Shown here piece by piece: positions 1 to 64,000 of a stretch of DNA of 64,000 bases. Source of the DNA: Myxococcus stipitatus. Its GTDB lineage: Bacteria; Myxococcota; Myxococcia; Myxococcales; Myxococcaceae. The stretch covers positions 1-64,000 of the forward strand of contig NZ_JAKCFI010000018.1 in the NCBI RefSeq assembly GCF_021412625.1, given 5' to 3'. The notes below the pieces were generated by a model. It did no database searches and was not told the origin of the DNA. It saw nothing but the letters and a program-made list of their open reading frames with translations. Position 1 is the stretch's first letter. Each line of letters starts with the position of its first letter. The position numbers and the translations under genes were made by a program.

Positions 1-88
1 CCTGACGGGCCAGCGCGGCCGCGCTCACCGCGCCCGGGCCCACCATCCGCTTCACCATCTGCCCCTTGAATGCATCCGTGTACGGCAC
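1..88 (-). CDS. IS3-type transposase orfA, N-terminal fragment running off the window
   Basis: Reading leftwards from a GTG at 88, the frame gives VPYTDAFKGQMVKR and then GPGAVSAAALARQ. This resembles the first helices of the HTH_Tnp domain of IS3-family OrfA proteins, which typically begin with a [KR]YT/PEFKxQxV pattern and continue to an SQPTLSRW recognition helix. That helix would lie beyond the window edge. OrfA binds the terminal inverted repeats of its element. The frame stays open for some distance upstream of 88, so the true start may be earlier. Only about 29 residues are visible. The IS3 assignment rests on this short stretch and could be wrong at family level, but a transposase HTH is the best reading. 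Confidence 0.5.
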   Translation of the reverse strand, partial: MPYTDAFKGQMVKRMVGPGAVSAAALARQ

Positions 89-531
89 TGCTTCCTGCCT
101 GCTCTCGCCCCCAGGGCGTCGTCAGCTAGGCATGTCAGCCGAGGCGACAACTTCCCTGACACAGGGGGAGAGTGTCCGGGCCCACGCCCGCCATGTGCAG
201 AGGGCTTTGATCAATGACGCTGGGACTGCCCATGGCGAGAGCACGGCTGGCCCTGACTCGACCGTCTCCAAGGGGTGGGCACATCGCTGTCCCCTTCCGC
301 CTCTAGGTAACGCCTTCGCGTGTCCTGTTGCCTTCGGCCTCGATTTGGTACCTTCGAAATAGGTGAGCCTTTCTTCGGTAAAGGTTCACCCACAGACTCG
401 GCACGTCGCAGACCCATTCTCTTTGAACAGCAGCGTTGCCGCCGCGCGACGACTACCGTTCTCTCGGCCAGCGAAGGCAACTTGCTGAGGCCGAGTTCGT
501 CCGGCACGGGTGCACCGATGTCCCCGAAAGC
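89..531. other. Gene-poor stretch between the transposase fragment and element copy A
   Basis: No convincing gene was found on either strand. The open frames here have codon use unlike the neighbouring genes and no recognisable motif. The only structure I see is the inverted repeat at 362-390. The stretch probably contains the upstream end of the IS3-type element and the far side of the break in the rluA-like gene, but I cannot place either boundary. The missing 3' half of the rluA-like gene is not here. Confidence 0.5.
362..390. repeat. Imperfect inverted repeat (8-base arms)
   Basis: GGTGAGCC (362-369) is followed after 13 bases by GGTTCACC (383-390). The arms pair with one G-T type mismatch. 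No T-run follows on either strand, so this is not a typical intrinsic terminator. It lies between two transposon-derived sequences and could be an element end or a simple hairpin. Function unknown. Confidence 0.4.
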
Positions 532-805
532 TCCCTCAAGCGGGGGCGGAGCCGGGGCTGGAGGAGGAGAGCCCGGCCCTGGCTGCGACAGGGGAGTCGG
601 CGAAGGAGCGCACGCCGCGATTAGTTGGATTGGGCGGGACTGCTGCTGACCTGCCTGGGTCGCTTGGGCCAGCATGTGCCCCGAGGGGCGGCACGGCCTC
701 TGCTCCGGCCCGGCGCACAGCCCGCGCGTCACCCTCCAGCGGCCCTTCTTGGCCCCTCTGCACCAGCCCGCCGCCCTCAACTGGGCTCCTATCCGTCCTA
801 TACTT
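532..805 (+). mobile_element. IS91-type transposase 3' module, copy A (internally deleted)
   Basis: This 274-base module starts at TCCCTCAAGCGG and ends at CCGTCCTATACTT, the same ends as copies B and C. The transposase frame gives EPGLEEESPALAA and then RTPRL, followed by a 4-base insertion (AGTT) that shifts the frame. It then jumps, after GGACTGCTGC, directly to the 3' flank found in copy B, losing about 245 bases that include the zinc-knuckle region. It sits inside the catalytic domain of the rluA-like gene on the minus strand. No target duplication is visible, as expected for IS91-type rolling-circle elements. It cannot encode transposase. Confidence 0.8.
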
Positions 806-1338
806 TCGGGCGGATTGCCGAGGACGAGCGTCCAGTAGCGCTTGTCGACCTGCTTCTCCTGGAACGCGCGCAGCATCCCCGCCGCGGCCGCATCCGTGCG
901 CGCGAAGGCGAGGCAGCCGCTCGTCTCACGGTCCAGCCGGTGCACCACGCCGGGCTGCGCCAGTCCCTCCACGTCGAACGGAGGCCGCTGCGTGGCGAGC
1001 AATCCCACCACGGACGGCATGCGTCCCTCCGGCTCCACGACCAGCCCCGCAGGCTTGTCCACGATGACGAGGGCCGCGTCGTCATGGAGCACCGGCAGCG
1101 TGGGCCCCTGGATGGAAGCAGCGGGCGCGGCGCGAGGCTCCGGCCGCTCGATTTCGATTTCCTCTCCGCCCCACAGCTTGCGCGTGGGCTGGCACTTCTT
1201 GCCCCGGATGCGCACCGCGCCCGAGTCGATGAGCGCCCGCACTTGCTCCGGCGTGAAGCCCGGCACGTGCTTCGTGAGGAAACGGTCGAGCCGCTCGCCG
1301 GCGGCCTCGCGGGGGACCTGGACCTTCTGCTGCGCCAT
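806..1338 (-). pseudogene. RluA-type pseudouridine synthase, 3' half lost to element A
   Basis: The product would isomerise uridine to pseudouridine in 23S rRNA or tRNA. It starts at ATG 1338 with an S4 RNA-binding domain (about residues 10-65, with GERLDRFL and GAVRI). The catalytic domain follows with DKPAGLVV and the family signature HRLDRETSG, whose Asp is the catalytic residue. The protein then runs to RYWTLVLGNPPE and stops resembling the family exactly where copy A begins. Intact relatives have roughly 100 more residues. The minus frame stays open through copy A and on to about position 211, so a chimera could be translated, but it lacks the C-terminal half of the active site. I regard it as non-functional. 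An intact paralogue elsewhere is likely. Confidence 0.85.
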
Positions 1339-1404
1339 GTCCCTCCGTCTCCCAATGTGCGCGGCGAGTCAATGTCGGCGCGCCTTCTCCATCTCCAGGC
1401 GTCC

Positions 1405-1582
1405 AACGAGGCACGGTGCAGGGCGCATGAAGCCCCCCTTCGTCTTCGCTACCACCGCCATGCTCTTGGCATTGCTGGCCGTCCAGCCAGGCGAACGAGG
1501 TCCGGTGCGAGGCGCATGAAGTACCCCTTCGTCTTCACCACCGCCGCCGTGCTCTTGGCGTTCCTGGCCATCCAGCTCGGAG
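1405..1582 (+). repeat. 89-base imperfect tandem duplication of a gene start
   Basis: Bases 1405-1493 and 1494-1582 are tandem copies differing at about 13 positions (roughly 84% identical by eye). Each copy carries AACGAGG, a GGTGC segment, GGCGC and then ATGAAG with the first hydrophobic codons of the phosphatase gene. The unit length is not a multiple of three, so the upstream copy encodes a separate short peptide instead of extending the protein. Confidence 0.85.
1427..1519 (+). CDS. 30-codon leader ORF made by the duplication, overlapping the phosphatase start
   Basis: The ATG at 1427 opens a frame for MKPPFVFATTAMLLALLAV followed by QPGERGPVRGA. Its TGA stop (1517-1519) overlaps the ATG of the next gene in an ATGA junction. 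The first 19 residues mirror the first transmembrane segment of the phosphatase (MKYPFVFTTAAVLLAFLAI). Such an overlap normally gives translational coupling by a terminating ribosome. The ORF arises directly from the 89-base tandem duplication. It may be a fossil, a coupling leader or a small hydrophobic peptide. The ribosome binding sites of both starts are weak. Confidence 0.45.
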   Translation: MKPPFVFATTAMLLALLAVQPGERGPVRGA

Positions 1583-2202
1583 GCGGGTGGTGGTTCCTGC
1601 TCTGGCCCGCGATGAGCTTCGCGGACGTTGCGCTTGCCTACGCGGGTGTGGGGCCTCGTATGTACGGGAAGCAACCGGATGGACGGATGCATCCGGTGGC
1701 GGTGCTCGTGCTCCTGCCGTGGTTGCTCCTGACGTGGGGCACCTGGAACCTCGCGCGAAAGCTCTCGCGCGAGCCGCCCCACGCGGAGGTGGTGCCGGGC
1801 TTCTTCGTCGGACGCCGCCTCCTGTCCGGCGAATTGCCACCCGGCATCGCCACCGTGCTGGACCTGACCTCCGAATTCATTGAACCGCACGGAGTCCGCA
1901 CAGCCTGCCGCTACGTGTCCCTGCCCGTGCTCGACGCCTCGACGCTGCCGGTGGACCGCGTGGTGCCTGTGCTCCGAGACTTGGCCACACTGCCAGGGCC
2001 CCTCTACATCCACTGCGCCCAGGGCCACGGACGCACGGGAATGATGGCCGCCGCGCTCCTCGTCGCCCGGGGTCAGGCCCATGATGCGCGTTCGGCACTG
2101 GCTCTCATTCAACGCGTGCGTCCGGGCGTCCGCCTCTCACCCGTCCAGGAACGCGCGCTCGAGGAACTGGCCACCGCGCTTCGGCCCGTTGCGAGCCCCT
2201 GA
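1516..2202 (+). CDS. Membrane-anchored dual-specificity protein phosphatase
   Basis: This 228-residue protein has two predicted N-terminal transmembrane segments (about residues 5-40 and 60-75). A cytoplasmic cysteine-phosphatase domain follows. The active-site loop HCAQGHGRTG carries the nucleophile Cys167 and phosphate-binding Arg173 of the CX5R signature. An upstream Asp in LPVLDAST is a candidate general acid. The family dephosphorylates Ser/Thr/Tyr residues or phospholipids. Given the many Ser/Thr kinases typical of myxobacteria, a signalling role is likely, but the substrate is unknown. The start at 1516 is set by the ATGA junction with the leader ORF and by the second copy of the duplicated start region. 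Its stop is only three bases from the stop of the convergent permease gene. Confidence 0.85.
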   Translation: MKYPFVFTTAAVLLAFLAIQLGGGWWFLLWPAMSFADVALAYAGVGPRMYGKQPDGRMHPVAVLVLLPWLLLTWGTWNLARKLSREPPHAEVVPGFFVGRRLLSGELPPGIATVLDLTSEFIEPHGVRTACRYVSLPVLDASTLPVDRVVPVLRDLATLPGPLYIHCAQGHGRTGMMAAALLVARGQAHDARSALALIQRVRPGVRLSPVQERALEELATALRPVASP

Positions 2203-2205
2203 CGC

Positions 2206-4671
2206 CTACTCGCTCCGCAGTGCCACCAACGGGTCCACCCGCGTGGCCCGCCGCGCGGGCAGCCACGTAGCCAAGAGCGTCACGCCCAGAACCAGCAGGG
2301 CGAGACAGACGAAGGTGAGCGGGTCCGTGGCGCTCACGCCGTAGAGCTGGCTCGCCATGCCGCGCGTGGCGGCCCAGGCCACCATGAGGCCCAGCCCCAC
2401 CCCCGCCAACGCCATGCGCATGCCGCTGCCCAACACCAACCGCAGCACGTCCTGAGGCCGCGCGCCCAGCGCCATGCGAATGCCAATCTCCTGCGTCCGC
2501 TGCCGCGCCATGTACGCGATGACGCCGGACAGGCCCACGCCGGCCAGGAGCAGCGCCAGCGCCGCGAACAGCGCCACCAGCGTGGACAGGAAGCGGGGGC
2601 GCGCCATCGCGGAGGCCACGACCTCGTCCATCGTCCGCACCTGGGAGATGGGCAGGTTCGCGTCCAGGGCGGCCACCGCCTCGCGCACGCCGGACACCAG
2701 CCGCGCCGGTGCTCCCTCCGTGCGGGCGGTGAACTGGATGAAGTGGAAGGTCCCCTGGAGCGACGGGACGTAGACCTCGGGCCGCGTCTCCTCGAGCGCC
2801 CCGCCCTGCCGCACGTCCCCCACCACGCCGACGACGGTGCGCCACGGCGCGTCCGCGTCGGAACCCAGGCGGATGCGCTGCCCCAGCGGCTCCTGGCCCG
2901 GCCAGTACTGACGCGCGGTGGACTCGTTGATGAGGACGACGGGCTGCGTGTCCGCGCGGTCCGCGGACGAGACGTCGCGCCCGCGCTTCAGCGGGATGGA
3001 CAGGGTGCGGAAGTAGCCGGGCGTGACGACCTGGAAGCCCACCGAGCGCTCCTCGCCGAGCGCGGGGCGTGGCTGCCCCTCGATGTCCATGACGCGCCAG
3101 ATGTTGTTGCCGGTGAAGGGCAGGTCCGACACCGCGCCCACACTCTTCACGCCGGGCAGCGCCTCCACCTTCTCCTGAAGCCTCATGAAGAGGGCCGCCT
3201 GCCGGGCCTCGTCCGGGTACTCGGCGGCGGGCAGCGACACGCGCCAGGTCATCACGCCCTCGGAGCGGAAGCCCAGGTCCACCGACTGCATGCTCCAGAG
3301 GCTGCGCAACAACAGGCCGGCGCTGATGAGCAGCACCACCGCCAGCGCCACCTCGCCCACCACCAGCGCGCTCCGCGAGCGCTGGCCCGCGCCGGAGAAC
3401 CGGCCGCCCCCGCCCTGCCGGAGCACGCCGTTGAGGTCCGGCCTCGAAGCCTGGAGCGCGGGGACGAGCCCGAACAGGCCCCCCGTGGCCAGCGACGTGA
3501 GCAGCGTGAAGGCCAGCACCCGTCCATCCAGCCCCACCGCGCCGAGCTGGGGCAGCTCCGGCGGCACGAGCGCGAGCAGCGCATCCATGCCCCACAGCGC
3601 CAGCAGCAGGCCGAGCGCTCCCGCCGCCAGCGCGAGCAGCACGCTCTCCGTGAGGAGCTGCCGCACGAGCTGGCTTCGGCGTGCGCCCAGCGCCAGCCGC
3701 ACCGTCAGCTCCTGCCGCCGCGCGGACGCCCGCGCCAGGAAGAGATTGGCGACATTCGCGCACGCAATCACCAGCACCAGCCCCACTGCCGCCAACAGCA
3801 CCCACAGCGCCGCGCGCACGTTGCCCACGAGCTGCTCACGCAGCGGCACCAGGCCGATGCCCGACTTCGTGTTCGACTCCGGGTACTCCTGCTCGAGCCG
3901 GGTGGCGATGGTGCCCATCTCCCGCGCCGCGCCCTCCAGCGTCACCCCGGGCTTCAGCCGCCCCACCACCCGCAGATAGTTGCCCTGCCGCCACGCGCTC
4001 GTGTCCTGTGTGAGGTCCGGCCCGAGCTGGGGGATGTCCCGGTGGACGGCGGGCACGAAGAGCTGCGGAGGCTCGGCGGCCGAGGCATGCGTGGGGACGA
4101 TGGTCGGCCACTCGAAGTGCTCCGGCATGACGCCCACGACTTCGTAGCTCGTGTCGTTGAGGCGCAGCATGCGGCCGAGGATGTGCGGGTCTCCGCCGAA
4201 GCGGCGCTTCCACAGGCGGTGGCCGAGCACCACCGTGTTCGGGGCGCCCGCGCCCTGCGCCGCCGGGTGGAAGGTGGTCCCCAGCGCCGCTGGCGTGCCG
4301 AGCACCTGGAAGAAGTTGGTGGACACGCTGGCGCCACGGACGACCTCGGGGTCGCCGTCGCCCGCGAGGTTGAAGGGCACATTCGAGAAGGCCGCCAGTC
4401 CCTCGAAGGACTCGCTCTGCGCGCGCCAGTCGAGGAAGTTCGCGGGCGACACCGTCTGCCGGGACTGGTTCGGGCTCAGGCCCCACACCATCATCAGCCG
4501 GTCCGGCTGCGCATAGGGCAGCGGCGAGAAGAGCACCGCGTCCGCGACGCTGAAGATGGCCGTGTTGGCGGCGATGCCCAGCGCCAGGGTGAAGAGCGCC
4601 ACGGCGGTGAAGCCGGGATGCTTGGCGAGCATCCTCAGCGCGAGGCGAAGCTCCTGGACGAAATCCCGCAT
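2206..4671 (-). CDS. MacB/FtsX-type ABC permease of the duplicated orphan class (ADOP)
   Basis: The 821-residue product begins MRDFVQELRLALRMLAKHPGF, a start typical of acidobacterial/myxobacterial ADOP permeases. It contains two MacB periplasmic core plus FtsX permease halves. The first half has a transmembrane segment near residue 25 (FTLALGIAANTAIFS). A cluster of three follows around 290-400 (VLLAAVGLVLVIACANVANLF), and a second copy of the arrangement ends near the C-terminus (GVTLLATWLPARRATRVDP). Relatives usually have an ATPase partner for lipoprotein or peptide export or mechanotransmission. None is encoded beside this gene, hence orphan. The frame is intact. It converges on the phosphatase and diverges from the glycosidase at 4838. 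Confidence 0.9.
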   Translation of the reverse strand: MRDFVQELRLALRMLAKHPGFTAVALFTLALGIAANTAIFSVADAVLFSPLPYAQPDRLMMVWGLSPNQSRQTVSPANFLDWRAQSESFEGLAAFSNVPFNLAGDGDPEVVRGASVSTNFFQVLGTPAALGTTFHPAAQGAGAPNTVVLGHRLWKRRFGGDPHILGRMLRLNDTSYEVVGVMPEHFEWPTIVPTHASAAEPPQLFVPAVHRDIPQLGPDLTQDTSAWRQGNYLRVVGRLKPGVTLEGAAREMGTIATRLEQEYPESNTKSGIGLVPLREQLVGNVRAALWVLLAAVGLVLVIACANVANLFLARASARRQELTVRLALGARRSQLVRQLLTESVLLALAAGALGLLLALWGMDALLALVPPELPQLGAVGLDGRVLAFTLLTSLATGGLFGLVPALQASRPDLNGVLRQGGGGRFSGAGQRSRSALVVGEVALAVVLLISAGLLLRSLWSMQSVDLGFRSEGVMTWRVSLPAAEYPDEARQAALFMRLQEKVEALPGVKSVGAVSDLPFTGNNIWRVMDIEGQPRPALGEERSVGFQVVTPGYFRTLSIPLKRGRDVSSADRADTQPVVLINESTARQYWPGQEPLGQRIRLGSDADAPWRTVVGVVGDVRQGGALEETRPEVYVPSLQGTFHFIQFTARTEGAPARLVSGVREAVAALDANLPISQVRTMDEVVASAMARPRFLSTLVALFAALALLLAGVGLSGVIAYMARQRTQEIGIRMALGARPQDVLRLVLGSGMRMALAGVGLGLMVAWAATRGMASQLYGVSATDPLTFVCLALLVLGVTLLATWLPARRATRVDPLVALRSE

Positions 4672-4837
4672 GAACGCTCCGGAGGTGGGGGCGGGACTGG
4701 AATAGCAATGACCGAGCCACCTCTTTCAACACGCCAACCCCTCGGGAATCCACGGGAGGGCTCCGGCCCCATGTCCACCCCTGGGAAGCGGCTTCCCAAT
4801 CCCGGACACGCGGAGGCTCGGGCCTTGCAGTCGGGAC

Positions 4838-5947
4838 ATGAACGCCCTCAGCCGCCTCGCCGCCCTGCTCGTCTGCCTGTCCCTGCCCGCCCTCGCCGAC
4901 CCGTGGGAGACGCTCGCACCCGGGTTGGAGCTGGCGGAGTTCGATGCACACCTGAAGTCCACCGTGGGCGACTCGCGCGTCACCATGGTGCGCGTGGACG
5001 TGGCGCGCCGGCCGGTGCGGCTGTTGAGCGCGCGGGTGGAGGGCCACGCGCCGGAGCCGACGGCGGAGCGGTGGGCGGCGCTGCACGGGCTCATCGCAGT
5101 CACCCATGCGGGCATGTTCCATCCGGGCGGCGGGCCCGTGGGCCTGGCAAGGACGGAGGGGCGCGAGCTCAATGCCTCGCGCCGCAAGGACTACCGCACG
5201 TTCCTGGTGCTGAATCCCCGGGAGAAGGGCCTGCCGCCGGTGCAGCTCCTCGACGCGGGGTGTGACGACGTGGAGTCGCTGCTGCCTCGCTACGGCACGG
5301 TGCTCCAGTCGCTGCGCATGATGGACTGCACGGGGCGCAACACGTGGAAGTCCCAGCCGCGCGAGTGGAGCACCGCGGCGCTCGGCATCGATGGCCAGGG
5401 CCGGCTGCTGATGATGCATGCGCGCTCGCCGTACCGCACGCATGACTTCATCGAGGTGGTCCGCCGGCTGCCCCTGGGCCTGAAGCGGATGATGTACCTG
5501 GAGGGCGGACCCGAAGCCTCGCTGCACGTCGCCGCGCCGGGACGCACCGTGCGCAGGGTGGGCAGCTACGAGACGGGCTTCAACGAGAACGACGACAACA
5601 CCCGCTACTGGGCCCTGCCCAACGTGCTCGGCGTGATGGCTCCCTCAAGCGGGGGCGGAGCCGGGGCTGGAGGAGGAGAGCCCGGCCCTGGCTGCGACAG
5701 GGGAGTCGGCGAAGGAGCGCACGCCGCGATTGGATTGGGCGGGACTGCTGCGCCGGACGTTCGCGCTGGATGTCTTCGCCTCCTCTCGGTGTGGAGGCCG
5801 CAGGAGGGGGCTGGCATACCTGACGGCCCCCGGTGGGGGGCGCGCCATTCTGGAGCACCTGGTATTGCCCTCGCGGCCTGCGAAGCTGGCCCCGGCACAG
5901 GGTCCACCCCAGAGCGCGTGGTGTTGAGCCCCAAGCACCCGCTGTGA
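4838..5947 (+). CDS. Phosphodiester glycosidase (NAGPA/DUF2233) with a foreign C-terminal tail
   Basis: Residues 1-20 are a secretion signal (LLVCLSLPALADP). The rest to about residue 265 is a phosphodiester glycosidase domain of the NAGPA/DUF2233 family. Visible motifs are THAGMFHP, ALGIDGQGRLLMMHARS, MYLEGGPEASL and the usual terminal signature WALPNVLGV. These enzymes cleave phosphodiester or glycosidic bonds in cell-surface polymers, probably in the periplasm here. Family members normally end a few residues after NVLGV. Here element copy B begins six bases later, and translation continues about 105 residues through a non-transposase frame of that element to a TGA at 5945-5947. The catalytic domain looks complete, so activity may survive. 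Whether the tail is tolerated is unknown. Confidence 0.85.
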   Translation: MNALSRLAALLVCLSLPALADPWETLAPGLELAEFDAHLKSTVGDSRVTMVRVDVARRPVRLLSARVEGHAPEPTAERWAALHGLIAVTHAGMFHPGGGPVGLARTEGRELNASRRKDYRTFLVLNPREKGLPPVQLLDAGCDDVESLLPRYGTVLQSLRMMDCTGRNTWKSQPREWSTAALGIDGQGRLLMMHARSPYRTHDFIEVVRRLPLGLKRMMYLEGGPEASLHVAAPGRTVRRVGSYETGFNENDDNTRYWALPNVLGVMAPSSGGGAGAGGGEPGPGCDRGVGEGAHAAIGLGGTAAPDVRAGCLRLLSVWRPQEGAGIPDGPRWGARHSGAPGIALAACEAGPGTGSTPERVVLSPKHPL

Positions 5948-6133
5948 CCTGGAAGCCCACGCCCCTGCGGCCTGCCGCCTGGCTGGGCCGCTTGGGCCGG
6001 CATGTGCCCCGAGGGGCGGCACGGCCTCTGCTCCGGCCCGGCGCACAGCCCCCAGGGCACCCGGCCGCAGCTATCCTCGGCCCCTCTTCACCAGCCCGCC
6101 GCCCTCAACTGGGCTCCTATCCGTCCTATACTT
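5641..6133 (+). mobile_element. IS91-type transposase 3' module, copy B (longest copy)
   Basis: This 493-base copy contains the most of the family. In the transposase frame it reads RLDWAGLLRRTFALDVFA, then SRCGGRRRGLAYLTAPGGG, then AILEHLVLPSRPAKLAP, with a stop at 5925-5927. That is the C-terminal zinc-knuckle and tail of IS91/ISCR-like transposases. Here the first knuckle Cys is replaced by Ser. About 206 bases of non-coding 3' flank follow, ending CCGTCCTATACTT. The left end can fold as a hairpin (GGCTCC near 5638 pairing with GGAGCC about 13 bases later). The copy lies between the 3' ends of the glycosidase and the convergent FAD oxidase gene. Confidence 0.85.
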
Positions 6134-6160
6134 CGAGCAGGGGCTTGGGCGAATGGTGGC

Positions 6161-7609
6161 TTAGTGGCGAAGCGCCGGGCCCTCGCCGGGGCGGATGTTC
6201 TGATTCACGCGGAAAAGATTGTCCGGATCGTACTGCTGCTTGACCGCCACCAGCCGCGCGTAGTTGTCGCGGTACGTGGCCTGTACGCGCTCCTGGCCCT
6301 CGTCCATCATGAAGTTCACGTAGGCGCCGCCCGCCGAGTAGGGATGCAGGGCGTCCCAGTAGTCCTTGGTCCACTTGGTGATGGCCGCTGCCTTGTCGGG
6401 TGAAGGGTCCACGCCGACGATGACTTCGGACCAGCGCGCGTCCCGGAAGCTGAACGCGGTGTCGCCCGGGGCCACCCGGTGGACCGCTCCGTCAATGGGA
6501 TAGAGGTGCATGGTGGACTGCATCGTCGGCAGGCGCTGGGCGAACGACACGTGCCGCCGGATGGCCTCGTCGCTCAGCTCCCGCACGAAGTCCGCGCGCC
6601 AGTACCACTGGTGGCCCGGCGGGTAGAGCGCGTCGAAGACGCTCTGCAGCGCGGGGAAGGGCATGGCCTGCACGCCGTCCAGCGCGGGGGCCATGGCGCG
6701 CACGGGCGCGAAGAGCGCGTCGGCCTGCTCGGGGGCCCCGGTGTAGCACCACACCACCGCGCACATCTTCTGCAGGTGCAGGTGTGGAGGGAACGGTGGC
6801 GCGGGCGGTACGGTCAGGAAGGCGAAGAAACCGTTGAGCGTCTCGGGCGCGGCGGGGATGAACTCGCGGTACCACTGCATCACCTCCGCCGCGCGCTCCA
6901 GGGGCCAGAGCGTGGGGCCACCCAGGACGGTGTCCACCGGGTGGGCCTGGAAGAGGAAGGAGGTGACGACGCCGAAGTTGCCGCCGCCGCCGCGCACCGC
7001 CCAGAACAGGTCCGGATGTTGTTCCGCGCTCGCGGTGACGAAACGCCCGTCCGCCAGCACCATGTCCACGGCGAGCAGGCTGTCGATGGTGAGGCCGAAG
7101 CGGCGGGTGAGGTGCCCAATGCCGCCACCCAGCGTCAGCCCTCCCACGCCCGTGGTGGAGATGAAGCCCGAAGGAACGGCGAGCCCGAAGGCGTGCGTGG
7201 CGTGGTCCACCTCGCCCCAGACACTGCCTCCCGCGACGCGCACCGTGCCGGACGCGGGGTCGACCCGGACGCCGCGCATGAGCGACAGGTCGGCGACCAG
7301 GCCGCCGTCACAGGTGCCCAGCCCTCCGCCGTTGTGGCCGCCGCCCCGGACCGCGAGGAGGAGGCCCTGCTCTCGTGCGAAGGCCACCGCCGAGAAGACA
7401 TCCGCCACGTCGGCGCATCGGGCAATCAGCGCCGGGCGCTTGTGAATCATGGCGTTGTAGACGCGGCAGTGCTCCTCGTAGTCCGCGTCATCGGGGCGCA
7501 CGAGCCGGCCGCGCAGCCGGGCCCGAAGCTGCTCGACCCGGTCCGGGAGCAGCCCGGGTGGTTGTCCTCCGCCTGTTCGTGAAGGCTCACGCTGTGGATC
7601 CAGGGGCAT
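6161..7609 (-). CDS. FAD-linked oxidase, berberine-bridge-enzyme type
   Basis: The product has about 482 residues. An N-terminal FAD_binding_4 domain includes RGGGHNGGGLGTCDGG, whose His is the expected site of covalent FAD attachment. It continues with GLTLGGGIGHLTRRFGL and AVRGGGGNFGVVTSF. The BBE domain ends with YDPDNLFRVNQNIRP, the classic terminus, so the gene is complete. Family members oxidise sugars, alcohols or natural-product intermediates with O2. No biosynthetic cluster is visible here, so the substrate is open. The start at 7609 is preferred because GGAGGA lies six bases upstream. The stop is 28 bases from the right end of element B, so that insertion did not damage this gene. 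Confidence 0.9.
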   Translation of the reverse strand: MPLDPQREPSRTGGGQPPGLLPDRVEQLRARLRGRLVRPDDADYEEHCRVYNAMIHKRPALIARCADVADVFSAVAFAREQGLLLAVRGGGHNGGGLGTCDGGLVADLSLMRGVRVDPASGTVRVAGGSVWGEVDHATHAFGLAVPSGFISTTGVGGLTLGGGIGHLTRRFGLTIDSLLAVDMVLADGRFVTASAEQHPDLFWAVRGGGGNFGVVTSFLFQAHPVDTVLGGPTLWPLERAAEVMQWYREFIPAAPETLNGFFAFLTVPPAPPFPPHLHLQKMCAVVWCYTGAPEQADALFAPVRAMAPALDGVQAMPFPALQSVFDALYPPGHQWYWRADFVRELSDEAIRRHVSFAQRLPTMQSTMHLYPIDGAVHRVAPGDTAFSFRDARWSEVIVGVDPSPDKAAAITKWTKDYWDALHPYSAGGAYVNFMMDEGQERVQATYRDNYARLVAVKQQYDPDNLFRVNQNIRPGEGPALRH

Positions 7610-7850
7610 GGCTTTCTCCTCCGTGGGGCCACGCATGGAAGGGCCCCTACAGCCAAGCTAGGGACGTCCAGCGGGCGCGGAGGAACGTCCACGGCAGGAG
7701 GCCGGGAGGGGGCGCCCAGGCACGTGGTGACGGATGGGCGAGGACGGGGCGCCTGTCAGGCCCGTTGATGGAGCGGGGGACCGAAGCTTCGTCTGCCAAT
7801 GGCCGGGCCGGCAGAACAGCAGTCACGCCTCCAGGGTGGGGCGCATCCGC

Positions 7851-7930
7851 TCACACCGTGGGCACCGTGCCGCCATCGATGACGTACTCCGTGCCGGCCT
7901 GCCTGGCGAGGCGCTCGGCCAGTGTTGATC
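7851..7930 (-). pseudogene. C-terminal scrap of a short-chain dehydrogenase (SDR)
   Basis: The last visible codons read STLAERLARQAGTEYVIDGG and then TVPTV before a TGA at 7851-7853. G-T/A-E-x-V/I-D-G-G-T near the C-terminus is the hallmark ending of classical SDR oxidoreductases. Nothing upstream belongs to an SDR. Around 7925-7930 the sequence switches to a methyltransferase fragment in another frame. Only about 25 residues remain, so this is a deletion remnant. Confidence 0.6.
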
Positions 7931-8200
7931 CTTCCGGGTCATCAGCTCGTTGAACGCGGCCCAGAGGCAGTAGAGCCCACCGAAGGAGCCGCTGGCATAG
8001 GGCAGCTCCCGCATGTCTCCCACGTCGAAGGCCACCCTGGCGCGCTGCGCTCTCGCGTAGGCCCTGGCTGCGCCTATCAAGTCCGGTGAGATGTCGATTC
8101 CGGTGACCCGGTACCCGCGACCCGCCAGGGGCACGGCGATACGGCCGTAGCCACACCCCACGTCCAGCGAGACTCCGGGGGGAAGGAGTGCGGCCTCTCC
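7925..8200 (-). pseudogene. SAM-dependent methyltransferase core, truncated at both ends
   Basis: The frame reads LLPPGVSLDVGCGYGR, then IAVPLAGRGYRVTGIDIS (motif I and the acidic loop of class I methyltransferases), then VAFDVGDMRELPYASGSF and LYCLWAAFNELMTRKD. This is the central SAM-binding part of a Methyltransf_11/25 domain. Going upstream the frame meets a TAG with no start codon before it. Going downstream it breaks after MTRKDQ and joins the SDR tail. The substrate-binding C-terminal half is missing, so the fragment cannot be active. Both breaks imply deletions joining formerly separate genes. Confidence 0.75.
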
Positions 8201-8316
8201 ACCCTAGAGCGCGTGAAAATCGGAAAACCAGTAATGCGCAGTGGCCGTCCCGCTCCGCGCCATGCGCCGCGCGGAGGGGATTGTGTCCCGTCCGGCTCCC
8301 GGGAGATGAAGCCAGG

Positions 8317-8401
8317 ATGCGCGTGCATTCGGGGTGGTGGGTCCTGGTCCTGCTCACGGTTTCCTGCGCGGGGCGGCGTCCCGGGCCGGAGTCAGCGGCG
8401 T
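8317..8401 (+). pseudogene. Lipoprotein signal peptide fused in frame to the transposase fragment
   Basis: The ATG at 8317 is preceded by a purine-rich GGGAG. It opens MRVHSGWWVLVLLTVSC, a typical type II signal peptide with lipobox LTVSC, then AGRRPGPESAA. Element copy C follows directly in the same frame, so the next codons read FPQAGAEPGLEE of the transposase. The original lipoprotein body is gone. The hybrid frame stays open through copy C and antisense to the efflux gene as far as about 9105. A secreted lipidated fusion is conceivable but not supported by anything else. Confidence 0.6.
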
Positions 8402-8697
8402 TCCCTCAAGCGGGGGCGGAGCCGGGGCTGGAGGAGGAGAGCCCGGCCCTGGCTGCGACAGGGGAGTCGGCGAAGGAGCGCACGCCGCGATTGGATTGGG
8501 CCGGACTGCTGCGCCGGACGTTCGCGCTGGATGTCTTCGCCTGCTCTCGGTGTGGAGGCCGCAGCATGTGCCCCGAGGGGCGGCACGGCCTCTGCTGCGG
8601 CCCGGTGCACAACCCCCAGGGCACCCGGCCGCAGCTATCCTCGGCCCCTCTTCACCAGCCCGCCGCCCTCAACTGGGCTCCTATCCGTCCTGTACTT
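8402..8697 (+). mobile_element. IS91-type transposase 3' module, copy C (internally deleted)
   Basis: This 296-base copy has the shared left end TCCCTCAAGCGG and right end CCGTCCTGTACTT. The transposase frame is uninterrupted from EPGLEEESPALAA through LDWAGLLRRTFALDVFA to CSRCGGR, with both Cys of the knuckle kept. It then jumps straight to the 3' flank at GCATGTGCCCCGAGG, omitting about 200 bases present in copy B. It lies between a decapitated lipoprotein gene and the 3' end of the RND efflux gene, whose stop is 26 bases further on. Confidence 0.8.
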
Positions 8698-8723
8698 CAG
8701 CCCGGGCAGCAACAGGAGCAAGC

Positions 8724-11700
8724 TCAGGACGTCGCGGGCGTGTCACCCACCACGGACGACTCCTGCGCGGCCTTGCGGCGGCTGAACAGCCGCTGCACGA
8801 CGACGAAGAAGAGCGGCACGAAGAAGATGCCCAACACCGTGCCCACCAGCATGCCGCCGAGCACGCCCGTGCCGATGGCCCGCTGCGCACCGGCGCCCGC
8901 CCCCGTCGCGATGGCCAGCGGCACCACGCCGAAACCGAAGGCCAGCGACGTCATCAGGATGGGCCGCAGTCGAGCGCGCACCGCGAGCAGCGTGGCCTCG
9001 ATGAGCTCCATGCCCTTCTCCACGTTCTCCTTCGCGAACTCGACGATGAGGATGGCGTTCTTGCTCGACAAGCCCACCGTGGTCAGCATGGCCACCTGGA
9101 AGTAGACGTCGCGGTCCATGCCTCGCAAGAAGCTCCCCAGCACCGTGCCGAGGATGCCCAGCGGCGCCACCAGCAGCACCGCCGTGGGGATGGTCCAGCT
9201 CTCGTACATCGCCGCCAGGCACAGGAACACCAGCAGCAGCGACAGCGTGTACAAGAGCGGCGTCTGCGAGCCGGCCTGCCGCTCCTGGTACGACTGTCCC
9301 GTCCACTCGAGGCTGAAGCCCGCCGGAAGCTGTGACACCAGCCGCTCCACCTCGGCCATGGCATCACCGGAGCTCACCCCGGGCGCCGCCTCACCGGTCA
9401 GCTCCATGGCGGACACACCATTGAAGCGCTCCAGTCGCGGAGAGCCCGAGCCCCAGCGCACGCTCGCGAACGCGGGGAACGGCACCATCTCCCCCTTCGC
9501 GTTGCGCACGGACCAGCGGTTGAAGTCCTCGGGCACCATGCGGAACGGCGCGTCCGCCTGGATGAACACCCGCTTCACGCGGCCCCGGTCGATGAAGTCG
9601 TCGATGTACTGACCACCCCACGCCGCCGTCAGCGTGTTGTTGATGTCCGCCGTCGCCAGGCCCAGCGCCGTCGCCTTCGCCACGTCCACGTCCACGCGGA
9701 ACTGCGGCGTGTCCTCCTGGCCGTTGGGGCGCACGTAGGCAATCAGCGGGCTCTGCATCGCCGCGCCCATGAACTGGTTGCGCGCCGCCGTCAGCGCCTC
9801 GTGCCCGTGCCCCACGTTGTCCTTGAGGAAGAACGTGAAGCCCGCCGAGTTGCCCAGCTCCGCCACCGCGGGCGGAGGGAAGGCGAACGCGAGCGCGTCC
9901 TGAATCTGCCCCAGCGCGCCCATGGCCCGGCCGGCCACCGCGTTGACGCCCAGCTCCGGCGACTTGCGCTCCTCCCAATCCTTCAGGTTGATGAACGCGA
10001 TGCCGGCGTTCTGCCCGCTGCCGCCGAAGCTGAAGCCCTGCACGCTGAAGAGCGCCTTGACGGTGTCCTTCTCGCCCTCGAGGAAGTGGTTCTCCACCTG
10101 CTCGATGACCTTCATCGTGCGCTCCTGCGTGGCGCCCACCGGCGTCTGCACCAGGGAGAAGAGGAAGCCCTGGTCCTCGGACGGGAGGAACGACGTGGGG
10201 AGCCTGAGGAACAGCACCACCATCACCGCCACCATGGCCACGAAGGCGACCATGAAGCTCCACGCCCGGCCCAGGATGGCCTTCACCATCCCCTGGTAGC
10301 GCGCGTTGCTCCAATCGAACGCGCGGTTGAAGGCGCCGAAGAAGCCCTTGTGGGCCACGTGGTGCCCCTTGGGAACGGGCTTGAGCAGCGTGGCGCACAG
10401 CGCGGGCGTGAGCACCAGCGCCACCAGCACCGACAGCGCCATGGACGTCACGATGGTCACCGAGAACTGCCGGTAGATGACGCCCGTGGAGCCCGCCAGG
10501 AACGCCATGGGGATGAACACCGCGGAGAGCACCACGCCGATGCCCACCAGCGCGCTGGTGATCTGCGACATCGACTTGCGCGTGGCCTCCTTGGGGGACA
10601 GCCCCTCCTCGCTCATCACGCGCTCGACGTTCTCCACCACGACGATGGCGTCGTCCACGAGCAGACCGATGGCCAGCACCATGGCGAACATGGTGAGCAT
10701 GTTCGCCGAGTACCCCAGCGCCGTGAGCACGCCGATGGTCCCCAGGAGCACCACCGGCACCGCGATGGTGGGGATGAGCGTGGCGCGGAAGTTCTGGAGG
10801 AACAGGTACATCACCAGGAACACCAGGACGATGGCCTCCAGCAGCGTGGAGACGACGCCCTTGATGGCCACCCGGACGAAGGGCGTGGTGTCGAACGGCA
10901 CCACCGCCTTGAGCCCCTTGGGCAGCGTGGGCTCCAACTCCTTCAGGGCCGCGGCCACGCCGCGCGCGGTGTCCAGGGCGTTGGCGCCCGTGGCCAGCGA
11001 CACGGCGATGCCCGTGGCGGGCTTGCCGTTGTAGCGGCTGATGACGCTGTAGTCCTCGGAGCCCAGCTCCACCCGGGCCACGTCCCCCAGCCGCAGCACG
11101 GAGCCGTCCGGGTTGCCGCGCAGGACGATGTTCCGGAACTGCTCCGGCGTCTGGAGGCGGTCCTGCGCCGTCACCGTCGCGTTGAGCTGCTGGCCCGCCA
11201 CCGCGGGCGTGCCGCCCAGCTGCCCCACCACCACCTGCTGGTTCTGCGCGCGGATGGCGCCGATGACGTCCGTGGGCGTCAGCGCGTACGTGTCCAGCTT
11301 GTTGGGGTCCAGCCAGATGCGCATGGCGTACTTCGTGCCGAACACCTGCGTGCTGCCCACGCCCGGCACGCGGGAGATGGGGTCCACCATGTTCGTGGCG
11401 ACGAAGTCCTGGATGTCGTCGCCGCCCATGCTGCCGTCCTCGGAGACGAAGCCGATGACCTGCAGGAAGCCGGACGCCGCCTTGGTGACGGCGATGCCCT
11501 GCTGCTGCACGGCCTGCGGGAGCAGCGGCGTGGCCAGTTGCAGCTTGTTCTGCACCTGCACCTGCGCGATGTCCGGGTCCGTGCCGTTGGCGAACGTCAG
11601 GGTGATGGTGGCCGCGCCGTTCGACTCGCTGGTCGACGACATGTAGAGGAGGTTGTCGAGCCCCTTCATCGTCTGCTCGATGACCTGGGTGACGGAGTCC

Positions 11701-11873
11701 TCGATGGCCTTCGCCGAGGCGCCCGGGTACACGGCGGCGATGGTCACCGTGGGCGGCGCGATGACCGGGTACTGCGCGATGGGCAGCCGGGTGATGGAGA
11801 GCGCGCCCGCCATCATGATGATGATGGCGAGGACCCACGCGAAGATGGGTCGATCAATGAAGAATCTTGCCAT
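8724..11873 (-). CDS. RND multidrug efflux pump, HAE1 (AcrB/MexB) type
   Basis: The 1049-residue inner-membrane transporter starts [18 protein letters not shown] and ends [14 protein letters not shown] plus a short tail, the normal full length for HAE1 pumps. The transmembrane proton-relay acidic pair lies in [19 protein letters not shown] near residue 405. The FMSEEG-type loop follows, and [16 protein letters not shown] (TM10/11) with its conserved Lys is near residue 935. The large porter domains are present. It exports amphipathic drugs using proton-motive force in a trimer with an adaptor and a TolC-like channel. The adaptor gene is 12 bases upstream in the same direction. No outer-membrane channel gene follows; element C is there instead, so the channel must come from elsewhere. 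Confidence 0.95.
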
Positions 11874-11885
11874 GGCTGCGTTCCG

Positions 11886-13085
11886 TCACTCGTTGGAGGA
11901 CGAGGGGACGAGGGGCGCGCCCTCGCCACCCTTCGTCTCCGTCGGCGGGGCTTCCGTCGCCTGGACGGGCATCCCCGGTTGAATCTTCTGGAGGCCGGAG
12001 ACGATGACGCGGTCTCCCTCGGAGAGCCCGCTGTCCACCAGCCAGCGGTCCCCCACGGTGCGGCTCACCGTGACGGTGCGCGGCTCCACCTTGCCGTCCT
12101 TGCCCACCACGAGCGCGGAGGCGTTGCCCTTCGCGTCGCGCGCGATGCCCTGCTGCGGCACCAGGATGCCCTGCTGGCGCAGCCCGTTGCCCACGAGCGC
12201 GCGCACGTACATGCCGGGAAGGAGGATTTGATCGGGGTTGGGCACGGTGATGCGCAGCGCGAAGGTGCCCGTGCCCGGGTCCACCGTCACGTCGGAGAAG
12301 GTGAGCGTGCCCGGGTGCTCGTAGCGGGTGCCGTCCTCGAGCAGCAGCGTCACCGGCGTGCTGTCGGTGGGCTTGAGGGTGCCGGCGCTGAGCTCCTTGC
12401 GCAGGCGCAACAGCTCGCTGCTGGACTGGGTCAGGTCGACATAGAGCGGGTCGAGCTGCTGCACCACGGCGAGCGCGTCCGGCTGGTTGGCGGTAACGAG
12501 CGCGCCCTGGGTGACGGACGACTTGCCGATGCGGCCGGAGATGGGCGAGGTGATGCGGGCGTGGTTGAGCGTCACGCCCGCGCGCTGGACGGCGGCCTGC
12601 GCGGCCTTGACGTCCGCCTCCGCCTGACCGAGCGCCGCGATGGCCTTCTCGTTGTCCGCGGGGGTGACGGCCTCGAGCTTGAAGAGCTCGGCCGAGCGCT
12701 TCGCCGACAGGGCGACCGAGGTCAGGGTCGCCTGGGCGCGGTCCAACGCGGCCTTGGCGCTGCTGTAGTCAGCGCGGTAGGTCGCGTCATCGAGCTCATA
12801 GAGGGGCTGGCCCTCCTTCACCTGGCCGCCCTCGGTGAAGAGCCGGCGCTGGACGATGCCGTTGACCTGGGGGCGGACCTCCGCGACGAGGAACGCCCGG
12901 GTGCGACCGGGCAGCTCCCGCGTCAGCAGGACGGACTCGGACGTGAGCGTGACGACGGTGACGGGGGCGGCGCCGGGAGCCTGTTGCTGCGCGGGAGCGG
13001 CGGGCTTCTCACAGGCGGCCAGGAGGGCGACGCCGGACACAATTCCAACGAACGCCGGCCGGAGCCGACGCGAACGAGACCACAT
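11886..13085 (-). CDS. RND efflux periplasmic adaptor (membrane fusion protein)
   Basis: This 399-residue lipoprotein has a type II signal ending GVALLAAC at about residue 20. A biotinyl-lipoyl-like barrel-sandwich domain (QVNGIVQRRLFTEGGQVKEG), an alpha-helical hairpin rich in Ala/Gln/Lys (about 85-160) and a beta-barrel (GRIGKSSVTQGALV) follow. The membrane-proximal domain ends RVIVSGLQKIQPGMPV. It bridges the RND pump to the outer-membrane channel. ATG 13085 was chosen because GAGGA precedes it and the signal peptide starts there. It is the first gene of a two-gene operon. Upstream lie a 9-base-pair hairpin and a TetR-type inverted repeat, but no regulator gene. Confidence 0.93.
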   Translation of the reverse strand: MWSRSRRLRPAFVGIVSGVALLAACEKPAAPAQQQAPGAAPVTVVTLTSESVLLTRELPGRTRAFLVAEVRPQVNGIVQRRLFTEGGQVKEGQPLYELDDATYRADYSSAKAALDRAQATLTSVALSAKRSAELFKLEAVTPADNEKAIAALGQAEADVKAAQAAVQRAGVTLNHARITSPISGRIGKSSVTQGALVTANQPDALAVVQQLDPLYVDLTQSSSELLRLRKELSAGTLKPTDSTPVTLLLEDGTRYEHPGTLTFSDVTVDPGTGTFALRITVPNPDQILLPGMYVRALVGNGLRQQGILVPQQGIARDAKGNASALVVGKDGKVEPRTVTVSRTVGDRWLVDSGLSEGDRVIVSGLQKIQPGMPVQATEAPPTETKGGEGAPLVPSSSNE

Positions 13086-13185
13086 GAAGTCCTCGGGGGT
13101 GGGGGACGGAAACGGGCGCCTGAAATCTCCGCGGCGCGGCCTCTCCTCTACCGAATACGCGCGCTCATGCCACCAAAACCGCATG

Positions 13186-13210
13186 CGCCGCGAGTGAATC
13201 CCTCGCGGCG
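13186..13210 (-). promoter_or_regulatory. 9-base-pair hairpin in the efflux operon leader
   Basis: CGCCGCGAG (13186-13194) and CTCGCGGCG (13202-13210) pair perfectly around a 7-base loop. On the transcribed (minus) strand the stem is followed by CATGCGGTTTTGG, a weak T-tract. It lies about 100 bases before the adaptor start. It could be an attenuator in the leader or the terminator of a lost upstream gene. Confidence 0.45.
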
Positions 13211-13316
13211 GTGAATGGAAGTCGCGGTGGACGAAATCCCGCTGGAATCCTGACAGCGGTTGTGGGCAATCGCGATTTCCGACTGAGCGGTGAGTACGCG
13301 TTTTCGAGCGCACGAC

Positions 13317-13328
13317 GAACGGTCGTTC
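13317..13328. promoter_or_regulatory. Candidate TetR-type operator upstream of the efflux operon
   Basis: GAACG-GT-CGTTC is a perfect 5-base inverted repeat with a 2-base centre, the geometry used by TetR/AcrR regulators of efflux pumps. No TetR gene lies beside it. The place where a divergent regulator is usually found is occupied by a degraded gene. The site is short, so chance occurrence is possible. Confidence 0.35.
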
Positions 13329-13368
13329 TCGCACGCCGGGCCGGGAAAGCCCGCGCCAGGGACGCGCG

Positions 13369-14655
13369 TCACGCCCGGGTGTCCGTCCTGGCCCCCGCGC
13401 CTCGGGAGGCGGTGGCGCGGTGCCGCGCGAGCCACCGTCCCCGAACGGCGCCGTGCACGCGCCATGGCCGCCGAAGCGCAGGCCCGTGAGGATGACGACG
13501 GGAGGGGTCGGCGCACCCAGCCTCCCATCTCGAGAGTGTCCCGAAGTGGTCCTCGCCATCGATTCGCGCGAGCACCCCACCCGACTCCAGCGCCAGGCCC
13601 CGGGCGTCCCTCACCACGCCCTCCAGCGTGAGCCCGGGAGACAGCCGCACGTGCGCGCTGTCGACCCCGGCGGGGATGAGCCGCCGCGTCCTCGGCCACT
13701 CGTGATGCTGGATCTCCAGCAGGAAGGGCTCGTTGGGGACATTCGAGAGATAAATGCTTCCATCCGGATGGGTCCACCCGAAGCAGACGTCCGGTCCGTC
13801 GCGTCCGGGCAGCTCGGGCCACTTGCACCATATCGACGCCTCCCAGAGCCCCTTCCCGTCCGGTGCCTCCACGCGTCCGGTGAGCAGCCGCCCTGGCCCC
13901 AGCCTGATATCCCCGAGCCGGAACGTCGCGCCGGCCCGAGGCTCGAGCTTCCGGAGCGCGGGAGCGAATCCCTTGGCGGAGACGCTCACGTACAGCGGCT
14001 TGTCTCCATGGATGGGGAAGGACAGGGAGAAGCGCCCCTGGGCGTTCTTGAACGGCTCGTGCGCCACCTGGAAGGAAGGGATGGGACGGCCCCGAGCATC
14101 CACCACCCGGCCGCTCACCCGGACCGCGTCGCAGACGCTCGCCTCGCACTTCGACACGAGCCGCAAGGACCCCGGCTGCGCGTCCGGGACCTTCACGCGC
14201 TGCGACTCGCCATGGCCCTGCGCCTTCGCGGACACGGTCGCCTCACCCGGCGGCACGTGCTCGAACGCGAGGTCCCCGTTGCGCGACGTCGCCCGGCGAC
14301 TCAGCAGCTTCGTCCCTCCGTCCAGTTCCAGGTTGAGCTCCGCGTGTCCCCCCTGGATGGCCACGCCGCGCTCGTCGACGAGCCGGCCACGAAAGCGGCG
14401 CGTGCCCTGGAGGTCCAGCGTGAGCATCTGAGCGTCGCCCTCGAAGCGAAGCTCGCGGGCGGCGGTCCGGCACTCCTCCTGCGTGTCGAGGGCCAAGGAC
14501 ACGCGGTATCTGCCGGGAACCATCCCGTCGAACCTCGCGCTCCCGTCCTTGCCCACCCGCTGACCCCGGGAGGTGGTCCGGACCTCGCGGTGTCCGAGCG
14601 GTCCATCCACGTGGATCCAGACGGGATGAGGCCAGCCCCGGGGGAGCACGACGGC
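13369..14655 (-). pseudogene. Carboxypeptidase-regulatory-like (Ig-type repeat) protein, 5' end removed by element D
   Basis: The clear part (about 14640 to 13540) encodes several Ig-like carboxypeptidase-regulatory repeats: RFDGMVPGRYRVSLALD, RFRGRLVDERGVAIQGG, VRVSGRVVDARGRPIPSF, FRLGDIRLGPGRLLTGRV and LEGVVRDARGLALESGG. Such proteins are usually secreted or lipid-anchored in myxobacteria. The N-terminus and signal peptide are missing. At 14655 the frame runs into the antisense of element D, giving a Pro-rich stretch (PGPGSPPPAPAPPPLEGA) that stays open to about 14928. At the 3' end the sequence loses family character after about 13540 and terminates at 13369, possibly through a frameshift. 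The gene is probably dead at both ends. Confidence 0.7.
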
Positions 14656-14857
14656 TCCCTCAAGCGGGGGCGGAGCCGGGGCTGGAGGAGGAGAGCCCGG
14701 CCCTGGCTGCGACAGGGGAGTCGGCGAAGGAGCGCACGCCGCGATTGGATTGGGCGGGACTGCTGCGCCGGACCTTCGCGCTGGATGTCTTCGCCTGCTC
14801 TCGGTGTGGAGGCCGCACGAAGGTGCTGGCATACCTGACGGCCCCCGGTGGGGGGCG
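14656..14857 (+). mobile_element. IS91-type transposase 3' module, copy D (right end missing)
   Basis: This 202-base copy has the shared left end TCCCTCAAGCGG, with a hairpin-forming GGCTCC...GGAGCC. The transposase frame is intact through LDWAGLLRRTFALDVFA, CSRCGGRTKVLAYLTAPGGG and then RHK-stop. Identity with copy B ends at GGTGGGGGGCG, where B continues to ILEHL. Unlike A-C it has no 3' flank and no CCGTCCTATACTT end, so either the right part was deleted or it inserted from one defined end only. Confidence 0.8.
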
Positions 14858-15030
14858 GCACAAGTGAGGGAGAGCCACGAGACCGGTGTCATTCCACTCT
14901 GGGGATTCCCTGGGCCAAGGAGCATCATTGGTGCTCCAGTGACGGACCGATGGGTAGAACTGGGGCTCGACCGCGGAGTGAGTCCTCGCGGTGGACCTGG
15001 CGCGGAGTGTCAACGCAAAATAGACAGCCC

Positions 15031-15686
15031 ATGACGACATCTGACGAGTGTCCCCTGGTAGTCGAAAGAACAGCGGCTGTTCGACGCAGACCGGGAATGT
15101 TCGTAGGTCGGTCGATTTACTTTCCCTCCGTGCATGGCTTCCTGCTCGAGCAGACACTCTTCACGGCACTCGCGATGGCGAAGCAAGGTAGTTGCACGCG
15201 AGTCCAGGTCACGCTCCATTCTGATCGCTCCGTGAGAGTCGAAGACGATGGCTTGGGGCTCTATCTGGAGGTGGGCCATCGGGTGCTCGCTACCTCGATG
15301 GAGTCATGAGCCACGCCTCGTCCGCCAGTCGAATCGACCCGCGAAATCGTGACAACACGCGGCCCCAATTCAGCCCAGGGCTCGTCATAGTCAATGCCTT
15401 GAGTGAGTGGCTCCAATTGGAGACATGCAGAGACGGCCAGCGCTGGCGCCAGCGCTATCAGCGAGGGAGGCAGGAGGGCCCACTGACGCGGGTCGAAGCG
15501 TCCGACCACACGGGCACATCCATCACATACAAGGTGGATCGCGACCTGATTCCGGCCCACTTTCGGGTCAAGAACCTCCGGACCTGCATCTCCAGCGTCG
15601 CCGCTGATGCCCCGGAGGTTTCCTTCTCATTCCACGACAGGAGGGTGTCAGTGCCCCTTCTGACACCCGCGCCCAAGCAACGTTGA
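15031..15686 (+). pseudogene. GyrB/ParE-like GHKL ATPase domain, split by a -1 frame change
   Basis: The first part (15031-15309) reads VRRRPGMFVG (GyrB N-terminal signature VRKRPGMYIG), then VQVTLHSDRSVRVEDDGLG (the DDG ATP-binding motif), and stops with TGA. The second part (15306-15686) begins in an ATGA overlap and reads LVIVNALSEWLQLE, WRQRYQRG and GTSITYKV, matching GyrB strand order after the ATP lid (VVNALS, G[ST]xxxF). The piece carrying ALEVxxTxLHAGGKF and GxHGVG is largely missing. No transducer or TOPRIM domain follows. Together only about 218 residues exist. This resembles the stand-alone gyrB-like ATPases of myxobacteria, but is probably broken. The local base composition is less GC-rich than its neighbours. 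Confidence 0.6.
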
Positions 15687-15700
15687 ACGCCCCTTCGGTC

Positions 15701-16150
15701 TCAAGGAGCGTCGAGCCACTTCTGCGCGGCTACCTCCGCGTACTGAAGCGCCGCATCCAGTTCCTCGAAGACCCATTCAGGGGGCCGTTCCGGGTCGAAC
15801 CCACAGAGGCTCGCCAGGGCCCCCTTGCACGCCTCCGACACCACCATCACCCGTGGAAACGGAGGCGACGTCGGGTCAACGTGCATGAACTCCGACGCAT
15901 TGAAGATGCGCAGGAGCGAGTTCCCCCACACGTAGCGAAGGTCCCGGAAGTCGTAGACGAGCGCGCAAGGCCTCACGAAGGCGCAGTGCTCGGCGAGCTT
16001 CGCGGCCAGGAAGTCCGCATCCGGGTTTCCCTGGGACCCTGGGCGGTACTCCCCATCGACATCCGCGACGAGGATGGACCCACTCCGGTCCACCCAGAAC
16101 CGGCACTTCAACGCACTGGCGTTCCCCACGTGGACTTCACGCAGCTCCAT
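15701..16150 (-). CDS. Hypothetical protein, 149 residues
   Basis: I do not recognise a family. The sequence (MELREVHVGNASALKCRFW, then ILVADVDGEY, ALVYDFRDLRYVWGN, FPRVMVVSEACKGALASL) looks like a soluble alpha/beta protein without signal or membrane segments. The alternation of a beta strand with VYDFRDLRYV is reminiscent of STAS or SpoIIAA-like folds, but that is only an impression. ATG 16150 is preferred because GAGG precedes it and the more upstream codons are low-complexity. It ends 15 bases after the split ATPase and converges on it. It is the last gene of the worn region before tRNA-Pro. Confidence 0.55.
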   Translation of the reverse strand: MELREVHVGNASALKCRFWVDRSGSILVADVDGEYRPGSQGNPDADFLAAKLAEHCAFVRPCALVYDFRDLRYVWGNSLLRIFNASEFMHVDPTSPPFPRVMVVSEACKGALASLCGFDPERPPEWVFEELDAALQYAEVAAQKWLDAP

Positions 16151-16310
16151 GGCGCCCTCGGACCTGATACGGCCGATCCATGAACCCACGAACCGGCACG
16201 AGACCGAATCGGGGGACGCCCCGCCGCACGCCCGGCTGACCGCCACTGGGGAAGCAGGCCGCTCCATCGCGTCCGCCATCACCGCCCGTGGAAAGCCCCA
16301 AAACGAAACC

Positions 16311-16340
16311 GGGCTGGAGATCCCGAAGGATCTCCAGCCC
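16311..16340 (-). terminator. Intrinsic terminator of tRNA-Pro
   Basis: GGGCTGGAGATCC pairs perfectly with GGATCTCCAGCCC over 13 bases around a TTCG/CGAA tetraloop. On the minus strand the stem is followed by GGTTTCGTTTTGGGG, a usable T-tract. It starts 12 bases beyond the encoded CCA of the tRNA. Confidence 0.9.
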
Positions 16341-16351
16341 GCGTTCCTGCA

Positions 16352-16428
16352 TGGTCGGGGAGACAGGATTTGAACCTGCGACCCCTTGGTCCCGAACCAA
16401 GTGCTCTACCAGGCTGAGCCACTCCCCG
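16352..16428 (-). tRNA. tRNA-Pro, anticodon CGG
   Basis: Read on the minus strand this is a 77-base tRNA with CCA encoded (16354-16352). The acceptor stem CGGGGAG pairs with CTCCCCG, with discriminator A. The D-arm contains GGCTCAGCCTGGTAGAGC. The anticodon stem CTTGG/CCAAG encloses TTCGGGA, giving anticodon CGG that reads CCG proline codons. The T-arm is CAGGTTCAAATCCTG. CCG is a heavily used codon at this base composition. Its 3' end faces the worn accessory region. I found no second copy of its 3' end by eye, so there is no evidence that it is an attachment site. Confidence 0.97.
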
Positions 16429-16483
16429 ATATGTCCCTCTCCGCCGGTGGATTGCTCCTCGGGACCGGCGAAAAGTGCGGGCG

Positions 16484-16512
16484 GTAGTACCCGAGCCGCC
16501 CGGCTGAGTCAA
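16484..16512 (-). promoter_or_regulatory. Sigma70-type promoter of tRNA-Pro
   Basis: On the minus strand TTGACT (-35, 16512-16507) is separated by exactly 17 bases from TACTAC (-10, 16489-16484). Transcription would start near 16477, giving a leader of about 50 bases before the mature tRNA. Confidence 0.55.
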
Positions 16513-16559
16513 CGTCCTCGGATCACCTTTTCTTTCCCACCCCGCCTGCCCGCTCTACC

Positions 16560-16577
16560 AGGGTCTAAATAGACCCT
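16560..16577. promoter_or_regulatory. 18-base perfect palindrome between tRNA-Pro and the response regulator
   Basis: AGGGTCTA-AA-TAGACCCT has 8-base arms around two central bases, far beyond chance for this G/C-rich intergenic region. It lies about 50 bases upstream of the tRNA promoter and 99 bases before the regulator start, the position of a shared operator. The binding protein is unknown. Confidence 0.6.
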
Positions 16578-16675
16578 ACCCTCCCTCTCCGACCCCGTTC
16601 TCCTCTTCCCAACACCCGGATATTCCGGTACTTCCGGACAGGTATACGCCTTGCTCCGGGCCGAGAAGGTAGTCC

Positions 16676-17077
16676 GTGGTGCAGCTCGATTCGACCATGC
16701 CCCCCGTCGTCCTCATCTCCGATGATGAACCGCTCATCGTGTCGGCCCTCGCCCGGGAGGCGAAGCGGTCCGGCCTGACGTGCATCTCGGACACGACGTC
16801 GGAGCGCGTCCTCGAGCTGGCCCGCCTCCACCGCCCCGCCGTCATCATCCTGGACATCAACCAGCACCAGGACGGACGCGACCTGCTCGCCCAGCTCAAG
16901 CAGGACCCGTCCACCCGCGACTGCAAGGTCATCATCCTCAGCGGCGTCGAGGATCAATTCACCCGCCACGTCTGCTTCGAGCTCGGCGCCGACGACTACG
17001 AGGTGAAGCCCTTCGACCCCACCTTCATGACCCGCGTCGCCCGGCTCGCCACCGCCGTGGACCGCACCCGCGCCTGA
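16676..17077 (+). CDS. Single-domain response regulator (receiver only)
   Basis: The product is a stand-alone CheY-like receiver: acidic pair in VVLISDDEP, phospho-acceptor Asp in AVIILDINQHQDG, Ser in KVIILSGVED and Lys in DDYEVKPFDP. All catalytic residues are present, so it should be phosphorylated by a histidine kinase and signal through protein contacts. No output domain follows. The GTG at 16676 is favoured because GAGAAGG lies six bases upstream; the later ATG at 16697 has no ribosome binding site. No kinase gene is adjacent. Confidence 0.85.
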   Translation: MVQLDSTMPPVVLISDDEPLIVSALAREAKRSGLTCISDTTSERVLELARLHRPAVIILDINQHQDGRDLLAQLKQDPSTRDCKVIILSGVEDQFTRHVCFELGADDYEVKPFDPTFMTRVARLATAVDRTRA

Positions 17078-17092
17078 CGCGTCACGCGCACG

Positions 17093-17749
17093 TCACGGAC
17101 GCAGCGAACGGATGGCCGCCGCCCGGTCCTTCGCCCCGAAGACGTAGCTGCCCGCCACCAGCACCGTCGCCCCCGCCGCCACCACCTGCCTCGCCGTGTC
17201 GGCGTTGATGCCCCCGTCCACCTCGATGTCCGTGTCCAACCCCCGCGCGTCGAACATCGCGCGGAGCCGGCGCACCTTGTCCACCGTGGACTCGATGAAC
17301 GCCTGCCCCCCGAACCCCGGGTTCACGCTCATCAACAACACCATGTCCACGTCCCCCAGCACCTCTTCAATCGAGGACAGCGGCGTGCCCGGGTTCAACA
17401 CCACCGACGCCTTCGCCCCCAGCTGACGGATGTGTTGCAACGTCCGGTGCAGGTGCGGGCTCGCCTCCACGTGCACCGTCAACACGTCCGCCCCCGCCTT
17501 CACGAAGGCCTCCACGTACTTCTCCGGCTCCACGATCATCAGGTGCACGTCGAGCGGCTTCGTCGCCGCCTTCTTGATGGCCTGCACCACCACCGGCCCT
17601 ATCGTAAGGTTCGGCACGAAGCGGCCATCCATCACATCGACGTGAATCCAATCCGCTCCCGCCGCTTCGATGTCGCGGACCTCCTCGGCCAGCCGGCCGA
17701 AGTCAGAGGAGAGGAGCGAGGGAGAGATACGCACGGGGCGACGGCTCAT
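17093..17749 (-). CDS. rpe: Ribulose-phosphate 3-epimerase
   Basis: This 218-residue TIM-barrel enzyme interconverts ribulose 5-phosphate and xylulose 5-phosphate in the pentose phosphate pathway. Visible signatures are [10 protein letters not shown] at the N-terminus, [12 protein letters not shown] with metal/catalytic Asp and His, [23 protein letters not shown] (family signature) and [10 protein letters not shown] near residue 175 with the second catalytic Asp. It is full length. It converges on the response regulator and is transcribed away from the GAF/HD-GYP gene. The 174-base gap to that gene has no clear promoter signature. Confidence 0.97.
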
Positions 17750-17923
17750 ATGGGGGCCCTACATACCCAACTCCCACCCGCCTGGGCACCGAAGGTATTC
17801 CTCGACGTCCATTCCAAAGCAGGAAACCAAGCAGGTCGTGGCCCCGCGCGGCCACCTGGACGGGCGTGTTACAACAGGTGACGCCCTGCACGGCCGCAGG
17901 TCCAAACCGCTCGGAGCCGCCCG

Positions 17924-19435
17924 GTGCTCTCCCCCACCTCCTCCGTCCAGCCCGACCTCACCCGCCGTCTGGCCAAGCTCACCTCCATCCTCGACGTCGC
18001 CAAGGCGATGAGCGCCGAGCGGGACCTCGACCTGCTGCTCCCGCTCATCCTCTTCGAGGCCACCAAGGTCGTCGAAGCCGACCGCTGCTCGCTGTTCATC
18101 CTCGACCGGGAGCGCAACGAGCTGTGGAGCAAGGTGGCCCAGGGATCGAAGAGTGAGATCCGCCTCCCGGTGGGCAGCGGCATCGCCGGCCAGGTCGCCC
18201 AGACGGGCGCCATCATCAACATCCCCGACGCCTACGCCGACGCCCGCTTCAACCGCTCGTTCGACGTCTCCAGCGGCTACCAGACCAAGACCATCCTCTG
18301 CGTCCCCATGCGCGACGCCAACGGCGACGTGACGGGCGTCATCCAGGCCCTCAACAAGCTCGACGACCAGGGCTTCAACTCCGAGGACGAGGAGCTCCTG
18401 CTCGCCCTGGGCGCCCAGGCCGCCGGCGCCATCGAGAACGCCCTCCTCCACGAGGAGATCAACAACCTCTTCGAGGGCTTCGTCTCCGCCTCCGTCGTCG
18501 CCATCGAGGCGAGAGACCCGACCACCGCCGGTCACTCCGGCCGCGTCGCCGACCTCACCGTGTCGCTCGCCCAGGCCCTGGAGCACCTGTCCACCGGCCC
18601 CTACGCCCGCGTGCGCTTCTCCTCCACCGAAATCCAGGAACTGCGCTACGCGTCGCTCCTGCACGACTTCGGCAAGGTGGGCGTGCGCGAGCCCGTGCTC
18701 GTCAAGGCGGAGAAGCTCTACCCCCACGAGCTGGAGGTGCTGCGCGCCCGCTTCCAGTTGGCGCGCAAGGACCTGCAGCTGCAGAGCTACCGCCGCCGCT
18801 TCGAGGCCGTGAAGCACCGGGGCGCCCACCACGTGGCGGCCATCGAGGCGGAGGAGGCCGAGCGCCTGGGCGGCGAGCTGAAGCACCTGGACGAGGTGTT
18901 CGAGTTCGTCCTCACCTGCAACCGCCCCACCGTGCTCGCCCAGGGCGGCTTCGAGCGGCTCTCCGAGCTGGGCCTGCTGCGCTACGTGGACGACCGGGAC
19001 GCTTCCCAGCCGCTGCTCCTGCCGCGCGAAATCCAGTCGCTCTCCATCACCCGCGGCACCCTCTCCCCCGAGGAGCGCCGCGAAATCGAGAGCCACGTCG
19101 AGCACACCTACCGCTTCCTCACCCAGATTCCCTGGACGCGCGCCCTGCGCCGCGTGCCCGAAATCGCCTACGCCCACCACGAGAAGCTCGACGGCACCGG
19201 CTACCCCCGCGCCATCCCCGACCGCACCATCCCCGTCCAGTCGCGGATGATGTCCATCTCCGACATCTACGACGCCCTCACCGCCAGCGACCGGCCCTAC
19301 AAGAAGGCCGTCCCCCACACGCTCGCCCTCGACATCCTCAAGCGCGAGGCCGACGCCGGCCAGCTCGACAAGGACCTGTTCCACGTCTTCGTCGAGGCCG
19401 AGATTCCCCGCCGCGCCCTCCCGCCGGCGAAGTAG
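17924..19435 (+). CDS. GAF-HD-GYP protein, probable cyclic-di-GMP phosphodiesterase
   Basis: This 503-residue cytoplasmic protein has an N-terminal GAF domain (about 15-180, with ADRCSLFILDRERNELWSKV and LPVGSGIAGQVAQTG) and a C-terminal HD-type domain. HD appears as ASLLHDFGKVGVREPV near residue 245. The GYP motif appears as HHEKLDGTGYPRAI near residue 425, followed by ISDIYDALTASDRPYK. Between HD and GYP there is an unusually long insert of about 110 residues. The family hydrolyses c-di-GMP. The GAF domain probably gates activity in response to a small ligand. The GTG start at 17924 has GGAG upstream. There is no neighbour in the same operon. Confidence 0.88.
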   Translation: MLSPTSSVQPDLTRRLAKLTSILDVAKAMSAERDLDLLLPLILFEATKVVEADRCSLFILDRERNELWSKVAQGSKSEIRLPVGSGIAGQVAQTGAIINIPDAYADARFNRSFDVSSGYQTKTILCVPMRDANGDVTGVIQALNKLDDQGFNSEDEELLLALGAQAAGAIENALLHEEINNLFEGFVSASVVAIEARDPTTAGHSGRVADLTVSLAQALEHLSTGPYARVRFSSTEIQELRYASLLHDFGKVGVREPVLVKAEKLYPHELEVLRARFQLARKDLQLQSYRRRFEAVKHRGAHHVAAIEAEEAERLGGELKHLDEVFEFVLTCNRPTVLAQGGFERLSELGLLRYVDDRDASQPLLLPREIQSLSITRGTLSPEERREIESHVEHTYRFLTQIPWTRALRRVPEIAYAHHEKLDGTGYPRAIPDRTIPVQSRMMSISDIYDALTASDRPYKKAVPHTLALDILKREADAGQLDKDLFHVFVEAEIPRRALPPAK

Positions 19436-19449
19436 CCCCGAAACGCGAC

Positions 19450-19478
19450 GCGCGCCCCCGGGCTCCCCAGGGACGCGC
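19450..19478. terminator. Possible bidirectional terminator hairpin
   Basis: GCGCGCCCC and GGGACGCGC pair with one mismatch around a GC-rich loop, in the 70-base gap between the convergent HD-GYP and pyruvate kinase genes. There is no strong T-run on either side, so efficiency is doubtful. Confidence 0.35.
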
Positions 19479-19505
19479 GCTCACGATTCGACCCGGCTCG
19501 CCCGC

Positions 19506-20936
19506 TCAGCCGTTGATGGTGTGCAGCCGCAGGCTGTTGATCTTCCCGGGCTGCCCCACGGGCGCGCCGTAGACGATGACGATGCGGTCACCCTTGCGCC
19601 CCAGGCCCCGGGCCAAGAGCTCCTCCTCCACGCGGCGCACCATGGCCTCCGTGTCCTGGATGGGCTCGAGCACGCGCGGCACCACGCCCCACAGGAGCGC
19701 CAGCCGACGACGCACCTCCTGGTTCGGGCTGAAGGCGACGATGGGCACCGTGGGCCGGTAGTGCGACAACAGGCGCGCCGTCACGCCCGACAGCGTGAAG
19801 GCCGCGATGAGCGTCGCGCCGCTCGCCTTGGCCGCCTCGCACGCCACGCGCGCGATGACGTCCGGGAAGTGCGAGGGCAGCCCCACCGGGGCCTCCAACG
19901 TGCGCGACAGCGGCTGCACCCGCGACGAGGACTCCGCCGCCAGGATGATGCGCTCCATCATCTGCACGGACTCGATGGGGAACTTGCCGCTCGCCGTCTC
20001 GCCCGACAGCATCACCGCGTCCGCGCCGTCGAATACGGCGTTGGCCACGTCGCTGGCCTCCGCGCGCGTGGGCCGCGGGTTGTCGATCATCGAGTTGAGC
20101 ATCTGCGTGGCCACGATGACCGGCAGGCCCCGCAGGTTGCTGCGCCGGATGATGTCCTTCTGCACCGCCGGCACCTCCTCCGGCGGAATCTCCACGCCCA
20201 GGTCCCCGCGCGCCACCATGACGCCGTCCGTCTTGTCCAGGATGGCGTCCAGCCGGGCGATGGCCTCCGGCTTCTCCAGCTTGGCGATGATGGGCACCGT
20301 GCGACCCACCTCGGCCATCGCCTGCCGGGCCGTGTCCAGGTCCGACGGCTGGCGCACGAACGACAGCGCGATGTAGTCCACGCCCGCCTTGATGCCGAAG
20401 ACCAGGTCCTCGCGGTCCTTGGGCGTCAGCGCCTCCGCGCGCACCGCCACGCCGGGCAGGTTGATGCCCTTGTTGTTCTTCAGCGTGCCGCCGTGGATGA
20501 CCTCCGTCTTGATGAGCTTCTGCTTGTCCGTGTGCAGGACCTTGAGCTCCAACAAGCCGTCGTCCAGGAGGATGCGGTCGCCCGGGTTCACGTCCGCGGC
20601 CAGGAACGGATAGGTGGTGGACACGATGTCGTCCGTGCCCGGCACCGTCTCGTCCGTGGTGATGTGGAAGGTGCCGCCCTCCTTCAGCTCCGTGCTGCCC
20701 TTGGTGAAGCGGCCGGTGCGAATCTTCGGGCCCTGCAGGTCACCGAGGATGCCCACCGCCTTGCGCACCTTCAGCGAGGCCGCGCGCAGCTTCGCGATGT
20801 TCTCCGCGTGCTGCTCGTGGCTGCCGTGCGAGAAGTTCAACCTCGCCACGTCCATGCCGTTCTCCAGCAGCGCCTCCAACATCTCCTGGCTCTGACTGGC
20901 CGGCCCCAGGGTGCAGACAATCTTCGCTCGTCGCAT
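19506..20936 (-). CDS. pyk: Pyruvate kinase
   Basis: The 476-residue product converts phosphoenolpyruvate and ADP to pyruvate and ATP. It starts MRRAKIVCTLGPAS with the nucleotide/PEP region. NFSHGSHEQH follows, then the B domain (about 70-170), then the pyruvate kinase signature IAKLEKPEAIARLD with the catalytic Lys, VARGDLGVEIPPEEVP, MLNSMIDNPRPTRAEASDVANAV and MLSGETASGKFP. A C-terminal allosteric domain (about 345-476) is present, so regulation by a sugar phosphate or AMP is possible. ATG 20936 matches the usual family start. The gene appears monocistronic. Confidence 0.97.
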   Translation of the reverse strand: MRRAKIVCTLGPASQSQEMLEALLENGMDVARLNFSHGSHEQHAENIAKLRAASLKVRKAVGILGDLQGPKIRTGRFTKGSTELKEGGTFHITTDETVPGTDDIVSTTYPFLAADVNPGDRILLDDGLLELKVLHTDKQKLIKTEVIHGGTLKNNKGINLPGVAVRAEALTPKDREDLVFGIKAGVDYIALSFVRQPSDLDTARQAMAEVGRTVPIIAKLEKPEAIARLDAILDKTDGVMVARGDLGVEIPPEEVPAVQKDIIRRSNLRGLPVIVATQMLNSMIDNPRPTRAEASDVANAVFDGADAVMLSGETASGKFPIESVQMMERIILAAESSSRVQPLSRTLEAPVGLPSHFPDVIARVACEAAKASGATLIAAFTLSGVTARLLSHYRPTVPIVAFSPNQEVRRRLALLWGVVPRVLEPIQDTEAMVRRVEEELLARGLGRKGDRIVIVYGAPVGQPGKINSLRLHTING

Positions 20937-20994
20937 AGGACTCACGAGGATGGGTGGCCCCCGGGGATGCGTCAAGCACGCACCACGGGTGGCT

Positions 20995-21029
20995 TCGCTC
21001 GGTAAAACGGTAAATGAGCCAGCGAGCGA
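20995..21029 (-). terminator. Hairpin between the SprT-like and pyruvate kinase genes
   Basis: TCGCTCG (20995-21001) and CGAGCGA (21023-21029) pair around a 21-base loop that itself contains AT-rich GGTAAAACGGTAAAT. It lies 9 bases beyond the stop of the SprT-like gene on the minus strand. The T-run falls in the loop rather than after the stem, so this is at best a weak terminator. Confidence 0.3.
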
Positions 21030-21037
21030 CGCGGCCT

Positions 21038-21928
21038 TCAACCACGCAGCAGCACGCCCAGGTTCTCGCGCTCCCAGCGCAGCGCGGCGGCGTAGTGGGG
21101 ATAGGTCCGCTCGCGCTCCCGGAAGGCGCGCGGGTGATGGACGCGGCGACCGCCCCGCCCCGTGCTCGGGAACAACTGGTGCAGCATCTCGTGGAAGACG
21201 ATGAACTCCACGAAGAAGGCGGGCACCTCCGGCCGGTCCAACGCGGGGTGGATGCGAATCTCCCGCGTCTGGTGGTCGTAGACGCCCAGGCGGATGGACT
21301 TGCGGCGGCGCCGGGGCGGCAGGCGGCCCCAGCCGATGCGCGCCTGGATGACGTCCTCGAAAAAAGTCGCGTTGACGTTGTTGTAAAGCGCCTGGAGGTC
21401 GAAACAGCGCCCGCGCGGGTTGAGGTCCGCGTCCGTCTCGCGGCGCACCTGGCGGATGCGCGGCTGCTGCCCGCGGATGTACTCGTCGAGCAGGACGCCC
21501 GCGGTACGATGGCCGCGCCCCGCGTAGTCCGCGACGGCGCGCACCACGGGCTCCGGCGCGTCGAGGAACATGTGGTGCAGGCGCAGTTGCAGCGCGTTGC
21601 CACCCCGACGGAAGGACACCATGGTGGAGCGGTTGTCCGTCACCGCCAGGCGCACCGGCATGCCCAGCTCCGCGCTCAGCCTCCAGGCCAGGGACTCCGC
21701 GCGCGTCCACATCTCCTCGCGCGTCGTGGGGGCGTGGAGCATGCGCGGGGCTTCTTCGGGGACACGGTGGCGTGGAGGGGGAGGTCGGGGCTGCTCGGAC
21801 ACGGGCTCGGTGGACATCTGCGGGGCGCGAGGCTCCGACGACACCTCCGAGGCCCGGCTGGCCGCGGAGAGGCCGCGAGGGAACAAGGACATCTGTCGGA
21901 GGAGCTCGGAGGTCACTCGAGCGCGCAT
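21038..21928 (-). CDS. SprT-like zinc metalloprotease domain protein
   Basis: The product has about 296 residues. The first 70 are Pro/Ser/Glu-rich and probably disordered. The core has an SprT-like fold: LYNNVNATFFEDVIQARIGWGR (typical SprT N-terminal segment), IRIHPALDRPEVPAFFVEFIV and the zinc motif FHEMLHQLFP (HExxH). HHPRAFREREREYP-like sequence provides the third ligand region near the end. Eukaryotic relatives (Spartan) cleave DNA-protein crosslinks. The bacterial role is poorly defined, and DNA repair is only an inference. ATG 21928 is preferred over a TTG four codons earlier. No partner gene is obvious. Confidence 0.8.
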   Translation of the reverse strand: MRARVTSELLRQMSLFPRGLSAASRASEVSSEPRAPQMSTEPVSEQPRPPPPRHRVPEEAPRMLHAPTTREEMWTRAESLAWRLSAELGMPVRLAVTDNRSTMVSFRRGGNALQLRLHHMFLDAPEPVVRAVADYAGRGHRTAGVLLDEYIRGQQPRIRQVRRETDADLNPRGRCFDLQALYNNVNATFFEDVIQARIGWGRLPPRRRRKSIRLGVYDHQTREIRIHPALDRPEVPAFFVEFIVFHEMLHQLFPSTGRGGRRVHHPRAFRERERTYPHYAAALRWERENLGVLLRG

Positions 21929-22047
21929 CGTACCCAGCAACCCCCAGGACTCAAGGCCGCCGGCCTCCGCCCGCCTGCCCTCCGTCAGCCCGTCAACCGC
22001 GCCCGCCGCGCGCTCCGACCTGAATCACACTCCGGGGGGAGGATTCG

Positions 22048-23505
22048 TCACGGAGCGGGCACCTCCGCGTGACGGGACTTGAGCAGCCGCTCCAGGCGCT
22101 CGGGCTCCATGCGCACCACGAAGGTCTTCTCGCGCGTGTACGTCACCTGACCGCGCGCGCCGTCCTTCAGCTTGCGCACGAACTTCACCGGCACGTAGCT
22201 CACCTCGCCCCGGGGCTCGCCCTTCGCGCCCGAGTGGTGCAGCGCCAGGTGCGCCGCGTCCAGGAGCGCCTCCTGCGTGGGCTCCTGCCCCTTCTCCAGC
22301 GGGAGCACCACGTGGCTGCCGGGCACGCCCCGCGCGTGGAGCCACAGGTGCCAGGGGCGCGCCACCTTGAAGGTGAGCGTGTCGTTGTCGCCGGCGCCGC
22401 GCCCCACCCAGATGCGCGCGCCCCCGTGGCCCACGTACTCCTTGAAGGGCTTGCCCTCCGCGGGGCCGTCCGCGCCCGCCGACACGTGCAGCACCTCCGC
22501 CTGCGCCAGGAGCATGGCCTCGTCCATGCGTTCGATCTGCTCCAGGGCCGCCTCCGCCTGGGACACCTCGCGCGCCAGCTCCGCCTCGCGGTGGCGCGCC
22601 TGCTCCACGCCGCGCAGCAGGCGCCGGTACTGGTGGAAGTGCCAGTCCGCCTCCTCCTTGGGCGTGCGCTTGGGGTCCAGGGCCACCGTCACCTCCTGCG
22701 CGCCCTCCTCCGTATAGGCGGTGAGCGTCAGCTGGGTGGCGCCGCGCTTGAGGCGGTAGAGGTTCTGCGCGAGCAGCTCGCCCAGCTGCCGGTGCCGCTC
22801 CGCCTCCGGTCCGCGCCCGGCCTCGGCGCGCACCTTCTCCAGCGTGCGCGAGGAGCGCTTGAGGCGCGCGCGGTAGGGCTGCGCCAGCCGGCGGCGGATG
22901 GACTCGGCGCGGCTGGCCTGGTCCTTCGCGCCGAGCAGGCGCTCGGCGGCCTGGGCATACGGCAGGGCATCCTGCTCCTGGGGCGCCAGGCGCGAGGGGG
23001 CGACGCGCGCCTTCTGGAGCGCCTCCTGGGACGCGGCCTCCGGCGGCGACCACGCGGCGCCCGGGTAGAGGTTGCGGCGCGGCCCGAGCCCCTCGCCGGA
23101 GAGCATCAGCACCCGGCCGTTGTCGCTCAAGAGGAGCAGACCGCCGGGCGCGCCCAGCTCCACCACGAGGCGGCGGCGCGTGGCCTCGCGCTCGAAGTCG
23201 AGCTCCACCACGCGCTCGGCCTCCAGGAAGCGGGCCGCCTGGAGCTTCGCGCCGGTGAGTTCGTGGCGCAGCCAGCGCTGGAAGGGGGCGGGTTCGCCCG
23301 GCGTGGGGAAGCGCGTGGGGGCCACGGACACGCGGGCCAGGTCCCCTTCCGCGCACAGACACAAGAGGAGCGAGCGCCCCGGCACGCGCAGCTCCAGGTA
23401 CGCCAGCCTGGGCAGGGGGCACCAGGCCTTCTGGGCCACCGCGCCGACCAGCTTCGTCCCCACTTCCGCGACCACCTGCTCCAGCTCCACGGGGCGCAGC
23501 GACAC
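22048..23505 (-). CDS. NFACT-family protein (RqcH/FbpA-like)
   Basis: This 485-residue protein begins VSLRPVELEQVVAEV. It has an NFACT-N-like domain, a charged central coiled coil (about 240-350, with REAELAREVSQAEAALEQIE) and a C-terminal NFACT-R (DUF814) domain with KEYVGHGGARIWVGRGAGDN, WLHARGVPGSHVVL and KFVRKLKDGARGQVTYTREK. RqcH-type members bind stalled 50S-peptidyl-tRNA complexes and add Ala tails. The start is the GTG at 23505, because AGGAGG precedes it by five bases. Longer upstream frames run back through the terminator of the histone-like gene. No adjacent RqcP gene is seen. Divergent NFACT-N residues leave fibronectin-binding-type roles open. Confidence 0.85.
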   Translation of the reverse strand: MSLRPVELEQVVAEVGTKLVGAVAQKAWCPLPRLAYLELRVPGRSLLLCLCAEGDLARVSVAPTRFPTPGEPAPFQRWLRHELTGAKLQAARFLEAERVVELDFEREATRRRLVVELGAPGGLLLLSDNGRVLMLSGEGLGPRRNLYPGAAWSPPEAASQEALQKARVAPSRLAPQEQDALPYAQAAERLLGAKDQASRAESIRRRLAQPYRARLKRSSRTLEKVRAEAGRGPEAERHRQLGELLAQNLYRLKRGATQLTLTAYTEEGAQEVTVALDPKRTPKEEADWHFHQYRRLLRGVEQARHREAELAREVSQAEAALEQIERMDEAMLLAQAEVLHVSAGADGPAEGKPFKEYVGHGGARIWVGRGAGDNDTLTFKVARPWHLWLHARGVPGSHVVLPLEKGQEPTQEALLDAAHLALHHSGAKGEPRGEVSYVPVKFVRKLKDGARGQVTYTREKTFVVRMEPERLERLLKSRHAEVPAP

Positions 23506-23521
23506 GGCAACCTCCTGCCCG

Positions 23522-23559
23522 GAAAAGAAAAACGGCCCGGCGGGTCTCGCCGAGCCGTT
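23522..23559 (-). terminator. Intrinsic terminator of the histone-like gene
   Basis: On the minus strand AACGGCTCGGCG pairs with CGCCGGGCCGTT (one mismatch) around a 5-base loop, followed by TTTTTCTTTTCC. It lies 42 bases after the histone-like stop. It separates that gene from the NFACT gene, whose start codon is only 17 bases further on. Confidence 0.9.
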
Positions 23560-23600
23560 CACCGGACGTCAACCACCGTCCGCGAATGACGGGGTGTTGC

Positions 23601-23795
23601 TCAGGACTCCGGGGTCGCCGGGGCCGCCGCCGTCTTGGCCTTGCTCGTGCGCTTGCGGGCAGGGGCCTTGCGGGCCGTCTTGCGGGCGCTGGTCTTCTTC
23701 GCCGCCGCCTTCTTCGCGGTCTTGCCAGCCGTCTTGCGGGTGGTGGTCTTCTTCGCCTTCGCGGACTTCGCGGCGGACTTCTTCTTAGCGGCCAT
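23601..23795 (-). CDS. Histone H1-like Lys/Ala-rich DNA-binding protein
   Basis: This 64-residue protein is almost entirely Lys, Ala, Thr and Arg: MAAKKKSAAKSAKAKK, then repeated TxRKTAxK blocks and KRTSKAKTAAAPATPES. There is no folded core. This composition matches bacterial H1-like C-terminal-tail proteins that coat or bridge DNA in the nucleoid. It has its own consensus-like promoter and a strong terminator, so it is an independent and probably abundant transcript with a leader of about 70 bases. A spacer palindrome in the promoter suggests control by a repressor or autoregulation. Confidence 0.85.
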   Translation of the reverse strand: MAAKKKSAAKSAKAKKTTTRKTAGKTAKKAAAKKTSARKTARKAPARKRTSKAKTAAAPATPES

Positions 23796-23874
23796 CGGAA
23801 CCCTCCATGTGATTTTTGGCCCCAGTCAACCGAGGCCCTGCACTCTTCTTGATGGAAGTGAGTGCTTGAAGTGA

Positions 23875-23903
23875 ATGGTACGGGCGACACACCAGTGTGT
23901 CAA
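23875..23903 (-). promoter_or_regulatory. Consensus-like sigma70 promoter with palindromic spacer (histone-like gene)
   Basis: On the minus strand TTGACA (23903-23898) is 17 bases from TACCAT (23880-23875). The spacer and -35 edge contain a perfect inverted repeat, GACACAC-CA-GTGTGTC on the plus strand (23886-23901, centre 23893-23894). A dimeric protein bound there would block RNA polymerase. Start of transcription is expected near 23868. Confidence 0.75.
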
Positions 23904-23934
23904 CGCATGGTGATGTATTGCATCGCGCGGCGAG

Positions 23935-24035
23935 GCCGATTTTTCGGCATCGGGCGGGCGCGAGGGCCGCGAAGGGCGCTTCGCGGGTGCTCCGCGGGCG
24001 GCGCGCGAAAACGCGCGCGAGGCCGAAAACTCGGC
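23935..24035. repeat. Array of four tight hairpins between the histone-like and glucosidase genes
   Basis: Four perfect stem-loops follow one another: GCCGA-TTTT-TCGGC (23935-23948), CCGCGAAG-GGCG-CTTCGCGG (23967-23986), GCGCGCG-AAAA-CGCGCGC (24001-24018) and GCCGA-AAAC-TCGGC (24022-24035). The first and last share the same arms and could pair with each other instead. The 365-base gap (23796-24160) otherwise holds only the histone-like promoter. If the glucosidase transcript starts left of the array, the hairpins would be its leader. Confidence 0.6.
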
Positions 24036-24160
24036 TCCGGACGCGACGGGCACCTCCTGGAGGAACGGCGCGCGCGCGCACTGTCCGCTGCCGCGCACTG
24101 GCGCTCGCGGCACGCGGCGCTTTTCGGCGTGGAGGTCGGCGTCTACGGTGCGCTGCCACG

Positions 24161-25456
24161 ATGAGGACCTCCGAAGAGACCTTCCCCGCGGACTTCACCT
24201 TCGGCGTCGCGACGGCGGCGTACCAGGTGGAGGGGGGCATCGAGAACGACTGGGCCGAGTGGGAGCGCGCCGGGAAGCTGAAGGAGCCGGGCATGCGCTG
24301 CGGCCGGGCGGTGGACCACTGGCGGCGCTACGAGGAGGACTACGCCCTGGCGAGGGCGGTGGGCGCCACGGCGTTCCGCGTGTCGCTGGAGTGGGCGCGC
24401 ATCGAGCCGGAGCCGGGGCGCTTCGACGGCGCGGCCCTGGAGGCGTACCGGGAGCGGCTCTTGCGGATGAAGGCCCACGGCCTGCGGCCCGTGGTGACGC
24501 TCCACCACTTCACCCACCCTGCATGGTTCCACCGACAGACGCCCTGGCACTCGCCGGAGAGCGTGGGGGTGTTCCGGCGGTACGTCCAGAAATGCGCCCC
24601 GCTGTTGGAGGGGCTGGACGCGCTCCTCATCTCCTTCAACGAGCCCATGGTGCTGCTCCTGGGCGGCTACCTCCAGGGCGCCATCCCCCCGGGCCTGGCC
24701 AACGGGGCTCTCACCATGCGAGCGATGGAGAACCTGGTGCGCTCGCACGTGGCGGCGCGGGAGGAGCTCTTGGCGCGGCTGGGGCGGGTGGAGCTGGGCA
24801 TCTCCCAGAACATGCTGGCCTTCGCGCCGGACCGGGCGTGGCACCCGCTGGACCGCGCGCTGGTGCGGCTGGGGGCCCAGGCCTACAACCACGCCTTCCA
24901 CGAGGCGCTGTCGACGGGGAAGCTCCGGGTGAGCATGCCGGGCGTGGCCTCCACCCAGGTGGACATCCCGCAGGCGCGCGATTCGGTGGAGTTCGTGGGG
25001 GTGAACTACTACAGCCGCGCCCACCTGCGCTTCGTGCCGCGCCCGCCCTTCATCGAGTTCAAGTACCGGGACACGCGGGGCCGGGGCCTCACGGACATCG
25101 GGTGGGAGGACTGGCCGGAGGGCTTCCTCCAGACGCTGCGCGACGTGCGGCGCTACGGCAAGCCGGTGTGGGTGACGGAGAACGGCATCGACGACCGGGC
25201 CGGGACGCGCCGGCCCCACTACCTCCACACGCACCTGGGGCAGGTGCTGGCGGCGCGGGCCGAGGGCGTGGACGTGCGCGGGTACCTCTATTGGAGCCTG
25301 CTCGACAACTTCGAGTGGCTGGAGGGCTGGGGGCCGCGCTTCGGCCTGTACCACGTGGACTTCGAGACGCTGGAGCGCCGCCCCACCCCGGCCTGCGACT
25401 ACTTCCGGACCGTGGCCACCGGGCGGAGGCTGGTGCCGCCCCCCGCCGCGCGGTGA
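24161..25456 (+). CDS. Glycoside hydrolase family 1 enzyme (beta-glucosidase type)
   Basis: This 431-residue (beta/alpha)8 enzyme shows the GH1 N-terminal pattern FPADFTFGVATAAYQVEGG. VTLHHFTHPAWF follows, then the acid/base Glu in LISFNEPM near residue 164 (usually TFNEP). GVNYYSRAHL follows, then the nucleophile Glu in VWVTENGIDD near residue 342 and YWSLLDNFEWLEGWGPRFGLY at the aglycone site. It lacks a signal peptide, so it acts in the cytoplasm on imported or internal beta-glucosides, galactosides or similar. ATG 24161 fits the family start. It is divergent from the histone-like gene across the hairpin array and converges on the Dus gene. Confidence 0.93.
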   Translation: MRTSEETFPADFTFGVATAAYQVEGGIENDWAEWERAGKLKEPGMRCGRAVDHWRRYEEDYALARAVGATAFRVSLEWARIEPEPGRFDGAALEAYRERLLRMKAHGLRPVVTLHHFTHPAWFHRQTPWHSPESVGVFRRYVQKCAPLLEGLDALLISFNEPMVLLLGGYLQGAIPPGLANGALTMRAMENLVRSHVAAREELLARLGRVELGISQNMLAFAPDRAWHPLDRALVRLGAQAYNHAFHEALSTGKLRVSMPGVASTQVDIPQARDSVEFVGVNYYSRAHLRFVPRPPFIEFKYRDTRGRGLTDIGWEDWPEGFLQTLRDVRRYGKPVWVTENGIDDRAGTRRPHYLHTHLGQVLAARAEGVDVRGYLYWSLLDNFEWLEGWGPRFGLYHVDFETLERRPTPACDYFRTVATGRRLVPPPAAR

Positions 25457-25470
25457 GGCCCCGTGGGTCG

Positions 25471-26484
25471 TCAACCGAGCGCGGCGCGGTAGTCGACGTC
25501 CTGCTCCTCGGCGGGGGCGGAGCGGTCGGTGTCCGCGGAGGCGAAGAAGCGGCGCACGGCGTCCGCCACGGCCTCCGCCCCGTCGAGGGTGTTCACCCGC
25601 GCGCGGAAGGCGGCGGCGCCCGACAGGCCATGGGCGTACCAGGCCAGGTGGCGGCGGAAGGAGCGCACCGCGCCGAGCGCGTCCCCCACGAAGTCGAGGT
25701 GGGCCTGGAAGTGCTCCAGGACCAGGGCGCAGCGCTCCTCGGGCGAGGGCGGCGGGCCTCCGGCCAGCTCGCGGAAGATCCACGGGTTGCCCAGGGCGCC
25801 GCGGCCAATCATCACGAAGTCGCAGCCCGTGGTCTCCAGCATGCGCCGGGCGTCCTCGGGCGTCTTCACGTCCCCGTTGCCGAACAGGGGCAGCTCCGGG
25901 AAGTGGCGCTTGAGGTCGGCGATGACGCTCCAGTCCGCCTGGCCGGAGTAGCCCTGCTCGCGGGTGCGAGGGTGGATGGCGAGCCCCGCGCAGCCGGCCT
26001 CCTGGAGGGCGGCGGCCATCTGGAGGTAGTTGCGGCTGCGCGCGTCCCAGCCCGAGCGGATCTTGCAGGTGACGGGCAGCCCGGAGGCCTCGCGCATGGC
26101 GCGCACGATGGCGGCGGCGCGGGGCGGGTCGCACAGGAGGGCGCTGCCGGCGCCATTCTTGGTCACCTTCTTCACGGGGCAGCCCATGTTGATGTCGAGC
26201 AGCTGCGCGCCCTTGTCCCGGCCCACCTTCGCGGCCAGGGCCATGGCCTCCGGGTCGCCGCCATAGAGCTGGAGCGAGTAGGGCCGCTCCACCTCCGGGT
26301 CGAAGCGCAGGTACATGAGGGTGCGCTGGTTGGCGCGCATCAGGCCCTGGGAGCTGACGAGCTCGGTGGGGCACAGGGCGGCGCCCAGGCGGAAGGCGAG
26401 GACGCGGAAGGGCATCTCGGACACCCCGGCCATGGGGGCGAGGACATAGGGATTCGGGAGGGTGAAGGGGCCGAGTCGCAGCAT
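25471..26484 (-). CDS. tRNA-dihydrouridine synthase (DusB-like)
   Basis: This 337-residue FMN enzyme reduces uridines in the tRNA D-loop. Visible motifs are VLAPMAGVSEMPFR, SSQGLM, QLYGGDPEAMALAA, the Dus signature LDINMGCPVKKVTKNGAGSA with the catalytic Cys, TCKIRSGWD, IHPRTREQGYSG, LFGNGDVKTPEDA and MIGRGALGNPWIF for FMN phosphate binding. A C-terminal helical domain follows. ATG 26484 (MLRLGPFTLPNPYVLAPM) is the natural start; an upstream extension is not family-like. It diverges from the site-2 protease gene and converges on the GH1 gene. DusB versus another Dus subtype is not settled. Confidence 0.92.
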   Translation of the reverse strand: MLRLGPFTLPNPYVLAPMAGVSEMPFRVLAFRLGAALCPTELVSSQGLMRANQRTLMYLRFDPEVERPYSLQLYGGDPEAMALAAKVGRDKGAQLLDINMGCPVKKVTKNGAGSALLCDPPRAAAIVRAMREASGLPVTCKIRSGWDARSRNYLQMAAALQEAGCAGLAIHPRTREQGYSGQADWSVIADLKRHFPELPLFGNGDVKTPEDARRMLETTGCDFVMIGRGALGNPWIFRELAGGPPPSPEERCALVLEHFQAHLDFVGDALGAVRSFRRHLAWYAHGLSGAAAFRARVNTLDGAEAVADAVRRFFASADTDRSAPAEEQDVDYRAALG

Positions 26485-26576
26485 GGGGGCCGGGGAACCT
26501 AGCGGAACGCAAAAGCGGATGCAGGAGGCACGCTCCGGACTGCGCACCGGCGCCTCAACGGTTAAGGTCCGTCTCC

Positions 26577-28010
26577 ATGTTCCGCTTTCGTCTCGGGAGC
26601 ATTCCCGTCGAGGTCCACTCCAGCCACCTGCTGGTCTCCGCCGTGTTCGCCTACAGCTCCGTGCGCTGGGCGCAGGACAGCTGGCCCTTCCGCCAGGTCT
26701 CCGACGCGCCGGCCGCGGGCTACACGAGCGCGATGGTGGTCTACATCCTGTCGTGGATGTTCATCGTCTTCGTGTCCGTGCTCGTCCACGAGCTGGGGCA
26801 CGCGCTGGCCAGCCGCCTGTTCGGCTACCGGCCGAGCATCGCGCTCGTCTGGCTGGGCGGCCACACGGTGCCCACGGACGCGCCGGGGGCGCTGCCCTGG
26901 AAGCGGGACCTGCTCATCACGTCGGCGGGGCCCTTCTTCGGGCTGATGCTGGGGGTGGCGAGCTTCCTGGGCCACATCGTCCTGCAGGGGCACACGCCCG
27001 CGCTGGACTTCTTCCTCCAGAAGTTCGCCCTGGCGAACTTCATCTGGGCGGTGCTCAACCTGCTGCCGGTGCTGCCGCTGGACGGGGGTCGCATCTCCAA
27101 CACCCTGGCCACGCGCGTGTTCGGCCCGCGCTACGGGCCGCTGTTGTCGCAGGGGCTGGCACTGGTGGTGTGCGTGGCGGCGGTCGTCATCGGGGTGCGC
27201 ATCGGGGAGGTCATCCTCACCATCCTGTTCGCCATGTACGGCCTGCAGGCCTTCCGCACGGTGGCGGAGGTGCTCAACGGCGGCAGGCCGGGGCGGGAGC
27301 TGGACGTGATGAAGTCCCCGCTCGCGCAGAAGCTGCGCGAGGCGAAGGGGGCGCTGGACGCCGGGCGGCTGGACGAGGCGCGGCGGCTGGCGGCGCAGGT
27401 GCTGGAGGGGGGCGACGCGCTGACGGTGGAGCTGGCGGCGCACGCCCACCACCTGCTGGGCTGGGTGGCGTTGAAGGAAGGACAGGGCCGGGTGGCGCTG
27501 GACCACTTCTCCCAGGTGCAGGGGCTGCAGGTGGAGCCGCACGCGGTGGCCGCGTCCTTCTCCCTGGTCGGGGACGACGCCCGGGCGCTCGACTGGTGGA
27601 AGCAGGCCTGGCAGGTGTCCGGGGACCGCACGGTGATGCACGAGTACGCCGGCACGTTGATCCGCATGGGCCGCGCGCAGGAGGCGCTCAAGCTGCCGGA
27701 GGTGGACGCGGCGTCCGCGTTCGCCTGCGCCGAGCGGGTGCTCTTCATCCGCGGCGTCTACTCCGAGGCGGCCGCGGTGGGCGAGCAGGCGCTCGAGTAC
27801 GCGCCGAGCGCGAGCATCGCCTATGACGCGGCGTGCGCCCACGCGCGCGCGCGCAACCTGTCCGACGCGATGCGCCTGTTGCGGCGCGCCACGGAGCTGG
27901 GCTTCAAGGACGGGGACTACGCCGCGTCGGACGCAGATCTCGCGTCGCTGCACGGTCACGCCGCGTTCGAGGAGTGGTTGACGGAGCTGCGCCAATCCGC
28001 GGCCTCCTGA
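26577..28010 (+). CDS. M50 site-2 protease fused to a TPR-like domain
   Basis: The first 230 residues form a membrane-embedded peptidase M50. The zinc motif VLVHELGHALASRLFGY is near residue 72. LITSAGPFFGLMLGV follows, then the third ligand in NLLPVLPLDGGRIS near residue 165, with four or more transmembrane segments. From about residue 245 to 477 it is soluble and TPR-like (LAQKLREAKGALDAGRLDEARRLA, HHLLGWVALKEGQGRVALDHF). Site-2 proteases release membrane-bound regulators or clear signal peptides. The repeats presumably recruit substrates. No CBS or PDZ domain is present. It is followed by the desaturase gene 84 bases on in the same direction. Confidence 0.9.
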   Translation: MFRFRLGSIPVEVHSSHLLVSAVFAYSSVRWAQDSWPFRQVSDAPAAGYTSAMVVYILSWMFIVFVSVLVHELGHALASRLFGYRPSIALVWLGGHTVPTDAPGALPWKRDLLITSAGPFFGLMLGVASFLGHIVLQGHTPALDFFLQKFALANFIWAVLNLLPVLPLDGGRISNTLATRVFGPRYGPLLSQGLALVVCVAAVVIGVRIGEVILTILFAMYGLQAFRTVAEVLNGGRPGRELDVMKSPLAQKLREAKGALDAGRLDEARRLAAQVLEGGDALTVELAAHAHHLLGWVALKEGQGRVALDHFSQVQGLQVEPHAVAASFSLVGDDARALDWWKQAWQVSGDRTVMHEYAGTLIRMGRAQEALKLPEVDAASAFACAERVLFIRGVYSEAAAVGEQALEYAPSASIAYDAACAHARARNLSDAMRLLRRATELGFKDGDYAASDADLASLHGHAAFEEWLTELRQSAAS

Positions 28011-28094
28011 CAGAGCCGTGACAGGAGGGGGTGTTGATGCGGAGTGGGACTGCGCACCTTCGGACCCGCGCACACTCCAGCTCACGAGGCTCCC

Positions 28095-29120
28095 TTGCAG
28101 ACACCCTCTCCTGTCCTGTCTGTTCCGTCCGCGGACAACGAGCGCTTGAACTGGCTGTCGTCCATCCCCTTCTTCGCCGTCCACCTGATGTGCCTGTTCG
28201 TGTTCTGGGTGGGCGCCAGGCCCGTGGACCTGGCGGTGTGTGTGGGGCTGTACATCGTCCGGATGTGGGGCATCACCGCGGGCTTCCACCGCTACTTCTC
28301 CCACCGGGCCTTCAAGACGGGCCGCGTCTTCCAGTTCATCCTGGCGCTGGTGGGCACCCTGTCCGCGCAGAAGGGCGTGCTGTGGTGGGCGGCGAACCAC
28401 CGGCACCACCACCGCTACTCCGACCAGGCGGAGGACATCCACTCGCCGGTGCAGAAGGGCTTCTGGTTCAGCCACGTGGGCTGGATTCTGTGCGACAAGT
28501 ACGGCGAGACGCGGATGGACGCCATCAAGGACTTCGCGCGCTTCCCGGAGCTGGTGTGGCTCAACCGCTTCCACCTGGTGCCGCCGACGCTGCTGGGCGT
28601 GGCGCTGTTCTTCATCGGTGGCTTCCCCATGCTGGTGTGGGGCTTCTTCGTCAGCACGGTGCTGCTGTGGCACGGGACGTTCACCATCAACTCCCTCAGC
28701 CACATCTTCGGCAAGCGCCGCTACAAGACGACGGACACCAGCCGGAACAACTGGCTGCTGGCGCTCGTCACCCTGGGCGAGGGGTGGCACAACAACCACC
28801 ACTACCACCAGAACACGGCCAACCAGGGCTGGTTCTGGTGGGAGGTGGACTTCAGCTACTACACGCTGAAGGTGCTCTCCTGGTTCAAGGTGGTGGAGGG
28901 GCTGCGGCTGCCGTCGGACGCGGTGAAGTACTCCTTCCAGAAGTACACACCGGAGGAGCGCGCGGCGCTGGCGGCGCCCACCCGCTACTTCGGCGCGGGG
29001 GGTGCCCGGGCGCAGCTGGTGGCCGCGAAGGCGGCGGCGGAGGGCAAGGTGCGCGAGGCGCTGGCCGCCGCCGCGGACCAGCTGCCGTCCCCCACGCCGC
29101 CCCCGCAGGCCCAGCTGTAG
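28095..29120 (+). CDS. Acyl-CoA desaturase (stearoyl-CoA 9-desaturase type)
   Basis: This integral-membrane di-iron enzyme introduces a cis double bond in long-chain acyl-CoA. The three histidine boxes are HRYFSH, NHRHHH and HNNHHYH, and four hydrophobic spans surround them. The protein ends with a basic/Ala-rich tail. A TTG at 28095 (QTPSPVLSVPS start) has GAGG five bases upstream and is my choice. A GTG at 28044 in the same frame is the alternative and would add 17 residues. Position downstream of the site-2 protease could mean joint envelope or lipid regulation, but this is only suggestive. Confidence 0.92.
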   Translation: MQTPSPVLSVPSADNERLNWLSSIPFFAVHLMCLFVFWVGARPVDLAVCVGLYIVRMWGITAGFHRYFSHRAFKTGRVFQFILALVGTLSAQKGVLWWAANHRHHHRYSDQAEDIHSPVQKGFWFSHVGWILCDKYGETRMDAIKDFARFPELVWLNRFHLVPPTLLGVALFFIGGFPMLVWGFFVSTVLLWHGTFTINSLSHIFGKRRYKTTDTSRNNWLLALVTLGEGWHNNHHYHQNTANQGWFWWEVDFSYYTLKVLSWFKVVEGLRLPSDAVKYSFQKYTPEERAALAAPTRYFGAGGARAQLVAAKAAAEGKVREALAAAADQLPSPTPPPQAQL

Positions 29121-29191
29121 CGGCGAGACGGGGACCGCATGACGCGCGTCCTCCACCCGGGTCGGGAGCAACCGGCTAGAGTGGTGGGCGC

Positions 29192-29818
29192 GTGTCCGCC
29201 CCGCCGTTGAAACCGCCCGCCGTGCCCCCGCGTACCGGAGGAGAGCCGGTGCGCGCGGCCGTCGCCACCGAGCCGGACGAGGTGCTGATGGCCCGGTTCT
29301 GCGCAGGTGAAGCCCCGGCGTTCGACGCGCTCTTCCAGCGGCACTCCCGCGCGGTGCGCGGCTACCTCACGCGCCTGACGGGCAGCGCCGCCACCGCCGA
29401 GGACCTGTTGCAGCTCACGTTCATGTCGCTGGTGCGCTCGCGGGGGCGCTTCCAGCCCGGCTCCCGCTTCAAGCCGTGGCTGTACGCCATCGCCACCAAC
29501 GCCGCGAGGGACCACCAGCGCCGGGGGCGACGGCCCGAGGAGCTGACGGAGCAGGGCGAGCTGCCCGCCGGCGTGCCCGACGACGACGCGCCGGGGCCCC
29601 GGGACGCGGGGCTGGAGCGGGCGGTGCGGCGGGCGCTCGACCAGCTCCCCGAGGGGCAGCGCGTCCCCATCCTCCTCCACCGCTTCGAGGGCATGGGCTT
29701 CGCCGAAATCGCGGACACGCTGGGCCTGACGGAGAGCGCGGTGAAGGTGCGCGCCCACCGAGGCTACGCGCGGCTGCGGGAGCTGCTCGCCGCCCTGCGC
29801 GCGGAGGTGACGCCATGA
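29192..29818 (+). CDS. ECF-type RNA polymerase sigma factor
   Basis: This 208-residue protein has a short Pro-rich N-terminus. Region 2 follows (LMARFCAGEAPAFDALFQRHSRAVRGYLTRL and AEDLLQLTFMSLVRSRGRFQPGSRFKPWLYAIATNAARD), then an acidic linker, then region 4 (LPEGQRVPILLHRFEGMGFAEIADTLGLTESAVKVRAHRGYARLRE). It directs RNA polymerase to a specific stress or envelope regulon. GTG 29192 is the first in-frame start. Its TGA overlaps the ATG of the anti-sigma gene (ATGA), so the two are translationally coupled and made in fixed ratio. The inducing signal is not evident. Confidence 0.93.
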   Translation: MSAPPLKPPAVPPRTGGEPVRAAVATEPDEVLMARFCAGEAPAFDALFQRHSRAVRGYLTRLTGSAATAEDLLQLTFMSLVRSRGRFQPGSRFKPWLYAIATNAARDHQRRGRRPEELTEQGELPAGVPDDDAPGPRDAGLERAVRRALDQLPEGQRVPILLHRFEGMGFAEIADTLGLTESAVKVRAHRGYARLRELLAALRAEVTP

Positions 29819-30603
29819 CGCCCGACTGCTCGCGGGTGATGGACGCCCTGGGGACACCGCTTCCCCCCGACCTGGCCGCGCACGCGGAGCGCTGCGCCGA
29901 GTGCCGCGCGCTCGTGGAGGGCTTCGACGCGCTCGGTGGACTGGCGCCCGGAGCGCCCGGCGAGGCCCCGACGCAGGCGGCGCCCGGATTGGACGTGGCG
30001 CGCCGCTTCGCCCTGGAGGAGCTGGAGGCGCGGCCGACGCCGGCCCCGTGGTGGCGCGAGCTGCTGGTGCTGCTGGGCGTGGACGCGGCGGTGGTGGCGG
30101 TGGGGCTGGGCGTGCTGGGCCGGGGCACGTGGGTGGGCAACCAGGCCGCGCCGTGGAGGGTGGCCAGCGTGGCCCTGCTCATCCTGGCGCTGGTGGGCGC
30201 GGGCACCTACGTGGCGCTGGCGCCCCGGCGCAAGCCCGTCTCGTGGGTGGCGCTGCTCTTGGGCGCGGGGGCCGTGGCGCTGGCGCAGCTGGTGGGCGGC
30301 TCCGGGCAGCGGACACGCCCTCCCCTGGTGGGAAGCCTGGGGTGCGTGGCCTCCGAGGCCCTCCTGACGGTGGTGCCCCTGGGCGCCGTCCTCGTCCTGC
30401 TGTGCCGGTCCGCCTACGAGCCCGCGCGCGCGGTGGCCGCCGGCCTGTCCGCGGGCGGCGTCAGCCTGCTGGTGCTCCACCTCCACTGCGCGGACGGGAC
30501 GACGCAGCACCTGCTCTGGAGCCACCTGGCCCCCTGGCTGGCGCTGGCTGGCCTCCTGGTGACGCTGCGCTCGCGGCTGCCCACCCGCAGCCACGCCCCC
30601 TGA
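29815..30603 (+). CDS. Membrane anti-sigma factor (NrsF/DUF1109-like)
   Basis: The 262-residue product has a short cytoplasmic N-terminus with HAERCAECRAL, an HxxxCxxC zinc-binding anti-sigma motif. About six transmembrane segments follow (first near residue 82, WRELLVLLGVDAAVVAVGLGV). The last loop contains HLHCADGTTQHLLWSH with Cys and His residues, as in NrsF/DUF1109 proteins. It should hold the upstream sigma factor at the membrane until a signal, possibly metal or redox given the Cys/His loop, releases it. The start overlaps the sigma stop. The assignment to DUF1109 rests on topology and the final loop. Confidence 0.8.
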   Translation: MTPDCSRVMDALGTPLPPDLAAHAERCAECRALVEGFDALGGLAPGAPGEAPTQAAPGLDVARRFALEELEARPTPAPWWRELLVLLGVDAAVVAVGLGVLGRGTWVGNQAAPWRVASVALLILALVGAGTYVALAPRRKPVSWVALLLGAGAVALAQLVGGSGQRTRPPLVGSLGCVASEALLTVVPLGAVLVLLCRSAYEPARAVAAGLSAGGVSLLVLHLHCADGTTQHLLWSHLAPWLALAGLLVTLRSRLPTRSHAP

Positions 30604-30685
30604 CCCGAGGCGGGTGGCGCCCGCCCGACAGGCCCCGCTCGAAGGTTGAAGCTTCCGCGCGCGGTTTGGGTTAGTGGGAGGACAA

Positions 30686-32791
30686 ATGACTCGCGACGAA
30701 CCTCCGCCAGGCACGGCCCACCAGGCGACGATAAGGGTGCGGCTCCGCGAGCGGCTCGCCCGCCTGCTGCACGTCACCCTCCAGGCCTCCAACCAGCTGC
30801 GGCTGCCCGGCCCGTCGGTGCTGCCCATCGCCGGCGCGGTGGTGGGGCTCTACAGCGGTTTGGCGGCGGGCATCTTCTCCAACCTCATCGGCCTGTTCAG
30901 CGGCATCACCTTCGGGACGGCGGAGCTGACGCACACGCTGCGGCAGGCCCAGTTCCAGTCGCTGATGCACGCCTTCGCGACGGCGCGCTGGCATCCGGAG
31001 TACGCCTTCGTGGGGGCGCCCCTGGCGCTGGGCGCGCTGGTGCTGGCGCGGGTCATCGAGCCGGGCGGCCCCCGGGACGAGGTGAAGCGGCGGCTGCGGC
31101 TGCTCTCGCTGCTGACGCTGGGCGCGCTGTCGCTCTACTACCCGCTGGTGGCGCTGGCGGCGCTCAACAGCGTCTTCGGCCACGCGCACTCGCTGCCGGA
31201 CGCGCTGCCGCACCTGCCCTGGTGGCTGATGCTGCTGGCGCCCACGCTGGGCGGTGTGCTGGTGGGACGGCTGCTGCGCGACAAGCCGGAGACGCACGGG
31301 CACGGCGTGCCGGAGGTGGTGCGCGCGGTGAAGAGCGGCGCCAACGTGGTGCCGGCGGACCGGGGCCTGCTGAAGCTGGTGGCGTCGGCCATCACCATCG
31401 GCAGCGGTGGTTCGGCGGGGCGCGAGGGCCCCATCGTGTACGGCGGCGCGGCCTTCGCGTCGACGGTGGGCCGGGTGCTGGGCTTCAGCCGCCGGGAGCT
31501 GTCCATCCTCCTGGCGTGCGGCGCGGGCGCCGGCATCTCCGCGTCCTTCAATGCCCCCATCGCGGGCGCCGTGTTCGCGATGGAAATCATCCTGCGCGAG
31601 TTCGAGCTGCGCGTCTTCTCGCCCATCATCCTCGCCAGCGTGGCGGGGACGCTGGTGAGCCAGGGCGTACTGGGCGAGGCGCCCATGCTGCGCCAGGTGC
31701 CGTACGAGCTGGTGAGCGGCTCGGAGGTGCTGGCGTACGCGGCGCTGGGCATCGGCTGCGGCCTGCTGGCCTTCGCCTTCGTGCGCCTCCTGCACGGCGT
31801 GGAGCGCTTCTTCCACGGAGGGGGTGGCGGAAGGCTGTCGCCGTGGCTCGCGAAGAAGTCCCTGCCCTTCCGCGCGGGGCTGGGCGGGCTGTGCGCGGGC
31901 CTGCTGGCCTTCGTCAGCCCCTCGGTGTGGGGCAGCGGGCACGACTACATCAACCTGGCGGCGGTGGGGAAGCTGCCCTTCTTCTTCCTCGTCACCGCGT
32001 GCGTGCTGAAGCTGGTGGGCACCGCGCTCACCATCGGCAGCGGCGGCTCGGGTGGCACCTTCTTCCCGGCGGCCGTCATCGGCGCCATGGCGGGCGGCGC
32101 CTTCGGGACGCTGGTGCACTACTTCTTCCCGGCGGCCACCGGCCCCAGCGGAGCGTACGCGCTGGTGGGCATGGGCGGCGCGGTGGCGGCGCTCAACCGG
32201 GGGCCGCTCACCGGGATGATGATGATGTACGAGCTGAGCGGGAACCACGACATCATCCTGCCGCTGATGGTGACGTGCACCATCGCCTCCGCGCTGTGCC
32301 ACTACCTCATCGAGCGCAAGTCGCCGAAGGTGCCGAGCGACGCGGACCTGCTGGAGGCCACGCCCGTGCGCGCGCTGATGGAGCACCTGCCGCCGGTGCC
32401 CGCGGGCCTGCCGGTGCGTCCGCTGGCGGACCTGCTGCTCACCTCCGAGACGGGCACCCTGCCGGTGCTCGACACCGCCGGGCAGGTGTACGGCATCGTC
32501 CAGGTGCAGCAGCTGCGCGAGGTGTGGCGCGACGAGGCCGTCTACCCGCTGCTGGTGGCCAGCGACCTGGCGCGCAAGCTGCCCCTGCTGTCGCCCGACT
32601 CGGACCTGTCCCACGCGGTGCGGGTCATGGACCAGGAGGACGTGGACGCGCTCCCCGTCGCCGCGCCCCAGGGCGTCGCCACCTGCGGGCTCATCACCCG
32701 CACCGCCATCCGACGCTTCCTCTTCGCGCAGCACGCGCAGGCCCACGCGCGAGGCTCGCCGGCCGTGAGCGCCACGGAGGTGACGCACTGA
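30686..32791 (+). CDS. ClC-family chloride channel/antiporter with CBS domains
   Basis: The 701-residue protein has a ClC membrane domain of about 530 residues. Ion-selectivity motifs are GSGGSAGREGPIV (the GREGP segment) and GSGGSGGTFFPAAVIG (the GxFxP segment). The gating Glu is in GREGP. GMGGAVAALNRGPLTGMMMMYELSG follows. The C-terminal 150 residues carry a CBS pair (LPVLDTAGQVYGIVQ, VDALPVAAPQGVATCGLI), which in relatives binds nucleotides and modulates transport. ATG 30686 follows GGGAGGAC. It may act in acid or osmotic stress. It is not clearly part of the sigma/anti-sigma operon (82-base gap), but could belong to its regulon. Confidence 0.93.
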   Translation: MTRDEPPPGTAHQATIRVRLRERLARLLHVTLQASNQLRLPGPSVLPIAGAVVGLYSGLAAGIFSNLIGLFSGITFGTAELTHTLRQAQFQSLMHAFATARWHPEYAFVGAPLALGALVLARVIEPGGPRDEVKRRLRLLSLLTLGALSLYYPLVALAALNSVFGHAHSLPDALPHLPWWLMLLAPTLGGVLVGRLLRDKPETHGHGVPEVVRAVKSGANVVPADRGLLKLVASAITIGSGGSAGREGPIVYGGAAFASTVGRVLGFSRRELSILLACGAGAGISASFNAPIAGAVFAMEIILREFELRVFSPIILASVAGTLVSQGVLGEAPMLRQVPYELVSGSEVLAYAALGIGCGLLAFAFVRLLHGVERFFHGGGGGRLSPWLAKKSLPFRAGLGGLCAGLLAFVSPSVWGSGHDYINLAAVGKLPFFFLVTACVLKLVGTALTIGSGGSGGTFFPAAVIGAMAGGAFGTLVHYFFPAATGPSGAYALVGMGGAVAALNRGPLTGMMMMYELSGNHDIILPLMVTCTIASALCHYLIERKSPKVPSDADLLEATPVRALMEHLPPVPAGLPVRPLADLLLTSETGTLPVLDTAGQVYGIVQVQQLREVWRDEAVYPLLVASDLARKLPLLSPDSDLSHAVRVMDQEDVDALPVAAPQGVATCGLITRTAIRRFLFAQHAQAHARGSPAVSATEVTH

Positions 32792-32880
32792 CGTGTGACC
32801 ACCTGCTCGCCCTCCGGGTGTCCAACCCACCCCAGGGCGCGAGCGGGCACGGCCCCTGGTGGGCGCGCGCGTGATTGGTC

Positions 32881-33429
32881 ATGCTGGGTCTCGGGAGGGA
32901 CCTGGTGGAGATACTCCGTGCAACACCAGCCGAGCATCCGCTGTTGCGCAACCTGTACCCGCTCTACCTGCATGACTTGAGCGAGTTCGGCGTGGAGTAC
33001 CACCTGGACACGCAGGGCCGCTGGGAGCCGGACTTCCTGCCCACGTGGCTGTCGTCCTCTCCGCAGGTGCATCCGCTGCTGTTGCGCGACGAGGGCCGCA
33101 CCGTGGGCTTCGCCTTCGTGGCCCAGGCCCCCTTCCCCTACATGACGCCCGGGCGCGACTTCCGGATGAGCGAGTTCTTCATCCTGCGCGGCGAGCGCGG
33201 CCACGGCCTGGGACGGCTGGCGGCGCGCGCCATCTTCGACCGCTTCCGCGGCGCCTGGGAGGTCAGCCAGCTGCCCGGCAACGGCGCCGCCATCGCCTTC
33301 TGGCGCAAGGTCATCCGCGAGTACACCGGCGGCCGGTTCGAGGACACCTACGTGGAGAACTTCCCCGCGCAGGTCTTCGACAACCGGAAGCTCGCGCTCG
33401 AGGCCAAGGCCGCGCACGCCTGGGGCTGA
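32881..33429 (+). CDS. GNAT-family N-acetyltransferase
   Basis: This 182-residue product shows a GNAT fold: LLRNLYPLYLHDLSEFG at the N-terminus, VGFAFVAQAP as beta4, and the acetyl-CoA loop ILRGERGHGLGRLAARAIFDRF (RGxGxG/A-like motif A). It ends with GNGAAIAFWRKVIREYTG, which is the usual C-terminal NxxAIxFY/WxxxGF segment. The acceptor substrate cannot be inferred. ATG 32881 and TTG 32875 are both possible; neither has a strong ribosome binding site. It follows the ClC gene by 89 bases and ends in a perfect hairpin shared with the convergent peroxiredoxin gene. Confidence 0.85.
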   Translation: MLGLGRDLVEILRATPAEHPLLRNLYPLYLHDLSEFGVEYHLDTQGRWEPDFLPTWLSSSPQVHPLLLRDEGRTVGFAFVAQAPFPYMTPGRDFRMSEFFILRGERGHGLGRLAARAIFDRFRGAWEVSQLPGNGAAIAFWRKVIREYTGGRFEDTYVENFPAQVFDNRKLALEAKAAHAWG

Positions 33430-33455
33430 GCGCGCCCAGCGCGAGGAGGGCGCGC
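33430..33455. terminator. 8-base-pair hairpin between convergent genes
   Basis: GCGCGCCC (33430-33437) pairs perfectly with GGGCGCGC (33448-33455) around a 10-base loop, starting right after the acetyltransferase stop. No T-run follows, so it may work as a Rho-assisted or bidirectional stop. Confidence 0.45.
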
Positions 33456-33487
33456 CTCGCATGCCCCCGCCTCGCGCGGGAGGCCGC

Positions 33488-34042
33488 CTACTTCGTCGGC
33501 TTCGCGGCCGCGTCCTTCGCGGGCTCCGCGGCCTTCGACTCCGGCGCGGCGGCGGGCTTGCCCTGCGAGCAGGAGGCGATGGCGCTCGTGGGGTCGACGG
33601 CGTTCGAGCCCTCGTCCACCTTGAGGACCTTGCGGTTGGCGCCCACGACGAAGGTGTAGCGCTTGGACACCGTCACCACGGGCAGCTTCACGTCGTAGGC
33701 CTCCACCACCTTGCCCTCGGGGTCGGGGATGAAGGGGAAGGGCGCCTTCAGCTCCGCCTTGAAGCGCGCGAGCGTGGGGGCGTCATCCGTGCTGAAGGCG
33801 AGGACGCGGCCCTGGAGCTGCTCGATTTCGGCGTGCCGCGCCGTATAGGCCTTCAGCTCCTTGGTGCAGCCGCTGGTGAAGGCCTTGGGGAAGAAGGCCA
33901 CGATGACGGGCCCCTGCTTCACCAGCTCCGAGAGGATGTAGACCTTGCCCTCGGTGTCCTTCACCGTGAAGTCCGGAGCGGTGTCTCCGACCTGCGGGAT
34001 GGCGCCAGCCAGCAGTCCTGCGACGAGTACGGGAACGAGCAT
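33488..34042 (-). CDS. Secreted peroxiredoxin (AhpC/TSA, BCP-like)
   Basis: This 184-residue protein starts with a short signal peptide ([17 protein letters not shown]). A thioredoxin-fold peroxiredoxin follows: [14 protein letters not shown], then [19 protein letters not shown]. There the Cys after TSG is the peroxidatic residue, near residue 45, and Pro/Thr complete the active site. [16 protein letters not shown] follows. The C-terminus is an Ala/Lys/Pro-rich tail. It should reduce peroxides in the periplasm. ATG 34042 gives the signal peptide; a longer form would bury it. It is the downstream neighbour of the amidohydrolase in the same direction (46-base gap), so co-transcription is likely. 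Confidence 0.9.
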
Positions 34043-34088
34043 GGCGGCGATTTCACCCGCGCGGCGCGGGCGGGGCAAGTCGCGAGGG

Positions 34089-35375
34089 CTACTTCGCCTC
34101 GCCCATGCGCGCCCACACCGCGGCCGCGGCCTCGCGCGCCTGCTCGGCGACCACGGAGGGGTTGACCGACAGCGGCCGGCGCGCCCACATGCGCCACACC
34201 CCGTCCACCATCACCGCCTCCACGTGCCGGCTGCCCAGGCCGAACACCACGTGCCAGGCCAGGTTCTCCGCCGTCAGCGGCGTGGCCGGCAGGTAGTCGA
34301 GGATGAGCAGGTCCGCCAGCGCGCCCTCGCGCATGGGCCCCACCTGCGCGCCGAACACCTGTGACGCCAGCCGGTGGCCGTTGGCCAGGTAGCGCAGCAC
34401 GTCGATGGGCTGCCCCGCCTCGCGCGAGCGCAGGTACGCCGCCTGCGCCTCCGCGAACAGGTCCGCGGACACGCCATCCGCGCCCAGCGTCGCGCGCGCG
34501 CCGAACTTCAGCGCGGGCGCGTAGCCCACCTCCAGGCCCTGGTTGGCGCGCGGCGTGTGGACGATCCACGCCCCCGTCGCGATGACCTGCGCCAGGTCCG
34601 CCCACGCCAGGTGGCCCACGTGCGCCAGCTGGCTGCGCGGGGACAGCAGCCCGGCCTCCAGCAGCCGCGACACCGGCGAGGCGCCATGGCGCTCGTTGGA
34701 GAGCCGCTCGTCCAGCGGGTCCTCGGCCAGCGGCAGGTGGAGGCCGGTGTTGGCCGCCTTCAGCGCCTCCGCCAGCCCCTGGAGCGCGTCCGCCCCCAGC
34801 GTGAAGCAGGGCCCCGCGCCCACCTGTCCCCGGAAGCGTCCCTGGGCCTTCTGGGCGAAGCCCACCGTCTCCTCCAGCCCCTCCTCGCGGCCCATGGCCC
34901 CGGAGCGGTCCGACACGGCGTAGGACAGCACGCCGCGCACGCCCACCTCGTGGAGGCCGCGCGCCAGCCGCACGAGCGAGCCGGAGACGGCGCGAGGCGA
35001 CGAGTGCAGGTTGCACACCGTGGTGGTGCCGCACTGGAGCGCCTCCAGGCCTCCGGCGGTCCCCACCACCTGCACCGCGTCCAGGTCGAGCGCGTCCTCG
35101 TAGGGCCAGAGCACCTTCTCCAGCACGTCCTGGTAGGTCTCCATCTGCGTGTGGGGCATCCCCCGCCCCAGCACCGCGTGGAGCCGGTGGTGCGCGCTCA
35201 CCAGCCCCGGGAAGACCAGCTTGCCCGACAGCGCCACCACCTCGTCATCCCCCACGGGGGCCAGGTCGGGGCCGCGGGCGACGATGCGCTCACCCTCGAT
35301 GCGCAGGTCGACACGCTCCACCACCGCGGGCTCCAGCTCGACGACATAACCACCCTTGAGGACGGTGCCCAACAT
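34089..35375 (-). CDS. Amidohydrolase-superfamily protein (SsnA-like aminohydrolase)
   Basis: The 428-residue protein has the N-terminal beta-sandwich start [19 protein letters not shown] and [16 protein letters not shown], where the usual HxH metal motif appears as [18 protein letters not shown] and [10 protein letters not shown] follow, the latter corresponding to the HxHxxE segment. [11 protein letters not shown] and [13 protein letters not shown] give the final metal His and Asp positions. It ends with the amidohydrolase C-terminal sandwich ([19 protein letters not shown]). The pattern resembles SsnA-type putative aminohydrolases acting on purine-like or guanidine-like compounds. The substrate is unknown. 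Upstream lies a 353-base gap before the divergent kinase gene. Confidence 0.85.
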
Positions 35376-35728
35376 CCCTCCGAACGAAGAACGACGCGCG
35401 TGGCGGGTCAGCGGACGCCGAGGTTAACACTCCCCTCGCCCTCTGGCGCGAGCGGCCAGCACCGCGCCCACGCCGGGTGAAACGCCGGTGCGCGCATCCA
35501 ACACGCCTGCATCCTTCCGCCGTCGACACGACGCTGCGGGGTCGACGATGCCCCGGACCGTGGGCGTGGGCGCGCCCACGAGGCCTCGACGCGAGCCGCC
35601 AAGCGCCCACATGCGCCGCGTGGCGAAGAAGGCTCCGGCGCTGGCATCGCCCTGGCATCCAGGCAGGTATCCCCCTCGGACTTCTGAGGGTGAAGCGGGT
35701 GGCCCGCTACACATAGACTGCGCCCATC
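35376..35728. other. Divergent intergenic region between amidohydrolase and Ser/Thr kinase genes
   Basis: No gene was found. The region carries a candidate sigma54 site at 35642-35657 and an AT-leaning stretch (CTACACATAGACTG, 35707-35720) that may be a -10 element for the kinase gene. The remainder is GC-rich without visible repeats. Confidence 0.45.
35642..35657 (+). promoter_or_regulatory. Candidate sigma54 promoter upstream of the Ser/Thr kinase
   Basis: TGGCATCGCCCTGGCA has GG and GC separated by 12 bases, matching the -24/-12 geometry of sigma54 promoters (TGGCAC-N5-TTGCA). The -12 element is TGGCA rather than TTGCA. Start of transcription would be near 35668, giving a leader of about 60 bases. 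Common in myxobacteria, but a single near-match can occur by chance. Confidence 0.3.
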
Positions 35729-37933
35729 TTGGAGTCGGGTTCGAACACCTACTGGGTCGGTCGCTACCGGCTGTCCGCGCGCATCGCGACGGGCGGGATG
35801 GCGGAGGTGTACCTGGGGCGGCGCTTCGAGGACGACGGCCAGCGCGGGCCCGCGGTGGCGGTGAAGCGGTTGATGCCGCATCTGGCCACGGACCGCCGCG
35901 TGGTGCAGATGTTCCTCAACGAGGCGCGCATCACCGCGCAGGTGCGCCACCCCAACGTCGTCTCCATCCTCGAGCTGGGGATGGAGGGCACCGAGCCCTT
36001 CATCGCGATGGAGCTGCTGGAGGGGCGCTCGTTCGCGGAGCTGCGGCAGGAGGCGGCGGAGCGGGGCCAGCGCGTGCCGCTGGGCATCACCTTGCGCGTG
36101 CTGGTGGACGCGTGCCGGGGCCTGGACGCCGCGCACCGCGCGGTGGACGAGTCGGGTCGGCCGCTGCGCATCGTCCACCGCGACTTCACGCCGGACAACA
36201 TCCACGTCGGCGTCAACGGCGCGGTGAAGGTCATCGACTTCGGCATCGCCAAGGCGGACGCGCTGGGTTCGGGCACGGAGCCCGGGGTGCTCAAGGGCAA
36301 GTTCTTCTACATGTCGCCGGAGATGATCGCCGGCAAGCCGGTGGACCACCGCGCGGACCTCTTCGCCGCGGGCGTCATGCTGTACGAGCAGCTGTGCGGG
36401 CGACGCCCCTTCACCGGCATGACGGCGGAGGAGGTGCTGGGGCGCATCGCGGAGGGGCGCGCCAAGCCGCCCACCACGTTCGACCCGTCCGTGCCCGGGG
36501 CGCTGGAGCTGGTGTGCCTCACCGCCCTCCAGCGGGACCCGGCCGCGCGGTTCGACAGCCTCGAGTCCTTCATCGACGCCATCGAGGCCATCGGCGGTCC
36601 GGCCGAGGTCGCCTCCGCCGAGCAGGTGGCGTCGTACGTGGACACGCTCTTCCCGCCGGACCGGGACCCCAAGCGCCAGGCCTTGCGCCGCGCGCGCATG
36701 GCGGACCCGTCCCACGGCGGCACGCCCCCGGCGCCCCGCTTCTTCGACCCGAGCGCCGCACCCCACGCGGCCATGACACTGCCCGCGGCCTGGCCCCAGC
36801 CGCCGCCCCAGGCCCCGGAGCTGCCGCCCCCGCGCGGCGCGACGTCCCCGGGCTCTCCCACCGCCGTCACGGTGGCGGGCTTCCGTGGCAGCGCGCCCGG
36901 CACGCCCGCTCCGCCGCGTCGGGAGCCCTCGCCCACGGACTCGACGCCGCCCACCCCCAGCCACGTCTCCGGCATCCGCGAGGGCGAGCCCCGGCGGCGC
37001 TCGCGCGCGGGCGCGGTGCTGGTGGGCCTGCTGTCGCTCGCGGCGGTCGGCGGGGGCGCGACCTGGTACCTGCGCCGGCCGACGCTGGCGCCCTCGGAGC
37101 GGCTGGCCCGGGCCGAGGCCGCCACGACCGCCGGGGACAGGGCCGCCGCGCTGTCCGGGCTGGCCACGGACGCGCGCGCCTCCGCCCAGGAGCTGGAGCG
37201 CGCCGCGGCGCTCCTGCTGGAGTCCGGCGCCCACGCCGAGGCGCTGGAGCTCTCCGAGGCCTTCGTGCAGCGCTTCCCGAAGGACGTGGACGCGCACCTG
37301 CTCGCGGCGAGGGCGGCGACGGAGCTCAACCGGGGCAAGCGCGCCGAGCGCGCCCTGGACGAGGCCGCGGCGCTGGCGCCCAAGGACCTGCGCCCGTCGC
37401 TGGCCCTGGCGGACCTGCGCGAGCGCCAGGGCGACCTGCCCGGCGCGGTGGCCGCGCTGGCGAGGGCCTACGCGCAGCAGCCCGGCTCCGCGAAGGTGGC
37501 GCCGCGCTATGGCCGCCTGCTGTCGCAGAGCGGCCGGGTGGACGAGGCCAGCGCGGTGCTGGGCGCGTGGACGCGCGAGCGCGAGGACGCGGCCAGCCTG
37601 GCGGAGCTGGGCTTCGTGCGCTTCCGGCAGGAGCGCGTGGACGAGGCCGCCAGCCTCCTCAAGCGCGCGCTGCGCAAGGACGGCAAGCTCGCCGTGGCCC
37701 ACTACTACCTGGGGGCCGTCCTCTTCCGGCAAGGCGACACCGCGGGCGCCGAGCGCGCCTACCGGGAGGCGGACAAGCTGGACCCGACGGACTCGCGGGC
37801 GCTGACGGCGCGGTGCCAGCTGCATGCCCACACCGGCGACGCGAACACCGTCGCCGAGGTGAAGCGTATGCTGGCGGAACGATTCCCCGGCCAGGCGGAC
37901 AGGCTCGCGGCGGAGTGCAAGTCGGGGAACTAG
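35729..37933 (+). CDS. Ser/Thr protein kinase with membrane anchor and TPR domain
   Basis: The 734-residue protein has an N-terminal Hanks-type kinase. The ATP loop is IATGGMAEVYLG, the Lys is in VAVKRLMPH, the catalytic loop is IVHRDFTPDNIHV near residue 150, and the DFGIAKAD Mg-binding loop and SPEMIAG segment are present. A Pro-rich linker (about 330-420) leads to one transmembrane segment (GAVLVGLLSLAAVGGGATWYL). About 270 residues of TPR-like repeats follow, expected outside the membrane as a sensor or scaffold. A TTG at 35729 is the likely start because the kinase domain begins within 15 residues. A sigma54-like site lies 70 bases upstream. The esterase gene follows after 11 bases. Confidence 0.9.
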   Translation: MESGSNTYWVGRYRLSARIATGGMAEVYLGRRFEDDGQRGPAVAVKRLMPHLATDRRVVQMFLNEARITAQVRHPNVVSILELGMEGTEPFIAMELLEGRSFAELRQEAAERGQRVPLGITLRVLVDACRGLDAAHRAVDESGRPLRIVHRDFTPDNIHVGVNGAVKVIDFGIAKADALGSGTEPGVLKGKFFYMSPEMIAGKPVDHRADLFAAGVMLYEQLCGRRPFTGMTAEEVLGRIAEGRAKPPTTFDPSVPGALELVCLTALQRDPAARFDSLESFIDAIEAIGGPAEVASAEQVASYVDTLFPPDRDPKRQALRRARMADPSHGGTPPAPRFFDPSAAPHAAMTLPAAWPQPPPQAPELPPPRGATSPGSPTAVTVAGFRGSAPGTPAPPRREPSPTDSTPPTPSHVSGIREGEPRRRSRAGAVLVGLLSLAAVGGGATWYLRRPTLAPSERLARAEAATTAGDRAAALSGLATDARASAQELERAAALLLESGAHAEALELSEAFVQRFPKDVDAHLLAARAATELNRGKRAERALDEAAALAPKDLRPSLALADLRERQGDLPGAVAALARAYAQQPGSAKVAPRYGRLLSQSGRVDEASAVLGAWTREREDAASLAELGFVRFRQERVDEAASLLKRALRKDGKLAVAHYYLGAVLFRQGDTAGAERAYREADKLDPTDSRALTARCQLHAHTGDANTVAEVKRMLAERFPGQADRLAAECKSGN

Positions 37934-37944
37934 ATTCCCCGGGC

Positions 37945-38949
37945 ATGCGCCTTCCGCCCGTCCTCCTCGCCGCGTTCGTATCCGGCCAGCTCGCGTGTTC
38001 GTCGTCCACCGCGTCGCGTCCGGAAGGGCCGGGGGACGACGGCGCCGGGCCCACCCCCTCGGGCGAGCCCCCCGTGCCGGAGCGCGCCGCCTGCTCGGGC
38101 CTCACCGTGGGCCCGGGCACCCACGACTGGACGGTGCGCCACGCGGGCCGCGAGCGCGGCTACCGCGTCCACGTGCCCACGGGCTATGACGCCACGAGGC
38201 CGACCGCGGCGGTGCTCGCCTTCCATGGCTTCGGCTCCACCGAGCAGCGCTTCGAGTCGCTCACCCGGCTGTCCGCGCTGGCGGACGCGGAGGGCTTCCT
38301 CGCCGTGTACCCCCGGGGGCTGAGCGCGCGGGAGGTGTTCGGCGAGTCCGCGCGGGAGGGCGGCTGGGGCTGGAACGCGGGCGCCTGCTGCGGCCCGGCC
38401 CAAATCTCCCAGGTGGACGACGTGGGCTTCGTGGACGCGCTGCTGGCGGACCTGGACACCCGCGTGTGCGTGGACCCGCGCCGCACCTTCGCCACGGGCT
38501 TCTCCAACGGCGGCTTCTTCGCCTACCGGCTGGCGTGCGAGCGCGCGGGGAGGTTCGCGGCCATCGCCCCGGTGGCGGGCATGGAGGGCGTCAGCCCCTG
38601 CGCGCCGTCGCGCCCGGTGCCCGTGCTGCACGTGCACGGCGCCGCGGACAACGTCATCCTCGCCGGCGGCGGAGACAACATCCCGTTCGGCCGCCCCTAC
38701 CCTTCCGCCGAGGAGTCCGTGCGCCGCCTGGCGGGGCGCGCGGGCTGCACCGGCCTCCAGGAGACCTGGCGCCAGGGCGACAGCGCCTGCGTGGAGCACA
38801 CCGGCTGCACGCCCGCGAGCGCCACCGCCACCCTGTGCACCCTCGAGGGCGCGGGCCACGTCTGGCCCGGCGCCGCCAACGCATCCACCACCGGCCTGGA
38901 CGCCACCCGCGAGGCGTGGCGCTTCTTCCAGGCCCATCCGCGCCCCTGA
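37945..38949 (+). CDS. Lipoprotein esterase of the PHB depolymerase/feruloyl esterase (LpqC-like) family
   Basis: This 334-residue protein has a type II signal with lipobox GQLAC near residue 18, then a Pro/Ser-rich spacer. An alpha/beta hydrolase follows: GYRVHVPTGYD, AVLAFHGFGSTEQRF (oxyanion region), VDDVGFVDALLADL, the nucleophile Ser in TFATGFSNGGFFAY near residue 190, Asp in VLHVHGAADNVI, and the catalytic His in GAGHVWPGA. Paired Cys in AGACCGPA and near the end suggest disulfides. It probably hydrolyses ester bonds of polymeric or feruloylated substrates at the cell surface. It follows the kinase gene by only 11 bases, which suggests one transcript. Confidence 0.88.
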   Translation: MRLPPVLLAAFVSGQLACSSSTASRPEGPGDDGAGPTPSGEPPVPERAACSGLTVGPGTHDWTVRHAGRERGYRVHVPTGYDATRPTAAVLAFHGFGSTEQRFESLTRLSALADAEGFLAVYPRGLSAREVFGESAREGGWGWNAGACCGPAQISQVDDVGFVDALLADLDTRVCVDPRRTFATGFSNGGFFAYRLACERAGRFAAIAPVAGMEGVSPCAPSRPVPVLHVHGAADNVILAGGGDNIPFGRPYPSAEESVRRLAGRAGCTGLQETWRQGDSACVEHTGCTPASATATLCTLEGAGHVWPGAANASTTGLDATREAWRFFQAHPRP

Positions 38950-38968
38950 GAGGCAGGAGGAGCCACCC

Positions 38969-39718
38969 ATGAGCCCACGCGTCCTCATCATCAACGCCGA
39001 TGACCTGGGCTACGACCCGGCCATCACCCGCGGCCTGCTCCAGGCCATGCGCGAGGGCGTCGTGTCCTCCGCCACCCTCATGGTGAACACGCCCTTCTCC
39101 GAGGCCGCGGCGCACGAGGCCCGGGGCCTGGCGCTGGGCCTGCACCTCAACCTCGCGCGCTTCGCGCCGGTGTGGGAGGAGTTCCCCCGGGAGCTGCTCG
39201 GCAGCGAGGGCACCTTCGTGGAGTCCCGCGCGGCGAGCCTCCCCGTGGAGGTGGTGGAGGCGGAGGTGCGCGCGCAGCTGGCCAGGCTGGAGGCGATGAC
39301 GGGCGGCCCCGCCACGCACGTGGACGTCCACAAGCACCTGCACCTGCACGCCAACGTGCTGGAGGGCCTCACCCGTGTCGCGCTCGACGCGCGGCTGCCG
39401 GTGCGCTCCATCGACTCCATGATGCGCCACGCGCTGGAGAAGCGGAGCGTGCCCACCAACACGCACTTCCTCGGCGACTCCGGCGACGAGGCCTACTGGA
39501 CGCTGGAGCGCTTCGAGGCGGAGGTGGCCACGCTGCCGCGCGCGGGCATCATCGAGCTGATGTGCCACCCGGGCTACCGCCCCCAGACGGTGAAGGGCGG
39601 CTACGCGGCCCAGCGCGAGGTGGAGCTGGCCACCTTCACCCATCCGCGCGCCCGCGAGGCGCTGTCGCGCATGGGCATCGTCCCCGCCGACTTCCGCGCC
39701 CTCACGCGCGAGGGCTGA
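38969..39718 (+). CDS. ChbG/HpnK (YdjC) family deacetylase
   Basis: The 249-residue product begins VLIINADDLGYDPAITRG, with the metal-binding DD of YdjC proteins. GLHLNL and THVDVHKHLHLHANV follow with further His ligands, and IIELMCHPGYRP is near residue 195. Family members remove acetyl groups from chitobiose (ChbG) or hopanoid glycolipid precursors (HpnK). No hopanoid or chitin genes are adjacent, so the substrate is open. ATG 38969 has AGGAGG seven bases upstream. It lies 19 bases after the esterase gene in the same direction. Its last 17 bases overlap the 3' end of the convergent hybrid kinase gene. Confidence 0.9.
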   Translation: MSPRVLIINADDLGYDPAITRGLLQAMREGVVSSATLMVNTPFSEAAAHEARGLALGLHLNLARFAPVWEEFPRELLGSEGTFVESRAASLPVEVVEAEVRAQLARLEAMTGGPATHVDVHKHLHLHANVLEGLTRVALDARLPVRSIDSMMRHALEKRSVPTNTHFLGDSGDEAYWTLERFEAEVATLPRAGIIELMCHPGYRPQTVKGGYAAQREVELATFTHPRAREALSRMGIVPADFRALTREG

Positions 39719-41630
39719 GCCCCCCGAGCGCGACCTCCGCGCCCGGAGAGGACGGCGACGGCTCCGCGGGCCGGCGGCGCTCCTGGGTGAGGACGTTGCG
39801 CACCCGCGCCACCAGCTCGTCGGCGACGTAGGGGCGGGTGCACAGGGACGACTCCTCCTGGGCCCACCAGGGCCGCGCGTCGCCCGCCAGGAGGATGGGC
39901 ACCGGCCGCGCGCGGGGCAGCGTGGCGAACGTCTCCAGGAAGACGCCCGCCTGGCCATGCGTGGCGGTGGTGGACAGGACGATGAGGTCCACCGGCAGGT
40001 GCGTGGCCCGGCGCAGCGCCTCCGCGCCGTCGCGCGCCGTGAGCACCTCGAAGCCCTCCGAGCACAGCACGCGCTCGGCCTGGGCCTCCTGGGCGGAGTC
40101 CTCGTCCAGGAGCAGCACGCGCCGGGGCAGCAGCTTCACCTCGTGCGCGGGCATGCGCGGCAGGGACACGGTGAAGGTGCTGCCGTGCCCCTCCGCGCTC
40201 GCCAGGGACAGCGCGCCGCCGTGGAGCCGGGCGATGGAGTGGCTGATGAACAGCCCCAGCCCCAGCCCCCCGAAGTTGCGGTGCGACACGTTGCGCGCCC
40301 GGTAGAAGCGCTGGAACACCTGCGACTGGTCCGCGCCGGGGATGCCGATGCCGTGGTCCTGCACGTGGATGCGCGCCTCGCCCGCCAGCCGCTCCACGCG
40401 CACGGTGATGGGTTCGCCGGCGGCGCTGTACTTGTGCGCGTTCTCCAGCAGGTTCACCAGCACCTGCTCCAGCCGGTCCCTGTCGCCCCGCACCCACACG
40501 CGCTCGCGCGGCACGTCCACGGTGAAGGGGCGCTCGAAGGCGGCGCGGAAGTGGTCCACCACCTCCGCCACCAGCTGCCCCACCTCCAGCGGGGCCAGGT
40601 CGAGCGCCAGCCGCCCCATGTCCAGCCGCGAGGCGTCCAGCAGGTCGTCGACCAGGCTCACCAGCCGGTCCACCTGGCGCTTGGACTTGAGCACCGAGGA
40701 CAGCTCCACCGGCTGCCCCAGGGCCAGCTTGCGCTCCATGGTGTACAGGCCCAGCTTGAGCGGCGTCAGCGGCGTCTTCAGCTCGTGGCTGGCGATGGAC
40801 ATGAACTCCTCGCGCACCTGGAGCGCCGCCTTCGCCTCGCGCAAGAGGCGCGCGTTCTCCACCGCCACCGCCAGCTGATTGGCCGCCGCCGTCCACAGCT
40901 CCAGCTCCCGGGCGGAGAACGAGGTGCCCTGCTCCTTGTAGAGCAGCAGCAGCCCCACCGTGCGGCGGGGCGCGCACAGGGGCACCACCGCGAAGATGGA
41001 GCCCAGCGAATCCCCATACCCGCGCTGGATGCCCAGCTGGGCCTGCCGCATCGCCAGCGCCTGGCGGAACGGGTCCTCCTCCGGGTCGAACGCGTCCTCG
41101 GGGGACTCGCCCCCGGCCAGGTCCGACACCGCGGAGCGGCGCAGCTCCACGCCGTCCTCGTCGCACAGGTAGACCTCCGCGCGGCGCACCTGGGGGCAGC
41201 GCACCAGCGCCACCACCGCCGCCGCGCACACGCTGTCCACCTCCAGCGACTCGCCCATGGCCCGGGCGATTTCGCGCACCGCGAGCGAGAAGGCCCCCTC
41301 GTCATCGACCCCCGCGGACTCCACCACCAGCCACGCGCCGGGCGCCTCGGCCGGGCCGCTCCCCGGCCTCACGTGCACGCGGACCTGGTGCAGCGCGCGG
41401 GTGATGACGTGGCCGGAGTGGGGGCGCCCCTCGCGGATGGCCAGCGCCACGGCGTCCAGGCCGCGGCCCGGCTCCAGCGCGTCCAGCAGGCTTCCGCCCG
41501 GCAGCAGCGCCACGCCCGTCTTCCGGGCGAAGTCCTGCTCGCACCACTGCACACCCAGGTCCAGGCCCACGCGCGCCAGGGCCTGGGGAAGGCACGAGAG
41601 GGCATCTTCGACATCGTGGGGAAGAGGCAT
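39702..41630 (-). CDS. GAF hybrid histidine kinase with a degenerate receiver
   Basis: The 642-residue cytoplasmic protein has an N-terminal PAS-like region (about 1-105). A GAF domain follows (about 110-270, SLEVDSVCAAAVVAL, VGLLLLYKEQG), then HisKA with the phospho-His in FMSIASHELKTPLTPLK. The HATPase domain is intact: NLLENAHKYS (N box), VQDHGIGIPG (G1) and FGGLGLGLFISHS (G2). The C-terminal receiver (about 500-620) starts RRVLLLDEDS, but the phospho-acceptor Asp is Ser in DLIVLSTTATHG and the conserved Lys is Arg (CTRPY). It therefore cannot accept phosphate in the usual way. It may regulate the kinase allosterically. The phosphate must go to an unlinked regulator. Confidence 0.9.
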   Translation of the reverse strand: MPLPHDVEDALSCLPQALARVGLDLGVQWCEQDFARKTGVALLPGGSLLDALEPGRGLDAVALAIREGRPHSGHVITRALHQVRVHVRPGSGPAEAPGAWLVVESAGVDDEGAFSLAVREIARAMGESLEVDSVCAAAVVALVRCPQVRRAEVYLCDEDGVELRRSAVSDLAGGESPEDAFDPEEDPFRQALAMRQAQLGIQRGYGDSLGSIFAVVPLCAPRRTVGLLLLYKEQGTSFSARELELWTAAANQLAVAVENARLLREAKAALQVREEFMSIASHELKTPLTPLKLGLYTMERKLALGQPVELSSVLKSKRQVDRLVSLVDDLLDASRLDMGRLALDLAPLEVGQLVAEVVDHFRAAFERPFTVDVPRERVWVRGDRDRLEQVLVNLLENAHKYSAAGEPITVRVERLAGEARIHVQDHGIGIPGADQSQVFQRFYRARNVSHRNFGGLGLGLFISHSIARLHGGALSLASAEGHGSTFTVSLPRMPAHEVKLLPRRVLLLDEDSAQEAQAERVLCSEGFEVLTARDGAEALRRATHLPVDLIVLSTTATHGQAGVFLETFATLPRARPVPILLAGDARPWWAQEESSLCTRPYVADELVARVRNVLTQERRRPAEPSPSSPGAEVALGGLSPRA

Positions 41631-41793
41631 GGGCTCGGCGGGGCGGGGCGGGGGCGGGGCCTGGGCGGGACTGGGGATTATGGACCCCACCCCACCCGCG
41701 CAACCGACCCGCCCCCCGCAATCCCCACTGGTGGACGACCCCCGCGTTGAGGGGACGACACATGGGCCCGGCCCCCCAGCGGGCGGCCAGGGG

Positions 41794-41817
41794 GCTACGT
41801 GGTGGATGACACGTAGC
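41794..41817. promoter_or_regulatory. Perfect 8-base inverted repeat just upstream of queF
   Basis: GCTACGTG (41794-41801) and CACGTAGC (41810-41817) are separated by 8 bases, ending 23 bases before the queF start codon. It could be an operator or an RNA hairpin in the 5' leader. It has no resemblance that I can see to a preQ1 riboswitch. Confidence 0.5.
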
Positions 41818-41840
41818 GATGGTGTGGTAGACGACAGCGC

Positions 41841-42197
41841 ATGCCTTCGCAGCCGTCCAAGGACATCCAGACCTTCCCGAACCCCGCCCCGGAGCGCGAC
41901 TACGAGATCGCGTTCGACTGCCCGGAGTTCACCTGCCTGTGCCCCATGACGGGCCAGCCGGACTTCGCCCGCTTCAAGATTTCGTACGTCCCCGACCAGC
42001 TCTGCGTGGAGCTGAAGAGCCTCAAGCTCTACATGTGGTCGTACCGCAACGAGGGGGCCTTCCACGAGAAGGTCACCAACACCATCGCGGACGACATCAT
42101 CAAGGCCATCCAGCCGCGCAAGCTCACCGTGGTGGGCGACTTCTTCGTGCGCGGTGGCATCGGCACCATCGTCACGGTGACGCACGGCAAGAAGTAG
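41841..42197 (+). CDS. queF: NADPH-dependent 7-cyano-7-deazaguanine (preQ0) reductase
   Basis: This 118-residue protein is the short unimodular QueF. It reduces the nitrile of preQ0 to the aminomethyl group of preQ1, a step in queuosine tRNA modification. The thioimide-forming Cys is in [13 protein letters not shown] near residue 34. The substrate-binding motif is [10 protein letters not shown] near residue 70, and the C-terminus [13 protein letters not shown] is typical. It forms a tunnel-fold oligomer. Another queuosine-type enzyme (QueA-like) is encoded about 9 kb away, but no other que genes are in the window. The gene stands alone, divergent from the hybrid kinase, with a palindrome directly upstream. 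Confidence 0.96.
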
Positions 42198-42243
42198 CCG
42201 TCCGACGAGGGCGGGACAGGGCGCCGCCCCTTGAGGCCGGCGC

Positions 42244-42447
42244 TCACTCCACCTTGTCCACCTTGTCGAAGATCTCGTCCGCCTTCTGGTTGAGGTCCTT
42301 CTCCAGGCGGTCCGCGGCCTGGTGCACGTTCTGCAGGCGCCTGGCGGCGGCGGCCTCCGGGTCCGTCGTGGCCGGGCGGTACATCACGTACCACACGCCC
42401 GCGAGCACGACGCCCAGGCCCAGCACGAAGGTGACGACGCGTCCCAT
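42244..42447 (-). CDS. Small single-pass membrane protein with a charged helix
   Basis: The 67-residue product has one N-terminal transmembrane segment (VVTFVLGLGVVLAGVWYVMY) and a hydrophilic helical tail (RRLQNVHQAADRLEKDLNQK) likely to form a coiled coil. I do not recognise a family. It lies 18 bases downstream of the Ser/Thr kinase in the same direction and is probably co-transcribed, so it may be an accessory of that kinase. The codon bias and ribosome binding site (GGAGGA before the ATG) support a real gene. Confidence 0.65.
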   Translation of the reverse strand: MGRVVTFVLGLGVVLAGVWYVMYRPATTDPEAAAARRLQNVHQAADRLEKDLNQKADEIFDKVDKVE

Positions 42448-42465
42448 GACATCCTCCTCCCGCCG

Positions 42466-43548
<1,083 letters not shown>

Positions 43549-43658
43549 GGGGCGAAGGGTACAGAAGTGGACGCACACCGTCGATGGCTGGTGTGAGCGG
43601 CCCGGGGATGCGAGGGTCCCTGAAACATGCTCCTCGGTGGAGCCTTCCCCCCTCGAAC

Positions 43659-43868
43659 ATGACCCTCCGTCTCCTCGTCCCCCTCCTCTCGGTCTGCTTG
43701 CTCGGCGGCTGCATCGTCCACCACCACGACAAGCACCACGACTCACGTCCGTCCAAGTCGAAGAAGTCCAAGAACAGCAGCAGGGACTGCCACCCGAGCC
43801 AGTACTTCGACGGCAGCGAGTGCCGTCACAAGGGCAAGGGGAAGGGCGCTCGCAAGCACGACGGGTGA
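43659..43868 (+). CDS. Small His/Lys-rich lipoprotein
   Basis: The 69-residue product has a lipoprotein signal (MTLRLLVPLLSVCLLGGC, lipobox LLGGC) followed by IVHHHDKHHD, a Ser/Lys-rich stretch, two Cys in DCHPSQYFDGSECRH and a basic tail KGKGKGARKHDG. After processing it would be about 50 residues, lipid-anchored and strongly basic, with a His cluster that could bind metal. I do not recognise a family. ATG 43659 places the signal peptide correctly. It diverges from the Ser/Thr kinase by 110 bases. Confidence 0.65.
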   Translation: MTLRLLVPLLSVCLLGGCIVHHHDKHHDSRPSKSKKSKNSSRDCHPSQYFDGSECRHKGKGKGARKHDG

Positions 43869-43950
43869 AGCCCTCCCTGGAGTCAGTGAGGCGTGGTGAC
43901 ACCCGGGGCCCGTGCCGGCGCTGGCCGGAGGGTTGTAGGGTGGGACGCTC

Positions 43951-45096
43951 ATGCGCACCGAAGCCGCCTTCGTCCCACAGCCCATGACGGGTGTCCCCGC
44001 CTCGCTGCTCCCCGTCGCGCCGGGCGGCGTGGAGGAGTGCTTCCTGCTGGATGGCGGGACGGAGGCGTACCCGCGCATGCTGGAGGCCATCGCCCGGGCG
44101 CGGGAGCACATCCACCTGGAGGTCTACACCTTCGAGCGCGAGGGCGTGGGCGCGCGCTTCCTGGACGCGCTGGTGGCGGCGGCGCGGCGGGGCGTGCGGG
44201 TGAAGGTGATGGTGGATGGCTGGGGCAGCGTCACCACCAGCCGCTACCTGACGCAGACGCTGCGGGCGGCCGGGGCCAAGGTGCGCGTGTTCAACCCGCT
44301 CACCTCCCTGTGCCTGGGGCGCTCCTGGCGCAACCACCGTAAAATCCTCCTGGTCGACGACGAGGTCGCGTTCCTGGGGGGCATCAACATCGGCGACGCG
44401 TACGCGGCGCACGGGGACGACCCGGGGTGGGCGGACCTGGCGCTGGAGCTGCGGGGCGACATCTGCCGGCAGCTGGGGGCGAAGCTGACGGCGGGCGCGT
44501 CCTTCCTGAGGTCCGGCCCGGTGAGCGTCTTCCTGTCCGGCCTGGGGGGCGGGCACAGGCTGCGCAAGCAGTACCTGGCCGCCATCGACGGAGCGAAGGA
44601 GGAGGTGCTGCTGGCGCACGCGTACTTCCTGCCGGACACCGGCTTCGTCCGGGCGCTGACGCGGGCCGCGCGCCGGGGCGTGAAGGTGGTGCTGCTGCTG
44701 GCCGGGCGCAGCGACGTCATCTTCGCGCGCGCGGCGACGATGCGCCTGTACGGCACGTTCCTGCGCGCGGGCGTCCACATCCACGAGTGGACGGCGTCCA
44801 CGCTGCACGCCAAGGCGGCGGTGGTGGACGGGCAGCACCTGCTGGTGGGCAGCTTCAACCTCGACCCGCTCTCGCTGGTGAACCTGGAGACGCTGGTGGA
44901 GGTGCGCGAGCCGGGCGTGGCGGCGCAGGCCGCGCTGTGGCTGGACAAGCACGTGGCGCAGGCGCGGCACGTGGTGCTGGACCAGTGCGCCCGCTCTCCG
45001 CTGCAGCGCTGGCTGCTGGACGTGGTGGGGCTGGCGGTGGCGCGCTTCGCGGAGCGCTTCGCCAGCTTCATCGGCCGGCGTCGCCAGCGGCGCTGA
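43951..45096 (+). CDS. Phospholipase D-type protein (cardiolipin synthase-like)
   Basis: The 381-residue protein has two HKD active-site motifs: NHRKILLVDDEVAFLGGIN near residue 128 and LHAKAAVVDGQHLLVGSFN near residue 286. This is the arrangement of bacterial cardiolipin synthases and related PLD enzymes. IHLEVYTFEREGVG and AHAYFLPDTGFVRAL are the usual strands before each motif. Unlike ClsA it lacks two N-terminal transmembrane helices, resembling ClsB/YbhO. The C-terminus is amphipathic and basic. It likely transfers phosphatidyl groups to make cardiolipin. It is followed after 123 bases by the Ppx/GppA gene. Confidence 0.9.
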   Translation: MRTEAAFVPQPMTGVPASLLPVAPGGVEECFLLDGGTEAYPRMLEAIARAREHIHLEVYTFEREGVGARFLDALVAAARRGVRVKVMVDGWGSVTTSRYLTQTLRAAGAKVRVFNPLTSLCLGRSWRNHRKILLVDDEVAFLGGINIGDAYAAHGDDPGWADLALELRGDICRQLGAKLTAGASFLRSGPVSVFLSGLGGGHRLRKQYLAAIDGAKEEVLLAHAYFLPDTGFVRALTRAARRGVKVVLLLAGRSDVIFARAATMRLYGTFLRAGVHIHEWTASTLHAKAAVVDGQHLLVGSFNLDPLSLVNLETLVEVREPGVAAQAALWLDKHVAQARHVVLDQCARSPLQRWLLDVVGLAVARFAERFASFIGRRRQRR

Positions 45097-45219
45097 AGCG
45101 GCGAAGCCCCGTCACCTTCCCGTCACCCGGCCGCCGGGCGGAGCCCCCGGCCGGTCGTCGACCCGTGACGGCCGTGCTGCGCGAGCGGGCGACGCGCTCT
45201 AGACTCCTCCCAGCCCTCC

Positions 45220-46737
45220 ATGCCCAGTCACCCCCTCCAGCCCGTACTCGCAGCCATCGACGTGGGGACCAACGCGGTTCGTCTGGAGCTCGCCCGGCCG
45301 GACGCCGACGGCGCGCTCGAGACGCTTCATCAGGAGCGCGACCCCATCCGCCCCGGCGAGGGCGTCTTCGCCACCGGGTCGATGCCGGAGGCCACGGCCC
45401 AGCGCCTGCTCTCCACCCTGCGCCGCTACGCCGCCCTCTGCCGCCGCCACAAGGCCCAGGTGCGCGCGGTGGCCACCAGCGCCCTGCGCGAGGCGCGCAA
45501 CAGCCCGGACATCGTCCGCCGCGTGCAGAAGGAGGCCGGGCTCAACCTGGAGGTCGTCAGCGGCAAGGAGGAGGCCCGCCTCATCTGCCTGGGCGTGCTG
45601 CACAGGAAGCCCCCCGGGGCGCGCTCGCTGCTCATCGACATTGGCGGCGGGAGCACGGAGGTGGCCACCGCCGTGGGCGAGAAGCCCGACAACCTGTGGA
45701 GCCTGGGGCTGGGTTCGGTGCGGCTCACGGAGGTCTTCGACGCCTCCCGCGTCGTGTCCAGCAAGCAGCTGCGCATCATGCGCAGCTTCGTGTCGGAGGT
45801 GCTGAGCAAGACGCTGCCGGAGAAGCTGCCCAACGTGCCCCGGGTGGCGCTCGGGTCGTCCGGCACCATCAACGCGGTGGTGTCGTTCGCCTCCAGCGAG
45901 AGCAGCGGCAACGCCACCGTGCGGCAGCTGACGCAGACGGTGGAGGCCCTGGCGGCGATGCCTCCGGACCGGCGGCGCAAGCGCTTCGACCCCCGGCGCG
46001 CCGACATCATCGTCTCCGGCGCCGTCATCCTGGAGGGCGTGGCGAAGTACCTGGGCGTGGAGTCCGTCAGCGTGGTCAACCGCGGCCTGCGCGACGGCAT
46101 CCTCGTGGACCTGCTGTACCGCCAGGACGCGCACCACCAGGACGACCACAGCCTCGCGGACGCCGCCATCGCCATGGGGCAGCGCTTCTACTTCGACGAG
46201 AAGCACGCGCGGCAGGTGGCCCGGCTGTCGCTGACGCTCTTCGACGACCTGGCGGCGCTGCACCAGCTGCCCCTGTCGGTGCGTCCGTACCTGGAGGTGG
46301 CCGCGCTGCTCCACGACATCGGCCACGCGGTCAACTACGAGCGCCACCACAAGCACACCTACTACCTGGTGCGCCACGCGGACCTGCCGGGCCTGGCCGA
46401 CCGAGAGCGGGAGCTGGTGGCGCGCATCGCCCGCTACCATCGGCGCAGCCCGCCGGAGCTGACCCACTCCGGCATGGCGGGGCTGACGCCCGGAGAGGCC
46501 CGCACCGTGCGCAAGCTCGCCACCCTGCTTCGCGTGGCCAATGCGCTCGACCACAGCCACCACCAGCCCATCAAGGGCTTCAAGGCCACGCGCTCGCGCG
46601 ACGGCGGCATCGCCCTGCACCTGCAGGCCCGCCAGCCCGTGGACCTGGAGCTGTGGAACGCCGAGCGCGAGCTGGCGAACTTCCGCCGCGTCTTCGGCAA
46701 GAAGCTCACCCTGCACCTGCATCAGACCGGCCGCTGA
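45220..46737 (+). CDS. Ppx/GppA exopolyphosphatase-family phosphatase with HD domain
   Basis: The 505-residue protein has an actin-like ASKHA N-terminal half: VLAAIDVGTNAVRLELA, RAVATSALREARN, SGKEEARLICLGV, LLIDIGGGSTEVA and GSSGTINAVVSF. The C-terminal half is HD-like (VAALLHDIGHAVNYERHHKH, VANALDHSHHQPIKG). It hydrolyses polyphosphate chains or pppGpp to ppGpp, linking it to stringent response and starvation, important for myxobacterial development. Full length and intact. No polyphosphate kinase gene is adjacent. The downstream intergenic space holds a three-arm inverted repeat. Confidence 0.93.
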   Translation: MPSHPLQPVLAAIDVGTNAVRLELARPDADGALETLHQERDPIRPGEGVFATGSMPEATAQRLLSTLRRYAALCRRHKAQVRAVATSALREARNSPDIVRRVQKEAGLNLEVVSGKEEARLICLGVLHRKPPGARSLLIDIGGGSTEVATAVGEKPDNLWSLGLGSVRLTEVFDASRVVSSKQLRIMRSFVSEVLSKTLPEKLPNVPRVALGSSGTINAVVSFASSESSGNATVRQLTQTVEALAAMPPDRRRKRFDPRRADIIVSGAVILEGVAKYLGVESVSVVNRGLRDGILVDLLYRQDAHHQDDHSLADAAIAMGQRFYFDEKHARQVARLSLTLFDDLAALHQLPLSVRPYLEVAALLHDIGHAVNYERHHKHTYYLVRHADLPGLADRERELVARIARYHRRSPPELTHSGMAGLTPGEARTVRKLATLLRVANALDHSHHQPIKGFKATRSRDGGIALHLQARQPVDLELWNAERELANFRRVFGKKLTLHLHQTGR

Positions 46738-46778
46738 AGGCGGGGCGCCCCACCACGGCCCCGGCGTGACGCCCGCTC

Positions 46779-46837
46779 CGCCTCGGGCATGTCGCCCCGG
46801 CGTGGTTCCCGAGGCGACTCCCGCTCGACGCCTCGGG
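46779..46837. repeat. Three-arm inverted repeat between convergent ppx and oxidoreductase genes
   Basis: CGCCTCGGG (46779-46787), CCCGAGGCG (46808-46816) and CGCCTCGGG (46829-46837) occur in order. The middle arm can pair perfectly with either outer arm, giving two mutually exclusive 9-base-pair hairpins. Both outer arms are followed by a near-identical GCAYGT. There are no T-runs. It may serve as a bidirectional transcript end. Confidence 0.6.
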
Positions 46838-46854
46838 CACGTGCCCACGGCGCG

Positions 46855-47889
46855 TCAGCTGTCCGCGACGTGCACCACGAGCTTGCCGAAGTTGCGGCCC
46901 TCGAGCATCCCCATGAGGGCCGTGGGGGCGTTCTCCAGCCCCTCGACCATGTCCTCGCGCAGCGTCACCTTGCCCCCGGCCACCCACTCGCCCATGTCGC
47001 GGCGGAAGGCGTCGAAGCGGTCGCCATAATGGTCGAGGATGACCATGCCCTGCACGCGGATGCGCTTCTCCAGCACGCTCTTCATGAGACTCGGCAGCAG
47101 GTTGGGCCCGGGCGGCGGCGTCCTGTCGTTGTAGTGGGCAATCAGGCCCACCACCGGCACGCGCGCGCCGACGTTGAGCAACGGCAGGACCGCCTCGAAG
47201 ACCTCTCCCCCCACGTTCTCGAAGTACACGTCGATGCCCTTCGGGCAGGCGGCGGCGAGCCGCTCGGCGAACCGGGGCTCCTTGCGGTCGAGGCAGACGT
47301 CGAAGCCGAGCTCCTCGACGGCGTGGCGGCACTTGTCGGCCCCACCCGCGATGCCCACCACCCGCGCGCCCCGGAGCCGGGCGAGCTGCCCCGCCACCGC
47401 GCCCACCGGGCCCGTCGCGGCGGCCACGACGACGGTCTCCCCCGCCGCGGGCTGGCCGATGTCGGCCATGGCGACGTAGGCGGTGAACCCGGGCATTCCG
47501 AGCACCCCCAGCGCCATTGACGGCCGCGCCATCTCCCCCAGTGGGAACAGCTCCTGCCCATCCGACAACGCATAGTCCTGCCAGCCCGCGCCGCCGAGCA
47601 CCAGGTCCCCCTCGCGCAAGCGCGGATGCCGGGAGGCGACGACGCGGCTCACCGTGCCGCCCACCATCGGCGCGCCCAGCGCCACCGAGGGCGCGTAGAC
47701 CGGCGGGACCTCGTTCATCACGTTGCGCATGTACGGGTCCAACGAGAGGTACAGCGTGCGCAACAACACCTGTCCCTCGCCCGGCTTGGGAATGGCGACC
47801 TCCTCCAGCCGGAAGTCCTGGGGCGTGGGGGCGCCTCGCGGGCGGGCGGCGAGGACGACACGTCGATTGACGGCATCACTTCGAGACAT
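46855..47889 (-). CDS. NADP-dependent oxidoreductase, MDR superfamily (CurA/LTB4-dehydrogenase-like)
   Basis: The 344-residue zinc-free medium-chain reductase starts VVLAARPRGAPTPQDF. The segment YLSLDPYMRNVMNE is characteristic of LTB4-dehydrogenase/curcumin-reductase relatives. The Rossmann motif is VVVAAATGPVGAVAGQLARL near residue 155, followed by GGADKCRHAVEELGFD and VYFENVGGEVFEAVLPLLN. It reduces the C=C bond of alpha,beta-unsaturated carbonyls with NADPH. It lies downstream of a NemR-like TetR gene in the same direction (148-base gap). Electrophile-induced expression for detoxification is a coherent inference. Confidence 0.9.
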   Translation of the reverse strand: MSRSDAVNRRVVLAARPRGAPTPQDFRLEEVAIPKPGEGQVLLRTLYLSLDPYMRNVMNEVPPVYAPSVALGAPMVGGTVSRVVASRHPRLREGDLVLGGAGWQDYALSDGQELFPLGEMARPSMALGVLGMPGFTAYVAMADIGQPAAGETVVVAAATGPVGAVAGQLARLRGARVVGIAGGADKCRHAVEELGFDVCLDRKEPRFAERLAAACPKGIDVYFENVGGEVFEAVLPLLNVGARVPVVGLIAHYNDRTPPPGPNLLPSLMKSVLEKRIRVQGMVILDHYGDRFDAFRRDMGEWVAGGKVTLREDMVEGLENAPTALMGMLEGRNFGKLVVHVADS

Positions 47890-48037
47890 GGGCGTGCTCC
47901 TGGGGTGTGGCGTGAGAAAGCAACGAGCGCGTCCGCGCGTGGACGCGCACGGACGCGGCGAGCGCCGTGGGCGCTGCCTCGGGGAGCCGCGTCGCCCGGG
48001 GAACGGGCGTGAGTGGATGGAGGGGGGGGCGCCCCCC

Positions 48038-48643
48038 TCAGGCGTCTGGCTTCAACCCGAGCAGCAACCGCGTGCCCGCCATGGCCGAGTCGAGCGGCGC
48101 GCGGTCGCGCTGGATGCGGGCCAGCAGGCCAGCCCCCAGCCAGCTCTGGTAGAGCGAGGCCGCGACCTCCTGCGCATCCGGGATGACCGGCCACGAGCCA
48201 TCCGCACCACCCGCCTCGAGACAGCGCGCCAGCCGCTCGATGGTGCCCCGGGTGCCCCGCTCCAACGCCGCGCGCATGCTCTCGGAGAGGTCACACACCT
48301 CCGCGCCGAGCTTGACGACGAGGCACCGGCCGCGCGCCGTGTCGTCGAGCTGCGATTCGCGCCAGTCGTCGAAATAGCCGAGCAGCCGCCGCGCCGCCGT
48401 GCCGGGCCGCGCCAACAGCGCGTCCATGCGCGCCAGGTAGCCCGTGAAGTAGTCCTCCAGCACCGCCTCGCCGAAGGCCTCCTTCGAGCCGAAGTAGTGA
48501 TAGAAAGAGCCCTTCGGCACTCCCGCCACCGCCAGGATTTCGGCCAGGCCGACGGCGGTGAACCCCCTGCTCGACAACAGCGGATGGGCCGCATCCAGGA
48601 TGTGCTGACGGACATCGGTGGACGCGGCGGCGGGAGCGCTCAT
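48038..48643 (-). CDS. TetR-family repressor, NemR-like
   Basis: The 201-residue protein has a TetR HTH: ILDAAHPLLSSRGFTAVGL, EILAVAGVPKGSFYHYFGSK with the typical KGSFYHYFxSK ending. The C-terminal ligand domain contains GRCLVVKLGAEVCDLSESMR, closely matching the NemR-type GCLVxxLxxEVxDLSExxR segment, including a Cys in the position of the NemR electrophile sensor region. It should repress its own operon, including the unsaturated-carbonyl reductase downstream. Two copies of a near-palindromic site lie just before its start. ATG 48643 is well placed. Confidence 0.9.
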   Translation of the reverse strand: MSAPAAASTDVRQHILDAAHPLLSSRGFTAVGLAEILAVAGVPKGSFYHYFGSKEAFGEAVLEDYFTGYLARMDALLARPGTAARRLLGYFDDWRESQLDDTARGRCLVVKLGAEVCDLSESMRAALERGTRGTIERLARCLEAGGADGSWPVIPDAQEVAASLYQSWLGAGLLARIQRDRAPLDSAMAGTRLLLGLKPDA

Positions 48644-48665
48644 GCCCTTCGAGTTAACGACCAGC

Positions 48666-48701
48666 AGACCGGTCGTCTACTCGAAATAGACCGGTCGTCT
48701 A
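48666..48701. promoter_or_regulatory. Tandem NemR-type operators before the TetR gene
   Basis: AGACCGGTCGTCTA occurs at 48666-48679 and again at 48688-48701, 22 bases apart, about two helical turns. Each is nearly palindromic (AGAC...GTCT) and close to the TAGACC/GGTCTA half-sites of NemR-type operators. The proximal copy starts 23 bases upstream of the ATG of the TetR gene, so binding would block transcription. Confidence 0.7.
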
Positions 48702-48875
48702 GTGCCTGTGCGCGGCATGGCCCGTCGTCCTGGTCGCTCAGCGGCAGGGAGGGCGCCGCGTTTTGCCCACCCCCTGGGGCATGCCCACGCTCCGGGCGAG
48801 GGGGCGTGTCGGGGTCGACGGCGGCCCTCCTCGTCCTCGCAACCCTAGCGGCCCCTGAAGGGGCGGGAGCGCGCG

Positions 48876-50096
48876 ATGAAGGCGGTCGTATTCCACGGGA
48901 TTGGAGACATCCGGCTGGAGGACGTGGCGGAGCCGCGCATCGAGCAACCGACGGACGCCATCGTCAAGCTGTCGGCCAGCGCCATCTGCGGCACGGACCT
49001 GCACATGATTCGCGGGACGATGCCGGGCATGAGGCCGGGCACCATCCTCGGGCACGAAGGCGTGGGCTACATCGAGGCGCTCGGGGACGACGTGCGCAAC
49101 TTCAACGTCGGAGACCACGTCGTCGTGCCCTCCAGCATCGCCTGCGGCAACTGCGTCTACTGTCGCGCCGGCTACCATGCGCAGTGCGACGTGGCCAACC
49201 CCAACGGCCCACGCGCGGGCACGGCCTTCTTCGGCGGCCCGGAGATGACGGGGCCCTTCCACGGCATGCAGGCGGAGAAGGTGCGCGTGCCGTTCGCGAA
49301 CGCGGGGCTGGTGCGGATTCCGGAGGGCGTCTCCGACGAGCAGGCCATCCTCGTCTCCGACATCTTCCCCACGGGCTACTTCGGCGCGGAGCTGGCGGAG
49401 ATCAAGCCCGGGGACACGGTGGCGGTGTTCGGCTGCGGCCCGGTGGGGCTGTTCGCCATCGTCAGCGCGAAGCTCTTCGGAGCGGGCCGCGTCTTCGCCA
49501 TCGACTGCCACGCGGACCGGCTGGAGCTGGCGCGCTCGCAGGGCGCGGAGGTCATCGACTTCGACGAGGAGAACCCCGTCGAGACGCTGCTGCGGCTGAC
49601 GAACGGCATCGGCGTGGACCGCGCCATCGACGCGGTGGGCGTGGACTCCATGCACGCGCACGCGGGCCCGGCGGCGAAGCAGGCCGCGCAGGAGAAGGCG
49701 GAGTTCAAGCGCGAGGTGAAGGAGGCCGCCCCGAAGACGAACCCCAAGGGCGACAACTGGGTGCCCGGCGACGCGCCCGCCCAGGCGCTGACGTGGGCGG
49801 TGGAGTCGCTGGCCAAGGCGGGCACGCTGTCCATCATCGGCGTCTATCCCCAGCAGGTGCGCACGTTCCCCATCGGCATGGCGATGAACAAGAACCTCAC
49901 GCTGAAGATGGGCAACTGCAACCACCGCAAGTACATCCCCAAGCTGCTGGAGCTGGTGCGCACCGGCGAGGTGGACCCCACGGCCATCCTGTCGCACGTG
50001 GAGCCCATGGGCAGCGCCATCGACGCCTACCGCCAGTTCGACCTGCGCAAGCCCGGCTGGGTGAAGGTGGAGCTGGAGCCCGCGCAGCTCCAGTGA
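48876..50096 (+). CDS. Zinc-dependent alcohol/formaldehyde dehydrogenase (MDR family)
   Basis: This 406-residue enzyme has catalytic zinc residues in AICGTDLHMIRG (Cys near residue 38) and GHEGVGYIEALG. The structural zinc loop is CGNCVYCRAGYHAQC near residues 89-103. The NAD-binding motif is VAVFGCGPVGLFAIVSA near residue 183. The long insert after IDAVGVDSMHAHAG and the length resemble glutathione-independent formaldehyde dehydrogenases. It oxidises small alcohols or aldehydes with NAD. It lies downstream of, and divergent from, the electrophile-responsive TetR operon, so shared induction through the two operators is possible but unproven. Confidence 0.9.
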   Translation: MKAVVFHGIGDIRLEDVAEPRIEQPTDAIVKLSASAICGTDLHMIRGTMPGMRPGTILGHEGVGYIEALGDDVRNFNVGDHVVVPSSIACGNCVYCRAGYHAQCDVANPNGPRAGTAFFGGPEMTGPFHGMQAEKVRVPFANAGLVRIPEGVSDEQAILVSDIFPTGYFGAELAEIKPGDTVAVFGCGPVGLFAIVSAKLFGAGRVFAIDCHADRLELARSQGAEVIDFDEENPVETLLRLTNGIGVDRAIDAVGVDSMHAHAGPAAKQAAQEKAEFKREVKEAAPKTNPKGDNWVPGDAPAQALTWAVESLAKAGTLSIIGVYPQQVRTFPIGMAMNKNLTLKMGNCNHRKYIPKLLELVRTGEVDPTAILSHVEPMGSAIDAYRQFDLRKPGWVKVELEPAQLQ

Positions 50097-50103
50097 GGAC
50101 GCC

Positions 50104-51129
50104 TCACGCGTCCAGCAGCAGGCACGAGTCACCGAACTCGTGCCCCAGGTAGCCGCGCGCCTCCGCGTGCGCGGCCACCTCCTTCAACAGGGACGCCGGC
50201 GCGAAGGCCTGGAGCAGCGCGAAGTGGCTGCTGCCCGGCGCGTGCAGGCCCGTCAGCAGGCCGTCGACGACGCGAGGGACGAAGCCCGGCCCCAACAGCA
50301 GGTCCGTCAGCGCCTCGCCCGCCACCAGCCGGCCGCCGTTCATCTCCGCGCGCCCCTCCAGCGCGCGCACCACCGTGGTGCCCACGGCCACCACCCGTCC
50401 CCCCACCGCGCGCGTCGCGTTCACCACCTCCACCGTGGACGCCGGGATGTCGGAGCGCTCCGGCCGGGGCAGCGCCGCGTCGAGCGCCGCGTCCCCCGTG
50501 GAGGACAGCCCCGCCGCGTGGGTGAGCGAGGCCAGCCGGACGCCCTGGCGCCGCAGGGCGAGCAGCAGGCTCCAGGTGAGCGGCAGCCCTGCGGACGGAG
50601 GCTCCACGGCCCAGGGCCTCCCGCCATAGCCCGTCTGCACGTGCCACAACGACAGCGGCGCCACCAGGTGCGCGTACTGCACCGGACGCCCGCCCTGGTA
50701 GAGCGAGGACCACAGCGCGGCCCCGGACTCGGAGAAGGCGACGCGCAGCAGGCGCGGCGACGGCGGCAGCACCTCCACCACCGCCACCGTCAGGCCGCCC
50801 ACCGTGAGGCGCGCGCCCACCGGCAGCGCGGGCGGGGGCGGCCGGTCCTCGGTGCGCTTGCGCCAGTCCCCCACGCCGAAGAGGACCGCCGTCCAGGTGT
50901 CGTCCGGCTCTCGCGCGACGAGGCGCAGCTCGATGCGCTCCCCCGCCTCCGTGCGCCCCGGCAGCGAGGCGGGCAGCGTGGCCGCGTCGTTGAGGACGAG
51001 CAGGTCTCCCGCGCGCAGCAGCGTGGGCAGGTCCGCCAGGCGGGCGTCGGCGTAGCGGCGGGCGCGAGGCTCCACGGCCAACAGGCGCCCCTCCTCCGGG
51101 TGGTCCGCGGGCCAGGTCGCGGGCTTCAT
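50104..51129 (-). CDS. QueA-like S-adenosylmethionine:tRNA ribosyltransferase-isomerase
   Basis: The 341-residue protein shows QueA order: LLRAGDLLVLNDAATLPASL, IELRLVAREP, VLFGVGDWRKRTED, VQYAHLV, WHVQTGYGGRPWAVEPPSAGLPLT, LTHAAGLSSTG and VVAVGTTVVRALEGRAE near residue 265. QueA transfers the ribose of SAM onto preQ1 in tRNA to form epoxyqueuosine. The standard E.coli-like motif RRLRVQL is absent and the protein is divergent, so a paralogue with a modified role is possible. Its ATG overlaps the stop of the upstream SDR gene (ATGA), giving a coupled pair. An intact QueF is 8 kb away. Confidence 0.85.
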   Translation of the reverse strand: MKPATWPADHPEEGRLLAVEPRARRYADARLADLPTLLRAGDLLVLNDAATLPASLPGRTEAGERIELRLVAREPDDTWTAVLFGVGDWRKRTEDRPPPPALPVGARLTVGGLTVAVVEVLPPSPRLLRVAFSESGAALWSSLYQGGRPVQYAHLVAPLSLWHVQTGYGGRPWAVEPPSAGLPLTWSLLLALRRQGVRLASLTHAAGLSSTGDAALDAALPRPERSDIPASTVEVVNATRAVGGRVVAVGTTVVRALEGRAEMNGGRLVAGEALTDLLLGPGFVPRVVDGLLTGLHAPGSSHFALLQAFAPASLLKEVAAHAEARGYLGHEFGDSCLLLDA

Positions 51130-51857
51130 GCGGCCTCCAGCTTCGCGGCTGCCACCCGCGCTCCGGAGGGCAGCGCGTCCGCGCCGTCCTCCAGCCACCG
51201 GAGGATTCGGGCCGCCACCGCGTCCGGCCGGGCCAGCGCGGCGTAGTCGGCGCCGGGCACCGCGTCCCGGTACATCCGCGTGTCCATCTCCCCCGGGTCC
51301 ACGGAGAGGAAGCGCACGCCGGTGCCCTCCAGCTCCGCGGCCCACAAGCGCGCCAGGTGGTCCAGCGCCCCCTTGCCCAGGCTGTACGCGCCCCAGCGCG
51401 GATAGGCGGACACCGCCGCGTCCGACGTGATGTGCAGCACCAGCCCGCCCTGCCCTCGCACCACCATGTTGCCGACCACGGCCTTGGACAGCCGGAACGG
51501 CCCCACCACGTTGACCTCCAGCGAGCGCTGGAGGTCCTCGCACGCCAGGTCCAGCAGCAGCGGCATGGGCGTGGGCCCCAGGGTGCTGGCGTTGTGGACC
51601 AGGACGTCCAGCGGCCCCACCAGCGACGTGGCCGCGCCCACCAGCGGGTAGACGTCCTCCTTCTCGCCGACGTCGTAGGCCAGCGCGTGCACCGGCAGGC
51701 CCTCGGCGCGCAGGGGTTCGACGGCGGCCTCCATCTCCCGGGCGTGGCGGGCCACGCCGACCACTCGCGCGCCGGCCCGGGCGAAGCGGACCATCAGCGC
51801 CTGGCCCAGGCCCCGGCTCGCGCCCGTCACCAGGACGGACCTTCCAACCAGTCTCAT
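51126..51857 (-). CDS. Short-chain dehydrogenase/reductase (SDR)
   Basis: The 243-residue Rossmann enzyme has VLVTGASRGLGQALM for NAD(P), VLVHNAS (NNAG-like), catalytic Ser in LHITSDAAVSAYP, and Tyr/Lys in YSLGKGALDHL near residue 160. VDPGEMDTRMYRD follows. Substrate unknown. It is translationally coupled to a QueA-like gene. That pairing is unusual and may mean a shared small-molecule or tRNA-related role. The ATG 51857 is preceded by GAGGAG. It diverges from an XRE-cupin regulator across a nested inverted repeat, which probably controls both directions. Confidence 0.9.
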   Translation of the reverse strand: MRLVGRSVLVTGASRGLGQALMVRFARAGARVVGVARHAREMEAAVEPLRAEGLPVHALAYDVGEKEDVYPLVGAATSLVGPLDVLVHNASTLGPTPMPLLLDLACEDLQRSLEVNVVGPFRLSKAVVGNMVVRGQGGLVLHITSDAAVSAYPRWGAYSLGKGALDHLARLWAAELEGTGVRFLSVDPGEMDTRMYRDAVPGADYAALARPDAVAARILRWLEDGADALPSGARVAAAKLEAA

Positions 51858-51901
51858 GAGCTTCTCCTCCTCGCGGGACAAGGTACGGAGGATGCGACGA
51901 G

Positions 51902-51942
51902 GGATTGGCATCGCGGCCATTGCCTTGGCAGATTGCCAATCC
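51902..51942. promoter_or_regulatory. Nested inverted repeats between the SDR and XRE-cupin genes
   Basis: GGATTGGCA (51902-51910) pairs with TGCCAATCC (51934-51942). Inside it TTGGCA-GAT-TGCCAA (51925-51939) is a second perfect palindrome sharing the right arm. The site ends at the XRE-cupin start codon and lies 45 bases from the SDR start, an ideal position for autoregulation and divergent control. Confidence 0.7.
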
Positions 51943-52500
51943 ATGAACGAAGAGGACCTGGCGGGGAGGCTCGCCCGCAACATCCGCACGCTGCGCGAGA
52001 CGCGGGGCGCCACGCAGGCGCAGCTCTCGAAGCTGGCCGGCGTCCCCCGCGCGACGTGGGCCAACCTGGAGTCGGGCACGGCGAACCCCACGCTGGCCGT
52101 GCTGCACCGGGTGGCCGGAGCGCTCCAGGTGTCGCTCGAGGAGCTGGTGGCCAGGCCCCGCGCCAGCGCGCGCCACTACCCGCGCGACAGCCTGACGACG
52201 CGCATGCGGGGCGCGGGCCAGCTGCGCAAGCTGCTGCCGGACCCGCTGCCCGGCATGGAGTTCGACCGGGTGGAGCTGCCGCCCGGCGTGCGCATCACCG
52301 GCGTGCCCCACACCCCCGGCACCCGCGAGTACCTCGCCTGTGAGTCCGGGGAGATGTCCCTGGTCGCCAGCGGCGAGCGCTTCGTCCTCAAGCCCGGCGA
52401 CGTCGTCGTCTTCCGGGGGGACCAGAAGCACTCCTACGAGAACCCCGGCGCGCGCACCGCGGTGGGCTACTCCGTCGTCCTGCTCGCGCCGCCGCTGTGA
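51943..52500 (+). CDS. XRE-family HTH regulator with cupin sensor domain
   Basis: The 185-residue protein has an N-terminal HTH_3 (LARNIRTLRETRGATQAQLS, GVPRATWANLESGTANPTLAVLHRVAGAL). A C-terminal cupin domain follows (EYLACESGEMSLVASGERFVLKPGDVVVFRGDQKHSYENPG). Such regulators bind a small ligand or metal in the cupin and repress adjacent transport or catabolic genes. The obvious target is the divergent SDR/QueA-like operon through the nested inverted repeat that abuts its own start. The ATG 51943 is immediately downstream of that site. It converges on the 2OG oxygenase gene. Confidence 0.9.
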   Translation: MNEEDLAGRLARNIRTLRETRGATQAQLSKLAGVPRATWANLESGTANPTLAVLHRVAGALQVSLEELVARPRASARHYPRDSLTTRMRGAGQLRKLLPDPLPGMEFDRVELPPGVRITGVPHTPGTREYLACESGEMSLVASGERFVLKPGDVVVFRGDQKHSYENPGARTAVGYSVVLLAPPL

Positions 52501-52507
52501 CGTCGGC

Positions 52508-53110
52508 TCATCCCGAGTCGCGGCCGTAGAACCAGGCCGTGAGCGCCAGGCGATGGGCGTGGGCGGGCAGCACCTCGTGCTCGATGCGCTCGCTCAGGAA
52601 CACCACCAGCGTGTCGAGCCGGGGCGCCACGTCCACGGGGTCCTCCCCCTGGGGGTACAGGCGCAGCAGGCCGCCGTGCTCGGCGCGCCAGTCCGGATTG
52701 GCGTACCAGATGGCCGTGGCCCTGCGATTGGTGTGTCCGGGGAAGGCGTCGAGGTGGCGCGAGTAGTGCGCCCCGCCGCCGGGATAGCAGGCGAGCTGGA
52801 GGTCGAAGCGCCCCAGGCCCAGGTACGCGCCCGCCGAGAGCGCCTGGCCGAGTTGTTCGAAGCGCCGCCACAAAGCGCCGAGTCCGGTGTCGGGCTCGGG
52901 TTCCACCCAGCCGATGAGGTCGCCCCTCACTCGGTTGTCGAGCGTCCGGTCCGCGCCTCGCCGGATGCCCGCGGCATGAAGTACTCCGGATTCCGCCCTC
53001 GCCAGCGCTTCCGCCCGCGCCGCGAGGGCTGCTGCATCTCCGAGAAATGCCAGGCGCGTGAAATACCCCCGCGCGCCCAGCGCCTCCACTTCCTGGTCCG
53101 TCAGCTCCAC
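52508..53110 (-). CDS. 2-oxoglutarate/Fe(II)-dependent oxygenase (prolyl-4-hydroxylase type)
   Basis: The 200-residue protein has the jelly-roll metal triad: His/Asp in YSRHLDAFPG near residue 115 and the distal His in ERIEHEVLPAHAHRLALTAWFYG, with the Arg after it to bind 2-oxoglutarate. The segment GRFDLQLACYPGGGAHY matches prolyl-4-hydroxylase and Rps23-type oxygenases. It hydroxylates a protein or small molecule with O2; the substrate is unknown. The start is GTG 53110, because AAGGAG lies a few bases upstream; longer frames lack a ribosome binding site. It diverges from the DUF4230 gene by 86 bases. Confidence 0.85.
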   Translation of the reverse strand: MELTDQEVEALGARGYFTRLAFLGDAAALAARAEALARAESGVLHAAGIRRGADRTLDNRVRGDLIGWVEPEPDTGLGALWRRFEQLGQALSAGAYLGLGRFDLQLACYPGGGAHYSRHLDAFPGHTNRRATAIWYANPDWRAEHGGLLRLYPQGEDPVDVAPRLDTLVVFLSERIEHEVLPAHAHRLALTAWFYGRDSG

Positions 53111-53196
53111 ACGTGCTCCTTCCAGCAACGTGCCGCCCACACGCGCGCACCGTGCCCCAGACGCGGGCGGCGCGGAAGGAGATAAAGTCGGGCCCC

Positions 53197-53814
53197 ATGG
53201 CGCACCTCTCGCGAGTCCTCACCATCCTGCTGGGAGCCGTGCTCGGCGCCGTCGCCGCGGGCCTGCTGCTGCGCCCCGCGAAGCCCTCGCTCCCGGACAC
53301 CGCGTCCGTGGTGCAGCAGATGCGCGAGGTGGCGCGGCTGGAGACGCTGGAGGTGGCGCTCTACAAGAAGGTGACCTTCACCCCGGAGCCCCAGGCCACC
53401 GACGCGCTGTGGAAGGACGTGGTGAACTGGGCCCGCTACACCCTGCAGGACCCGCACGGCCGCGCCATCGTCTTCGCGGACGCGCAGCTGGGCTTCGACC
53501 TGGGGAGCTTCGGCCCCCAGAACCTCCACGTCGCGGGGACCCAGGTCCACGTGGTGCTGCCGCCGCTGAGCGTGCAGGTGGTGCTGCGCCCCGGCGAGAC
53601 GGAGGTCATCGACTCCAACCTGGACAGCGCGCAGACGGCGCAGCTGCTGGAGAAGGCCCGCCTCGCCTTCGAGAACGACGTGCGCGACGACGCGCGCCTG
53701 CGCCAGCGCGCCCGGGACTCCGCCGAGCGCGCCCTGCGCGGCCTGCTGCTCACGCTGGGCTACCGCGAGGTGCGCTTCGTGGACACGCTGCCCACCACCG
53801 CCACGGCGGGCTGA
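53197..53814 (+). CDS. DUF4230 family single-pass membrane protein
   Basis: The 205-residue product begins MAHLSRVLTILLGAVLGAV, an N-terminal transmembrane anchor. An extracytoplasmic DUF4230 domain follows (VVQQMREVARLETLEVALYKKV, RAIVFADAQLGFDLG, VHVVLPPLSVQVVLRPGETEVID, ARRSAERALRGLLLTLGYREV-like end). DUF4230 proteins have no established function. ATG 53197 is supported by GGAAGGAG upstream and by the anchor. It converges on the TPR gene with a 6-base gap. Confidence 0.85.
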   Translation: MAHLSRVLTILLGAVLGAVAAGLLLRPAKPSLPDTASVVQQMREVARLETLEVALYKKVTFTPEPQATDALWKDVVNWARYTLQDPHGRAIVFADAQLGFDLGSFGPQNLHVAGTQVHVVLPPLSVQVVLRPGETEVIDSNLDSAQTAQLLEKARLAFENDVRDDARLRQRARDSAERALRGLLLTLGYREVRFVDTLPTTATAG

Positions 53815-53820
53815 CGCCCC

Positions 53821-55098
53821 TCAATCCCGCGGCGGCTCCCACGCCCGGACGAGCCCCTCGGCCGTCAGGCGGAAGACCCCCGGGATTCCCTTGGAGGTGG
53901 GCTCCAGCCGGGCCAGCGCGCCGCACGCCTCCGCGTCCGACGCCCGGGCGACGAGCGCCACCTCCCGGCGGCCCAGCGACACACACCAGTCCCCCTCCCC
54001 CACCTCCTCCACCAGCACCCGGCGCTGCGCCACGGTGAGCAGCCGCGCGCCGTCGTGGCCATCCCCTCCCGCCACGGCCCACACGCCGGAGCGCGCCTCC
54101 GCCAACCGCAGGTCGCCCTCCTCGACGAGGACCGGGCGCACCGGCGCGGGGCTCGCCTCCAGGTTGCGCCACGCCGCGGCGTCCACCGTCTCCAGCGTCA
54201 GCCCGGCCGCGCGCAGCGCGGACTCCGGCAGGTAGCGGACGAACTCCGCGTCCTCCAGCACGTAGAAGACCTCGAGCCCCGCGGGCCCCTCCCGGTGCAC
54301 CGCCCCCACCGCCCGCTCGCCGAAGTCCGCCGGCCGCAGCACCGGCCGCAGCCGCGTCTCCAAAGGCGCGTCCGTGCCCTCCAACCCCGAGGACAGTCCC
54401 CCCAGGCGCGCGGCCAGGGCCTCCACGTACGCCTGGAGCTCCCGCGCCTCCGGCGCCTCCAGGTAGGCCGCGTACAGCGAGCCCACGTCCACCCGCCCCA
54501 CGCCGCCCGAGGCCAGCCTCACGAGCAGGTCCTTGCCCTGGCGACGGAACGTCACGCGCGCGCGGCCCAGCGCCCCCGTCAGCGCGGCGAGGAACTCCGC
54601 GCGAGGCGCCCGCTCCCGGGCGACCGCCGGCGCGGGCAGCTCCGCCGCCTCCAGTTCCTCCTTCAGCAGCCGCGCCTCCGCGTCGAACGGGTCCCTCGCC
54701 AGCGCGTCCTCCACGTACCCGCGCACCCGCGCCACCTCGCCGCGCCGCAGCGCCAGCACCGCCAGCACCTTGAGCACCTCCGGGTCCCCCGGCGAGCGGG
54801 CCTGCGCCTCGTGCAGCAGCGCCTCCGCCTCGCCGTGGCGCTCCAGGCCCAGCAGCACGCGCGTATGGCCCAGCAGCACCGGCAGGTCCTGGGGAAACTC
54901 GCGGCGAAGCGCCTCCACCAGGGGAAGCGCCTCCCGGTCCGCGCCCGCGTTGCTCAGCGCGTGCGCCACCGCCAGCCGCAGCGCCGGCCCCGCGTCCCCC
55001 CGGGCCCGCGCGCGCAACAGCTCCAGCTCCGCGTCGCTCAACACCTCACCCGCCTCCACCTTGCGGCGGACGCGCTCCAGTTCCAGGAACGAGCTCAC
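53821..55098 (-). CDS. TPR-repeat protein of unknown function
   Basis: The 425-residue cytoplasmic protein has TPR-like repeats in its first 150 residues (VAHALSNAGADREALPLVEALRR, GHTRVLLGLERHGEAEALLHEA, VLAVLALRRGEVARVRGYVEDAL). The C-terminal 250 residues match no family that I can name; they contain VTFRRQGKDLLVRLASGGVGR and LEVFYVLEDAEFVRYLPES. GTG 55098 opens VSSFLELERVRRKVEAGEV and is the only reasonable start. It lies downstream of the hybrid kinase in the same direction with a 188-base gap, so co-transcription is uncertain. No signal peptide or membrane span. Confidence 0.75.
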   Translation of the reverse strand: MSSFLELERVRRKVEAGEVLSDAELELLRARARGDAGPALRLAVAHALSNAGADREALPLVEALRREFPQDLPVLLGHTRVLLGLERHGEAEALLHEAQARSPGDPEVLKVLAVLALRRGEVARVRGYVEDALARDPFDAEARLLKEELEAAELPAPAVARERAPRAEFLAALTGALGRARVTFRRQGKDLLVRLASGGVGRVDVGSLYAAYLEAPEARELQAYVEALAARLGGLSSGLEGTDAPLETRLRPVLRPADFGERAVGAVHREGPAGLEVFYVLEDAEFVRYLPESALRAAGLTLETVDAAAWRNLEASPAPVRPVLVEEGDLRLAEARSGVWAVAGGDGHDGARLLTVAQRRVLVEEVGEGDWCVSLGRREVALVARASDAEACGALARLEPTSKGIPGVFRLTAEGLVRAWEPPRD

Positions 55099-55286
55099 CC
55101 GCGCGACTCTAGATGGAATGAGGGGATGACACTGCAATCCCAGACTACATGCCCCGGGGTTGGATGGCCGGGCGACCGGGCGGCGGGCAGGATGGGCGTC
55201 GACTCGCGCGGACCTCCCGGCGGGGCCAGGACGGCGCGGCCTCCCCCCACGAGCCCGAGGGCCACGGCGGCCCACGTGGCGCGCGC

Positions 55287-57350
55287 TCAGTGCTGGCGGC
55301 TGTCCGGCTCGCCCGGAGCGGAGGCGGGGGCGGGGGGGTGATTGCCCTCGCCCACGCCTCCCTCCGATTGCGCGAGGAAGTCGTCCAGCGCGCCCACGTC
55401 GATGGGCTTGCGGAACACCGCGTCCACCAACGCCAGGCTGGAGCGGTTCTGTCCGCGCACGTCCATGCCCGTGACGATGGCGAGCAGCGCCTGGGGGGAG
55501 CGCTCCCGCAGCTCGCGCGCCAGCTCCCAGCCGCTCATCTCCGGCATCACCGCGTCCAGCAACGCCGCGTCGAAGCGCCGCCGCTGCCACATGTCCAGCG
55601 CCACGTGGGGGTCGTGGGCCACCTGCACCTCGTAGCCCTCCTCGCCCAGCACCTCGGCCATCATCCGCGCGTTGTCCAGGTCGTCGTCCACCACCAGCAC
55701 GCGGCGCGTCTGCTGGAACTTCCGGGGCGCCGCCGGCCGCGTGACGGCCTCCGACGGCCGGGGCGGCGGCGCGGGCGTCTGGGCGCGCACGCGCGGCAGC
55801 TTCACCACGAAGGCCGAGCCGGGCCCCTCCGTGGAGTTCTCCGCCGTCAGCTCGCCGCCCCAGCGCTGCACCTGCGCGCGCGCGACGGCCAGGTACAGCG
55901 ACAGCTGCGGCGCCCCCGGGTCGCGGCGCAGCGGGTCGAACAGGTGCGTCAGCTCCTCCACCGCGTACGGCGGCCCCTCGTCCTGGATGCGCAGCGTGAG
56001 CCAGGCGGGGTTGTCCGAGCCCGTCATCACCCGCAGGCGGCCTCCGCCCTCCATCCGGTCGCGCGCCGCCAACAGCAGGTTCACGACCAGTTCGCGGAAG
56101 AAGGCCGCGTCCGCGCGCACCGCGCCGGGGTTGCCCAGCTCCAGGTCCACGTACACCGGGTGCTCGCGCTGCTCCAGCTCGCCCCGCGCCAGCTCCAGCG
56201 CCTCGCGCACCGTCTGGTCCACCTGCACGTCGGTGGGCCGCTCCTCGGTGCGCTGGACGTTGAACTCCTGCAGCCGCGACACCAGCTCGCCAATCTGCTG
56301 CACCGTGCGGTCCAGCGCCTCCAGGTGCTCGGGCTTGTACTCGCGCTGCAGGAGCGTGATGCGCAGGCGCAGCACGTTGAGGAAGTTGTTGAGCGCGTGC
56401 GCGGCGCCGCCGGCGAGCTGCCCCAGCGCCTGCTGGCGGGTGCGCTGGAGCAGCCGCCCCTGCAGCCGCCGCAGCTCGCCGTAGGCGCTCTCCAGGGCCT
56501 TGGTCTTGTTGGCGGACTCGGTGCGGTCGGTGAAGGTCTGGATGGCGCCGGCCAGCTCGCCCTCCTCCTCCCAGACGGGCGTGGCGCTCATCTCCAGCGT
56601 GGCCTTGTCGCCGCTGGGCCGCTCGATGACCATCATCACCCCGCGCACCGGGCCCTTCTCCCTGAGGGCGCGCACGAAGGGCATGTCCCCCACCTTGAAG
56701 ACCTCGCCCGTCAGGTGCCGCGCGTTGACCTGCGTGAGCACCGGCGCCAGCGTGTTGGACGCGCGCCCGCCCACCACCGCGCGCATGGGCACGCCCATCA
56801 ACCGGCTCACCGGCGGCGTGGCGAAGGACACCGTGCCGTCCAGCTCCCCCAGCAGGATGCCCACGTCCACCTGGTTGAGCACCGACTCCATCACCGCCGC
56901 CTCGCGGAAGCGCACCTCCTCCGTCTTGAGGATGCGCGCGTAGGAGGCCTGCGCGGACGCGTCCGCCTCCCACACCAGCTCCGCGATGAGCCCGGCCACC
57001 TCCGGCTCGATGAGCCCTTCGTGGTGCCGCGCGTAGACGTGCAGCAGCACCTCCTCCAGCGACTTGAACTCGCGCGTGAGGTCCTCGGGCTCGAAGTTCT
57101 GCGTGTAGCGGTCCGCGCCGTGCGAGCGCACCACCTCCGGCCACAGCCGCACCGCGTCCTCGCCCCGGTCCTTGAGCAGCCGGGCCAGCTCCGACACCAG
57201 CCGGCGCAAGGGCGCGCGCAAGTCCCTCCCCGGGATTTCGACCTCGTAGACCTCCGAGCGCAGGCGCTTGGCCCACAGGCGCGTCACCCGCTCCTGTTCG
57301 TCCTGGAGCAGCTCGGACAGCGCTTCGATGGCGTCGATGCGGGCGGCCAC
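55287..57350 (-). CDS. PAS hybrid kinase with an eroded ATP site and an intact receiver
   Basis: The 687-residue protein has an N-terminal helical RsbRD/RsbU-like sensor (about 1-145). A PAS domain follows (about 150-270, NQVDVGILLGELDGTVSFAT). The HisKA-like helix has the phospho-His in GGAAHALNNFLNVLRLR. In the HATPase region the second Asn of the N box is lost (LVVNLLLAARDRM), G1 reads DEGPPY instead of DxGxG, and the G2 glycines are absent (PQLSLYLAVARA), so ATP binding is doubtful. The receiver (about 560-675) is intact: VLVVDDDLDN, LLDAVMPEMSG, IVTGMD and RKPID. It may serve as a phospho-acceptor scaffold for another kinase. GTG 57350 is the first start. Confidence 0.85.
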   Translation of the reverse strand: MAARIDAIEALSELLQDEQERVTRLWAKRLRSEVYEVEIPGRDLRAPLRRLVSELARLLKDRGEDAVRLWPEVVRSHGADRYTQNFEPEDLTREFKSLEEVLLHVYARHHEGLIEPEVAGLIAELVWEADASAQASYARILKTEEVRFREAAVMESVLNQVDVGILLGELDGTVSFATPPVSRLMGVPMRAVVGGRASNTLAPVLTQVNARHLTGEVFKVGDMPFVRALREKGPVRGVMMVIERPSGDKATLEMSATPVWEEEGELAGAIQTFTDRTESANKTKALESAYGELRRLQGRLLQRTRQQALGQLAGGAAHALNNFLNVLRLRITLLQREYKPEHLEALDRTVQQIGELVSRLQEFNVQRTEERPTDVQVDQTVREALELARGELEQREHPVYVDLELGNPGAVRADAAFFRELVVNLLLAARDRMEGGGRLRVMTGSDNPAWLTLRIQDEGPPYAVEELTHLFDPLRRDPGAPQLSLYLAVARAQVQRWGGELTAENSTEGPGSAFVVKLPRVRAQTPAPPPRPSEAVTRPAAPRKFQQTRRVLVVDDDLDNARMMAEVLGEEGYEVQVAHDPHVALDMWQRRRFDAALLDAVMPEMSGWELARELRERSPQALLAIVTGMDVRGQNRSSLALVDAVFRKPIDVGALDDFLAQSEGGVGEGNHPPAPASAPGEPDSRQH

Positions 57351-57479
57351 GGTCCGTCACAAGGTGCGCACGCCCGGCCGCCATGGCCACCCGAGCGCCC
57401 GGACGGCTGGCCGCCCGGCGTGGACGCCCGGCTGACCGCGTTGCCACCGCTTGCGTCCCGGCCCACCTTCCAGGAACGG

Positions 57480-58256
57480 ATGCCTCTCAACGAGCAGACC
57501 AAGAACGACCTGCTGGAGTCACCCTGGCTGTCGCAGCAGGCCATGGCGCAGCTGTTCCGCGGAGAACTCAGCCGCTCGGACACGTGGCGCACGCGCCTGG
57601 ACACCACCACCAACTGGGCGCTGACCACCACCGCCGCCGTCATCTCCTTCGGCTTCGCCACGCCGCAGAGCCCGCACGTCACCTTCCTCGTGGGCATCTG
57701 GATGGTGGTGTCCTTCCTGCTCGTGGAGGCCCGGCGCTACCGGTACTACGACCTGTGGAACCGGCGCGTGCGCCTGCTGGAGGACGGCTGGTGGGTGCCC
57801 ATGCTCCGGCGCGAGCCGGTGGACCCGGACGCGCTGCGGGAGCTGGCGGTGGAGATGTCCCGGCCCCAGCTCCAGCTGTCGCTGATGTCCGCCATCTCCA
57901 CCCGCCTCAACCGGACCTATGGCCCCATCCTGATGGTCTTGTTGATGACCTGGTTCTTCAAGGTCTACAGCCACCCGCGTCCACCCGTGGACTTCGGGGA
58001 GTTCGTGGACCGGGCCCACGTGGCCTGGGTCCCGGGGCCCCTGGTGATGGGCCTGTTGGCGCTCATCACCGTGGGGGCGGCGTACCTGTTCATCTCCTCG
58101 TTCTTCATCCGAGCCCCCCTGGGCGAGCTGCGCACCCGCCCCCGGGGGCGACGCGCCGCGCTGTGGGAGTCGTTCTACCGGCCCTACGCCATCCGGCGGC
58201 GCCACCGCCCGTCCCGCAGGCCCTCCCCCCGGCCGACCTCCAACTCGGAACACTGA
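57480..58256 (+). CDS. DUF2270 family membrane protein
   Basis: The 258-residue product starts MPLNEQTKNDLLESPWLSQQ and has four predicted transmembrane segments. One pair is near residues 45-80 (WALTTTAAVISFGFA, FLVGIWMVVSFLLVE) and one near 150-205 (GPILMVLLMTWFFKVY, GPLVMGLLALITVGAAYLF). The soluble stretch between them, RRYRYYDLWNRRVRLLEDGWWVPMLR, is the DUF2270 signature. The C-terminus is Arg/Pro-rich. The function is unknown. It diverges from the hybrid kinase gene by 129 bases. Confidence 0.85.
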   Translation: MPLNEQTKNDLLESPWLSQQAMAQLFRGELSRSDTWRTRLDTTTNWALTTTAAVISFGFATPQSPHVTFLVGIWMVVSFLLVEARRYRYYDLWNRRVRLLEDGWWVPMLRREPVDPDALRELAVEMSRPQLQLSLMSAISTRLNRTYGPILMVLLMTWFFKVYSHPRPPVDFGEFVDRAHVAWVPGPLVMGLLALITVGAAYLFISSFFIRAPLGELRTRPRGRRAALWESFYRPYAIRRRHRPSRRPSPRPTSNSEH

Positions 58257-58394
58257 GGGTGGGGGCGCTCCCCGCCTCGGAGGGCCAGTGACGCCCGGGC
58301 ACGTAAAGGGCCTCATGGCCGCCATGCCGCCGGCTGAATCCCGGGTGTTTTCATCCTTCCGGCCCCGGGGGTTTTGTGCTGTGAATCCGCACCC

Positions 58395-59399
58395 ATGGCG
58401 AACACCCGCACTGTCACGGTCATCAATGGCGACGGCATCGGCCCCGAGGTGATGGCGGCCACCATCCGCGTTCTCGAGGCCCTCAAGGTTCCCCTCGAGT
58501 TCGAGCACAAGGACGCGGGCACGGAGGTCGTGGCCAAGTACGGCACCAACCTGCCCCACGAGACGGTGGAGGCGGTGCTGCGCAGCGGCGTCGCGCTCAA
58601 GGGCCCCACGGGCACGGTGGTGGGCGGCGGCCTTCCTTCCGCGAACGTCGGCCTGCGCAAGCGGCTGGACCTGTACTCGTCGCTGCGCCCGGTCAAGAGC
58701 GTGCCGAACGTGAAGACGCGCTACGAGGGCGTGGACCTCGTGGTGGTGCGCGAGAACACGGAGAGCCTCTACGCCGGCATCGAGCACATCATCGTCCCGG
58801 GCGTGGTGGAGTCGCTCAAGATCATCACCGAGAAGGCCTCCACGCGCATCGCGCGCTTCGCGTTCGAGTACGCGCGCAAGCACGGCCGCAAGAAGGTGAC
58901 CGGCGTCCACAAGGCCAACATCATGAAGCTGTCGGACGGCCTGTTCCTGGACTGCTGCCGCAAGGTGGGCCGTGAGTTCCCGGAGATCCACTACGAGGAA
59001 GTCATCATCGACAACCTCTGCATGCAGCTGGTGAAGGACCCGTCCCGCTTCGACGTGCTGGTGCTGGAGAACCTGTACGGCGACATCGTGAGCGACCTGT
59101 GCGCGGGCCTCGTCGGCGGCCTGGGCGTGGTGCCGGGCGCGAACATCGGCGAGCGCACCGCCGTCTTCGAGGCGGTCCACGGCACGGCGCCGGACATCGC
59201 GGGCAAGGGCATCGCGAACCCCACGGCGCTGATGATGTCGGCGGTGATGATGCTGGACTACCTCGACCTGCGCGAGGAAGCCCGCCGCATGGAGGGCGCC
59301 ATCCAGAAGGTGTACGGCGACGGCAAGGTGCGCACGGGTGACCTCGGCGGCGGCGCCACCACCCGCGACTTCACCGACGCCATCATCGCGGCGCTGTAG
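58395..59399 (+). CDS. NAD-type isocitrate dehydrogenase (isocitrate/isopropylmalate dehydrogenase family)
   Basis: This 334-residue beta-decarboxylating dehydrogenase has VTVINGDGIGPEVM, ALKGPTGTVVGGG, LRPVKSVPNVKTRYEGVDLVVVRENTESLYAG, and KVTGVHKANIMKLSDGLF with the catalytic Lys. The family signature NLYGDIVSDLCAGLVGGLGVVPGANIG lies near residue 225, and AVHGTAPDIAGKGIANPTA binds NAD. The length and ENTE motif fit the short NAD-dependent isocitrate dehydrogenases of the IDH3 type rather than LeuB. It converts isocitrate to 2-oxoglutarate in the TCA cycle. A strong terminator follows, so it is monocistronic. Confidence 0.93.
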   Translation: MANTRTVTVINGDGIGPEVMAATIRVLEALKVPLEFEHKDAGTEVVAKYGTNLPHETVEAVLRSGVALKGPTGTVVGGGLPSANVGLRKRLDLYSSLRPVKSVPNVKTRYEGVDLVVVRENTESLYAGIEHIIVPGVVESLKIITEKASTRIARFAFEYARKHGRKKVTGVHKANIMKLSDGLFLDCCRKVGREFPEIHYEEVIIDNLCMQLVKDPSRFDVLVLENLYGDIVSDLCAGLVGGLGVVPGANIGERTAVFEAVHGTAPDIAGKGIANPTALMMSAVMMLDYLDLREEARRMEGAIQKVYGDGKVRTGDLGGGATTRDFTDAIIAAL

Positions 59400-59421
59400 T
59401 CGGACGACGGGTCCGACGCGG

Positions 59422-59456
59422 AGCCCGGGTCGCCCCCATGGCGTCCCGGGCTTTTT
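59422..59456 (+). terminator. Intrinsic terminator of the isocitrate dehydrogenase gene
   Basis: AGCCCGGG (59422-59429) pairs perfectly with CCCGGGCT (59445-59452), followed by TTTTT. A smaller hairpin, TCGGAC...GTCCGA, lies directly before it. Confidence 0.9.
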
Positions 59457-59486
59457 CGTGTCCGCGCGTGGGCCCGCGCGCCGCGC

Positions 59487-61100
59487 TCAGGGCGCCCGGA
59501 GCACGCCGCTGAGGGTCTCCGCCCGCGAGAACTCCTGCGGCAGCCGATACGGCCGCGCGGGGCTCCACTGAGGCGCGGCATGGGCGCCCAACCGCAGCGC
59601 GTAGTAGTGCCCCGACTCCAGCAGGCCCGAGGGCAGGCGCAGCTCGCGCGCGTCGCCATCCAGGACGAAGGAGGCGTACTCCGCCGCGGCGTACGGCCAC
59701 CCGGGCAGGGAGCGGGAGACGTGCAGGACGGTGACGACGTAGTGGGAGACGTTCCCCTGCGCCGGCGCGGTCCAGGAGAGCACGGGGCTGTCCGACGACA
59801 ACAGCCGGGACTGGCTGGCCGCCTGCGCGTCGACCTTGAAGTCGCGCGGAGGCAGCACCTCGGGAGCCACCGGGACGGGCGTGGGCGAGGTGACCGCCGC
59901 CAGGGGCAGCACCCGCGCCACCTCCGCCTGGAGCGTCACGGCGGCCTCCCCCGTCGTCCAGTCCGCCCCCTTCGTGGTCACGCTGAAGCGGTATGAGAAG
60001 TTCGCCGTCACGGGCCAGGCGGACGGGTAGGGATTGCCGTAGGTGGGCTGCAGCCTCAGCGCGGAGAGCGAGCCGGTGGCGTCCTGGGCGAGCTCGAGCA
60101 GGAGCGGCGACGGCACGAGGTCCGCCTTCGCGCCGTAGGGCAGCACCTCGAGCGTGAAGCGGCTGTCCGCCGTCACGCTGGCGAACCCCTGCGGAGCATG
60201 GGCCTGGAAGGCGGGGCGGTTCCAGTCGACGGTCACCTGCCGGGAGACGGTGGGGTCGAGCGCGGCGGACACCAGCACCCGCTCGTCCTGGAAGCCCGTG
60301 AGGGCCGCCTCGCCCGCGGTGGCGATGGACAGGTAGGCGATGGGCGAGCCTCCATCCACGGGCGTGGCGCTGCGCGCATGCTGCTGCACCAGCCAGCCCG
60401 TGTCCTCCAGGTCCCCCGTGTCGAGCCACGGGTCGTCCGCGAGCGCGGGCACGAACTTCGTCGCGATCTCCCCCAGACTCGTGCTGCCCACCTGTGGCCC
60501 GAAGAAGCCGAAGTCGAGCCGTCCCCACCGGGACAAGGCGGGCAGCACGAGCTCGAGGCGGTCATTCACCAGCCAGGGCGCCAGCGTCCCCAGCTCCGTC
60601 ATGTCGACGCCCACGAGGGTCGTCGCCCCCGTCGTGTCCCCGGGAGGACGTCCCCAGCGCGTCTCCGCCAGGTCGACGCTTCGGGAGGTCGTCACGGCGT
60701 GACGCGCGCCATGCCTCACGTAGTAGAGGCCCGGCGGGGCCTGGAAGGAGAAGCCGCCCAGGCCCACCGACTCCGGGGGGATGGGCAGGGGCGAGCCCGC
60801 GTCGTCGAGCTGGAAGACCTGGGGAGGTTGCGAGGACGAGGCGCCCTCGTCCCCCAGCTCCCCCGCCGCGCCCACGTAGCGACGGCCCACCTTGACCTGG
60901 ACATAGGGGCCCGCGTCGTCGCCTCCGGTCGGGCGGCCCCCGTCACCTCCATCCGCGCCCCCATCCGACGAGCCGCCGTCCGCGCCGCAGCGGTCCGGGT
61001 GCTCGGCGCAGACCTCGTCCTCCTCCGGCCAGTCGATGCAGGCGGCGAGCGCCACCACGAGCGCGCCGACCCACAGCCCCGTCGGGACTCGCGCGCTCAT
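59487..61100 (-). CDS. Large lipoprotein with fibronectin-like C-terminal region
   Basis: The 537-residue product has a type II signal (LWVGALVVALAAC lipobox) and then an acidic Asp/Gly-rich linker (EVCAEHPDRCGADGGSSDGG...), a spacer typical of myxobacterial surface lipoproteins. The rest is beta-rich. Near residue 430, SPVLSWTAPAQGNVSHYVVTVLHVSR resembles a fibronectin type III strand pair. No catalytic motif is visible. It is likely outer-membrane or surface associated. Its start overlaps the stop of the upstream TPR-type gene (ATGA), so the two are coupled. Confidence 0.8.
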   Translation of the reverse strand: MSARVPTGLWVGALVVALAACIDWPEEDEVCAEHPDRCGADGGSSDGGADGGDGGRPTGGDDAGPYVQVKVGRRYVGAAGELGDEGASSSQPPQVFQLDDAGSPLPIPPESVGLGGFSFQAPPGLYYVRHGARHAVTTSRSVDLAETRWGRPPGDTTGATTLVGVDMTELGTLAPWLVNDRLELVLPALSRWGRLDFGFFGPQVGSTSLGEIATKFVPALADDPWLDTGDLEDTGWLVQQHARSATPVDGGSPIAYLSIATAGEAALTGFQDERVLVSAALDPTVSRQVTVDWNRPAFQAHAPQGFASVTADSRFTLEVLPYGAKADLVPSPLLLELAQDATGSLSALRLQPTYGNPYPSAWPVTANFSYRFSVTTKGADWTTGEAAVTLQAEVARVLPLAAVTSPTPVPVAPEVLPPRDFKVDAQAASQSRLLSSDSPVLSWTAPAQGNVSHYVVTVLHVSRSLPGWPYAAAEYASFVLDGDARELRLPSGLLESGHYYALRLGAHAAPQWSPARPYRLPQEFSRAETLSGVLRAP

Positions 61101-61933
61101 GGGAAGGCCCCCGCCACCGTGGCCATCACCCGTCCGTTCGAGACCTCCAGGGACGCGGGGGTCGACGGAGCGCCGAGCACGTACAGCCCCGCGGCGACCC
61201 CCAACCCCACCACGCCCGCCCCCATCAGCCCCAGGCCCACGCCCTCGTAGCGCTTGCCGCGCGACAGCGTCCGCCGCACGTCCTCCCGCGACGTCAGGCC
61301 CGAGCCGTCGGAGACCTTCGACTTCTGCCCCAGCGCCAGGCCGTAGGAGACGCCCCCGGCAACCAGCAGCCCTCCCCCGACGAGGGCCGGCAGGAGCGCC
61401 CGCGAACGCCGGTCCTCGGACGCCTCCAGCGCGGAAGCGGACACGTGCGACGCTTCGGTGATGGAACCCGGGGTCCCGAGCGGCTTCTCCACCGGCACCC
61501 GGGTGGTGGTCTTCGGGGAAGCGGGTGTGTCGGTCACCCGGGCCAGCTCGCGCTTCACGTCCGCGCGCATCTTCTCGAAGAACTCCTCCACCTTCGGGGA
61601 GACCTTCACCGGGAGGGAGGCGTCGACCTGGAGGTAGAGGCCCGTCTTGAAGGACGTATTGGCCTCGACCCACCGTCCCAGCTCCGCCAGGACGATGCCC
61701 TCGTAGAGGGCGATGTCCGTGTCATCCTCGACCGAGCGCGCCGCCCGTCGCGCGCGGTCGAGCTGCTCCAGCGCGCGCTCGTATTCGAGGCTCTTGTAGA
61801 GGCGTGCCGCCGCGAGGATGTACTTGCGGGCCTCGCTCGCGGCCGCGTGGGCCGGCACGGCCACGAGCACGAACGGCAACCACACGCACAACAGCAACAC
61901 CGCGCCCGAGCGGTGACCGGGAAGCCGCGACAT
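61097..61933 (-). CDS. Secreted TPR-like protein with two C-terminal membrane segments
   Basis: The 278-residue product has a signal peptide (VLLLCVWLPFVLVAVPAHA), a short TPR-like region (KYILAAARLYKSLEYERALEQLDRARRAA), a Lys/Thr/Pro linker and two hydrophobic segments near the C-terminus (LLPALVGGGLLVAGGVSYGLAL and LGLMGAGVVGLGVAAGLYVLG). This layout is common among myxobacterial secreted proteins of unknown role (PEGA/TPR-type), often encoded with a surface lipoprotein, as here. It is the first gene of the pair; the 168-base gap upstream probably carries the promoter. Confidence 0.75.
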   Translation of the reverse strand: MSRLPGHRSGAVLLLCVWLPFVLVAVPAHAAASEARKYILAAARLYKSLEYERALEQLDRARRAARSVEDDTDIALYEGIVLAELGRWVEANTSFKTGLYLQVDASLPVKVSPKVEEFFEKMRADVKRELARVTDTPASPKTTTRVPVEKPLGTPGSITEASHVSASALEASEDRRSRALLPALVGGGLLVAGGVSYGLALGQKSKVSDGSGLTSREDVRRTLSRGKRYEGVGLGLMGAGVVGLGVAAGLYVLGAPSTPASLEVSNGRVMATVAGAFP

Positions 61934-62101
61934 GAGCAGGACCTCGGAACGCCAAGTCAGGAAATGGCCTGCTCAACCTATACGAAAGCAAGCATTCCCT
62001 GGCGGGTCCGAATCTCCAGCAATGCGAGGAACAAGCCAATGGCCCGTGCGCCGCCGCACCTCCACGGAAATCTCACAGCACCGCCGGACAGGGGGCCGCG
62101 G

Positions 62102-62485
62102 TCAGCCGACGGTGACCTTGCGCACGCCGCGCGCCTCGAGGAGCGCGGGCAGCCGTTCCCGCTGGTCACCCTGGAGCACGAGCGTGTCGTCCTCCACCGC
62201 GCCGCCGCAGCCCAGGGCGTTCTTCAGCGCCTTGAGCCACACCTCGCGCTGGGGCGCGGGCAGCTCCAGGTGCTCGACGACGGTGACCTCCTTGCCGCCC
62301 CGCCCCTTGCGCTCCATGCGCACGACGGCGCGGGCGGGGCCCTTGGGTTCGGCGGCCCTGGCCACCGGAGGCGGCGCGACGGGCGCGGCGGGCAGCGCGT
62401 CGCGCCGTCCCGCCAGCGCAGCGAACGGGTTGTGGAAGGGCGCCGCGGGCGCGGCGGGCTCATCCTTCTTGTCGCGCTTGCCCAT
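62102..62485 (-). CDS. SUI1/YciH-type translation initiation factor
   Basis: The 127-residue protein has a disordered Ala/Pro-rich N-terminus. A C-terminal SUI1 domain follows: VVRMERKGRGGKEVTVVEHLEL, LKALKNALGCGGAVEDDTLVLQGDQRERLPALLEARGVRKVTVG. The LGCGG and QGDxR signatures define eIF1/YciH-like proteins, which in bacteria check initiation complexes. It lies 19 bases downstream of the VKOR-DsbA gene in the same direction and is probably its operon mate, though no functional link is obvious. Confidence 0.9.
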   Translation of the reverse strand: MGKRDKKDEPAAPAAPFHNPFAALAGRRDALPAAPVAPPPVARAAEPKGPARAVVRMERKGRGGKEVTVVEHLELPAPQREVWLKALKNALGCGGAVEDDTLVLQGDQRERLPALLEARGVRKVTVG

Positions 62486-62504
62486 GGGGGAGAGCCCGCC
62501 TCGC

Positions 62505-63926
62505 TCAGTGGTTGTGCCCGGCGTGGTCGTCGTGCGCCACGGCGCTCGGCGGCGGCAGCACGTCGAAGGCGGGGTCGCTCGGGTTGCCGTCCGCCATCAC
62601 CAGCGCGTAGAGGAACGGCGCCGACGGAATCGCCTGGCGGCCGTTGACGACGACCAGCGGCGTGCCGGTGAAGTTGTAGCGGAGCGCGTAGGAGGAGTCC
62701 TCCTGGAGCTTCGCCGCCGTGGCCGGGCTGGCCATGCACGCCTCCAGCTGCGCGCGCGGCACGGAGCCGGAGGAGGCGATCTCCATCACCCGCTCCGTGT
62801 CGAGGATGGCCTGCTGGGCGAAGAGCTTCTCGCGCAGCGACCAGAAGTCCGACGCGCCCTCCAGGCAGATCTGCGCGCGGGCCGCCACGCACCGCACGGT
62901 GGGGGCATCCGGTCCGCGCCGCTGCATCGCCGGGTTGCACGCGCCATCGAGCGGGAACTGGCGCGCCTCCAGCGACATCTTCCCCTCCGGCACGCGCGTC
63001 TTGAGCACCGCCAGCTCCTCCACCAGCGCCTTGCAGTGGGGGCACTTGCTGTCGGTCCACTCGACGATCTTCACCGGCGCGTCCGGCGGACCATAGCGGT
63101 GGCGCGCGGGCGCCGCGGCGGGCCTGGGCGTGTCGCGGCGGTACATGGCCAGCGCGTTGGAGACCAGCTGCTGCTGCGCCGCCGGCAGGCCGCGCAGGTA
63201 CGCCTCCAGGGTCAGGGGGGTGCTGCTCTGCGCCGGCGTCGAGGCGTCCGCCGCCCCGACCTGCGTCGAGGCCTGCGTCGCGACGGGGGGCAGATAGGCG
63301 CCGGCCTTCGCCTCCGGCTTCGACAGGGAGCGGCCGGGCAGCAGCACGGCGACGAACACGGCCAGGGCGGTGACGCCCGCCCATGTCAGCGCGGGGCCCC
63401 ACTCACCGGACGCCGGCACGCGCGGGCCCTGCAGGCCCCGGTACGCCACCACCGCCATGACGGCGACGAGCGCGTAGGTGCCCAGGCAGGTGGGGCAGAC
63501 GGCGCCAGAGCGGAGGCTGGCGGAGGCGAAGACGAGCACCGACAGCACGCCCGCGAACACGGACAGCCGCAGCGCGTGGGCCACCGGCGTCAGCGGCTTC
63601 CCGGAGCGGGCGCGCGCCAGGTACAGCGCCGACAGCGCCACCACGGAGATGCCCCACACCAGCCCCAGGCCCGCCACCGGCAGGCCGAACAGCTCGTGCA
63701 CGCGGGTGGCGAACGCGGAGTTCCACACCGTCTCGCAGTTGACCGTCTCGGAGATGCCGCACACCGTCTCGCCGCCCGAGCGCAGCACGAGCAGCTCCTT
63801 CCACTGGAAGGCGGACAGGGCGCTCTCGACGAGGCCGAGCACCAGCAGGGCCACCACCGCGACGGGCGTGGACAGAGGGGCCGCCGGGGCCGTGGCGGGG
63901 GCGCTCTTGGAGGACTTCGAACTCAT
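62505..63926 (-). CDS. VKOR-DsbA fusion (disulfide bond formation enzyme)
   Basis: The 473-residue protein has an N-terminal vitamin K epoxide reductase domain with five transmembrane segments. The loop Cys pair is in ETVCGISETVNCETVW, and the quinone-proximal CPTC is near residue 140 (GAVCPTCLGTYALV). After a linker, a DsbA-like thioredoxin domain begins near residue 275 (YGPPDAPVKIVEWTDSKCPHCKALVEEL). Its CPHC active site matches DsbA, and the cis-Pro segment is FTGTPLVVVNGRQ. The two halves form a self-contained oxidative pathway: DsbA oxidises periplasmic thiols and VKOR passes electrons to quinone. Its start overlaps the stop of a cupin gene at the window edge. Confidence 0.95.
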   Translation of the reverse strand: MSSKSSKSAPATAPAAPLSTPVAVVALLVLGLVESALSAFQWKELLVLRSGGETVCGISETVNCETVWNSAFATRVHELFGLPVAGLGLVWGISVVALSALYLARARSGKPLTPVAHALRLSVFAGVLSVLVFASASLRSGAVCPTCLGTYALVAVMAVVAYRGLQGPRVPASGEWGPALTWAGVTALAVFVAVLLPGRSLSKPEAKAGAYLPPVATQASTQVGAADASTPAQSSTPLTLEAYLRGLPAAQQQLVSNALAMYRRDTPRPAAAPARHRYGPPDAPVKIVEWTDSKCPHCKALVEELAVLKTRVPEGKMSLEARQFPLDGACNPAMQRRGPDAPTVRCVAARAQICLEGASDFWSLREKLFAQQAILDTERVMEIASSGSVPRAQLEACMASPATAAKLQEDSSYALRYNFTGTPLVVVNGRQAIPSAPFLYALVMADGNPSDPAFDVLPPPSAVAHDDHAGHNH

Positions 63927-64000
63927 GCATGCTCCGGGGGCGGGGTCATCAGGACGAGCAGTCGGGCGGAGTCGGGGCCTTCGTTGGCGACGCCATGCTC
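63923..64000 (-). CDS. Cupin-domain protein, C-terminal end (runs off window)
   Basis: Only the last 25 residues are present: EHGVANEGPDSARLLVLMTP then PPEHA. H-x-V-x-N-x-G followed by ARLLVLMxPP is typical of the final strands of small cupin domains, whose His may be a metal ligand. The TGA overlaps the ATG of the VKOR-DsbA gene (ATGA), indicating translational coupling. Confidence 0.6.
   Translation of the reverse strand, partial: EHGVANEGPDSARLLVLMTPPPEHA

Follow-up and report, generated by a model that had tools for sequence, protein, structure and literature searches.

Architecture of the phosphatase locus

The locus lies in a window of 64,000 nucleotides of Myxococcus stipitatus DNA, which is the whole stretch that was analyzed. 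It comprises a phosphatase gene, a tandem duplication spanning the start of this gene, and a short upstream ORF (the leader) whose stop codon overlaps the phosphatase start codon. The coordinates of all features are given in Table 1.

Table 1. Features of the phosphatase locus, with positions given for the window.
Feature	Position	Strand	Remarks
Dispersed repeat with IS91-like transposase fragment	530..805	+	Adjoins the truncated RluA gene
Divergent RluA-type pseudouridine synthase gene	806..1338	-	Lacks its 3' part from 806 on; relatives have an intact gene
Tandem copy 1	1405..1493	+	22 nt of upstream sequence and 67 nt of gene start
Predicted -10 box of copy 1, decayed	1412..1417	+	CACGGT (ancestral TACGGT, T to C)
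Leader ORF, 30 codons, hydrophobic	1427..1519	+	ATG 1427, TGA 1517-1519
Tandem copy 2, genuine phosphatase gene start	1494..1582	+	5 differences from L003, the single-copy locus of the nearest relative
Predicted -10 box of copy 2, decayed	1501..1506	+	TCCGGT (ancestral TACGGT, A to C)
ATGA stop/start overlap	1516..1519	+	Predicted translational coupling site; from the sequence
Membrane-anchored DSP/PTP-type phosphatase, 228 aa	1516..2202	+	ATG 1516; PF22784; CX5R

The N-terminal half of the phosphatase is hydrophobic, and behind it lies a CX5R phosphatase domain with the motif HCAQGHGR intact. It matches the Pfam family PTP-SAK (PF22784; 4e-11, 43.6 bits against a cut-off of 27), and the CX5R motif together with this significant domain match identifies it as a DSP/PTP-type phosphatase. 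The order of the two halves is that of the PRK12361-like membrane DSP phosphatases. In contrast to these, the protein lacks the C-terminal half of the NCBIfam model PRK12361 and matches the N-terminal part of the model (2.9e-24) with a score below the cut-off. The gene stayed under purifying selection on the window branch, with 13 changes at codon position 3 and one each at positions 1 and 2. An ATG at 1372 was considered as an in-frame upstream start of the phosphatase and was rejected, as it is out of frame in the single-copy relative and the duplication shifts the phase.

The first-pass annotation had described an 89-base duplication of the phosphatase start, with copies diverged by about 16%. 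Both the repeat finder and TRF recovered it. The repeat finder aligned 1405-1487 with 1494-1576 (83 nt, 84% identity, spacing 89) free of gaps, and the array has the highest TRF score (253) of the 13 tandem arrays within the 64-kb window. A match of this length and identity is not due to chance. Over the full 89-nt unit the copies differ at 16 positions. The numbers given in the first-pass annotation are correct.

Likewise, the leader is a separate hydrophobic peptide of 30 residues (MKPPFVFATTAMLLALLAVQPGERGPVRGA), whose stop overlaps the actual start codon of the phosphatase as had been proposed. A comparison of the peptide with Pfam gave no match. At 1516-1519 the stop codon of the small ORF and the start codon of the next gene form an RTGA overlap.

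Dispersed repeat fragments were found in the window at 530-805, 5639-5842, 5978-6144, 8402-8707 and 14650-14857, and also on contig 9. On translation they show similarity (44% over 36 aa) to the C-terminal part of IS91/ISCR1 transposases. Two of these IS91-like fragments lie exactly where the homology to related genomes ends, namely at 806 and at ~5644. In the phosphodiester glycosidase-like ORF 4838-5947, the natural C-terminus (as in the 296 aa ORF of the relative G064) has been lost, and the frame instead reads through into the IS91-like repeat. A second, intact RluA gene, 81% identical, is located elsewhere in the genome (G000:C2:483141) and is absent from G064, the nearest relative, which suggests that the truncated RluA was replaced by an acquired gene. 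Furthermore, a block GGCGAGTCAAYGTC at 1366-1378 (minus strand) is conserved in all five RluA-linked loci. Read on the minus strand, it contains TTGACT, which lies ~30 nt ahead of the RluA ATG and may be a -35 box.

Single-copy relatives and the origin of the ATGA overlap

Orthologs were surveyed in 96 genomes of the family Myxococcaceae, and clear orthologs of the phosphatase were found in 24 other genomes, with identities of 42-97%. The four closest loci, L003 (97% aa identity), L004, L006 and L005, have one copy of the unit only, and all four are syntenic, sharing the divergent RluA-type neighbor and the intergenic sequence. Across 27 genomes of the genus, every DNA match fell on copy 2 and none fitted copy 1 better. 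The comparison of orthologous loci suggested by the first-pass annotation thus found neither the duplication nor the ATGA linkage in any relative examined, and the RTGA-coupled linkage is not conserved between species. Judged from the sequences of these relatives and of one strain of the species, the duplication is lineage-specific and known from this genome only.

The ancestral 89-nt unit was reconstructed using L003 and L004. According to this reconstruction, copy 1 has acquired 15 derived changes and copy 2 a single one. A tree of the unit (89 sites only) did not distinguish a duplication before the split from L003 from one after it (AU p 0.50), and L003 may have lost the duplication. The 15 changes of copy 1 are more than some neutral yardsticks would permit after the split from L003, with P ranging from 0.0001 to 0.16 by yardstick.

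The birth of the upstream ORF and its ATGA overlap in a single step, as the first-pass annotation envisaged, is supported by the single-copy state of the related loci. The phosphatase orthologs of close relatives all begin with ATGAA. With an ATGA gene start and a unit of 89 nt (2 mod 3), the frame opened in copy 1 runs into the TGA contained in the ATGA of copy 2. Random start-spanning duplications were simulated for 390 ATG genes of the M. stipitatus genome. ATGA coupling arose in 11.5% of them, a proportion that rises to 85% given an ATGA gene start and a length of 2 mod 3. The overlap follows automatically from these two properties and is therefore no evidence of selection.

The changes within the leader frame comprise 8 nonsynonymous and 4 synonymous substitutions. 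The nonsynonymous fraction of 0.67 is close to the neutral expectation of 0.69. In random trials, the leader remained intact after 15 changes with a probability of 0.44-0.52. Copy 1 drifted without constraint at the protein level, and the leader shows no sign of selection. Its Shine-Dalgarno potential is no different from that of copy 2 or L003 and therefore gives the leader no special support. The comparison of Shine-Dalgarno strength and RNA folding at both starts yielded nothing that convincingly separates the leader from the phosphatase start.

The first-pass annotation had also read the divergence of about 16% as a sign that the arrangement has persisted. This inference is weak, and taking persistence as evidence of function is not supported. 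Of the 16 differences, 15 arose in copy 1, the ratio of nonsynonymous to synonymous changes is neutral, the intactness of the leader is roughly a coin-flip, and the duplication is known from a single genome. With an intact frame expected about half of the time by chance and a neutral substitution ratio, persisted does not mean conserved, and even an intact, perfectly overlapping leader is no evidence of selection. The leader peptide most likely has no function.

A predicted leaderless promoter within the duplicated unit

In bacteria, the motif TANNNT located ~12 nt before the start codon marks leaderless (TA-led) genes, which lack a Shine-Dalgarno sequence. The signal was found in 8 of 33 delta-proteobacterial genomes (Zheng et al., 2011; PMC3160421). 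Upstream of the phosphatase ATG, 11 orthologs with several different upstream contexts carry TANNNTG with the T exactly at -15. The bases T-15, A-14, T-10 and G-9 are invariant across these 11 orthologs, whereas most neighboring positions vary. This places the motif of the ancestral locus within the ~10-15 nt expected for TA-led genes, of which these orthologs would be the true members. About half of the orthologs have different upstream contexts without the -10 box.

The occurrence of TANNNT was further analyzed in 2 Mb of the M. stipitatus genome together with the window, using 1,094 genes with a free upstream region, whose starts are uncurated and come from prediction with a simple codon-usage script. 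The motif was enriched 3.7-fold at -17 to -12, where it was found in 82 of the 1,094 genes. A Shine-Dalgarno match was present in 3 of these 82 genes compared to 413 of the other 1,012 (p = 6e-14). In this genome, the signal is positionally enriched and nearly exclusive of Shine-Dalgarno sequences. With ~7% of the free-upstream genes carrying TANNNT at -17 to -12, a sizeable leaderless class is predicted for this myxobacterium.

The TANNNTG at -15 in the orthologs and the enrichment in the 2 Mb and the window make leaderless expression the most likely ancestral state of the phosphatase gene; the slip would then have copied -10 box and start together. This is where the description of a copied start region proved incomplete. 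The duplication itself stands, and within the unit there is also what is probably the -10 box of a leaderless promoter, now damaged in copy 1 and copy 2 alike. In each present box, unlike in those of the TA-led orthologs, one of the two invariant bases T and A is gone, and the A to C change in the box of copy 2 is the sole change specific to this copy in 89 bases. Within the leaderless zone of the 2 Mb and the window, neither of the present forms shows enrichment (0.97-fold for CANNNT and 0.72-fold for TCNNNT). Between 1300 and 1600, no TANNNT is left on the plus strand. A -35 element could not be recognized, and a scan for sigma-70 consensus promoters and terminators between 1200 and 2400 gave no hits.

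Proposed course of events and competing explanations

Taken together, it is likely that an 89-nt slip duplicated the promoter and start of a leaderless gene, leaving a neutral leader, two decayed boxes and a phosphatase output that would partly depend on the leader. A replication slip or an unequal exchange in this lineage would have duplicated a unit consisting of the -10 box TACGGT and the first 22 codons of the presumably leaderless gene. At birth, the locus would have had two start sites. The transcript from the box of copy 1 would have had its 5' end at or near the leader AUG, with the phosphatase reached by termination-reinitiation at the ATGA, while the transcript from the box of copy 2 would have begun at the phosphatase AUG. 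Afterwards copy 1 drifted free of constraint on the protein, and in each -10 box one of the invariant bases T and A was lost.

As the phosphatase gene is under purifying selection, the protein is probably still made. Transcription would now start either from the weakened box of copy 1 or from an unrecognized promoter farther upstream. Either transcript would carry the leader, and reinitiation at the ATGA would be the natural route to the phosphatase. Since both possible transcripts include it, phosphatase output would partly depend on translation of the leader. The leader may thus be a neutral by-product that now perhaps ties phosphatase translation to its own. For termination-reinitiation in E. 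coli, 15 nt of the upstream gene have been described to suffice (PMC10666635). The overlap, with an intergenic distance of -4, is of the type described for termination-reinitiation at 4-nt overlaps (PMC6728339; PMC10666635), although the upstream partner here is a 30-codon duplicate of the start of the same gene instead of an independent gene.

Should neither -10 box still function, the gene would no longer be under its native promoter, and what the account says about leaderless expression would apply only to the past. That the phosphatase is being silenced, with both promoter copies dead, the RluA neighbor truncated and the whole segment decaying, is nevertheless unlikely. The lost invariant base in each box and the lack of any plus-strand TANNNT between 1300 and 1600 would fit, as would the ends of the RluA homology at 806 and of the glycosidase homology at ~5644, both at IS91-like fragments. 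Against this, the gene is intact, the CX5R motif is kept and its changes on the window branch lie overwhelmingly at codon position 3, although the loss may be very recent. The damaged native boxes would be dispensable if a long transcript, antisense to the truncated RluA, ran into the leader and the phosphatase from a new promoter located where the IS91-like fragment ends (TATACT, 799-804). The sequence matches TATAAT in 5 of 6 positions, sits right at the end of the repeat and is oriented toward the phosphatase, but no clear -35 match was seen by eye, the sigma-70 scan covered 1200-2400 only, and the sequence recurs, identical or in variant form, in other copies of the repeat. This speculative reading is considered improbable.

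Selection on the leader, either as a hydrophobic small protein or as a coupling device, would account for a start, frame and ATGA that are intact despite 15 changes. In Mycobacterium tuberculosis, RTGA-coupled small ORFs keep the coupling and not the peptide sequence (PMC4633059), which would also yield a neutral substitution ratio. Yet the leader is known from one genome only, its substitution ratio is neutral and its intactness is about half expected by chance. In addition, the ATGA arises automatically, the Shine-Dalgarno potential is not distinctive and the -10 box of copy 1 is damaged, which makes a selected leader quite unlikely. Least probable of all is that the copies were divergent from birth, the unit having come by recombination with an allele of another lineage and not by a slip followed by drift. 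The excess of changes in copy 1 over some yardsticks speaks for such an origin, but none of the loci in the 27 genomes of the genus is closer to copy 1 than to copy 2, and the nearest sequence to copy 1 is copy 2 itself.

The architecture of the locus has a counterpart in known coupled ORFs. Small ORFs of the leaderless, RTGA-coupled kind form an enriched class in M. tuberculosis (23 of 220 compared to 32 of 1,000 random; Shell et al., 2015; PMC4633059). Like these, the leader is a short ORF at a leaderless-type start, joined by ATGA to the next gene and with an unconstrained peptide sequence. It differs in that its origin is visible as a tandem duplication of the gene's own start, while its predicted -10 box is damaged and its linkage is not conserved. 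In a literature search, no paper was found on coupled leaders originating by duplication of a gene start.

In leaderless genes, the promoter box and the start codon lie within some 20 bases, so that one short duplication copies both and can at once create a transcribed, ATGA-coupled upstream ORF. The main value of the locus is to illustrate how an upstream ORF can arise already coupled, with no selection involved, and to suggest a route for leaderless genes that can be tested. It remains doubtful that start-spanning duplication of a leaderless promoter and start is a general one-step origin of RTGA-coupled leaderless small ORFs and that, in addition, the phosphatase now depends on reinitiation from its newborn leader. 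The idea does provide a countable hypothesis for the origin of many unconserved coupled small ORFs in high-GC bacteria.

In 2 Mb of the M. stipitatus genome, 54 tandem arrays with a period of at least 40 were detected, one of which spans a predicted gene start (L160, G000:C2:282487-282643; 81 nt, 84%), with a period that is in frame. Start-spanning tandem duplications are uncommon, yet not unique. Elsewhere in the window, a 54-nt in-frame tandem repeat on the minus strand (23667-23773) resembles a lysine/alanine-rich histone H1-like tail. Positions 1-168 form the contig end and lie within a repeat common to the starts of contigs 15, 25 and 26 and to sites in contigs 5 and 20; the contig end is probably an assembly break at this repeat.
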